A stretch of 31,798 bases of DNA, taken from IMG/VR virus record IMGVR_UViG_3300009034_000155, positions 1 to 31,798 of that record; one strand, 5' to 3'. The notes under the pieces are model-generated. The model searched no databases. It worked only from the letters and a program-made list of their open reading frames with translations, and was not told the origin of the DNA. The DNA comes from a virus. The position numbers were made by a program, and so were the translations under genes. Numbering within the stretch: position 1 is the first letter of the stretch; every line of letters begins with the position of its first letter. Of this stretch, positions 1 to 31,798 are shown one piece after another.

Positions 1-136
1 GTTGCGATTTTTATACTATTCATAATATATTATTTTTTTCATAATGTAATAAAGATTCTTTTCTTTTTCTATACATGCAATTAATATTTTTCTTATGTAA
101 TAAAATATTTCTCTTACCATAATAATATTTCTCATA
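1..136. other. AT-rich non-coding end of window
   Basis: No convincing gene is visible. The stretch is almost entirely A and T and contains two similar 12-nt direct copies (TAATGTAATAAA at 42-53, TTATGTAATAAA at 93-104). No GC hairpin followed by a T-run is present, so I cannot place a terminator for the leftmost operon here. Confidence 0.5.
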
Positions 137-388
137 CTATTTTTTATTATTATCTTTGATATTATTTTTACTATTGGAATTCTTATCAGATACTTTACTT
201 ACTAACTGGTTACTAATAATTTCAGTTTCTCTTTCTATCATACCAGAATATTCCAATACCTTATTTTTAAAGTGTGAGGTATAATTAATTACTCTTGGAG
301 AATATTCCTTATACTCTTTCAAGTACTCATTAACTTTACTTTCTAATCCACTAGAAGTATCTGATGTTATTACGATTACAGTTTTCAT
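137..388 (-). CDS. Hypothetical protein, 83 aa
   Basis: No family is recognised. The start MKTVIVITSD gives a short beta-strand-like N-terminus, followed by a charged helical stretch and a low-complexity tail rich in Asn, Asp, Lys and Ser after about residue 64. An AAGGA element lies about 12 nt before the ATG, so initiation is plausible but not strong. It is the last gene of the operon read from promoter P3 (620-648), just after a 26-residue membrane peptide gene. Codon use is very AT-rich. Confidence 0.55.
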   Translation of the reverse strand: MKTVIVITSDTSSGLESKVNEYLKEYKEYSPRVINYTSHFKNKVLEYSGMIERETEIISNQLVSKVSDKNSNSKNNIKDNNKK

Positions 389-403
389 ATTGCTATGGTA
401 TCC

Positions 404-484
404 TTACTTAGTATACTTATATATAACTACTATTAATATTAATATTAATATTATATTATAATATATATTATTATACTGATTCAT
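404..484 (-). CDS. 26-aa predicted membrane peptide
   Basis: A short ORF with AAGGAG about 11 nt before its ATG. The peptide begins MNQYNNIYYN and continues as a run of Ile, Leu and Val of about 11 residues ending in a basic tail (KYTK), which fits a single membrane-spanning segment. The ORF lies downstream of P3 and upstream of the 83-aa gene. Its start codon lies in one arm of a 9-nt inverted repeat (475-483 against 570-578), so translation could be gated. The AT-rich low-complexity sequence means chance is possible. Confidence 0.45.
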   Translation of the reverse strand: MNQYNNIYYNIILILILIVVIYKYTK

Positions 485-578
485 AGGGAATGAGACTCCT
501 TGTTATTATTATTGGTTTTATAATATAAGTCAATGTAACTTACTTGATAGTACGCAGGTAAGTATTATCTGAATCAGT
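475..578 (-). promoter_or_regulatory. Long-range inverted repeat covering a start codon
   Basis: The motif TGAATCAGT at 570-578 is perfectly complementary to ACTGATTCA at 475-483. On the minus-strand transcript the downstream arm covers the AUG (482-484) of the 26-aa peptide gene. If formed, the duplex would hide that start codon. Only 9 nt pair, with about 86 nt between the arms, so the role is inferred. Confidence 0.35.
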
Positions 579-614
579 TAAGTCAAGATTTATTTCTACT
601 GGTAGCTTAGGCAT
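540..614 (-). CDS. 24-aa possible leaderless micro-ORF
   Basis: The ORF starts at an ATG whose A lies 6 nt after the -10 box of P3, so the transcript would begin at or next to the start codon (leaderless). The peptide starts MPKLPVEINLDLTDSD and has balanced composition, unlike the surrounding low-complexity DNA. It could be a real micro-protein or a leader peptide. No Shine-Dalgarno is possible at this spacing. Confidence 0.35.
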   Translation of the reverse strand: MPKLPVEINLDLTDSDNTYLRTIK

Positions 615-619
615 AATTA

Positions 620-648
620 ATTATAGCAGAAGAAATATTATTTGTCAA
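620..648 (-). promoter_or_regulatory. Promoter P3, sigma-70 type
   Basis: On the minus strand there is a perfect -35 TTGACA (648-643), a 17-nt spacer and a perfect -10 TATAAT (625-620) preceded by TGC, an extended -10. It sits directly downstream of the end of the gene at 667-933 and should drive the leftmost small genes. The expected start of transcription is about 614-612. Confidence 0.85.
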
Positions 649-666
649 GAGCGAGAGATATTATTA

Positions 667-933
667 TTATTTTATTTTATTATTCCTTCTCGGTATCTTC
701 TTCAAAATACTTTTCTTCTTCCGTAACTCATAATGTTCTGGTACGCCTTCGTAATTCAGATTAAAGAAATCAAGAAGAGCAAAGACAAGTTTTTCCAATT
801 GCTTGAGACGTCTTATCAAAGTGTAAAAACCCCAACTTCGATAATCATCCTCTCTTACCCAGTACCCCAGTTTTTCATCCCACTCCAATTCAGCCAACTG
901 TTTTGCTAAAACATCAACTCTCTTATCTTTCAT
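667..933 (-). CDS. Hypothetical protein, 88 aa
   Basis: Starts MKDKRVDVLA and contains an aromatic-rich segment (GYWVREDDYRSWGFYT, residues about 23-38), a leucine-rich helix and a strongly basic C-terminus. No family is recognised. The ATG overlaps the stop of the upstream gene (ATGA), so translation is coupled. It ends about 20 nt before promoter P3 and closes the long left operon. Confidence 0.7.
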   Translation of the reverse strand: MKDKRVDVLAKQLAELEWDEKLGYWVREDDYRSWGFYTLIRRLKQLEKLVFALLDFFNLNYEGVPEHYELRKKKSILKKIPRRNNKIK

Positions 934-1139
934 TCTTTTCTATCTCCTTTCTTCAAATGTAAAACTTTTATTCCTTTTATAGTTTCTTCATCAAGCCAAA
1001 TCATTAAGAATCTCTTTTCAGGGAATAATTTCCTAAGCGCCTTGTGTATTCTACTCATTCCTCGAATCGAGACGGGAAGCGGGAACATAATTAAGTCCCC
1101 ATCCTGAACATTAATTTTTCTTATTTCTTTGATTGTCAT
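930..1139 (-). CDS. Hypothetical protein, 69 aa
   Basis: Starts MTIKEIRKINVQDGDLIMF. The DGDLI stretch near residue 13 resembles the first beta-strand of small beta-barrel folds, but no family can be assigned. It overlaps the upstream gene by 29 nt in another frame and the downstream gene by 4 nt. Confidence 0.6.
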   Translation of the reverse strand: MTIKEIRKINVQDGDLIMFPLPVSIRGMSRIHKALRKLFPEKRFLMIWLDEETIKGIKVLHLKKGDRKE

Positions 1140-1293
1140 TTTGTTTTCCTTTTCTTTCTATTTCTTTGTTAAATTTATCTAACCATATTACTGCTTTTAC
1201 ACTTAAACATACAGATTCATATATTGCTTGTAATAATCCTAAGAACATTAATAAGTATAGATATACAGCCGTCGGTATATGTTTTAATTTCAT
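1111..1293 (-). CDS. Small membrane protein, 60 aa
   Basis: Residues about 8-35 form a hydrophobic segment (AVYLYLLMFLGLLQAIY) fitting one transmembrane helix, followed by a charged tail rich in Lys, Asn and Arg. The ATG overlaps the stop of the preceding gene (ATGA). Function unknown. A small phage membrane protein of this type can act in lysis or superinfection exclusion, but nothing in the sequence decides this. Confidence 0.6.
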   Translation of the reverse strand: MKLKHIPTAVYLYLLMFLGLLQAIYESVCLSVKAVIWLDKFNKEIERKGKQNDNQRNKKN

Positions 1294-1640
1294 ACCTCTG
1301 GATATTCTTTCTCCGCTTTCTTCTCTGCTGGTTGTTTCTTTAAATCAATTCCTTTCGTCGCAATCTCTTGTAATCTCCTATTAAAATATTTGTTAAACTC
1401 ATCCGCTTTCTGTTTCTCCTGGAAGAATTTTTCATCGATAACTTTTATATAAGTATTAAGTCTCAGGATAGAATATTTGAACATCGTAACGAACAAGTGT
1501 ATTGCACATAATTGCCAGTAGGTAATATCCGGTAAGAATCCAAACCACTGCATAAGCAAATGCTTCCACATCAGAAGTTCGATTCCAATCAAACAGAGCC
1601 TGATTGGTAATGATAGAAAAATTAAGACTGTGCTTTTCAT
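1290..1640 (-). CDS. Membrane protein with coiled-coil tail, 116 aa
   Basis: Two hydrophobic stretches (about residues 3-27 and 32-57) are followed by a charged helical region (KQKADEFNKYFNRRLQEI) and a Lys/Glu/Pro tail. A good Shine-Dalgarno (TAGGAGG) precedes the ATG, which overlaps the stop of the upstream gene. The first ten codons (MKSTVLIFLS) nearly duplicate the start of the gene at 1637-1828, pointing to a duplicated 5' end. No family is recognised. Confidence 0.7.
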   Translation of the reverse strand: MKSTVLIFLSLPIRLCLIGIELLMWKHLLMQWFGFLPDITYWQLCAIHLFVTMFKYSILRLNTYIKVIDEKFFQEKQKADEFNKYFNRRLQEIATKGIDLKKQPAEKKAEKEYPEV

Positions 1641-1829
1641 TGCTTAGACCTCCTAATTTTTAATGGATATTTAGTATCAAGATACCAGTTGCCGATTTTA
1701 GAAATAAAATCGTATCGATTTTCTGCTTTCAGATTCTGACTTGCCTTAGTTACCATTCTTAATACTTCATGGAAAGGATGCTGAAGTAAATCTCTCTCCG
1801 ATAAAAAAATTAAGATTGTGCTTTTCATT
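1612..1829. repeat. Near-identical 30-bp copies at two adjacent gene starts
   Basis: The 30 bases at 1612-1641 and at 1800-1829 differ at two positions only. Both cover the ATG and first nine codons of adjacent genes that are otherwise unrelated. The duplication preserves the reading frame in each. Confidence 0.8.
1637..1828 (-). CDS. Hypothetical protein, 63 aa
   Basis: Begins MKSTILIFLSERDLL, then a helical soluble region rich in charged residues. CGGAGGAAATA precedes the start. It shares its first ten residues, but nothing after them, with the next gene. Unknown function. Confidence 0.65.
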   Translation of the reverse strand: MKSTILIFLSERDLLQHPFHEVLRMVTKASQNLKAENRYDFISKIGNWYLDTKYPLKIRRSKQ

Positions 1830-1843
1830 ATTTCCTCCGATTC

Positions 1844-2134
1844 CTATTTTATTTTTGTAAGACACAAAACCGCCAATCTTGTAACTTCTTTTCTTGTTTT
1901 AATATCATCATTTTGTTGCAGAATTGATTTGTAAAAATAATCAAGTAATATATTTGTCGGTGGAATCCCTTCATAATTAAAGTAACCAAATAAAGTATAA
2001 CTTCTCGAAAGCGTATCGTATTCAAAACCAACATCATTTTTGGGCTTAGGCTTGACTGTGTAATCAATCGAAAAGAAGTAAACCGATTTACCAAACAAAC
2101 CTAAGAATAATAATAATACTAAAAATTTTTTCAT
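1844..2134 (-). CDS. Protein with N-terminal signal or anchor, 96 aa
   Basis: I chose the ATG at 2134 because AAAGGAG lies at the right distance and the upstream in-frame extension has no ribosome site. The product opens with MKKFLVLLLFLGLFG, a basic start plus hydrophobic core typical of a Sec signal peptide or membrane anchor. The rest is Tyr/Phe-rich and probably outside the membrane. No family is recognised. It starts inside the end of the upstream gene (4-nt overlap). Confidence 0.65.
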   Translation of the reverse strand: MKKFLVLLLFLGLFGKSVYFFSIDYTVKPKPKNDVGFEYDTLSRSYTLFGYFNYEGIPPTNILLDYFYKSILQQNDDIKTRKEVTRLAVLCLTKIK

Positions 2135-2487
2135 TTCTTTTCTCCTTTCTGGATACAATCCGTACATTTAAAGATATCTTGCTTCTTCTGTGTAACTCCA
2201 ATTCTCTTTAAAGTAATTCCTTTCGGTTTCTCATTTTTATCGGCAGACTGATAATAAAGTCCAGATACTCTTGTGCATTGGATACAGAATCGTGCCCCTG
2301 CCTTGATCATCCGCCATTCTTTTATTTTCGTTCTCTCGAAATCATCTAAGTCTTCGTTTATTCTTGCATCATTCACAACTCTTTCAAGTTCTTCCTGCGC
2401 TTGCTTTCTTGTAAGTTTGACTCCAAGAAAAAATGCGAATAAAACTAAGAAGATACAAATTGAAACTCCGATTATAATTGTGAGCAT
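2131..2487 (-). CDS. Membrane-anchored zinc-ribbon protein, 118 aa
   Basis: An N-terminal transmembrane helix (residues 1-23, LTIIIGVSICIFLVLFAFF) is followed by a charged helix (RKQAQEELERVV) and a C-terminal pair of CxxC knuckles (CIQC near 68, CTDC near 108) likely to bind one zinc. AGGAGG precedes the start. The design suggests a cytoplasmic zinc domain tethered to the membrane. Function unknown. Confidence 0.7.
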   Translation of the reverse strand: MLTIIIGVSICIFLVLFAFFLGVKLTRKQAQEELERVVNDARINEDLDDFERTKIKEWRMIKAGARFCIQCTRVSGLYYQSADKNEKPKGITLKRIGVTQKKQDIFKCTDCIQKGEKK

Positions 2488-2498
2488 GCTTCCTCCTT

Positions 2499-2747
2499 TT
2501 ATGTTTGTGCATGTTTATATATTCCTCTGTCAATCTGATTATCCATTGTCTGCTGTGCAACTTTATTTCTCTTCCTTCTTCTCTTCAATCTTGCTTGGAA
2601 CATATTCTTTCTGATTTTATTTTCTACAATACGTTGCTCTGCGGTTGCCTTATATGGCTTACCTTTCTTGATTACTGGTCTGAATCCAGAAGTAAAATAA
2701 CTTCCGAATAATAATCTCTTCAACCAAGTAAGGAATTTTCTAATCAT
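2499..2747 (-). CDS. Basic hypothetical protein, 82 aa
   Basis: Very basic throughout, with a run of Arg and Lys near residues 54-62 (RLKRRRKRNK), consistent with nucleic-acid or membrane-surface binding. The start overlaps the stop of the upstream gene (ATGA), with AGGAAG upstream. No family is recognised. Confidence 0.6.
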   Translation of the reverse strand: MIRKFLTWLKRLLFGSYFTSGFRPVIKKGKPYKATAEQRIVENKIRKNMFQARLKRRRKRNKVAQQTMDNQIDRGIYKHAQT

Positions 2748-3292
2748 AATGGCTTCCTTTCGAATATTCTATCAAGACTTTTATTTACATCTATCCATTT
2801 CTCCGAATACCATATCTTATTATATTTCTCTTTCATAACTACTAAAAGTAAAAACATCTCCATTGATATTTTCGTGAGAGGTGGTGGGAAACTTATTCCG
2901 TTACCTTCTCGATATTTATAAAGTTTCTCGATAGCATACTGCCAATGGTAATTTAAAATTTCAATTAGTTGGTCGAATCGGGGAAGCCAAAACATATCAT
3001 TCTGAAATTCCTTGATATGCTTTTTCCAATTGACAGCCAAAGAATTAAAACCCTTAAGCCAAATATCTGGAGCGTTTTCATCTTGAAGCATATACCCACG
3101 CCAATAGGATAAAACTTGATAACTTTTATTTTTGTATATTTCTATGAATTCACTAATTGATGCAGTTTGAATTTGACCACTCTTATCTGTAATTCTAGGG
3201 AATGCAATCCAATCCCCCCCTTTTGGTTGCCATAATTTCTGTATTTCTTCTGCCTTCTCGCACATTAAAATATTTTTTTCAGATAAATCCAT
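2744..3292 (-). CDS. Phage hypothetical protein, 182 aa
   Basis: The N-terminal region has the pattern KLWQPKGGDWIAFPR (about residues 19-33), a small beta-type motif I associate with uncharacterised phage proteins. The rest is Trp- and Tyr-rich and helical. AGGGAGGATTC precedes the ATG. It follows the zinc-ribbon gene at 3302-3436 closely and belongs to the same operon. No catalytic motif is visible. Confidence 0.7.
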   Translation of the reverse strand: MDLSEKNILMCEKAEEIQKLWQPKGGDWIAFPRITDKSGQIQTASISEFIEIYKNKSYQVLSYWRGYMLQDENAPDIWLKGFNSLAVNWKKHIKEFQNDMFWLPRFDQLIEILNYHWQYAIEKLYKYREGNGISFPPPLTKISMEMFLLLVVMKEKYNKIWYSEKWIDVNKSLDRIFERKPL

Positions 3293-3301
3293 GAATCCTC
3301 C

Positions 3302-3436
3302 CTATTCACTTTCTGATACAAATCCACACTTCCTGCATTTCCACTTGCGACCTTTCTTCACGGTACGCCAACGAGTTCCACCACATTCTGGACAAACATA
3401 CACTTTATGTTCTTCTGTTCTTAGAATTGCTTCCAT
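3302..3436 (-). CDS. Zinc-ribbon protein, 44 aa
   Basis: A complete small ORF starting MEAILRTEEHKVYVCPECGG and ending FVSESE. Two knuckles, CPEC (15-18) and CRKC (34-37), are separated by a basic hairpin (RWRTVKKGRKWK), the classic zinc-ribbon layout of small nucleic-acid-binding proteins. It overlaps the last 32 nt of the RuvC-like gene in another frame, so the pair is probably coupled. Confidence 0.75.
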   Translation of the reverse strand: MEAILRTEEHKVYVCPECGGTRWRTVKKGRKWKCRKCGFVSESE

Positions 3437-3923
3437 ATTTTTTCCTCACAAACTCCGCAATTAAAAGTGAATCTGCATCCAATTTAAATTCTATATACGG
3501 AAATAATCTTTTACCGATTTCCAAACTTGCTTTCTTGAGTAATGGTGTACCTTTGATTCCAGTCGGTAACATAACTTTCTGCCATTCTTTACAGGAAATA
3601 AATTCATAAGATAATTTCAACTGTTCAAGAATAATTAGAATGCACTCCAAAGCACGAGCAGAAATTAAACTTGCATTAAATTTCTTAGGGTGAACCATTG
3701 GTTTTTCGACGAATACTTTAATATTCTCTTTATGAACATAGCTAATCTGAATCTGAAATAATATATTGGTCAAATCAATATAACTTATCCGGTGAATCCA
3801 TTTTTCTTTCACAGTGAAATCCAGAGTTTTCTTTACCGGCATTAAATAAAATTCTGCTTTCTTATCTGGATAAATTATTCCGATTGAACCAGAAACGCCT
3901 GTATCAATTCCAATGTAAATCAT
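3405..3923 (-). CDS. RuvC-like Holliday junction resolvase
   Basis: Phage members of the RNase H-fold RuvC family cut four-way DNA junctions before packaging. The fold's acidic residues are visible: IGIDTGVSG at 4-12 (D7), VFVEKP near 70-75 (E73), and LDADSLLIAEF at 148-158 (D149 and D151). The stretch EWQKVMLP followed by KKASLEIGKRLFP also matches phage members. Length (172 aa) fits the family. GGAGGAAGAC precedes the ATG, which overlaps the stop of the DUF4031 gene. Confidence 0.88.
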   Translation of the reverse strand: MIYIGIDTGVSGSIGIIYPDKKAEFYLMPVKKTLDFTVKEKWIHRISYIDLTNILFQIQISYVHKENIKVFVEKPMVHPKKFNASLISARALECILIILEQLKLSYEFISCKEWQKVMLPTGIKGTPLLKKASLEIGKRLFPYIEFKLDADSLLIAEFVRKKYGSNSKNRRT

Positions 3924-4219
3924 TTGTCTTCCTCCTCGACGAAACTGTGCCTTTGAATAAAATCATGCATAATTTTTCTTGTCATTTGAATTGCACCTTT
4001 TTTAATAGCAAGTTTTCTTTTTGATTCAGTTAAATCAAAGTGTCTTTTTAACATAGAGCCACTATCTCGATTCTGCATATAACTTGCCTTTAATCCCAAT
4101 TCTTTTACTGCAAATACTATGAGTTCACCAGTCCTATCAGCAAGTAAATGACATGCTTTTTTATATTTCCAATTCTTATTAGGAACAGTATCAAATACCC
4201 AGTCTACATATACTGCCAT
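3920..4219 (-). CDS. DUF4031 family protein, 99 aa
   Basis: Starts MAVYVDWVFDT and contains CHLLADRTGELIVFA, HFDLTESKRKLAIKKGAIQ and a C-terminal TRK segment. This is the usual order of DUF4031, a small phage and bacterial family of unknown activity with conserved His and Asp residues. GGAGGAAGA precedes the ATG. It is coupled by overlap to the RuvC-like gene, a combination that fits DNA metabolism but does not prove it. Confidence 0.85.
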   Translation of the reverse strand: MAVYVDWVFDTVPNKNWKYKKACHLLADRTGELIVFAVKELGLKASYMQNRDSGSMLKRHFDLTESKRKLAIKKGAIQMTRKIMHDFIQRHSFVEEEDK

Positions 4220-4236
4220 TCTTCCTCCAATCCATT

Positions 4237-4551
4237 CTACTCTATGAGTTTGTTTTCTTTTAAGTATATCATCATTTTGCCGAGTGCATTTGGTAAGCTC
4301 AAATCTTTTTTTCTTTTAATTCCATATTCGCCATTACAACTTGAATAACAAACACTCCAACCTTTACTATAGGGATTTACATACAATAAACATTTATAAT
4401 TATAGTCACGATGCGTGTCAATTATAGTTCTAGGCAACATCTCCAACAACTCGTCTGAAATGCCATACTTAATATCAAATCCTAATTTCTTTAATTTATC
4501 CCATATTTCTTGGGATAATATATATTTACTCGGTAAAACACTTCTTTCCAT
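4237..4551 (-). CDS. Phage hypothetical protein, 104 aa
   Basis: Helical N-terminus, central beta-rich part (YKCLLYVNPYSKGWSVCYSSC) and a final segment LPNALGKMMIYLKENKLI. It looks like a small uncharacterised phage protein. GGAGGAAGG precedes the ATG. Function unknown. Confidence 0.7.
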   Translation of the reverse strand: MERSVLPSKYILSQEIWDKLKKLGFDIKYGISDELLEMLPRTIIDTHRDYNYKCLLYVNPYSKGWSVCYSSCNGEYGIKRKKDLSLPNALGKMMIYLKENKLIE

Positions 4552-4563
4552 CCTTCCTCCATT

Positions 4564-4845
4564 CTACTCTGAAGATTCTATGAAAATTATTGATATTACT
4601 TTCTTGCCAGAAATTATCTTTTCGTTGTAGATGGAATTCTGTTTTGGGATTATGTAATATTTCTTAAGTTTTTCTAAAATACAACTTTCAATTCTAATTA
4701 AAAGTGGATGTGCCCCATAATGTTTTATGGGTATACCAAATCTCCCGCAAAAATGAATCTCACCTCTTTTTTGTTCTCTCTCTTTTGGACTCAACCATTC
4801 ACAATCAGACTCACAATATCTCAATTCCTCTCTTATCTTATCCAT
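4564..4845 (-). CDS. Cys-containing hypothetical protein, 93 aa
   Basis: The ATG at 4845 is preferred because AAAGGAGAGGAC lies just before it; an upstream ATG at 4860 sits within that ribosome site. The N-terminal region has C, C and C residues (YCESDCEW, FCGRFG) that might bind metal. The C-terminus is beta-strand-like. No family is recognised. Confidence 0.6.
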   Translation of the reverse strand: MDKIREELRYCESDCEWLSPKEREQKRGEIHFCGRFGIPIKHYGAHPLLIRIESCILEKLKKYYIIPKQNSIYNEKIISGKKVISIIFIESSE

Positions 4846-4856
4846 GTCCTCTCCTT

Positions 4857-5342
4857 TCATTCAATCAAAGACTCGATGAACTGCTGTGATAATTCCCTCA
4901 AATATTTTAATAACTTTATTATATCATCTATAAGAATATTTGCCATACCATACATAATATCCCACTCGCCTTTAGGAAAACCACCATCGCTAAAAATAAT
5001 CAATCTGCCACCCTGTCCTTTTTTATATCCTGCCTCAAGATGTGCAGACCTTCCAGCAGGTAAAACAAGTATTACAGTATCAGCCCAATTAAGCCATTTG
5101 AAATCTTCGTTATATGCCTTTTGAGATTGTGGTTTTTTTAATACATCTATTGCAGTTAATTCTTTAGCTTCTTGTTCTGGTGTGTTCCATTCGGTATAAT
5201 TAAAAACATATCGTGTGCTTGAATCGCAAAAACAATCAACTTCATATCCTTCATCCCTTAATGTTTTTGCTAATGCCAAGCATTGACATTCGTTCTTCCA
5301 TGATGAAGCGATATAAATTTTCATCTTCTTCACTCTTACCAT
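4857..5342 (-). CDS. Nucleoside 2-deoxyribosyltransferase-like protein
   Basis: The segment MKIYIASSWKNE starts a Rossmann-like domain, and WADTVILVLPAGRSAHLEAGY (split here by the conserved Asp and the S-A-H-L-E motif) supplies the active-site Glu pattern seen in 2-deoxyribosyltransferase and related phage nucleotide enzymes. The family cleaves or transfers N-glycosidic bonds of nucleosides or nucleotides. The ATG at 5342 is chosen for its GAGGTG site; a GTG at 5348 and an ATG at 5324 are alternatives. The central insertion is longer than usual, so the substrate is uncertain. Confidence 0.75.
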   Translation of the reverse strand: MVRVKKMKIYIASSWKNECQCLALAKTLRDEGYEVDCFCDSSTRYVFNYTEWNTPEQEAKELTAIDVLKKPQSQKAYNEDFKWLNWADTVILVLPAGRSAHLEAGYKKGQGGRLIIFSDGGFPKGEWDIMYGMANILIDDIIKLLKYLRELSQQFIESLIE

Positions 5343-5354
5343 AATCACCTCGCT

Positions 5355-5555
5355 TTATTTGGGTTGAAAACAAATTTTTTTACCATTTTTATCGTAATAT
5401 TCTTCTGGGTAATCTTTTCCACCTTCTTGTATATGCCAAGGACAATCTGATTTAATTCGTATAGTTCCTCTAGGCATAGATTCTTTATCAAAATCTATTC
5501 TTTTCTTTCGGGGACATCCCTTCTTGAAACATTCTAATATTACCTTTTTGTTCAT
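5355..5555 (-). CDS. Small Cys-containing protein, 66 aa
   Basis: Starts MNKKVILECFKKGCPRKK, with Cys at 9, 14, 38 and 62 that could form a zinc site. A weak AGGGGTGG site precedes the ATG. It overlaps the upstream gene by 68 nt in another frame, so either the overlap is real or one of the two is shorter than drawn. Confidence 0.6.
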   Translation of the reverse strand: MNKKVILECFKKGCPRKKRIDFDKESMPRGTIRIKSDCPWHIQEGGKDYPEEYYDKNGKKICFQPK

Positions 5556-5679
5556 TCGCCACCCCTAATCTATCTTTTAATCTTTGGACTAACTGGGCAA
5601 GAACTTCTACTGAGTATTCAAATAAACATTGTGGATAATCGCTTCTTTCTAAAATACTATCTAATTCTAAATTTGTCAT
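5488..5679 (-). CDS. Hypothetical helical protein, 63 aa
   Basis: Starts MTNLELDSILERSDYPQC after a good AAAGGAG site. The middle (VEVLAQLVQRLKDRLG) is an amphipathic helix that could dimerise. The last third overlaps the next gene in another frame. No family is recognised. Confidence 0.55.
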   Translation of the reverse strand: MTNLELDSILERSDYPQCLFEYSVEVLAQLVQRLKDRLGVANEQKGNIRMFQEGMSPKEKNRF

Positions 5680-6169
5680 TTTTCTCTCCTTTCTGACCGA
5701 ACATTTTTTCTAACAATGCTACCAAGTCAGCCACAGTAATATAAGGAAATTCTGAAACACAACCGTGAGAATAAGTAAGTTGTTTCTTCTTGTCTGCTTC
5801 GGTTAAAATTAGAGAATAGAGTTGGGATTTGAGTTTTCTCTCATAAAGTTTATCAAATTGTTTTTTCCAAGTTTCTTTTGTTAAACATTTCTCACAATTT
5901 CTTTTACAATCACCATGAAACATACAGCACTGTGCTACCATATTATTTATTTCTTCATCAACCCCCACCCCTTCGTTTGGCTTCTCAATGACTTCCTGAG
6001 ATTTATCATCAGATTTATCGTCAATACAATCAAGTTTCCTACAATCCATACATTTCCATCGCCAATCATCTAAATTCATAATGTCTATGTACTCTACGTT
6101 TTCACTACCACAATACTTACATTTTGCTTTTTTATTTACATTCCCGCAACACTTCGACATTTTACTCAT
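5657..6169 (-). CDS. Multi-zinc-finger hypothetical protein, 170 aa
   Basis: The ATG at 6169 is chosen because GGGGAGGC lies directly upstream. The product has an N-terminal zinc ribbon (CKYC and CMDC), an acidic-basic linker containing DDKSDDKSQ, a second Cys cluster (CCMFHGDCKRNCEKC) and a helical end. The same DKS-type linker occurs in the protein at 13481-13900. Likely metal-binding, function unknown. Confidence 0.7.
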   Translation of the reverse strand: MSKMSKCCGNVNKKAKCKYCGSENVEYIDIMNLDDWRWKCMDCRKLDCIDDKSDDKSQEVIEKPNEGVGVDEEINNMVAQCCMFHGDCKRNCEKCLTKETWKKQFDKLYERKLKSQLYSLILTEADKKKQLTYSHGCVSEFPYITVADLVALLEKMFGQKGEKNDKFRIR

Positions 6170-6431
6170 TTTGCCTCCCCTCAACCGCATCAATTATATG
6201 TTCTGTATTTTCTTTTATTGTGTGCCCCATTTGTTTGTAATATCGTAATTTATGTTTTTTAATCCAATTTCCTTCAAGTTGTCCTTCGCTCCAATCATAG
6301 CCACACCATATGCAACGTGCAGTATCAGGACTTAGTTGTTTGGCAAAACCATGTTCATCTGGTATATCATGTTCACCATTCCAATATTCAAAACTTCTTA
6401 ATCCACAACAAGGACATATTTCTAATCTCAT
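6162..6431 (-). CDS. CPCC-type zinc-ribbon protein, 89 aa
   Basis: Starts MRLEICPCCGLRSFEYWNG with knuckles CPCC (6-9) and CIWCGYDW (about 40-47), the arrangement of the small cysteine-rich CPCC family found in bacteria and phages. GGGAGGAAGAG precedes the ATG. It overlaps the upstream 48-aa gene by 4 nt. Function unknown. Confidence 0.75.
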   Translation of the reverse strand: MRLEICPCCGLRSFEYWNGEHDIPDEHGFAKQLSPDTARCIWCGYDWSEGQLEGNWIKKHKLRYYKQMGHTIKENTEHIIDAVEGRQNE

Positions 6432-6574
6432 CTCTTCCTCCCATATAACCCCTCTATTCGACGGATGGCTTCTTTATTTCTAATACAGTCTTCAAATAAT
6501 CCTTTACAAAATTGATTGCTATAATGACACATATCACAAAGTATTTTCCTTAATTTTTCTCGTCTACTCTTCAT
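6428..6574 (-). CDS. Small basic Cys-containing protein, 48 aa
   Basis: Begins MKSRREKLRKILCDMCHYSN, with C13xxC16 and later C23 and C30, suggesting one metal site in a basic helical protein. The stop overlaps the ATG of the next gene (ATGA). Its ribosome site is weak (AAAGGC), so expression may depend on coupling. Confidence 0.6.
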   Translation of the reverse strand: MKSRREKLRKILCDMCHYSNQFCKGLFEDCIRNKEAIRRIEGLYGRKR

Positions 6575-6617
6575 GGGTTTGTGCCTTTCGATTTAGTCAT
6601 TACGAGGGGTTGCTCCA

Positions 6618-6860
6618 TTAACTTTTAAGTATCCTTCTACCAGTATCACTTAACATACACCAATAAATATATTCAAAAATAAGTTTTAATAAACGGTAAA
6701 TCCAATATAATATACTACCTGATATGACTGCCAAAATTATAAATACACAAATATATACAAAAGCTTCGCCACCGTAAGGTTCGACTATCGTTCCATCTAT
6801 ACGTTCATATTCCCATTGTAACGTTAATATTCGCCACCAAAGTTTCAAAAATTCAATCAT
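6618..6860 (-). CDS. Membrane protein, 80 aa
   Basis: Residues about 34-58 (FVYICVFIILAVISGSILYW) form a clear transmembrane helix, with a Trp-rich N-terminal helix and an aromatic segment after it. GGAAGGAAA precedes the ATG. No family is recognised. The DNA from 6575 to 6617 contains no supported gene. Confidence 0.65.
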   Translation of the reverse strand: MIEFLKLWWRILTLQWEYERIDGTIVEPYGGEAFVYICVFIILAVISGSILYWIYRLLKLIFEYIYWCMLSDTGRRILKS

Positions 6861-7138
6861 TTTCCTTCCATCCTTTTATCTATGGATTGTTTGATAAATC
6901 TTATCACATCTAAAACCAATTTATTTTGTTGCATAGTCAAACATTTCACTCCCAAAGAACTATATACTTCATTCTCGTTACAGCATTCCAAAGCCATCTG
7001 CTTATGCTTGGTGAGGTAGAGGTTGTCTAGTTTCTGTTTATATTCAGAATAATATATTTCTTTGTTATCAAAACCTCGTAGAAAAATTTCTCTTAACATA
7101 TAAAGTATTTCTTTGTCTATTTCAATCCTTTCTTTCAT
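6857..7138 (-). CDS. Hypothetical protein, 93 aa
   Basis: The ATG at 7138 overlaps the stop of the DUF5131 gene (ATGA) and is preferred over the in-frame ATG at 7153. The product MKERIEIDKEILYML is helical throughout, with two or three Cys and no recognisable motif. Confidence 0.65.
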   Translation of the reverse strand: MKERIEIDKEILYMLREIFLRGFDNKEIYYSEYKQKLDNLYLTKHKQMALECCNENEVYSSLGVKCLTMQQNKLVLDVIRFIKQSIDKRMEGK

Positions 7139-7848
7139 CGCCTGTCTTTCCATTCATAAAATTCCGGAGGCATTTCTTTATACTCTGGATTCCATCTTAA
7201 ATTCGGTTTGGTAAAGAGTGGAATCTTCTGAGCTAAAATAGATTCGATTAATGGTTCTGCAAATTTTTTAGCGGAATAAATATATTTTGGATTGTCTGCT
7301 CGGAATATACTTTCTGCGCCGACGATTGCCCAGGATATTCCTAACAGATCATAATTTATAAAATCAAGTAATGGTTCAAAACTTATAAACTTAACTTTAC
7401 ATTTAACTTTCTTTAAGACTTCTATTCTCCAAGTTTCGCTCTGTCTTGTAACTGAGGTTCCGACCCAGATGTTATCTGCAAAAATACTTTCGTAATTTCT
7501 TCCGTCAACGGAATAAATTGTAGGTAAGTCCAAATATTTCCAGGGATTTTTTGTGAGTGTTTGAAAAATATGCTGAGGACATTTATGCATGACTTCAAAT
7601 ACTTTCAGAATCCAGTCGAAAGGAATTGTTTCGCCAAAGAGGTCCCCTTTGTTAGCAACAAAGATTATAGATGGTGATTTTTCTTTTATGGGTTCATTTA
7701 ATCGCTGAGGATAGAATTTTGGTTCTCTGTCTTTTAAGAATCTGTAAGTATAGCAGTATGGCTTGCCTTCGTTGTTTAAGCAATTCATTCTGCATCCAGT
7801 CATACAATCCCAAACTTTTTCGGTCCACTCAATAGAGGTTGTCTTCAT
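7135..7848 (-). CDS. DUF5131 (phage Gp37/Gp68) family protein
   Basis: The family hallmarks are all present in order: SIEWTEKVWDCMTGC at the start, a Cys cluster ending PYCY, IIFVANKGDLFGETIPFDWI, the HIFQTLTKNPWKY block, NIWVGTSV, VKFISFEPLL and a final WAIVGAES. Length (about 237 aa) is typical. The N-terminal cysteines (TGC, NC, YC) resemble an iron-sulfur cluster site and the family is considered radical-SAM-like; the activity is not established. It overlaps the ASCH gene by 4 nt. An ATG at 7854 is an alternative start, but AAGGA is better spaced for 7848. Confidence 0.9.
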   Translation of the reverse strand: MKTTSIEWTEKVWDCMTGCRMNCLNNEGKPYCYTYRFLKDREPKFYPQRLNEPIKEKSPSIIFVANKGDLFGETIPFDWILKVFEVMHKCPQHIFQTLTKNPWKYLDLPTIYSVDGRNYESIFADNIWVGTSVTRQSETWRIEVLKKVKCKVKFISFEPLLDFINYDLLGISWAIVGAESIFRADNPKYIYSAKKFAEPLIESILAQKIPLFTKPNLRWNPEYKEMPPEFYEWKDRR

Positions 7849-8186
7849 TGACATATTTCCTTTAACTCAAATTCTATTCGCCAGACATAATCATGCCCAC
7901 TCATATCTGGATAAGCTTGTAAATAGGATTGAATAAATTCCTCAACAGTTTTTGCAAACCAACCTTCTTTCTCTAAGTCGGATTCTGGAAAACAATTCAA
8001 AGGTTCATATTTAATATCGAGTATCTTTATAATTGCAATTTTCTTTCCTCCTCTAGTCGGTAATCTATCCCAAGCTTGTACCAGATCTCCCACTTTGATC
8101 CTGCATCTCTTCCAATTTCTTCTTGTTACGGTTTTCTTTCCTTCCACTAAAGCTTTTGAAGTCCAAGCAAAACTTATTAATTTCAC
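7845..8186 (-). CDS. ASCH-domain protein, 113 aa
   Basis: ASCH domains are small PUA-related folds that bind RNA or modified nucleosides; some cut RNA or hydrolyse acetylcytidine. Here the start MKLISFAWTSKALVEGKKTVTRRNW carries the typical G-K-K-T-x-T-R-R motif, and GDLVQAWDR the second conserved strand. The start is a GTG preceded by GGAGGGATC. Its end overlaps the DUF5131 gene, a common pairing in phage genomes. Confidence 0.88.
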   Translation of the reverse strand: MKLISFAWTSKALVEGKKTVTRRNWKRCRIKVGDLVQAWDRLPTRGGKKIAIIKILDIKYEPLNCFPESDLEKEGWFAKTVEEFIQSYLQAYPDMSGHDYVWRIEFELKEICQ

Positions 8187-8266
8187 GATCCCTCCTTATT
8201 CATCCTTGCCAAATCTCTCAGAGAATCCAGAGAACTCACTGCTTCCGGAATTTCCTTTCTCTTCAT
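8183..8266 (-). CDS. 27-aa micro-ORF upstream of ASCH gene
   Basis: Starts MKRKEIPEAVSSLDSLRDL and its stop overlaps the GTG start of the ASCH gene (GTGA). The peptide looks protein-like and helical, but no Shine-Dalgarno is close to its ATG. The frame stays open further upstream without a start codon. It may be a small protein or a coupling leader. Confidence 0.4.
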   Translation of the reverse strand: MKRKEIPEAVSSLDSLRDLARMNKEGS

Positions 8267-8297
8267 ATTTGATTTATATATTCTCTTCTTAATAGTA

Positions 8298-8705
8298 TTA
8301 ATCTGGTGTACCGCCTTTTAAATCTGCTTTGATTTCAGTATCCTCCCGTCTACTAAACTTAGGAACTGCTATATTTGGATTATGATAAATATTCCAATCC
8401 CAAGTATGCATATATTCGAGATCATTTTCTACTGCACGATGCGGTAATTCTTTGCCAGTCTTAACTTCAGTATAAACATCTGGATCGTCAATATCTTGAA
8501 ATCGAGGTCTATTTTCATTAAAAAGTTCATTCAATTTCTCTCTATCTATATCGGTAATTTTTGCGAATCCCCTCTTGATTCTGAAAAAATAAGCAATACT
8601 GAATGCAGGAAATATGAATTCTCTTTTATTTTCTCGTTTATGTAATTCTCTGATTTGTTCTTCATTTAGTTTTTTCAAAATCATCATTCTACCTATTTCA
8701 TACAT
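8298..8705 (-). CDS. Hypothetical protein, 135 aa
   Basis: Begins MYEIGRMMILKKLNEEQI. The middle is rich in Asp/Pro/Arg and the end has WDWNIYHNPNIAVPKF. GGGAGGAGC precedes the ATG, which lies within the last codons of the replication initiator gene (8-nt overlap). No family is recognised. Its position right after the initiator suggests a helper role, which is inference only. Confidence 0.65.
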   Translation of the reverse strand: MYEIGRMMILKKLNEEQIRELHKRENKREFIFPAFSIAYFFRIKRGFAKITDIDREKLNELFNENRPRFQDIDDPDVYTEVKTGKELPHRAVENDLEYMHTWDWNIYHNPNIAVPKFSRREDTEIKADLKGGTPD

Positions 8706-9456
8706 TTTCTTGCTCCTCCCTTAACTTCTTAAGTTTATAATCAGAAACACGCTTGACAAAGGTTTCGATTGTATACTCTAATCCTCTTTCTTCAAGTATT
8801 TTTTTTTCTGCTATCATATAATCTACAGTTTCTTCCCAGTTATTCTTGAATGCTTTGAGGAGTTGTTTTGCGCTCCGAGAAGCACGCCTATAATTCAGCT
8901 TATCCCATTCCCTGTCTTGCTTCTTAAAACCTTTGAGCATTTTATAAGCGCAAATAACCCGACCTATATCATCTTTGATGATATATTCTTTATCATTCTT
9001 TCTAACATTATTATTACATTCTTTAACATTATTGTTTTGTTTCGACTCGTGTTCGACTCGTGTTCGACTCGTGTTCGACTCGTGTTCGACTTTGTGTTCT
9101 TTCTTATGTTCGGTTTTCCCTTGGTATTTCTGCCAGTTTCGTATATAGATATGTGTGAAATTATGTTCGGTTTTGTATTCAATTGATTGTTCGGTTTTTT
9201 GAAGAAAGTTTAAAAACGCATTAACGGTACTAATAGACCACCTCCATTTTCGACTAAGTTTTCTTTGTGAAGTTACAAATGAACCCAAAGGCACATTGTA
9301 ATAGTTATCATCTATAATTAGACTTGTATTTTTATGACTTGCAGTAAATAGTATATCTACCCAAGCCTGTCCCCTAGTGAATCTTTCTTTACTCCACCAT
9401 TTTTTTTCTTGAAGTTGTCTGTATAGTCTGATATATCCTTGATATGGGGTTGCCAT
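8698..9456 (-). CDS. DnaD-like phage replication initiator, 252 aa
   Basis: The N-terminal winged-helix pattern of replisome organiser proteins is visible: GQAWVDILFTASHK, then GSFVTSQRKLSRKWRWSIS followed by VNAFLNFLQ. The C-terminal part (about residues 165-252) is helical and charged, like a DnaD or helicase-loader-interacting domain. The middle linker is repetitive (KTEH, VEHES) because it lies over the 11-bp DNA repeats. The ATG at 9456 follows AAAGGAG; the in-frame extension to a TTG at 9549 covers structured leader RNA and is rejected. Expected job: bind the origin and recruit helicase. P2 lies upstream. Confidence 0.8.
   Translation of the reverse strand: MATPYQGYIRLYRQLQEKKWWSKERFTRGQAWVDILFTASHKNTSLIIDDNYYNVPLGSFVTSQRKLSRKWRWSISTVNAFLNFLQKTEQSIEYKTEHNFTHIYIRNWQKYQGKTEHKKEHKVEHESNTSRTRVEHESKQNNNVKECNNNVRKNDKEYIIKDDIGRVICAYKMLKGFKKQDREWDKLNYRRASRSAKQLLKAFKNNWEETVDYMIAEKKILEERGLEYTIETFVKRVSDYKLKKLREEQENV
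9041..9096. repeat. 11-bp tandem repeats, likely origin iterons
   Basis: Four perfect tandem copies of TTCGACTCGTG run from 9041 to 9084, followed by a degenerate fifth (9085-9096). Since 11 is not a multiple of three, the repeats are read in changing frames through the initiator gene, so selection on protein sequence alone would not produce them. Three further copies of GTTCGGTTTT flank them (9108, 9165 and 9189). Iterons inside the initiator gene mark the origin in lambda-like and many Gram-positive phages. Confidence 0.75.
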
Positions 9457-9477
9457 AAAATTCAAAACTCCTTTCAG

Positions 9478-9547
9478 CAGTTGTCCATACCACAACTGCC
9501 TCCAGGAGCATCTTTCAAATAAAAAAGGCACTGGGTATGGCACTGCC
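9478..9547 (-). promoter_or_regulatory. Two-hairpin leader RNA with complementary loops
   Basis: On the transcript from P2, hairpin 1 (9547-9527) has a 7-bp stem with one G-G mismatch and the loop CCATACC. Hairpin 2 (9498-9478) has a perfect 7-bp stem (CAGTTGT/ACAACTG) and the loop GGTATGG. The two 7-nt loops are perfectly complementary, so they can form a kissing complex. The translation start of the initiator lies 22 nt after hairpin 2, with AAAGGAG between. Confidence 0.7.
9521..9547 (-). terminator. Leader terminator-like hairpin (attenuator)
   Basis: Hairpin GGCAGTG-CCATACC-CAGTGCC is followed at once by TTTTTT on the minus strand. It would end transcription about 48 nt after the predicted P2 start, releasing a short RNA. 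The imperfect 7-bp stem suggests partial termination. Confidence 0.6.
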
Positions 9548-9574
9548 AACTAAAAATATCTCAAACTTTCCCAC

Positions 9575-9603
9575 ATTATACAAAATCATATTTGCATTGT
9601 CAA
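9575..9603 (-). promoter_or_regulatory. Promoter P2, sigma-70 type
   Basis: Perfect -35 TTGACA (9603-9598), 17-nt spacer and perfect -10 TATAAT (9580-9575) on the minus strand. Its -35 box contains the stop codon of the 47-aa gene. It shares the context TTTTGTATAATGT with P1. The start of transcription is expected near 9568, giving a leader of about 112 nt before the initiator ATG. Confidence 0.9.
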
Positions 9604-9743
9604 GTCTTTTCATAATTTTTTAGTTTGCGAATTTTCTTTCCTTCCATCGATATAGTTTTGTACGGTGGTTTGAATAACTGGATTTTACTTAACAGTTTGA
9701 ATTTACCATTATCAAGTTTTTTAGCTATAAAGAGTTGTTTCAT
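9600..9743 (-). CDS. Small basic protein, 47 aa
   Basis: A complete ORF starting MKQLFIAKKLDNGKFKLLSK and rich in Lys. The ATG overlaps the stop of the radical SAM gene (ATGA). Its TGA stop lies within the -35 box of P2. No motif is recognised; the basic character would suit nucleic-acid binding. Confidence 0.65.
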   Translation of the reverse strand: MKQLFIAKKLDNGKFKLLSKIQLFKPPYKTISMEGKKIRKLKNYEKT

Positions 9744-10558
9744 TTGTTTGCCTTCATCATAGATTTTATAATTGCTGGTCTTGACCAGTTTCTAATAAAA
9801 TCTTTTTCTTCATCACTATATTCATCTTTGTTTGATTTTGAATTTCTATATGGTTGAATAAAAGGTAGTGTTCCACACTTATAAGCAAATTTTAACCGAA
9901 CTTCAGCCCGGAAAATACTTTCCTTATAGCCTGCCAAAACATAACAACGTAATTGATCCTTTGTAAAACCCGCCTTGGCTAATTTTTCACAAGCATTTTG
10001 AAATACCTCAAATCTATTTTCGTAATCTAAAGCGAGCCATAGTTCTTTTATTTTAAGATTTCTTAGTTGTTCAATGTGCCAATCTCTCAATAGTCTACAA
10101 TCAAAACCACCTTTGAAACGAATAGATTTTTCTTTCCGAAGCATATCAAAAACTTTATTCAGATGTTTTTTAGAAGATAATAAAATATTATTATCTTGAA
10201 TTATATTGCCCGGTTCGATATGATGTAATTCTCTAAATGTACCTTCCATTCTTGGAACTAAACACCAAGGACAATTAAAATTACAACCCCTGGTAGTAAA
10301 GGTAATTCCTTTCTTTATATATCTGCCTGGCATAAAATCCTCATAGTAAATAGGCCTTGCTGGACCCCCTATTCTTGTTTTACCAAGTTTAGACCAGTAA
10401 TTGAACATTCGCCATGCTTTCGATAAGTCCCAAGTAAAACAAACAGAAATATGGATTTCATCAAATCTGGGGAGCGCAAGACTCTGGAATCCGAATCTCA
10501 CATAGCTATCTACGGGCGTGCAACTCGTTTTCCTAGGAAAAACTCTCAAAATCCTCAT
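9740..10558 (-). CDS. Phage radical SAM protein, 272 aa
   Basis: The cluster-binding motif CNFNCPWC (C92-x3-C96-x2-C99) is preceded by TTRG, as in radical SAM enzymes that ligate a 4Fe-4S cluster and cleave S-adenosylmethionine. The start MRILRVFPRKTS followed by HISVCFTWDLSKAWR and KIGGP-like RIGGPARPI matches a phage subfamily I know only as uncharacterised radical SAM. The later FKGGFDCRLLRDWHI and ELWLALDYE fit the barrel strands. Substrate unknown. It overlaps the upstream gene by 4 nt and sits next to replication genes. Confidence 0.85.
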   Translation of the reverse strand: MRILRVFPRKTSCTPVDSYVRFGFQSLALPRFDEIHISVCFTWDLSKAWRMFNYWSKLGKTRIGGPARPIYYEDFMPGRYIKKGITFTTRGCNFNCPWCLVPRMEGTFRELHHIEPGNIIQDNNILLSSKKHLNKVFDMLRKEKSIRFKGGFDCRLLRDWHIEQLRNLKIKELWLALDYENRFEVFQNACEKLAKAGFTKDQLRCYVLAGYKESIFRAEVRLKFAYKCGTLPFIQPYRNSKSNKDEYSDEEKDFIRNWSRPAIIKSMMKANK

Positions 10559-10908
10559 ATCAACTCCAACTGTTCGATTTTCCGGCCTGATGCCTCAGAT
10601 TGGGCTAAATCTGGCTCAGGTTTGCGTTCTGGTAGGCTTTCAGGCTTAGAATCGATGACTAACTCCTTCAAAAGCAAATAAATGGCTTGTTTATAGCCTT
10701 TTCTGATATATGGGGCATATTCTGGCTTATTCTTATGCTCTTTGGTATTTATATTGATTATTTGGTTGCCTCTGTCCCGCAAATTCGAAATCCTTGAACG
10801 TAACGCCCAGTTGTGAGTTCCTGGAGGTTTGCATTTAATATAGAACTCTTCCACATCATGCGGAACATGATCAGCTAATACCTGGAGTATTAAATCACAA
10901 TCATTCAT
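10555..10908 (-). CDS. Winged-helix DNA-binding protein, 117 aa
   Basis: Residues about 28-50 (GTHNWALRSRISNLRDRGNQI) show the recognition-helix-and-wing pattern of a winged helix-turn-helix. The N-terminus LILQVLADHVPHDVEEFY fits the first two helices. The C-terminal third is low-complexity and Pro/Glu-rich. Possible roles are a transcription regulator or a replication accessory. Coupled to the radical SAM gene by an ATGA overlap. Confidence 0.7.
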   Translation of the reverse strand: MNDCDLILQVLADHVPHDVEEFYIKCKPPGTHNWALRSRISNLRDRGNQIININTKEHKNKPEYAPYIRKGYKQAIYLLLKELVIDSKPESLPERKPEPDLAQSEASGRKIEQLELI

Positions 10909-10909
10909 T

Positions 10910-11098
10910 TTACCATCCGATTTCTTTACTTATCTCTGGAGTAAAACCACCAAACTTTTCAAATCTTACAATGATTATATTCAACAATAATCTTTCACTA
11001 TCATTTTCTGGAGAACACAGAAATCTATACCATTTACATATCTGCAATCTATCTGCTTTCTTAATTTGTTCTAAAGTAGGGAAATTATTTTCTTCCAT
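10910..11098 (-). CDS. Conserved phage small protein, 62 aa
   Basis: The pattern PTLEQIKKADRLQICKWYRFL with a final FGGFTPEISKEIGW (each shown in part) recurs in many phages as a protein of unknown function; members are short and helical, as here. The ATG has no strong Shine-Dalgarno. It sits between the SSB-like and winged-helix genes, so a link with replication is plausible. Confidence 0.75.
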   Translation of the reverse strand: MEENNFPTLEQIKKADRLQICKWYRFLCSPENDSERLLLNIIIVRFEKFGGFTPEISKEIGW

Positions 11099-11102
11099 AT
11101 TG

Positions 11103-11480
11103 CTAAAAAGGAATATGTTCTGTGATATTCCTCATCTTAGCCCAAGACTTATCTGGATCATCTCTATCTGGCTCATGAATAATTTTCGCATCAACTTTCT
11201 TTTCTTTTAAGTCTGCCAAATCCCATCGTATTTTTTTAGTCTTTTCATCTTCTTCAAAACCCATCGCAATTAATAACGGCTTTATATCCCAAGAAAAAAA
11301 AGTTTGGAAATGTTTTCCGGTCCAAGAATTTTCCCTTTTATCATCAATCTCACGAGTTAGAAATTTAATCTGGTACTTAGCTCCTTTTCTCAAAGGAACT
11401 TTCTTAGGAACTTCAGCAACTAGAAAAACATATTTCCCTTCTGGGGTTATTGCAAAACCATTACTTGTTTCTTCTGTCAT
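11103..11480 (-). CDS. SSB-like (DUF669-type) protein, 125 aa
   Basis: The layout of GKYVFLVAEVPKKVPLRKG, YQIKFLTREI, a central FQTFFSWDIKPLLIAMGF and a late VDAKIIHEPD strand resembles the DUF669 OB-fold proteins that serve as phage single-strand DNA-binding proteins. It lies immediately after the Sak4-like ATPase gene (4-nt overlap), the usual partner. GGAGGAAAAG precedes the ATG. The family call rests on pattern and context. Confidence 0.65.
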   Translation of the reverse strand: MTEETSNGFAITPEGKYVFLVAEVPKKVPLRKGAKYQIKFLTREIDDKRENSWTGKHFQTFFSWDIKPLLIAMGFEEDEKTKKIRWDLADLKEKKVDAKIIHEPDRDDPDKSWAKMRNITEHIPF

Positions 11481-12514
11481 TTCTTTTCCTCCTTGACTTT
11501 TGTTTTTTTAATTTCCTTTAAACCTTTCTCTAAAATCTCAACTGTTTTGGATTCCAGAGCCCCCCATGCTCCAGTACCAAATGTTTTTCTCAATAATTTT
11601 ATTTTCTCTTGCTGAGATTTTTCACTTCTGTCAGAACCGAACTTCATAATCAATTCCTGTTTTATCTCTTCCAAAAATATATCTCTCTTCTTTGCATATT
11701 CAACTCTTGATTTCTGACTTCTTTCGTCAAACATTTCCTGAGAAGTTTTTTGTAAATCGACAGAATGCATTTTTCCTTTTAGGTTAAGATGTTTTATATG
11801 CGGAAGAAAATCTTTAAACTCAGGATTATCAAAATATCTACCATCAATAGAATCCCATTTATCTTTTAATACCCAGCATCTTCTAATATTCTTTGCTCCT
11901 ATTGTTCCAACTTCTTCCCGGATTCTTTCTAATTCCAAAAGCAAATCTGCTTCGTACCCGAATTCTCCCTCTGCTTTGATTTTTGTTTCTATGGCAGCCA
12001 TTTGTTTACTTCCATCTTCTTCTTCGTGATATCCGAATCTCCATCCCGAACGACCACATGCAATAATATGTAATTTCGAGAAAGAGAAGAATTGTGAAAA
12101 CTGTTTGTAAGTTTTTTTAACAGGTATCCAATGATGTGGAGACATTCTACTTATTTTCATTTTATCCATATAGGATTCGACTAATTCAGTCCAGAAATGA
12201 GTAATAGAATCTATTATAAGAATATCGGAAATACTTTCTGCCTCTTTGCATAGTTCCAATAGTTCCGAGAATGCTCTTGTCTTTTTAGTCCAGAGTTCAA
12301 TTTTATTTTCCTCAAATTTACCAATTAATTTATCAACCCCACCTTCGGAATCGATGAAACAGACAGGCTTCTTGCTATTAATGTGGTTGTGTAGTCCAAC
12401 GCCTAGTTTTCCTGCGGTGAACGTCTTACCCCCACCTTGAAACGAGAAAACAATACACTTAAAAAAACTCGATTCATTAACCGCCCTCTTGAATAGATGC
12501 TTCTTCTTTTCCAT
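11477..12514 (-). CDS. Sak4-like RecA-fold recombination ATPase
   Basis: Phage Sak4-type (AAA_24) ATPases promote single-strand annealing together with an SSB. Walker A is SFQGGGKT (24-31), a second acidic strand is VCFIDSEGG (51-59), Walker B is ILIIDS (98-103), and HIIACGRSGWRFGY is the following strand with the sensor region. The ATG at 12514 is used because GGAGGAAAAG precedes it; the upstream extension is Lys/Arg-rich and translated from the ribosome site itself. Length of 345 aa includes a helical Lys-rich tail. The start lies inside the end of the upstream gene. Confidence 0.85.
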   Translation of the reverse strand: MEKKKHLFKRAVNESSFFKCIVFSFQGGGKTFTAGKLGVGLHNHINSKKPVCFIDSEGGVDKLIGKFEENKIELWTKKTRAFSELLELCKEAESISDILIIDSITHFWTELVESYMDKMKISRMSPHHWIPVKKTYKQFSQFFSFSKLHIIACGRSGWRFGYHEEEDGSKQMAAIETKIKAEGEFGYEADLLLELERIREEVGTIGAKNIRRCWVLKDKWDSIDGRYFDNPEFKDFLPHIKHLNLKGKMHSVDLQKTSQEMFDERSQKSRVEYAKKRDIFLEEIKQELIMKFGSDRSEKSQQEKIKLLRKTFGTGAWGALESKTVEILEKGLKEIKKTKVKEEKK

Positions 12515-12815
12515 CTTTCTTTTCCTCCTTATTTTTATTTTCATATCCATCACAATTTTCTAACCATGTTGGATCGAAATTAACTGGGAAGTTAAACCAC
12601 CCATTTCTTATACCATGTGGATTTCCTTTGATATTTAATTCTTTACTATTAACTTGAAACCCAGGAACTCGACCCGCACCTGCTAATATTCCCATTAAAC
12701 CTATTAATGCATTGTCTGGAACATCACCTAATGAAGGATGTTTACAACAACTATGACAATCCCCCGGAATACCTCTACGATGTTTGCATGTATAACAATC
12801 AAACTCCTTTTCCAT
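12477..12815 (-). CDS. Zinc-binding hypothetical protein, 112 aa
   Basis: Starts MEKEFDCYTCKHRRGIPGDCH with CYTC, C and CC followed by CKH, giving a likely zinc knuckle in the first 26 residues. Further on are PVNFDPTWLENCDGY, then a Lys/Glu tail. AAGGAGGAAAA precedes the ATG. The same CxxCKHRRGIPGDCH-type opening occurs in small phage proteins of unknown role. Confidence 0.65.
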   Translation of the reverse strand: MEKEFDCYTCKHRRGIPGDCHSCCKHPSLGDVPDNALIGLMGILAGAGRVPGFQVNSKELNIKGNPHGIRNGWFNFPVNFDPTWLENCDGYENKNKEEKKDGKEEASIQEGG

Positions 12816-12838
12816 TTTTATTTTCCTCCTTCAATAAA

Positions 12839-13093
12839 TTATTTTCTTTCAAATATATCAGCATTTTGCTGAATGAAATATTTCTTATCTTCTTTATATC
12901 CGCCATCAATACAATCTTGACAGGGAATTATCCGATAATTGTTATCCTCGTCCATTTCTTCTACCAAAGGCATTTCAAAATAATTACAACGATATTCTCC
13001 AAACCTATCTTTTTTTAATAACAAACATGATTTGCCATCATCCTGTTCATTGCATATTTTTTCTGGCACGCCTATTACTATTGGTCTGCTCAT
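12839..13093 (-). CDS. Cys-rich hypothetical protein, 84 aa
   Basis: Starts MSRPIVIGVPEKICNEQDDG, with five Cys including CQDC, so metal binding is possible. TGGAGGAAAA precedes the ATG. No family is recognised. Confidence 0.6.
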   Translation of the reverse strand: MSRPIVIGVPEKICNEQDDGKSCLLLKKDRFGEYRCNYFEMPLVEEMDEDNNYRIIPCQDCIDGGYKEDKKYFIQQNADIFERK

Positions 13094-13131
13094 TTTTCCT
13101 CCACATCATTAATCAAATCTTCCGCCAATGC

Positions 13132-13296
13132 TTAATGTACAATAATCTTCACTTTTCTTTTCTCGCTGTGCCGAAGTTTGATTCCTGAATCTTTTTCAAA
13201 ACTTCGAGACATAATTGTAAGATATTTTCCTTTTCTATTTTCGAGAAAATAAGCATTGAAAACTTTTCTTAAAATTAATTCTTTACTTTTAAACAT
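13132..13296 (-). CDS. Basic hypothetical protein, 54 aa
   Basis: Starts MFKSKELILRKVFNAYFLEN and is basic throughout with an alternating strand at the end (KRKVKIIVH). GAGGAG lies 10 nt before the ATG, overlapping the end of the previous gene. No family is recognised. Confidence 0.6.
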   Translation of the reverse strand: MFKSKELILRKVFNAYFLENRKGKYLTIMSRSFEKDSGIKLRHSEKRKVKIIVH

Positions 13297-13301
13297 TGCT
13301 T

Positions 13302-13478
13302 TCACTCCTCGCTATCACTTATTAAACCCTGAGCTAATGCTTTTGCTCTTCTCTTAAATTCTGCAAACTCCATCAGCTTATTGGAATATTTTTCTTTCAG
13401 CAGATATAATGCAACTATATCTCCGATAATATTATCTTCTTTTATTCGTTGCTGTCTTTCCTGTTCTGTTTCGCTCAT
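13302..13478 (-). CDS. Helical hypothetical protein, 58 aa
   Basis: Starts MSETEQERQQRIKEDNIIGD and is strongly helical and charged (VALYLLKEKYSNKLMEFAEF). It follows the gene at 13481-13900 directly; the ribosome site is weak. Function unknown. Confidence 0.6.
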   Translation of the reverse strand: MSETEQERQQRIKEDNIIGDIVALYLLKEKYSNKLMEFAEFKRRAKALAQGLISDSEE

Positions 13479-13480
13479 AA

Positions 13481-13900
13481 CTATTCTGTATTTATTTTAA
13501 ACATACTTTGGATAACAAATTTCTCTTTACAATCTTGACATTCATAAACTTTACCCATAAAAAAAGACCAATTTCCAACTTCTTGATTTCGCATAGTCAC
13601 ATTCCAAGTATTTTTTTCGATGGTTGCATTACTCTCGCCTTCTACTGGTTCAACTTTTGATATTGCTTTCAAATTATTGTGGCTACACATTTCTTTCTCC
13701 TTTGCTTCATCACTTGATTTATCATTTAGTTTATCATTTGATTTATTACTTACAAATTCTTCCCATACCCAATCCCAGCATTGATGATGAAAATAATATG
13801 CACCATGAAATGGAAACTTGAAATTTACACCATCAACTGAAACTTCATAATATCCTGGATAATCTTGCCTGATTGGTAGTTTGCATTTATCACAAATCAT
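13481..13900 (-). CDS. Zinc-binding hypothetical protein, 139 aa
   Basis: An N-terminal knuckle (MICDKCKLPI, C3xxC6) and HHQC (about 40) form a LIM- or ribbon-like site. They are followed by a repetitive linker (NKSNDKLNDKSSDE, encoded by near-12-nt DNA repeats at about 13715-13750) and a C-terminal knuckle CQDCKEKF. The linker type is shared with the protein at 5657-6169. AAAGGAGATAA precedes the ATG. Confidence 0.7.
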   Translation of the reverse strand: MICDKCKLPIRQDYPGYYEVSVDGVNFKFPFHGAYYFHHQCWDWVWEEFVSNKSNDKLNDKSSDEAKEKEMCSHNNLKAISKVEPVEGESNATIEKNTWNVTMRNQEVGNWSFFMGKVYECQDCKEKFVIQSMFKINTE

Positions 13901-14304
13901 GAATTATCTCCTTTCAGCAATTCTGGATTTTCGTATATGTCGCCGATTATTTCTATATCTTCACTCCAATCTGCCAAAGGTAAATTTTCATTATCCCATA
14001 TTTCCCCACAAGAATTATCACTTATTACCTTACCTTCAAAATATCTTTCTCCTTCATCACCTATTACCATTTGATATATATTTTTTGATTGAATCATTCT
14101 TATTAAATCCCCCTCATAAATCTCTTTCCCATTCTTGTCTTTGAATCCTATATATAAATTTCTGCCTAAGATTTTATATATGCTTGGCATAAAATATTTA
14201 ATCGGAATACTACCTCTTTCAATATCTAATAAACTAACAATACTAGTCTCAATTTTGCCAGTACTTAATTTTTTAATAACATATCTGACTTTTATTTCTC
14301 CCAT
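13897..14304 (-). CDS. YopX-family protein, 135 aa
   Basis: The core YIGFKDKNGKEIYEGDLIRM (about 51-70) and the closing DIEIIGDIYENPELL are signatures of the YopX phage family, known by fold but of unclear function. Length and order match. TGGAGGAAATGTA precedes the ATG. The stop overlaps the next gene. Confidence 0.9.
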   Translation of the reverse strand: MGEIKVRYVIKKLSTGKIETSIVSLLDIERGSIPIKYFMPSIYKILGRNLYIGFKDKNGKEIYEGDLIRMIQSKNIYQMVIGDEGERYFEGKVISDNSCGEIWDNENLPLADWSEDIEIIGDIYENPELLKGDNS

Positions 14305-14336
14305 TACATTTCCTCCACTTTCTCAATCTATATTTA

Positions 14337-14558
14337 TCATTTTTTCTTTTCCCTATAATTTATACTCTGTTCAATTTTCCTTCCGAAATAAAATCCGAAT
14401 AGGAATAAACTCAATGCAGTCAGCATATAAACAAGAACCGGAATAAATTCGAGCAAATCTACAATCCATAAAGTTGAAGCCAGAGGAAGATTCGAGGAAT
14501 ATAGAATTAAAATTAAAAAACAAACTGTTATTATAAGAAGTCCGAATAAAAATTTCAT
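14337..14558 (-). CDS. Two-helix membrane protein, 73 aa
   Basis: Two hydrophobic segments (about 2-20, LFGLLIITVCFLILILY, and 36-58, FIPVLVYMLTALSLFLFGF) with a basic C-terminal tail indicate a double membrane span, like small holin or exclusion proteins. It belongs to the early operon, which argues against a holin. The ATG overlaps the previous stop. Confidence 0.65.
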   Translation of the reverse strand: MKFLFGLLIITVCFLILILYSSNLPLASTLWIVDLLEFIPVLVYMLTALSLFLFGFYFGRKIEQSINYREKKK

Positions 14559-14707
14559 TTTACTCTCTTCAACAAGTATTCCATAATTTTCATTGTGAGA
14601 CGTAACACTTCAAAGCTAACTTCTTTCTTGGTATGGGATTTCTTATAGTGTTTGATTAAATCAGAACTCCTGACTATTCCTCTGATTGTAATGTGAGATA
14701 CTTTCAT
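14555..14707 (-). CDS. Basic hypothetical protein, 50 aa
   Basis: Starts MKVSHITIRGIVRSSDLIKH. The beta-strand followed by helices and many Lys/Arg suggest a small ribbon-helix or nucleic-acid-binding fold, not proven. Both ends overlap neighbours by ATGA, so translation is coupled. Confidence 0.6.
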   Translation of the reverse strand: MKVSHITIRGIVRSSDLIKHYKKSHTKKEVSFEVLRLTMKIMEYLLKRVK

Positions 14708-14850
14708 TTCGGTTTCTGCCTTTCTTGTGATTTAAAAATCAAACGTCGAATTCGATTTTTCAAATCAATCCAACCTCTTAAACTTTTTGAAATAGTTACA
14801 GACGTTCTTGTGTTCTTATCTGCATTACAAATAAGGTATTGTTGTTTCAT
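14704..14850 (-). CDS. Basic hypothetical protein, 48 aa
   Basis: Starts MKQQYLICNADKNTRTSVTI after a strong AAGGAG. The part TSVTISKSLRGWIDLKNRIRR has a strand then helix order like ribbon-helix-helix repressors, but it is too short and divergent to call. Followed by a coupled 50-aa gene. Confidence 0.6.
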   Translation of the reverse strand: MKQQYLICNADKNTRTSVTISKSLRGWIDLKNRIRRLIFKSQERQKPK

Positions 14851-14874
14851 TTTATCTCCTTCGAAATATTTATA

Positions 14875-15129
14875 TTACTTTTTTTCCCCATATTGTTTTC
14901 TTTCTTCTACTATTTCTTTGACTGAAACATTAAGAGAATTTACTATGCTAACCTCAGCGACATAATTATAATCGCAACCTCCCTCATCAAGATTGCAATT
15001 AACAACAGACTTCTCAAATATCATACCATCGAAACCTTGAGGTCCCACTGGAATTGCATAGAAAACCGTTCTGTTCCCATGTCCACAATACGGACATTTT
15101 GTAGTTTGATAAACAAAAAAATGTTCCAT
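14875..15129 (-). CDS. Zinc-binding hypothetical protein, 84 aa
   Basis: Contains CPYCGHGN (12-19) and a later C-x5-to-7-C pair (NCNLDEGGC), an expected zinc site, then a beta-rich end. GAGAGGAG precedes the ATG. It is the first gene after the strong terminator at 15144-15210, so its expression needs read-through from P1 or an unseen promoter. Confidence 0.7.
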   Translation of the reverse strand: MEHFFVYQTTKCPYCGHGNRTVFYAIPVGPQGFDGMIFEKSVVNCNLDEGGCDYNYVAEVSIVNSLNVSVKEIVEERKQYGEKK

Positions 15130-15143
15130 TTCAATCTCCTCTC

Positions 15144-15210
15144 AAAAAAAATACGGCAGGGCGCAGACACAGGAGTATTTGAGGTACTCTGATGTGAGTT
15201 TCCCTGCCGT
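15144..15210 (-). terminator. Strong intrinsic terminator closing structured RNA
   Basis: A perfect 9-bp stem, ACGGCAGGG (15210-15202) with CCCTGCCGT (15161-15153), encloses a second hairpin (CACA/TGTG and GAGTA/TACTC around CCTCAAA). An A and eight T follow on the minus strand (15151-15144). The next gene's ribosome site begins right after the T-run, so the element could also act as an attenuator. Confidence 0.85.
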
Positions 15211-15312
15211 TGTTTGATTACTAAGTGGGCTCGTTGGGCAGAGATTACTTTATCTAGAATCTTCATCCGCCACGCCTTAAGGCTGGGATTCGAACCCGCC
15301 GCGTTCCCACAA
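15152..15312 (-). ncRNA. Candidate structured RNA with T-arm-like hairpin
   Basis: The segment is visibly richer in G and C than its surroundings and is bounded by A8 and T8 runs. On the minus strand GTGGG (15310-15306) can pair with CCCAC (15229-15225). Inside is GGCGGG-TTCGAAT-CCC-A-GCC (15300-15281), with a canonical tRNA T-loop and one bulged A. A GCCTTAAGGC palindrome and an AGATT/AATCT hairpin (15262-15242) follow, then the terminator hairpin. No D-arm, anticodon arm or CCA end is in a tRNA-compatible position. Function unknown; the segment begins 38 nt after the stop of the preceding gene. Confidence 0.6.
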
Positions 15313-15673
15313 TTTTTTTTATTAATCTGTGTCTGCATTTTATTGTTCATTATAAATCCTTACCAGTTACTGCTGGTATATTGATTCTTCTAAAACCATT
15401 ATGTTCTAACATATCACATTCACTATGAAAATTTTCTGTTTCACCAACATGAGTTGGTTCATACCATACATATTTTTTCTCATATACTACAACTATCCTC
15501 ATTTCTTTATTTTCTTTTCGGTAGTTTTTTTCAATATAAACCCGAGGTCTTTTAATTGAATTTTTTAGATTCAATTTTAATTCAAAATTTTCTGTTTCTA
15601 GTTTTTTTATTCTATTATTTAATTCTTCAATCTGTGTCTGCTTTTCCATTTTGCCTTCCCTCCTTGTGTCTGC
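15163..15673 (-). promoter_or_regulatory. GCAGACACA repeats and complementary copy
   Basis: On the minus strand GCAGACACA occurs three times in the P1 transcript: before the Shine-Dalgarno of the first gene (15673-15665), within its codons 3-6 (15641-15629) and before the structured RNA (15336-15324). The reverse complement lies in the terminator arm: CTCCTGTGTCTGC at 15175-15163 can pair with GCAGACACAAGGAG (15673-15660) with one bulged A, covering GGAG of the ribosome site. Confidence 0.5.
15350..15649 (-). CDS. Coiled-coil early protein, 99 aa
   Basis: The start at 15649 (MEKQTQIEELNNRIKKLE) is chosen because AAGGAGGGAAGG precedes it; the longer frame would begin over the P1 -10 box. Residues about 3-30 form a leucine-spaced coiled coil, then a beta-rich part with KYVWYEPTHVG and HSECDMLEHNGF. 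First gene of the P1 transcript, so likely an immediate-early product. No family is recognised. Confidence 0.7.
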   Translation of the reverse strand: MEKQTQIEELNNRIKKLETENFELKLNLKNSIKRPRVYIEKNYRKENKEMRIVVVYEKKYVWYEPTHVGETENFHSECDMLEHNGFRRINIPAVTGKDL

Positions 15674-15694
15674 TAATTTTATCATCTTACCTAC

Positions 15695-15724
15695 ATTATA
15701 CAAAACTTCTTAAAAGGTTGTCAA
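15695..15724 (-). promoter_or_regulatory. Promoter P1, sigma-70 type
   Basis: Perfect -35 TTGACA (15724-15719), 18-nt spacer and perfect -10 TATAAT (15700-15695) on the minus strand. The expected start is near 15688, giving a leader of about 39 nt to the ATG at 15649. It separates the late lysis genes (upstream) from the early genes (downstream). Confidence 0.9.
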
Positions 15725-15819
15725 GTGGGTTGGAAAGAAATCTGGTTATCTCATTTACCGTCGAGGAAATAAGGAGATAAAAATTTCTTCTGATATGAAA
15801 TTATGTCCAGTCTTATTTT

Positions 15820-15838
15820 AAAAGCTTAAATCAAAGCT
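15820..15838 (-). terminator. Weak possible terminator after lysis genes
   Basis: AGCTT (15838-15834) and AAGCT (15827-15823) form a 5-bp stem with loop TGATTT, followed by TTT and then A. It lies just after the holin-like gene, where a late-operon terminator is expected, but the stem is short and AT-rich. Confidence 0.25.
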
Positions 15839-15850
15839 AGTAAATACTTA

Positions 15851-16147
15851 TTATTTCTTCTTGAACTGTTTGACTATCTTTTCCAGTAATTCATCATCAG
15901 CCTTGGTTGGAGTCAATTTGACTACCGTTCTGCAAATGGTATAAACTGCTCCAGCAATCAAAACTATTTTCGCACATAACTCTGGTGGTATCGAACCAGA
16001 TAATGCAAACCAGATAGATGCGATAATGGTTGCAATCGTAACATACATTTCTGAAGATTTAATTCCCTTCTTTGAATCTGCCATTATGCGTTTCACCTCC
16101 TTATAGATTTTATAAAGTTTCCATGCCTGTTTCAATTTTTTTAACAT
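15851..16147 (-). CDS. Holin-like membrane protein, 98 aa
   Basis: Basic amphipathic N-terminus (MLKKLKQAWKLYKIYKEV), two hydrophobic spans (about 33-52, MYVTIATIIASIWFALSG, and 57-75, LCAKIVLIAGAVYTICRT) and a charged tail (VKQFKKK). This size and layout fit a phage holin that permits endolysin release, and the gene lies right after the M15 peptidase. The family itself is not recognised. Confidence 0.65.
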   Translation of the reverse strand: MLKKLKQAWKLYKIYKEVKRIMADSKKGIKSSEMYVTIATIIASIWFALSGSIPPELCAKIVLIAGAVYTICRTVVKLTPTKADDELLEKIVKQFKKK

Positions 16148-16148
16148 A

Positions 16149-16622
16149 TTACCTCCGAGGTCTTATTCTTCTATCAAAAAATAATCTTTCAGCTACATCA
16201 ATATGAAGACAATCATCAACCAAACTTTCTAACGTTTGTTTCTGATACCAAATAATTCCATTGAAACCGATCCTCGCAGAAATCATTGCGACATCCCATA
16301 GATTATATTTGCAGATAATATCACAAGCTTCGAATTTCCCAGACTTATTTACCAAATGTTTTGAATCCCATCTTGTATAATCTGCCCAGTATTCACCATA
16401 TCTTTGTTTATAAATTGAAATTTGTTTTTCAGTACATCTTGCACCGCTTGTAATCATCATAGGAACTTGGATAAATTCTCTTACCATTTCTAGCTTATCA
16501 ATTAGGATAGGATTAATCCGAACTAAAATTTCATCGGGATTTGAGAGCTCGCATTTACCACATCTGCATCTGAATTCCGTTGCCATGAAATGCCTTGATA
16601 ATCTGTATTTGTCTTCTACCAT
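16149..16622 (-). CDS. M15-family peptidase, likely endolysin, 157 aa
   Basis: The zinc site of M15 D,D- or L,D-carboxypeptidases is visible: SKH (H89) then AxD (A99-C-D101), and LHIDV (H140, D142). TSGAR (59-63) supplies the conserved Ser-Gly-x-Arg element. The protein would cut peptidoglycan stem peptides. Spacing between H89 and D101 is longer than the usual SxHxxGxAxD, and there is an extra Cys cluster at the N-terminus (CRCGKC, 19-24). GGAGGTTAG precedes the ATG. It could also be a tail-associated wall hydrolase. Confidence 0.85.
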   Translation of the reverse strand: MVEDKYRLSRHFMATEFRCRCGKCELSNPDEILVRINPILIDKLEMVREFIQVPMMITSGARCTEKQISIYKQRYGEYWADYTRWDSKHLVNKSGKFEACDIICKYNLWDVAMISARIGFNGIIWYQKQTLESLVDDCLHIDVAERLFFDRRIRPRR

Positions 16623-16723
16623 AGTATTCTAACCTCCAAAACTATCTCGATGAATGTAAGAACTATTAAAATAATAAGTAAAATTTCGATAAAAAATAAT
16701 TTTTCATAGATTCCGTTTAGCAT
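16616..16723 (-). CDS. 35-aa single-span membrane peptide
   Basis: Starts MLNGIYEKLFFIEILLIILI; nearly all of residues 9-30 is Ile, Leu, Val or Phe, giving one transmembrane helix with several Glu at the edges. The ATG overlaps the stop of the upstream gene (TAATG) and its own end overlaps the peptidase ATG. The place within the lysis cassette suggests a holin, antiholin or spanin-like partner. Confidence 0.6.
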   Translation of the reverse strand: MLNGIYEKLFFIEILLIILIVLTFIEIVLEVRILW

Positions 16724-16938
16724 TATGGAAGTTCATCAATTTTATCTTTTAATTCATCCTTAATCTGATCGTACTCGTTCTTTAATCCATCTTTCTGTGT
16801 TTCGCTTAATACAATCTGAAAATCACCATTCATATAAACTTTTGAATTGAGATACAAAGTAATCACATGATCCAATTGTCCAATGATTTTCTGAATTTCT
16901 TCAACGATTGGTTTTGCTTGTTCTATATCCGCAACCAT
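16723..16938 (-). CDS. Helical hypothetical protein, 71 aa
   Basis: Starts MVADIEQAKPIVEEIQKIIG. Two charged helices around a short central strand (HVITLYLNSKVYMNGDFQIV) suggest a small helical bundle. AAGGAGGATT precedes the ATG. Located between tail fibre and lysis genes; function unknown. Confidence 0.65.
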   Translation of the reverse strand: MVADIEQAKPIVEEIQKIIGQLDHVITLYLNSKVYMNGDFQIVLSETQKDGLKNEYDQIKDELKDKIDELP

Positions 16939-17067
16939 TTAAAAAATCCTCCTTAAGAATAAAATAATTTTTTGAAGCAATGAAATTTTTTTCTCTTGAG
17001 TTTCAGTTTTTTCTTCTTTCTTAATTATCAAATCTTTAATAGACTGAAAAAATCCTCCGATTGCCAT
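16939..17067 (-). CDS. Small helical protein, 42 aa
   Basis: Begins MAIGGFFQSIKDLIIKKEEK after AGGAGGAATAAT. A hydrophobic patch at each end flanks a charged Lys/Glu centre. The stop is directly followed by the ATG of the next gene, so the two are probably co-translated. Unknown function. Confidence 0.6.
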   Translation of the reverse strand: MAIGGFFQSIKDLIIKKEEKTETQEKKISLLQKIILFLRRIF

Positions 17068-17077
17068 ATTATTCCTC

Positions 17078-18115
17078 CTATGGTAAAGGTTCTGCTATTG
17101 TATAAATTATTTCAATTGCAATTAATGCTGTATCAAGTATATTATCATTATTATCCATAGTAACATCGCAATGATACGAATAGGTTGAAAGATCAATCGT
17201 ATTATTTATTGGAGCAGCTGCTTCAGCGACTGTTTGATATCCAGTAGCCGCATCTGCTCCCATAGCCGAAATTTCTGTTAATGCTCCACCATGAGATGTT
17301 CTTCTAACTCTTGCACCTATCGATGCTACTGCATCGTCCCTATAAATATGATATTCGACTGAAGTAATAATTGCACCATCGGGAAGACAGAAACCTGCAT
17401 AATAAGTTTCTGAACCAAATGCTCCATCAGCATTAATAATACCATTTCTGCCTACTTTCCAATTAGGAAAAAGAATATCTCCACGAAAAGAAAAACTTGA
17501 AACAGTAAGTGTTCTCGTAACAGCATTAGTAAATTTTATTTCTTCCCCCGAACCATCGTTATCTATTTCAAGGCACGGTTTATCGGAACCCGCATTTGAT
17601 AGATTAAGTTTAACAAGAGCTCCTGCGGTTTGAGCTGCACTATTAACTATACTAACAACATTTCCGCTCGTATTAGCTGCTGTAAGATCCAAAACCGTAG
17701 CAGAAGTTGCTGATGAATTTATATCTAATGTTGTGCCATCCCCCGCATGATCGAGCCTCAAAACGAAATCAGTTGTCGATGCATTATTTTGATTGAAACG
17801 AACCAATCCCGCGCCGCCAGTCTGCGCTCCACTATTCGTAAATTGAATCCCTTGGCCACCTGTCAATTGAGCAGTGATTAAAATTACTCCCGCTGTGGTT
17901 GCTTCTGAATCTATGCTTAGGGCAAGAGCATTGTAATCTTGGTCAATGGTTTGTCCAGTTAATGCGCTTCCTGGAGCAACAGTCAGTCCTAAGGTTGCGA
18001 TGGGAGAACTAGCTGCTGATTCAATTAACGCAGTGAAATTTGCTTGATTTTGATTCAGTTTAGTCGCAGATAAAACTTCAAGAGCTGAGTATGATAATGT
18101 AGTCCATACTGCCAT
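17078..18115 (-). CDS. Tail-fibre-like protein, 345 aa
   Basis: Opens with SALEVLSATKLNQNQANFTALIESA, a helix-forming attachment-type region common at the start of phage tip and fibre proteins. Residues about 45-200 are a Thr/Ser/Ala/Gly-rich beta region, with repeated LDIN- and SGNVVSI-like strands typical of elongated fibres. The C-terminal region (about 210-345) looks like a globular, possibly binding domain. It follows the tail-tip genes. Likely involved in host recognition. Confidence 0.75.
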   Translation of the reverse strand: MAVWTTLSYSALEVLSATKLNQNQANFTALIESAASSPIATLGLTVAPGSALTGQTIDQDYNALALSIDSEATTAGVILITAQLTGGQGIQFTNSGAQTGGAGLVRFNQNNASTTDFVLRLDHAGDGTTLDINSSATSATVLDLTAANTSGNVVSIVNSAAQTAGALVKLNLSNAGSDKPCLEIDNDGSGEEIKFTNAVTRTLTVSSFSFRGDILFPNWKVGRNGIINADGAFGSETYYAGFCLPDGAIITSVEYHIYRDDAVASIGARVRRTSHGGALTEISAMGADAATGYQTVAEAAAPINNTIDLSTYSYHCDVTMDNNDNILDTALIAIEIIYTIAEPLP

Positions 18116-18116
18116 T

Positions 18117-18341
18117 TTATTTTCCCTTCCTTTTCAATGGAACTATCTGAGCTTGTTTATTTAACCAAGCCTCTAGTAATTTTTTACAATCGGGACAGAT
18201 AATGGGATTAGTCTGATCTTCAGGATCGATGATCGACATGAGTCTTAACCAACCCGGGAATCCAATCCCATAAAAAGGTTCAGTTCCTTTTTTACCACAA
18301 ACAGGACAAATAATTGTTCTTGGTTCTAAAGCTTTAAACAT
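18117..18341 (-). CDS. Zinc-ribbon protein in tail cluster, 74 aa
   Basis: Contains CPVCGKKGTEPF (12-23) and CPDCKK (about 49-54), a two-knuckle zinc ribbon around a Gly/Pro-rich segment. Small zinc proteins between tail-tip genes are known in phages but without a settled function. AGGAGGATTTAT precedes the ATG. Confidence 0.7.
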   Translation of the reverse strand: MFKALEPRTIICPVCGKKGTEPFYGIGFPGWLRLMSIIDPEDQTNPIICPDCKKLLEAWLNKQAQIVPLKRKGK

Positions 18342-18351
18342 ATAAATCCTC

Positions 18352-19587
18352 CTAAGCTAAAACATTTGTTGAGTCGATTTTTCCAAACGTAGCATGATCA
18401 AGTATAAGGAACGGATATAAAGTTGTTAGCCTACCTTTGATTCCGACTCGACTATTTTCTATATCAAAAGAAAGTTCTTCAATTCTAAAACCTTGATTAG
18501 TCCATGAGTAAAAAGATTCTGTTAATTTCAAGGCATCCCATAACTGTTGCCTATATGCTAAAGGATAACTTTCAAATGCCACATATTTAATTGGGTCTTT
18601 GGTATCCAACAATTTTCTTTCACCCAAATTAGTTGCAGATGGCGAATCATAATTCCAGATAGTTGTGCTATCAAAAGTCTTATCCAAAGTACCATAGTTA
18701 GAAATTGAAGTCGCATCCTGCTCTGTGATAGAGCCTGCCCAGGTATCAGCTCCAACATTATATCCATAATATACAATATATTTATTCACAATGTCAAATC
18801 TATCCATATCTGGTTTTGGGACATAAGTCCATTTTGCAGAAGTGTAAGTCTGAACATCAGTATTATCCTGACCAAGCCAATACCGACAGACAATCTTTCC
18901 GTCTGCTTCTGAGAAGAAAGTTGATAAAGTTAAATCTGCAATTTCCTTTAGAGCAGAAGAAATAGTTTGACCTGTAAAATTAGCTTGGATTTTTATACCG
19001 ATCGAATCTAAAATATCCCTGTATGCTGTGAAGAAAGTCCAGTCAATATCAGTATTGCCTGCTCCTTCTGTTGTATCAAGCCCACCCCAGACAGTTAGAA
19101 TGTGCCAAACTAAATGCGAAGGATTTCTCCCAGCAGACCAGTCATCATCTGTAAATACAGTATAACTTGAAGCAGAATAATAATCGGCAGGACTTTCGGA
19201 TGAACCAATTTTGGCTTGTGTGAAGTACGAAATTCTGTCTCTCAAGGATAGACCGACCTTGTCGACATCGGGGAAACCAGCTGAATCTAATTTTCCAGTA
19301 AATAAAGTAATAAAACCAATACCAGTATAACCAACTTGGATATCAGAAGCTGTTACTCCTGGTGAAATATGGTTTTGCGGATTAGCCAGAACGTCATTCC
19401 AAGTCTGATCTGTATTTATAATCTGAAGGGTAACATTGCCCGAAGTGACCTTATCGGCTCGTCTTGTTATCCTTCCATAAACCCCAGCGTAAGAAGATTT
19501 GTCTACCCCTTTATAATTGAAAACCTTTTCAGGGACAGATCCTGTTTTCTCAAATTCTGTCTGTAAAGCTCCTGCTATAACTTGCAT
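18352..19587 (-). CDS. Tail-tip or baseplate-hub-like protein, 411 aa
   Basis: The N-terminal strands (about 20-110) with GYTGIGFITLFTGKLDSA and DKVGLSLRDRISYFT resemble the beta-barrel layout of phage tail hub (gp27-like or tail-associated) proteins. A central part mentions ISSALKEIADLTLSTFFSEADG, followed by a strand-rich end. Position two genes after the tape measure fits a distal tail or hub role. No peptidase motif is visible. Confidence 0.6.
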   Translation of the reverse strand: MQVIAGALQTEFEKTGSVPEKVFNYKGVDKSSYAGVYGRITRRADKVTSGNVTLQIINTDQTWNDVLANPQNHISPGVTASDIQVGYTGIGFITLFTGKLDSAGFPDVDKVGLSLRDRISYFTQAKIGSSESPADYYSASSYTVFTDDDWSAGRNPSHLVWHILTVWGGLDTTEGAGNTDIDWTFFTAYRDILDSIGIKIQANFTGQTISSALKEIADLTLSTFFSEADGKIVCRYWLGQDNTDVQTYTSAKWTYVPKPDMDRFDIVNKYIVYYGYNVGADTWAGSITEQDATSISNYGTLDKTFDSTTIWNYDSPSATNLGERKLLDTKDPIKYVAFESYPLAYRQQLWDALKLTESFYSWTNQGFRIEELSFDIENSRVGIKGRLTTLYPFLILDHATFGKIDSTNVLA

Positions 19588-19956
19588 TTAAGTCTGCTCC
19601 AAAATCAAAGTTCCTTGAAAATATGTTTCCCAGTATGGACCGATAAATCTTAATATAGGTCTTGTGGTATTTACTATTCTGACTGTATAAGATGTTCCAG
19701 GAGCACCGACTAAATCTGGAACCAAAGTACAATCACGCGCATTGCTCCACCATGAATTCAAATTGTCTGTATCTGTTTTATTTAACCATGTTATGGGAAC
19801 CTCCCATCTCAATTTATAATAAAATTTATGAGTATGTAATGTTCCATCACCTGCTCGACGATGTGTAATTTTTAATACATCTGGTTTTGCATACGCAGGT
19901 CCCGGAGCAAAATCAATATTAGTTCCTGAATAAGTTAGTCGCATTGTATCTGCCAT
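19588..19956 (-). CDS. Tail-tip candidate, 122 aa
   Basis: Beta-rich (TMRLTYSGTNIDFAPG, TYFQGTLILEQT) with no known motif. It follows the tape measure with no gap, where distal-tail or tail-assembly proteins normally sit. Function inferred from place only. Confidence 0.6.
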   Translation of the reverse strand: MADTMRLTYSGTNIDFAPGPAYAKPDVLKITHRRAGDGTLHTHKFYYKLRWEVPITWLNKTDTDNLNSWWSNARDCTLVPDLVGAPGTSYTVRIVNTTRPILRFIGPYWETYFQGTLILEQT

Positions 19957-21720
19957 CTAGATTAGTACCGTTCCTTCTGCAATTTTGCCTTCATCTTCAA
20001 GGGTAGATAATGCTTGAAGTATTTTTCTTTCTGTTACTTCTTTTACTCTCGCTGGAGATGCATCCATCCAATCTTGAAAGGTTGTAACTTCTGGGAATTG
20101 AATTATAACTGTACCGATTCGAGTTCCTCCCATCCCTCTTCCTTCTTGACCTGGGGGAATAAATTCCTCTCCGCCTAAAGCTATAACAGGAACAGGTTTT
20201 CCTTTCGGTCCAGGAACTCTCCCGCCCTGATGCATCCTCGCAATCGCTGAGGAAAAGGCAGCGGCAGCCGCCAAACCCAAAGCCAAACCAATGAATGGCA
20301 TACCCGCATAAGCCGAGACTGCACGAGCCCCAGCTTTGGTAGTCTCAACCGCTTTAGTTGCCGAAGCCCCAACTAATTCCTTCGTTATCATATCAGCAAC
20401 CATCTGAGCAAATTTCCCTTTTAAACTTTCAAAGAAACCTCCCATGGTCTGTTCGTAACTTGTACCATGAGCAAGCATGTCTGCAAGGGAAGCATTGAAA
20501 CTATTTGCAATGACATTCGCAGATTCGATTTCTGTTTGAACTCGTTTTTCAACTTCTTTCTTTTTTTCTCCAGTAGCCTTTTTCTCAGCTTTCGCTGTTT
20601 TCTTTAATCTCCCTTTTTCAATTTCTCCAAGTATATTTGCTTCATCTTGTTTGGATGCAATTCTCGTTTCTTTTCCTGCCTCTTCTATCTCGAGCATTTT
20701 CTCGCCAGCATCCGCCCAACTGTCCACTATGCCATTAAAAGATTCGGTTGCATTCTCTAATGTCTTATTAAATCCTTCGGTAACTGTTTCGACTATCGTT
20801 GTAATACCTTCGGAAGTTCCTTCTTTGATTAATTCAAAACCACTCTTGAAATTACCCTGTACTATTTCCATCAAGCCAGCGATTATACTTGCAATTGAAT
20901 CAGCAGCAGCATTGACTATTTTTATATCTGCATCTATAATATCTTTAAGAATAGTACCCAAAGCGATTACCGATTGAATTATTGTTTTTATAACAGTCCC
21001 AATTCCGATCCCGGCTTTCTGGATAAAGGGCATATTATCTTTTACAACTCCAACCATTTCATTTATGGAGGGGATCATAACCTTGATGATTTGCTCTCCG
21101 ACATCACCAAGTGAATTCCACATCTGCTTTAAGGGACCCGTTCCTGATTTTGCAATTGCTTCAGCTTGACCTTCAAATCCTTTATTCAAAGCGTTTATGG
21201 TTGCCAAGTAAGAATCGCTTTTTGCCTCGGTTTCATCGACTGTGACACCATAAGTCCTCATAACCGATGTCTGTCCCATCATAGATCGACCAGCTAACTC
21301 GGTTGCCATCCTGAGGTCTTTCCCGGTAGCTGCAGCAAAGTTGGCTATAGCTGGAAGTGCCTTTTCTATTTCAGCAGCAGTGAGTCCGTAAGTGGTGAGT
21401 AAAGCTTGGCTTGAAATAAAAGCCTCATCCCCAAAGGTTGTAACTTGTTGGAGACCAGAGGCTTGCCTTAATAATGCCTGATTGACTTCTTCGGAGAATT
21501 GTCCAGTTGTTTTTAATGCAGCTTGGAGTCTGGTTTCTGCTTCTTCTTGTTTTGCATAGGCATCAAATAATTTTTTGAAACCAATCCCAGCAACTATTCC
21601 GGTAAGGATTCCAGAAAGCGAAGTAAAAGATTTACCGAGACTCTTAACCCGGTCACCAAGAGCTTTACTCTTCTTGGTGGCTTCATCTTTCATTCTGACT
21701 ATTATATCGAGGACAGCCAT
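19957..21720 (-). CDS. Tail tape measure protein, 587 aa
   Basis: Long helical protein with the expected features: N-terminal charged helix (DEATKKSKALGDRVKSLGKS), Gly/Ala stretch, Gln- and Ala-rich helices (KQEEAETRLQAALKTTGQF), hydrophobic segments near 238-265 and 462-482, and a Gly/Pro-rich C-terminal end. It sets tail length and acts in DNA injection. At about 1.5 angstrom per residue it would give a tail near 88 nm, a short-to-medium siphovirus tail. GGGAGTTAAA precedes the ATG. Confidence 0.9.
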   Translation of the reverse strand: MAVLDIIVRMKDEATKKSKALGDRVKSLGKSFTSLSGILTGIVAGIGFKKLFDAYAKQEEAETRLQAALKTTGQFSEEVNQALLRQASGLQQVTTFGDEAFISSQALLTTYGLTAAEIEKALPAIANFAAATGKDLRMATELAGRSMMGQTSVMRTYGVTVDETEAKSDSYLATINALNKGFEGQAEAIAKSGTGPLKQMWNSLGDVGEQIIKVMIPSINEMVGVVKDNMPFIQKAGIGIGTVIKTIIQSVIALGTILKDIIDADIKIVNAAADSIASIIAGLMEIVQGNFKSGFELIKEGTSEGITTIVETVTEGFNKTLENATESFNGIVDSWADAGEKMLEIEEAGKETRIASKQDEANILGEIEKGRLKKTAKAEKKATGEKKKEVEKRVQTEIESANVIANSFNASLADMLAHGTSYEQTMGGFFESLKGKFAQMVADMITKELVGASATKAVETTKAGARAVSAYAGMPFIGLALGLAAAAAFSSAIARMHQGGRVPGPKGKPVPVIALGGEEFIPPGQEGRGMGGTRIGTVIIQFPEVTTFQDWMDASPARVKEVTERKILQALSTLEDEGKIAEGTVLI

Positions 21721-21739
21721 TTTAACTCCCTAAATAAAT

Positions 21740-21780
21740 AGGCGTTACCATAAAAGCAAAAGGCTTCTTTGGTAACGCCT
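21740..21780 (-). terminator. Long hairpin between tail tube and tape measure
   Basis: AGGCGTTACC and GGTAACGCCT (21740-21749 and 21771-21780) form a perfect 10-bp stem with an inner AAGC/GCTT hairpin. The minus strand continues ATTTATTT, a weak T tract. It probably lowers transcription after the abundant tail tube gene or protects its mRNA end. Confidence 0.65.
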
Positions 21781-21831
21781 CCTTCTTTGCTTTGCTATAT
21801 TGTTACAAAGTTATATTTATATCAAAAATTT

Positions 21832-23253
21832 CTAGCCATAGGTACTAGTATTATTAAAAAGTCTGATTTTAGCAATGTATTTCAAAGTAGAATCATATTT
21901 CATTTTGCAAGTTGCTCCAACAGTAATTCTTCCGGGTCCACCAACACCAACAGGATAAGCAGTAAATAAAACTTTTGGAATTTCAATCTCCAATTCGTAA
22001 TAATGGTTCCCGGTAATGTTTGCTCCGAGAAACCAGATGATCCATTTTCGAGTTGTCCAACCTGTAAAGTAAGTTGAGAAATCAGTTATATCTTCGACTT
22101 GCAAAGTTGGAGATACAGTTCCCATCCTATAAGCATCACCCATAATCGCAGCAATTCGTTTTGTATTATTTAATTTCGGAACTGCAACTAAACCATTATC
22201 AATTCCCCAATTCAAAGTTTCAAGAGTTCCTGGAGTATAATAAATTTCATAATTCTCTGTCCCAGCTGGGGTTGTAGTGAAATTCGGAGTTACTGTTAAA
22301 ATTTCAGTTGTATTAGATACAATTTTCCTTGTCTGGTCGACACCTGTTCCATCAATAACCCTGACTATTCTTCCAGCATGTTCGTTTACTGTCCAACCAA
22401 TTCCTGTATCGGTAAGAGTATTTGCTGTTGCACCAGTCATGGCAGCAGTTTCTTTTCTGCCTATTCCTATCAGACACTGATTCCATCTGAATGGATCAGT
22501 TGCGGGCATAGATGCAGTTGTGGGTGCAAGAGCGGCAACATCTTTACCTAACCAACTTGTTGTAAGTCCAAGAATTTTTTCCCCAGTCCCAAAAGTAAAT
22601 GCCAAAGCATTTGCAACCATTCCTTTAAATTGAAAAGCGTGGGCTGCGACTCCAGATAAATCCCGGTGTACCTCCAAAGTATATGGTGGCAAGATACAAT
22701 TGTCTGGTCCTGGCCGAATTTCATAAATGGAAGTATTATCAGGATTGGTTGTCCAGGTAGCAACAGTCAAACTTGTAGCATCGTTATCGGTTATAATACG
22801 AACCTGACCAGATCCTGTTCCAGACACTATGTGTACCCAATAACCAATATACAAATCGACTGTCCAAGTCTGTCCTGTGTCCGTGATGGTGGTTGCAGCA
22901 CCAGCTGTTGCGGTTCCCTTTTGAGCTGCCGGTAAATAATGAGCAGCAGGTGTAAACACATGCTTGTAACTTCCAGTTCTATTTGTAGATACAGGTTGAC
23001 CGAGAGCACTCCTTAAAATAAAACCGAGGTCTATTGGGTGTACCTCATGGACGGTATCTCCAGCAACCGTACCAAGACCTTCATAACTTGTTCCTTCATC
23101 CCTTCTCGCATTAATTGCGGCTTCGATTAATTCCTCGATACCCAATGTCAAACTTTCTGATACAAACTTTAAATAATTGGTAGCCGCTTGGCCTGTTCCC
23201 CAAACATCTGTTTCTTTGCCGATACCGACATGAGATAATTGTCCGAGAGACAT
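21832..23253 (-). CDS. Major tail (tube) protein with two extra beta-domains
   Basis: The start MSLGQLSHVGIGKETDVWGT and the overall strand pattern fit a tail-tube protein, and it lies just before the tape measure. At 473 aa it is long for the role. The excess is largely explained by two related insertions, at about 114-180 and 271-337, each with a T-x-T-D-T-G-x-x-W-T-V start, a GTG-x-x-Q middle and a YEI end. Such Ig- or lectin-like additions decorate tube surfaces in other phages. Family assignment rests on place and pattern. Confidence 0.7.
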   Translation of the reverse strand: MSLGQLSHVGIGKETDVWGTGQAATNYLKFVSESLTLGIEELIEAAINARRDEGTSYEGLGTVAGDTVHEVHPIDLGFILRSALGQPVSTNRTGSYKHVFTPAAHYLPAAQKGTATAGAATTITDTGQTWTVDLYIGYWVHIVSGTGSGQVRIITDNDATSLTVATWTTNPDNTSIYEIRPGPDNCILPPYTLEVHRDLSGVAAHAFQFKGMVANALAFTFGTGEKILGLTTSWLGKDVAALAPTTASMPATDPFRWNQCLIGIGRKETAAMTGATANTLTDTGIGWTVNEHAGRIVRVIDGTGVDQTRKIVSNTTEILTVTPNFTTTPAGTENYEIYYTPGTLETLNWGIDNGLVAVPKLNNTKRIAAIMGDAYRMGTVSPTLQVEDITDFSTYFTGWTTRKWIIWFLGANITGNHYYELEIEIPKVLFTAYPVGVGGPGRITVGATCKMKYDSTLKYIAKIRLFNNTSTYG

Positions 23254-23273
23254 AATATTTTACCCCCTAGATT

Positions 23274-23468
23274 TTAATTTCCTTCGTCTTCTTCTTTTCC
23301 TTTTCCTCTTCTTCCGTATTCTTTTTTTTTTATTTCTTTCGCTAATTTCTGAGAGATAAGTTGTTTCGCTAACCGAGGATGACAATCAAATTCATCCCCT
23401 TCTTTTAGAACTCCTATCTCACGAATAATTCTTGTTTCTTCACAAATCCATTTCAATTTTATATCCAT
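23274..23468 (-). CDS. Small charged hypothetical protein, 64 aa
   Basis: Starts MDIKLKWICEETRIIREIGV. The middle GDEFDCHPRLAKQLISQKLAKEI resembles small phage virion-cluster proteins in which a beta strand is followed by PxLAxxLIxxxLA. The C-terminal end is a Lys/Glu/Arg tail. TGGAGGAATT precedes the ATG. Role unknown. Confidence 0.6.
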   Translation of the reverse strand: MDIKLKWICEETRIIREIGVLKEGDEFDCHPRLAKQLISQKLAKEIKKKEYGRRGKGKEEDEGN

Positions 23469-23478
23469 AATTCCTCCA

Positions 23479-23937
23479 TCAGGTATATTGTATTTCTTCT
23501 GTTACTGATAAATTCATTTCGGCATAATGTACCAAAACAGAACCGAGGGTTCTTTGTTCTTGAATAATAACTTGGATTGGCAAAGATTCCAAAGCTTCAT
23601 TATTAAGGGTTGCAACATTTCTGAATTTATCGCAAATATTTTCCAATATCAGTTGAAAAGGGGCTTCAGTTCTAGCAGAATCATCCACTGAATAGTATCC
23701 ATAAATAACAAAAACATGAGTCGCTTTGTTAGTCCGCGAAGTCCCCGCTTCCTCCCCTCTTGCACGTCTTGTAATTTCCCAACCTTTTATTAATCCATTA
23801 GATTTGAATAAATTTAAGAAAGTAGACCAGTCAGCAGCCCATCTTTTATAATCATAAACTTTAGTCCCGACATCGGTCGCTGCTGCTAATAGACTTTTTA
23901 CTTCCGCCAAAATAGCAACATAATTTGAATTCGCCAT
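23479..23937 (-). CDS. Tail terminator-like protein, 152 aa
   Basis: Alternating helix and strand layout with VKSLLAAATDVGTKVYDY at the start and strands VIYGYYSVDDSAR, and VLVHYAEMNLSVTEEI at the end. It resembles lambda gpU-type tail terminator or minor tail proteins, which is the expected place in the gene order (neck, terminator, tube). Similarity is by pattern only. Confidence 0.6.
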   Translation of the reverse strand: MANSNYVAILAEVKSLLAAATDVGTKVYDYKRWAADWSTFLNLFKSNGLIKGWEITRRARGEEAGTSRTNKATHVFVIYGYYSVDDSARTEAPFQLILENICDKFRNVATLNNEALESLPIQVIIQEQRTLGSVLVHYAEMNLSVTEEIQYT

Positions 23938-24467
23938 TACTTAAACCTTTCAACGAACCTTCTATTTATATCATCGAATATTTTTGTTATACGTTCTTTT
24001 GATTTTTCAAATCCTATCTTGAACATCTCGACTCCACGGTAACCGAATCGTTTAATTGTTCCTTTTCTTTTAATAGTTCTTGCAATAGCAAATGCCAACT
24101 GAGCAACAGTATATTTTTCAGAACTGATTCCTTTTTGTTCAATCCATCTTTCAATTGCTCTTGGCGGTGGAAAGACCTGTCCAGGTTTCAAGCTATGTTC
24201 GAGAGCCATCATGTGTTTTAGCGGACTGAAAATTCTTCCAGTCATATTCAAAGCCCTACCTCTAATTTCACTTGTTACTGATTTTCTAGATAGCCCAGTA
24301 TTAACAGCTCGTCTTTCAGTCATTGTTGTTTTAACATTTCTTTCAATAAGCATAGTTGCTTCCTGCATTCCCTTTCTTGCTTCGGTATCATAATATTCTT
24401 CTGCATCTCTGAATTTTTTTATTATACCTTCAATCTGTGCTGTTGAAACCGACATCGAATAAACCAT
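23937..24467 (-). CDS. HK97 gp10-like neck or tail-completion protein
   Basis: The stretch AVNTGLSRKSVTSEIRGRAL followed by GRIFSPLKHMMALEHSLKPG is the typical centre of HK97 gp10-like head-tail joining proteins (a D/N-T-G-x-L-x-x-S turn and later residues near a Gly-rich loop). 176 aa fits. The stop and start overlap neighbours (TAATG), coupling it with the adaptor and terminator genes. Confidence 0.72.
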   Translation of the reverse strand: MVYSMSVSTAQIEGIIKKFRDAEEYYDTEARKGMQEATMLIERNVKTTMTERRAVNTGLSRKSVTSEIRGRALNMTGRIFSPLKHMMALEHSLKPGQVFPPPRAIERWIEQKGISSEKYTVAQLAFAIARTIKRKGTIKRFGYRGVEMFKIGFEKSKERITKIFDDINRRFVERFK

Positions 24468-25159
24468 TATCTATATTCCTTCGGATGAGTAAGATGTAAT
24501 TCCCCAAACGATAAATCCGTATCAAAATCTTTTACTATCGAAGAACCAGCAACTACTTCACCCTCCAATTTCATCAAACGCCTGTACTCCTTAAACATTT
24601 CTTCAGCTCTATCTTTATATTGTTCAGTTTTACTTGCATAATCTACAACATCGGCCGCAATAGTCGGTTCGGATGTCTGAACCATTTTATTTGCTAAAAA
24701 CTTACAGGCATAAGCACAAGCCAAATGGCAAACCGCTTCAAAATCTCCATCATAAACAGTAGAGGCAGAGTCAGAAACTGTATGTCGAATTGTGTACCGG
24801 ACAAGAACAGTTTCAGTTCCAGAAGGAGTTGCATCAAGGAATCTAAGTTTTTGGGAAGTTGAAGATTCCCAGTAAATCTCCCAATCTTCTTCTTCAAGAT
24901 AATAAGGAACTTGGAATCCCGCTGGATATTCTATACTTACAATCTTTGAAAAATTTAATACCCAATCAGAAGGTAAATCATAATCATACCCATTATCGCC
25001 AGAAAAACTATCAACCCTTTCATATCCTCTATCTTTAGAATAATGCTCAACCGCAGAAGCTATTGCCGCATCCAAGTCTCCTGGGTTGGTTAAAATCGCA
25101 GCATCATCCTGAAGAATAATTATTAATTTATCTCTGAATGTAGTTAGTGTTGTTGTCAT
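24467..25159 (-). CDS. Head-tail adaptor-like protein, 230 aa
   Basis: The pattern LTTFRDKLIIILQDDAAI..LDAAIASAVEHYSKDRGYE, then YDYDLPSDW, a strand section and a long helical end (KTEQYKDRAEEMFKEYRRLM), matches phage gp6-like connector or adaptor proteins that sit under the portal. It is the most upstream recognisable head-tail gene in the window. Confidence 0.7.
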   Translation of the reverse strand: MTTTLTTFRDKLIIILQDDAAILTNPGDLDAAIASAVEHYSKDRGYERVDSFSGDNGYDYDLPSDWVLNFSKIVSIEYPAGFQVPYYLEEEDWEIYWESSTSQKLRFLDATPSGTETVLVRYTIRHTVSDSASTVYDGDFEAVCHLACAYACKFLANKMVQTSEPTIAADVVDYASKTEQYKDRAEEMFKEYRRLMKLEGEVVAGSSIVKDFDTDLSFGELHLTHPKEYR

Positions 25160-25467
25160 TAATTACTACCCGAAAAAAAATGTTTGATTGCTGAAAATGT
25201 AATCTGTATGATAGCAAATATTCCTGTCCATATCATGACGAAAGTAGAACGTAGATGGTCAACTCTCTTGGTCAATCCTGAAATTATTAAATCCTGTTCT
25301 CCTTGCTTGTATAAGAGTCCACCTTTACCCATTTCCTGTGGATTCCCGTATAAAACATTCTCATGCTTCTGGATATTGGCCTCGATAGTTTCCATCTTGG
25401 TTAAGATAATACCGACAGCCTCTTGAGTTTTCAAAACAGCATTTAAAAGTTTACTATTTCTAGACAT
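25159..25467 (-). CDS. XhlA-like membrane protein, 102 aa
   Basis: Coiled-coil first part (residues 1-70) followed by a single transmembrane helix near the C-terminus (STFVMIWTGIFAIIQITF), the arrangement of XhlA-type haemolysin/holin-associated proteins. Its place, away from the M15 peptidase cassette, makes a lysis role uncertain; a membrane adaptor for the exported proteins is another possibility. Confidence 0.6.
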   Translation of the reverse strand: MSRNSKLLNAVLKTQEAVGIILTKMETIEANIQKHENVLYGNPQEMGKGGLLYKQGEQDLIISGLTKRVDHLRSTFVMIWTGIFAIIQITFSAIKHFFSGSN

Positions 25468-25736
25468 TATTTTAAAGTCAAAACCCCAGATAAAGTTTTC
25501 CCTTCTGGAACTTTGTAATTAAATTTCCGCGCCTCTGGCGGAGTAATTCTTATATAGGTTTTCGTATAAGGTGGCTCGATTACAATTATTCTACTTCCAG
25601 ATGGAATATTAAATTTGAATTGTTTCATGCTGATATTTCTTTCCTGGACCCCAGCCCTAAGAATCAAACCTATCAAAATTAAAATTATACCAACCAAACA
25701 GAGCTTTATTCCTTTCTTCATTATTCCCGTTTTCAT
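25467..25736 (-). CDS. Membrane-anchored protein, 89 aa
   Basis: One transmembrane segment near 11-27 (LCLVGIILILIGLILRAG), then a beta-rich outside part with RIIVIEPPYTKTYIRI and a Pro-containing end. AGGAGG lies at a good distance. Belongs to the same coupled chain as the exported block. No family is recognised. Confidence 0.6.
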   Translation of the reverse strand: MKTGIMKKGIKLCLVGIILILIGLILRAGVQERNISMKQFKFNIPSGSRIIVIEPPYTKTYIRITPPEARKFNYKVPEGKTLSGVLTLK

Positions 25737-25737
25737 T

Positions 25738-25875
25738 TCAATCCTCCTTACCTATTATTATTCTAATTAAAAATTTCAAGAACCATCTACCACTTGCTCC
25801 GATTATAAAGCATATAATCCCAACAAGGAATTCTCTGAATGTAAAATAAAATTCTGTTTCTGCATTTGGAATCAT
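25738..25875 (-). CDS. 45-aa membrane protein
   Basis: Starts MIPNAETEFYFTFREFLVGI and continues with a hydrophobic span (FLVGIICFIIGASG) and a second hydrophobic Ile-rich end. The ATG follows the upstream stop by 2 nt with GGGAG before it. Between the exported proteins and the membrane-anchored ones. Confidence 0.6.
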   Translation of the reverse strand: MIPNAETEFYFTFREFLVGIICFIIGASGRWFLKFLIRIIIGKED

Positions 25876-25877
25876 TT

Positions 25878-26294
25878 TTATGGGGTACTCCCAACTACGC
25901 TAAAATCTTTATAAAAATCCTCTGGCAAATCATTGAATTTAAAATCATCCCATATTTGAATATTACCAAACCGGGTTTGTTTAGTAATAACATTCCCAGA
26001 TGATATTTTTGTTATAAAATCGTAATTCGTATCTAATGCTTTAAAAACAATTTTCTCATCATTGTCTCTTGGGGTAATCAAAATTTGTACATAAACGGTG
26101 TTCGGAATTGTCAGTTGCGTAAGTCTAAAGGGTTGCCCACCAGCAACGTTAATATTATGAATGCCTTTAGCGGACAAATCCCCAATTGAATACGGGCAAA
26201 CAAAATTCTCCATTTCAACCAAATAAACATATCGTTCTTGAGAATAACAAAAACAAATTATTGTTAAAAATAAAATAAAAACAAGATTTTTCAT
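25878..26294 (-). CDS. Exported hypothetical protein, 138 aa
   Basis: Signal peptide MKNLVFILFLTIICFCYSQ, then a beta-rich secreted part (YVYLVEMENFVCPYSIG, IPNTVYVQILITPRD). No lipobox and no later membrane helix. It overlaps the LamG gene start (ATGA-type) and is the fourth exported protein in the block. Confidence 0.7.
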   Translation of the reverse strand: MKNLVFILFLTIICFCYSQERYVYLVEMENFVCPYSIGDLSAKGIHNINVAGGQPFRLTQLTIPNTVYVQILITPRDNDEKIVFKALDTNYDFITKISSGNVITKQTRFGNIQIWDDFKFNDLPEDFYKDFSVVGSTP

Positions 26295-26989
26295 TAGTTT
26301 ATATATTTCCCTCTCCGTTCTAAATACATTGCTTTAGCTTCTCTGGATAAATCCCTGTCATTAAATAGGGGGTCATCTATCAACCCGTCAAACCAATTAC
26401 CAACACCGTCATCTCTACCCATATATATCTCATTATTAGTATTCTGCCCGGTTCCATTATACGTATAAGTAGTATCATCCAGTACCCCGTTAATATACAT
26501 TTTCAATATCGTCCCGTTTGCTATACAAACAATATGATACCATCTATCTGCTTCTATTACTGCGAAACTTCCTCCTGCTTGAGCGCCACCATCTTCATAC
26601 CAAAAAAATTCAATATCGTCGGGATTTATTCTAATAAGTAAATCTTGATTGGGTCCGTTGAAATCACAAATGATTCTCTTTTGAGTAGTAATCTCATCAA
26701 CTTTAAACCAACAACTGAACGAACCAGTTCCTCCCGTAAAAGCCACATCTCCAAAAGTTATCACCGTACTTGAACCATCAAAATTAATACACTTCCAGTA
26801 TTTACCCGTAACCCACGCACCATTTGCGATAGTTCCGTGATAACCGCCTATTTCATCATAGGCTGTAACCCCTGTTCCTTCATTAAAATGCCATCCAGCA
26901 ATTAAATCACTATCAAGGGAATGAAATTGCTTACCTGAGAGAAACTGACTTGCAAATAATAGCAATAATAGATAAAATAGTTTTTTCAT
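26294..26989 (-). CDS. Exported LamG-like (jelly-roll) protein, 231 aa
   Basis: Signal peptide about 1-19 (MKKLFYLLLLLFASQFLSG), then one concanavalin/LamG domain (about 28-225): LIAGWHFNEGTG, FDGSSTVITFGD, GTGSFSCWFKV, WYHIVCIANGTILKMYINGV and DGLIDDPLF are its usual order. These folds bind sugars or proteins, as in phage tail fibres and bacterial adhesins. The combination with a signal peptide is odd for a virion part. Confidence 0.85.
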   Translation of the reverse strand: MKKLFYLLLLLFASQFLSGKQFHSLDSDLIAGWHFNEGTGVTAYDEIGGYHGTIANGAWVTGKYWKCINFDGSSTVITFGDVAFTGGTGSFSCWFKVDEITTQKRIICDFNGPNQDLLIRINPDDIEFFWYEDGGAQAGGSFAVIEADRWYHIVCIANGTILKMYINGVLDDTTYTYNGTGQNTNNEIYMGRDDGVGNWFDGLIDDPLFNDRDLSREAKAMYLERRGKYIN

Positions 26990-29005
26990 TTATTCCTTTC
27001 GCCAATATCTTAGTATTACACCAGCGCCTACCTGTAAATCAACACCTACTCCAGGAACAAAAGTTACAAACAACCCCACTCGCTCATCTTCATCTAAATT
27101 TGTTGAAAGATTGACCCAGTTACTTTGTGCGGAACCAGAAGAAAGTTCTACTGTTGCAATAGAAGTCCATAGAGGAACATAACAACCTGTCGTATTTCTT
27201 ATTTCAAAAATAGCTGAATTTGTAGAACAATATGTTGTATAAGCCCTGAATCCTGTCAACGTCCAACTTGAAGGTACCGGGATTACATCTATTGGTACGG
27301 TAGTAGATTTATAAATATCTTGCATAGCTCCGCCTAAGAGGGCATAATAAGTCGTATATCCAACAGCAGTAGAATTAATTGTAACTTCTCCTTTTCCTGA
27401 CGTGGGAGTAATAGTAATATTCGTTCCAGCTATAATTTTTGTTACGGAAACTTCTGGTAGAAGTGCGGGGAATTGCAATCGAGTTGCTGTTGTTCCTTCC
27501 ATTTCAAGGGTGAGGGTCGGATCAACTCCTACACCAGTAACAGAAGCATAAACACGTAAAGTAATATAATCGCCGGTAGTTATTACAATCTCATTCGTAG
27601 CTACATGAATAATATAGCTTTCAGATGAAGCGGTCAATGGATTACTTTCTTCAGATGAAAATAAAACTGTTTCGCCACTACCAGTAGATTTGGTAATAGT
27701 AAAATATACCCGAAGAACTTTTGTGCTAGCTGATTTATAACCATGAAAATGCAAATCCCATATACCTTCTGGAAATGTGGTTATGCCCAGCGGACTGTTC
27801 GTAGTGAACGAAGCAACTATTACGTCGGTTGTAGTTATTGAGGCAGTTAAAGTCGATTGTGCTCCTGTTGGTACAGTTGTAATTAAAAGTTTATATTGAC
27901 TTGAAATAGCATTTTCGTCTGTCAAGAATAATTCTGAAACAGTTTCTAATGTGGTAACGAGGTCATCCGTTAGCCAATCACCATTTTTATCGATATTAAG
28001 TCTCATTCTTAAATCAGTTGCACTTCCTATAGTTTCCGAACCACAGCTTTGAAAATTATTTCCTTGAATCTGAAATCTTATAAAGTTAGGATGCAAGGCT
28101 ATTCCAGTAGTACAATTTTCAAGTCTATTGGCATTTATAATAAAATCAGAACTCTCACCACTCGTATAAGTAATTCCAGAGATAACACAACTACTAATAT
28201 AATTATTGGATATAACGCAATCCCTATTTATACCAGATAGACTAATTCCATAATCTCCTGGAAAATCAATTAGGTTTCCTTCTAAAACAACTCCAGTCGA
28301 ATCTCGAATCCTAAAAAATCCTCCTCTTGCTTTACAGTTGGAAATTATACCCTGTGAACAACCTAAAATCTGAAAAGCCCTGCTTTGGCTCGTAGGGGTA
28401 GTATTATTTTCAAGAACGCATCCGCTTAGAATCGGATTAATTGAACCCAAATCAACTCCTACAAAATTTGCAGTTTCACTGACCATTTTGACATCCTTTA
28501 CTACAACATTATAAATGGAAGCAGAGGTATCAATAGCATAGTTACCATCCCCTACAAAATCAACCCAAATATTATCGACTGAGCAGTTTGATTTGCTTAT
28601 CTCGGCTGCGATACAACTTTCAGCCTGTAAATTAAAACGAAGATTGGTTAAACGACAGTTTTCATGTGTTAGTTTAAATTTTTTGTAGTCTGTTAAAAAT
28701 TTCAATTCTGTTCCAGAACCTTGACCCATTATTGTTGTGGAAGCTATGGCAGTAGAAAGATCGTCATTAATTCGATAAATACCTTCTCGTAGTAATACAG
28801 TTCCACCACCTGTTAAAATCAGAGAATTAGATGCTGCATTTATCTGGATATGGTCATCCGTTCCATCGCAAACATAATCGCAGTCCGAAGTAAAGCCAAC
28901 AATTTTTGTAACAGCCTTGCGAACAATATCACCATGTCTTTCAGAAGCAAAAGAAAGATTTACAGCTAAGAAAAATAGAAAAAATAATAAAATATATTTC
29001 TTCAT
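26990..29005 (-). CDS. Exported parallel beta-helix protein, 671 aa
   Basis: Signal peptide MKKYILLFFLFFLAVNLSFA, then DYVCDGTDDHIQINAA and GGGTVLLREGIYRI, the usual opening of pectate-lyase-like right-handed beta-helices. Turns with N-x-I-x-x-N patterns (SNNYISSCVISG, INANRLENCTTG) fill about 60-330. The C-terminal half (about 350-671) is beta-rich with two or three globular domains and no catalytic motif I can name. Such proteins act as tailspikes or polysaccharide-binding enzymes. The signal peptide suggests secretion. Confidence 0.82.
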   Translation of the reverse strand: MKKYILLFFLFFLAVNLSFASERHGDIVRKAVTKIVGFTSDCDYVCDGTDDHIQINAASNSLILTGGGTVLLREGIYRINDDLSTAIASTTIMGQGSGTELKFLTDYKKFKLTHENCRLTNLRFNLQAESCIAAEISKSNCSVDNIWVDFVGDGNYAIDTSASIYNVVVKDVKMVSETANFVGVDLGSINPILSGCVLENNTTPTSQSRAFQILGCSQGIISNCKARGGFFRIRDSTGVVLEGNLIDFPGDYGISLSGINRDCVISNNYISSCVISGITYTSGESSDFIINANRLENCTTGIALHPNFIRFQIQGNNFQSCGSETIGSATDLRMRLNIDKNGDWLTDDLVTTLETVSELFLTDENAISSQYKLLITTVPTGAQSTLTASITTTDVIVASFTTNSPLGITTFPEGIWDLHFHGYKSASTKVLRVYFTITKSTGSGETVLFSSEESNPLTASSESYIIHVATNEIVITTGDYITLRVYASVTGVGVDPTLTLEMEGTTATRLQFPALLPEVSVTKIIAGTNITITPTSGKGEVTINSTAVGYTTYYALLGGAMQDIYKSTTVPIDVIPVPSSWTLTGFRAYTTYCSTNSAIFEIRNTTGCYVPLWTSIATVELSSGSAQSNWVNLSTNLDEDERVGLFVTFVPGVGVDLQVGAGVILRYWRKE

Positions 29006-29018
29006 TCATGACCTCCGA

Positions 29019-30134
29019 TTATTCATCAATTTCATGTATGATAACAGTTGGCGTTCCTGATTCTGCTTGTAGATAAATTGGATTTTTCCAAGTATCGATA
29101 ATATCCATGAGACCGATTCCTAGTTGAAGTCCGGTAGTTTTAACACTATTGCCTAACCAAGTCTGATATCTTATTATATCTGTATTATCAGATTTTGACT
29201 GGACAAAAATTTCTACTGCACCAGATTGCGGAGTATAGGTAGAATGATAAACGCTAGAAAGAACTATTACTGTGCCAGTAGAATTTTGTCCTTGGAATTT
29301 CTTAACAGTTCCAGAAGTTATGGCTACATCTTTTAATCGATCACGAGTACCTTGTGTGTAAGTTTCGATATTACTTAAAGAAGATTGTGCTGCGGAATCT
29401 GGATAATCGGTTGGAAAATTTTGGATATAAGAGGTTACTGGATTTAAAATACTAAGAATTATAGAATTTGAACCGACAAAAACTTTTAAATTTTTCATTT
29501 CATCTAATCTTGCCCTATCCCAATCATCATTTACTTCGTCCCATGCGCTCAAATACGAATAGACTATTATACCGTCCCGACCTTCTGCTTGATTATCAGT
29601 ATCCCAGTCATCGACTTCGAGTTGTCTATCCGCTGTGAATATACCAACCCTCAAATTATGATAGTTGGTTGATTCAACCAATAACCGATGCCATTTATTC
29701 GAATTGAAAGCATGCGCATTTGATTGCACCAGTAAACCTTTCTCGGAAGAAAGATTATCGTCTGTGCTTCCATCTCTAACTATTGCAGAATGTGTACCAT
29801 AATAAATCTGAACTCTAGAATCGGTAGAGGTCTCTACCTGAAGTCGTCCATCACTATCTATCTTCGCAACATTTCCACCGTAATATAATCTCGTATAAGA
29901 ATTCGAAGAAGTTCTCACCCAGATATGACCATTTTCATCAATAAGAAATGCTGTGATAGAAGCAATCTGAATTTTCCAAGCACCAGCATCACGGTCATGA
30001 ACATCGTTCTGGATATCTTTGATTTCCCATTCCCCTGAGGTACTTGGACGGGTAGAGCCAGTAGTATCGATCCAAGCAAAAAGTAAAGATGAATTTAACA
30101 AAATAAAAATTAAAGGTAGTAATATTTTCTTCAT
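29019..30134 (-). CDS. Exported hypothetical protein, 371 aa
   Basis: Signal peptide MKKILLPLIFILLNSSLLFA. The mature part has repeated short beta motifs (NGHIWVRTSSNS, DGRLQVETSTDS), reminiscent of short-repeat fibre or stalk proteins. GGAGGAATCA precedes the ATG. First of the four consecutive exported proteins. No family is recognised. Confidence 0.72.
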   Translation of the reverse strand: MKKILLPLIFILLNSSLLFAWIDTTGSTRPSTSGEWEIKDIQNDVHDRDAGAWKIQIASITAFLIDENGHIWVRTSSNSYTRLYYGGNVAKIDSDGRLQVETSTDSRVQIYYGTHSAIVRDGSTDDNLSSEKGLLVQSNAHAFNSNKWHRLLVESTNYHNLRVGIFTADRQLEVDDWDTDNQAEGRDGIIVYSYLSAWDEVNDDWDRARLDEMKNLKVFVGSNSIILSILNPVTSYIQNFPTDYPDSAAQSSLSNIETYTQGTRDRLKDVAITSGTVKKFQGQNSTGTVIVLSSVYHSTYTPQSGAVEIFVQSKSDNTDIIRYQTWLGNSVKTTGLQLGIGLMDIIDTWKNPIYLQAESGTPTVIIHEIDE

Positions 30135-30146
30135 TTGATTCCTCCG

Positions 30147-30524
30147 TTACTTTATTTCTATGTTAGCTGAAAAGGTAATCTTCGGCGTAGATGTTCCACC
30201 GATTGAATATGCGATCCTTATCCAACCAGAAAAATCTGCTGAACGACTGGTTGAAAAAATTCTTGGAAATGTTGTTCCTATCATTGCATTAGTTAATGTT
30301 TCAACAGAAGTGGCATTTCGCCATTTCGTACTATCTATTGCTGGGTCGACTGGAGAACATTGCAGATTTATCGAGATGGTAGGGCTTCCCGATTTTGCTG
30401 TAATGTAAAGAACCATCATTGCATATTCGTAGGAACTTGCATTGATATAATTGGAATAACCCGCTACAGTAGCAGATCTCTGAACTGATGCCAAAACTAT
30501 CTGATCGGATTTATGTTTTACCAT
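30147..30524 (-). CDS. Possible virion decoration protein, 125 aa
   Basis: Beta-rich and Ser/Thr-rich, without signal peptide; strands YEYAMMVLYITAK and SPTISINLQC. It looks like a small capsid- or fibre-associated domain. GGAGGTTCTTC precedes the ATG. It follows the hairpin terminator at 30576-30609, so its level may differ from upstream genes. Confidence 0.6.
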   Translation of the reverse strand: MVKHKSDQIVLASVQRSATVAGYSNYINASSYEYAMMVLYITAKSGSPTISINLQCSPVDPAIDSTKWRNATSVETLTNAMIGTTFPRIFSTSRSADFSGWIRIAYSIGGTSTPKITFSANIEIK

Positions 30525-30575
30525 AGTAGAAGAACCTCCTGAATTTCTAATTAAATATTCTTATAGAAACAAAGA

Positions 30576-30609
30576 AAGGGAGTTCTATCTTATAAAGACT
30601 CGCTCCCTT
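30576..30609 (-). terminator. Probable intrinsic terminator
   Basis: AAGGGAG (30609-30603) pairs with CTCCCTT (30582-30576) across a 20-nt loop that may fold further, and the minus strand continues TTCTTTGTTTC. It lies between the small Lys-rich gene and the decoration-like gene, where it may reduce transcription of the downstream block. Confidence 0.6.
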
Positions 30610-30628
30610 GCTTAGAATTCTTTCAGGA

Positions 30629-30847
30629 TTATTTTTTCTTTTTCTTTTTTTCTTTTTTGGATTTTTCCTTCGTAGTTTTAGGCTGAGCAGGAGTGGAAGC
30701 CTCTACATCGGGCTTCAACATTTTTTCAATCAACACATCCTCCTCAACTTCATAAATCGAGACTCCGTCTTCGATCCTCGAAGGCTGTAGTCCACGTTCT
30801 GCCAATTTTTCTACATCAGTAGAATTCTTGGTCTTGAATGTCTTCAT
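30629..30847 (-). CDS. Small virion-cluster protein, 72 aa
   Basis: Starts MKTFKTKNSTDVEKLAERGL, with a short beta part (GVSIYEVEEDVLIEKML) and a low-complexity Pro/Lys/Glu tail ending in a run of Lys. AGGAGGATTTT precedes the ATG. The tail may be disordered and nucleic-acid-contacting. Family unknown. Confidence 0.6.
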   Translation of the reverse strand: MKTFKTKNSTDVEKLAERGLQPSRIEDGVSIYEVEEDVLIEKMLKPDVEASTPAQPKTTKEKSKKEKKKKKK

Positions 30848-30879
30848 AAAATCCTCCTAAGAGAATTTGAATTACTAGA

Positions 30880-31797
30880 TTATTGAGTTGTCGCTAATCC
30901 GCCTGCTGCGCTAGCTGTCGCATCTGGCATATTGGCGTATAGAACCCCTCTATTGTTCGAATCCCAATCGGTTGCTGATGTCGTACCGGACATTCCCATA
31001 CAATCTCTGAGAATAAATACCCGAGTCTTTGAAGAGATGGCAGGGATACTGAAAATCGTATCTCCCTTCACTGCCATATTTACAGATGTATAAATGAAAT
31101 CGCATCTGGTAAATTTTATCCAAGCACCAAACCCCAAAGCATCTTCGACTAAAACTAATGGATGGTTTGTAGTATGAGAAATTCTTCGGGTAATCATGCA
31201 ATCCTCAAATACATGCTGAGAGGTTTCACCGTCAAGCCAAATCTCACAATTAGTAGCTGCTGAACCAGCAGTTATTGTATGACCACCAATTACGCAATTT
31301 ACAAATTTACAGAAATTCGCTCCATCTAGTTTTAAAGAAGCCGCTTCATCAACATCCATTGTATCGTTTCCGATTCCATAGAAATGAACATTATCAAAAT
31401 AATTATAGTTCCCAGTAACCTGAACACAAACTTTTGAAGTGGCATCGGCTACACCTTGGAAAATATATAAATTCTTGAACATACAACTGCTTCCTGTAAT
31501 ATTTATCAAAGGGTTTAATCCAGATGCACTTGCATTCTGAAATATCCTTGCACGTTGCCCCATCATTATCGGTGAACAAACCCCAATAAGATGTGTATAG
31601 CTTTTTGACCAGGTAAGGGTTGCTGTGAAAGATGCTACTCCTGATGTGCCTGCCATATAATACACAACATCATTCTGTCCAGCGGTTGTTAAATTATAGG
31701 CAGCTAAAATTGTTGCTTTCGCTTGGCTGACAGATTTCCCATCGTTTCCATCATCACCATTTGTAGGATCAACGAAATAGGAATCTCCCTGAGTAAA
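30880..31797 (-). CDS. Beta-helix-like protein, 5' end cut by window
   Basis: The frame is open to the window edge; the visible start reads FTQGDSYFVDPTNGDDGNDG, a common opening of pectate-lyase-like repeats, before a GTG at 31665 that is probably internal. Turns with N-x-F-x-N-V patterns (YNYFDNVHFYG, NFCKFVNCVIGG, HVFEDCMITR) show a right-handed beta-helix over at least 200 residues. The end (YANMPDATASAAGG) is short and Ala-rich. It is probably virion-associated because it lies in the late region. No signal peptide can be judged. Confidence 0.75.
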   Translation of the reverse strand, partial: FTQGDSYFVDPTNGDDGNDGKSVSQAKATILAAYNLTTAGQNDVVYYMAGTSGVASFTATLTWSKSYTHLIGVCSPIMMGQRARIFQNASASGLNPLINITGSSCMFKNLYIFQGVADATSKVCVQVTGNYNYFDNVHFYGIGNDTMDVDEAASLKLDGANFCKFVNCVIGGHTITAGSAATNCEIWLDGETSQHVFEDCMITRRISHTTNHPLVLVEDALGFGAWIKFTRCDFIYTSVNMAVKGDTIFSIPAISSKTRVFILRDCMGMSGTTSATDWDSNNRGVLYANMPDATASAAGGLATTQ

Positions 31798-31798
31798 T

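Follow-up and report, generated by a model that had tools for sequence, protein, structure and literature searches.

The RNA I/RNA II pair of ColE1 and the other kissing-loop antisense systems of plasmids control replication through fully complementary 7-nt loops, which match by construction because the two RNAs come from opposite strands. Most known self-regulating leader RNAs made from the same strand as their target come from temperate phages of enterobacteria and concern immunity genes (C4, P4 CI and IsrK). The C4 antisense RNA of phages P1 and P7 shares strand and promoter with its target, and its segments a' and b' pair with the downstream mRNA, with b at the ribosome binding site (PMC5320573). 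IsrK of the Gifsy-1 prophage is a terminated short RNA that arises together with a read-through mRNA from one promoter and pairs with its own long mRNA, in which a long cis helix stands against local hairpins, one of them holding the ribosome binding site (PMC4825925). P4 CI is a leader RNA (seqA/seqB/seqC) that base-pairs elsewhere within its own transcript and controls replication genes (described in PMC4825925). Here the same logic appears to control a replication protein in phages whose hosts are uncultured; in most of these phages no integrase was detected. A limited literature search returned no published account of such a leader before a phage DnaD-like gene.

The stretch of DNA analyzed in full, hereafter the window, is a linear IMG/VR fragment of 31.8 kb. 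Tail and lysis genes occupy one of its ends, and replication and nucleotide genes occupy the opposite one. Neither an integrase nor an HTH_3 repressor was detected in the window, and the integrase was likewise undetected in 10 of the 11 related records, several of which are fragments. The gene under study (8698-9456, minus strand) encodes a 252-aa DnaD-like helicase loader or replisome organizer that matches a DnaD-like phage family (phrog_2514, E = 1.7e-25; phrog_186, E = 2.5e-11). Its leader lies on the minus strand between this gene and a radical-SAM gene (10558-9740). The radical-SAM protein (window 9740-10558, about 270 aa) has counterparts in L097-L132 and L183-L205 and occurs at 42-56% identity in many phages as well as in contigs of bacteria (Acetobacterium, Clostridia, Omnitrophota, Aminicenantes). 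Inside the DnaD-like gene, at 9041-9095, there are four tandem copies of the 11-nt iteron TTCGACTCGTG. Two related loci, L207 and L133, carry iterons at the same place within the gene with differing sequences, ATGAGCGGAAC-type repeats at about 3335-3392 in L207 and CCGAACACTCC-type repeats at about 895-955 in L133. Replication origins are found inside the initiator gene in lambda O and SPP1 gene 38, and the intragenic iterons are probably such an origin.

The initial annotation had placed a perfect promoter before the leader and, within the leader, two hairpins with matching loops; both claims are borne out. A -35 element TTGACA (9603-9598) and a -10 element TATAAT (9580-9575) separated by a 17-nt spacer match the sigma-70 consensus at 12/12 positions (9575-9603, minus strand), the only such match in a scan of 8000-12000. 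Transcription is expected to start near 9568, giving a leader of about 112 nt. Hairpin 1 (9527-9547, GGCA.TG[CCATACC]CA.TGCC) has its loop at 9540-9534 and a stem of six pairs (four plus two) flanking one G.G mismatch, with a folding energy of -7.5 kcal/mol. It is followed directly by a run of six T residues (T6, 9521-9526), the possible 3' end of an RNA of about 48 nt. Hairpin 2 (9477-9499), GCAGTTGT[GGTATGG]ACAACTGC, has its loop at 9491-9485 and a stem of eight perfect pairs (z = -3.7). The loops CCATACC and GGTATGG are exact complements (7/7), and the two hairpins are the only nearby pair in the whole window whose loops are complementary over at least 6 nt. Dinucleotide shuffling of the leader gave no such loop-matched pair in 20,000 sequences; shuffling of the whole window, with both strands searched, gave one in 1 of 60. 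The further claim that hairpin 1 is terminator-like stood in part: the T6 run directly follows it, but its stem is weak and mismatched and was unlisted by a scan demanding a perfect stem.

The two loops are embedded in longer complementary arms. In the minimum free energy fold, segment A (9524-9546, minus strand), whose core is the loop of hairpin 1, forms 23 pairs with segment A' (9477-9503), which contains hairpin 2, yielding one imperfect helix of about 23 bp with three bulges (-27.2 kcal/mol). The loop match may thus follow in part from a longer inverted repeat, because complementary arms give mirror-image hairpins. On inspection of this one case, segment A differs from the reverse complement of A' by single-base indels and a mismatch outside the loops and by none in the seven loop bases, as would be expected if loop pairing were selected. 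Folding of the complete leader gives -35.6 kcal/mol (z = -3.3). In a predicted alternative both hairpins are kept, and segment B (GCTCCT, 9504-9509), an anti-Shine-Dalgarno sequence in the outer stem of hairpin 2, pairs with segment B' (AGGAGT, 9467-9472), which contains the Shine-Dalgarno sequence (AAAGGAG, 12-18 nt before the ATG at 9456). This local-hairpin state is predicted at -32.2 kcal/mol with the kissing contact uncounted, and the long-helix and local-hairpin folds therefore compete, since only 3.4 kcal/mol separates them before that contact is counted. The Shine-Dalgarno sequence is predicted to be mostly paired in both folds, and its G and A bases are mostly paired in the ensemble. 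The segments in the window follow one another as A-B-A'-B', with CCATACC in A and GGTATGG in A'. By a generic statistic for crossing helices this leader is borderline (8/150 shuffles), the B:B' helix being 6 bp.

The leader is a real RNA element, probably a functional one and more complex than the initial annotation had it, and judged from its sequence it looks selected for RNA self-pairing beside the ribosome binding site of a replication gene. We think it fairly likely that it is a self-pairing RNA switch on the replisome organizer mRNA that gates synthesis of the protein. When A' is folded on itself, the resulting hairpin would be closed by the helix covering the Shine-Dalgarno sequence, and ribosome access would be blocked. 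When A is paired with A', either in the same RNA or through a short RNA ending at T6, the hairpin would be rearranged and expression would change. We infer that the predicted folding also holds in the cell and that the controlled step is translation, or termination in the case of some relatives; the direction in which expression changes is likewise inferred. Copy-number control, as had been proposed for the leader, is a possible role.

Nucleotide and single-protein searches returned no close relatives in phages, plasmids, IMG/VR or GTDB contigs, and no relative was found close enough to score paired changes in the two loops. Eight IMG/VR matches to a DNA pattern of both loops and their flanks lacked every window gene and were judged to be chance. 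In the loci found through AAA_24 and radical-SAM neighbors (L017, L097-L132), the DnaD gene and the leader do not occur together. Alignment-guided searches yielded the informative relatives, L133 and L207, whose DnaD proteins are the two closest found: that of L133 is 55% identical over the protein, and that of L207 is 59% identical over residues 7-145 and 44% overall. In both, a consensus-like promoter lies a short distance before the gene, and the leader measures about 120-130 nt and shows no evident sequence similarity to the window leader. In the L133 leader GGTGAAACAA pairs with TTGTTTCACC, and AAGGACGTATG pairs with CATACGTCCTT, which is followed by TTTTATTTT. In the L207 leader AGAAGATTG-TAATAGGAAATT pairs with AATTTCCTATTAGCAATCTTCT, and TCTTCCTGCAAGTGG pairs with CCACTTGCAGGAGGA, inside which the Shine-Dalgarno sequence lies. 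Each leader thus contains two long helices that cross in the order A-B-A'-B', an arrangement matched by 0/3000 shuffles in either case, and the pairing recurs where the sequence is unrelated. Pairing of A with A' would disturb the Shine-Dalgarno hairpin in the window and L207, and a terminator-like hairpin in L133 and others. The kissing-loop geometry that had been noted is present in the window leader but was not seen in L133 or L207. Both leaders are open in one frame nearly throughout (L207 2868-2990; L133 about 407-529); each frame spans about 40 codons and stops shortly ahead of the DnaD start, and the L207 frame starts with ATG at the expected transcription start. These frames may encode a leader peptide or may be chance; the two show no likeness to each other, and in AT-rich DNA frames of this kind are no rarity.

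We then scanned the 200-nt regions that precede the DnaD-like homologues and other genes of the same loci for the best crossing helix pair relative to shuffles. With near-duplicates removed, and counting loci with an upstream gap of at least 100 nt or no upstream frame found, crossing-helix leaders at p<=0.0067 precede 8/28 DnaD-like genes as compared to 4/210 controls (Fisher p = 5e-6), in a set that was assembled during exploration and not replicated in an independent one. The strong cases (L259, L133, L207, L253, L215, L264, L178 and L267) share no evident common sequence; often A' lies shortly before B', and B' overlaps the Shine-Dalgarno sequence or precedes a T-rich run. A repeat of the enrichment in bacterial genomes was without power because most homologues there lie inside operons and have no leaders. 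Asymmetry between G-U and A-C pairs as a measure of transcript-strand preference was 5 vs 1 and 6 vs 3, neither significant. Among the control matches, the segment at L053:3409-3543, before a Rha-like gene, is the Rfam family sRNA-Xcc1 (RF02221), and L067:5419-5564 is a crossing-helix leader before an AAA_24 gene. The scan therefore recovers a known sRNA family, and with the AAA_24 case this indicates that the design is seemingly not limited to DnaD; it may be a common feature ahead of early genes in phages. In L338, a 278-nt gap before the DnaD-like gene holds a strong simple hairpin of the AATACTAAAGGACC/GGTCCCTTAGTATT type, about 50 nt from the gene, and no crossing helices. As a tentative proposal, which we hold more doubtful than not, DnaD-like replication genes with their own promoter would often carry a previously undescribed class of leader, in which the crossing order A-B-A'-B' is constant and the sequence is not conserved. 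In such leaders a Shine-Dalgarno or terminator helix would be set against an upstream segment, sometimes with a short RNA also acting in trans, so that replication is controlled by RNA only.

Control from the same strand was also part of the initial annotation, in which hairpin 1 could terminate some transcripts and the released RNA of about 48 nt could use its 7-nt loop to bind hairpin 2 in trans on full-length mRNAs. In full, this model would give dose-dependent control of the replication protein, like C4 or IsrK. Such release and trans action are a possibility, although we doubt that they are the main mechanism. They fit the T6 run and the fully complementary loops, a duplex between the 48-nt RNA and the Shine-Dalgarno region is predicted at -37.8 kcal/mol, and IsrK offers a precedent for short RNA and read-through mRNA from one promoter (PMC4825925). 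They would need termination at T6 or processing, however, and hairpin 1 is weak, while the same pairing is available in cis at a higher local concentration. Same-strand logic as such is used by C4, IsrK and P4 CI, but the release of a short RNA at hairpin 1 is not a conserved feature, since both L133 and L207 lack a T-run after the first segment. Trans action is accordingly possible in the window and not an evident property of the class, because T6 is absent from these two relatives and because L264 and L222 have almost no space between B and A'.

If the inverted repeats acted as DNA, as operators for a repressor or for the replication protein itself, the RNA structure would be a by-product. 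Inverted repeats read identically in DNA, and the two arms, which closely follow the promoter, resemble each other as dyad elements in inverted orientation. However, relatives with DnaD proteins 44-59% identical share no leader motif, the 5 occurrences of CCATACC in the window are no significant enrichment (2.0 expected; 6/100 shuffles reach 5), and it is unusual for operators to form crossing 10-20 bp helices separated by as much as 90 nt, which makes this explanation improbable. We regard as similarly unlikely an autoregulation purely in cis, in which translation is blocked by a phage protein, the DnaD-like one or another, that binds the folded leader, and the loop contact only shapes the site. 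The Shine-Dalgarno sequence does lie inside the structure, and translational feedback would be natural for a replication protein, but relatives with 55-59% identity in the N-terminal DNA-binding domain conserve no RNA motif, contrary to expectation for an RNA recognized by a protein. That two ordinary hairpins have loops matching by accident is very unlikely. The frequency of such pairs in whole-window shuffles, about 1/60, and the many patterns that a reader views would allow for it, but the pair sits in the single short leader that separates a perfect promoter from a Shine-Dalgarno sequence, where leader shuffles never produced it, and the relatives show independent and far stronger self-pairing at the same place.

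The self-pairing switch that we favor has a consequence for the detection of such leaders: libraries of covariance models would miss them, since the pairing persists despite complete change of sequence. A search based on architecture finds them and could reveal many more. With cmscan and all Rfam families, the window gave no match beyond chance even at E<=5, and the 11 relatives gave none.

The window leader resembles ColE1 in having fully complementary 7-nt loops and a replication function, but it is not an antisense pair of that type because both hairpins lie on one strand; no plus-strand promoter-like site of at least 9/12 was found within 9400-9700 in the 8000-12000 scan. With P4 CI it shares a leader RNA that pairs within its own transcript and replication genes as targets. 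P4 CI is processed and acts by transcription termination in lysogeny, whereas in the window the Shine-Dalgarno sequence is the likely platform and no integrase was detected. IsrK differs in sequence and covariance (no cmscan match), and the target in the window is the DnaD-like gene directly downstream; in place of an intrinsic terminator the window has T6 after a weak, mismatched stem, and L133 and L207 have no such run. Like IsrK, the window leader has a long cis helix opposed to local hairpins that hold the ribosome binding site, at predicted energies of -35.6 vs -32.2 kcal/mol. IsrK activates in this geometry, whereas C4 represses. C4 (RF01695) is processed by RNase P to about 77 nt and targets an antirepressor rather than a replication gene, and the window has neither the three-stem C4 fold nor a covariance match to it. 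As in C4, promoter, A, B, A', B' and gene all run in one direction in the window, and the order A-B-A'-B' is seen directly in L053 (sRNA-Xcc1) and in L207. The two mRNA-complementary segments of C4, the second at the ribosome binding site, are clear in L207; in the window the A:A' pairing is clear, and B:B' is represented by the 6-bp anti-Shine-Dalgarno helix.
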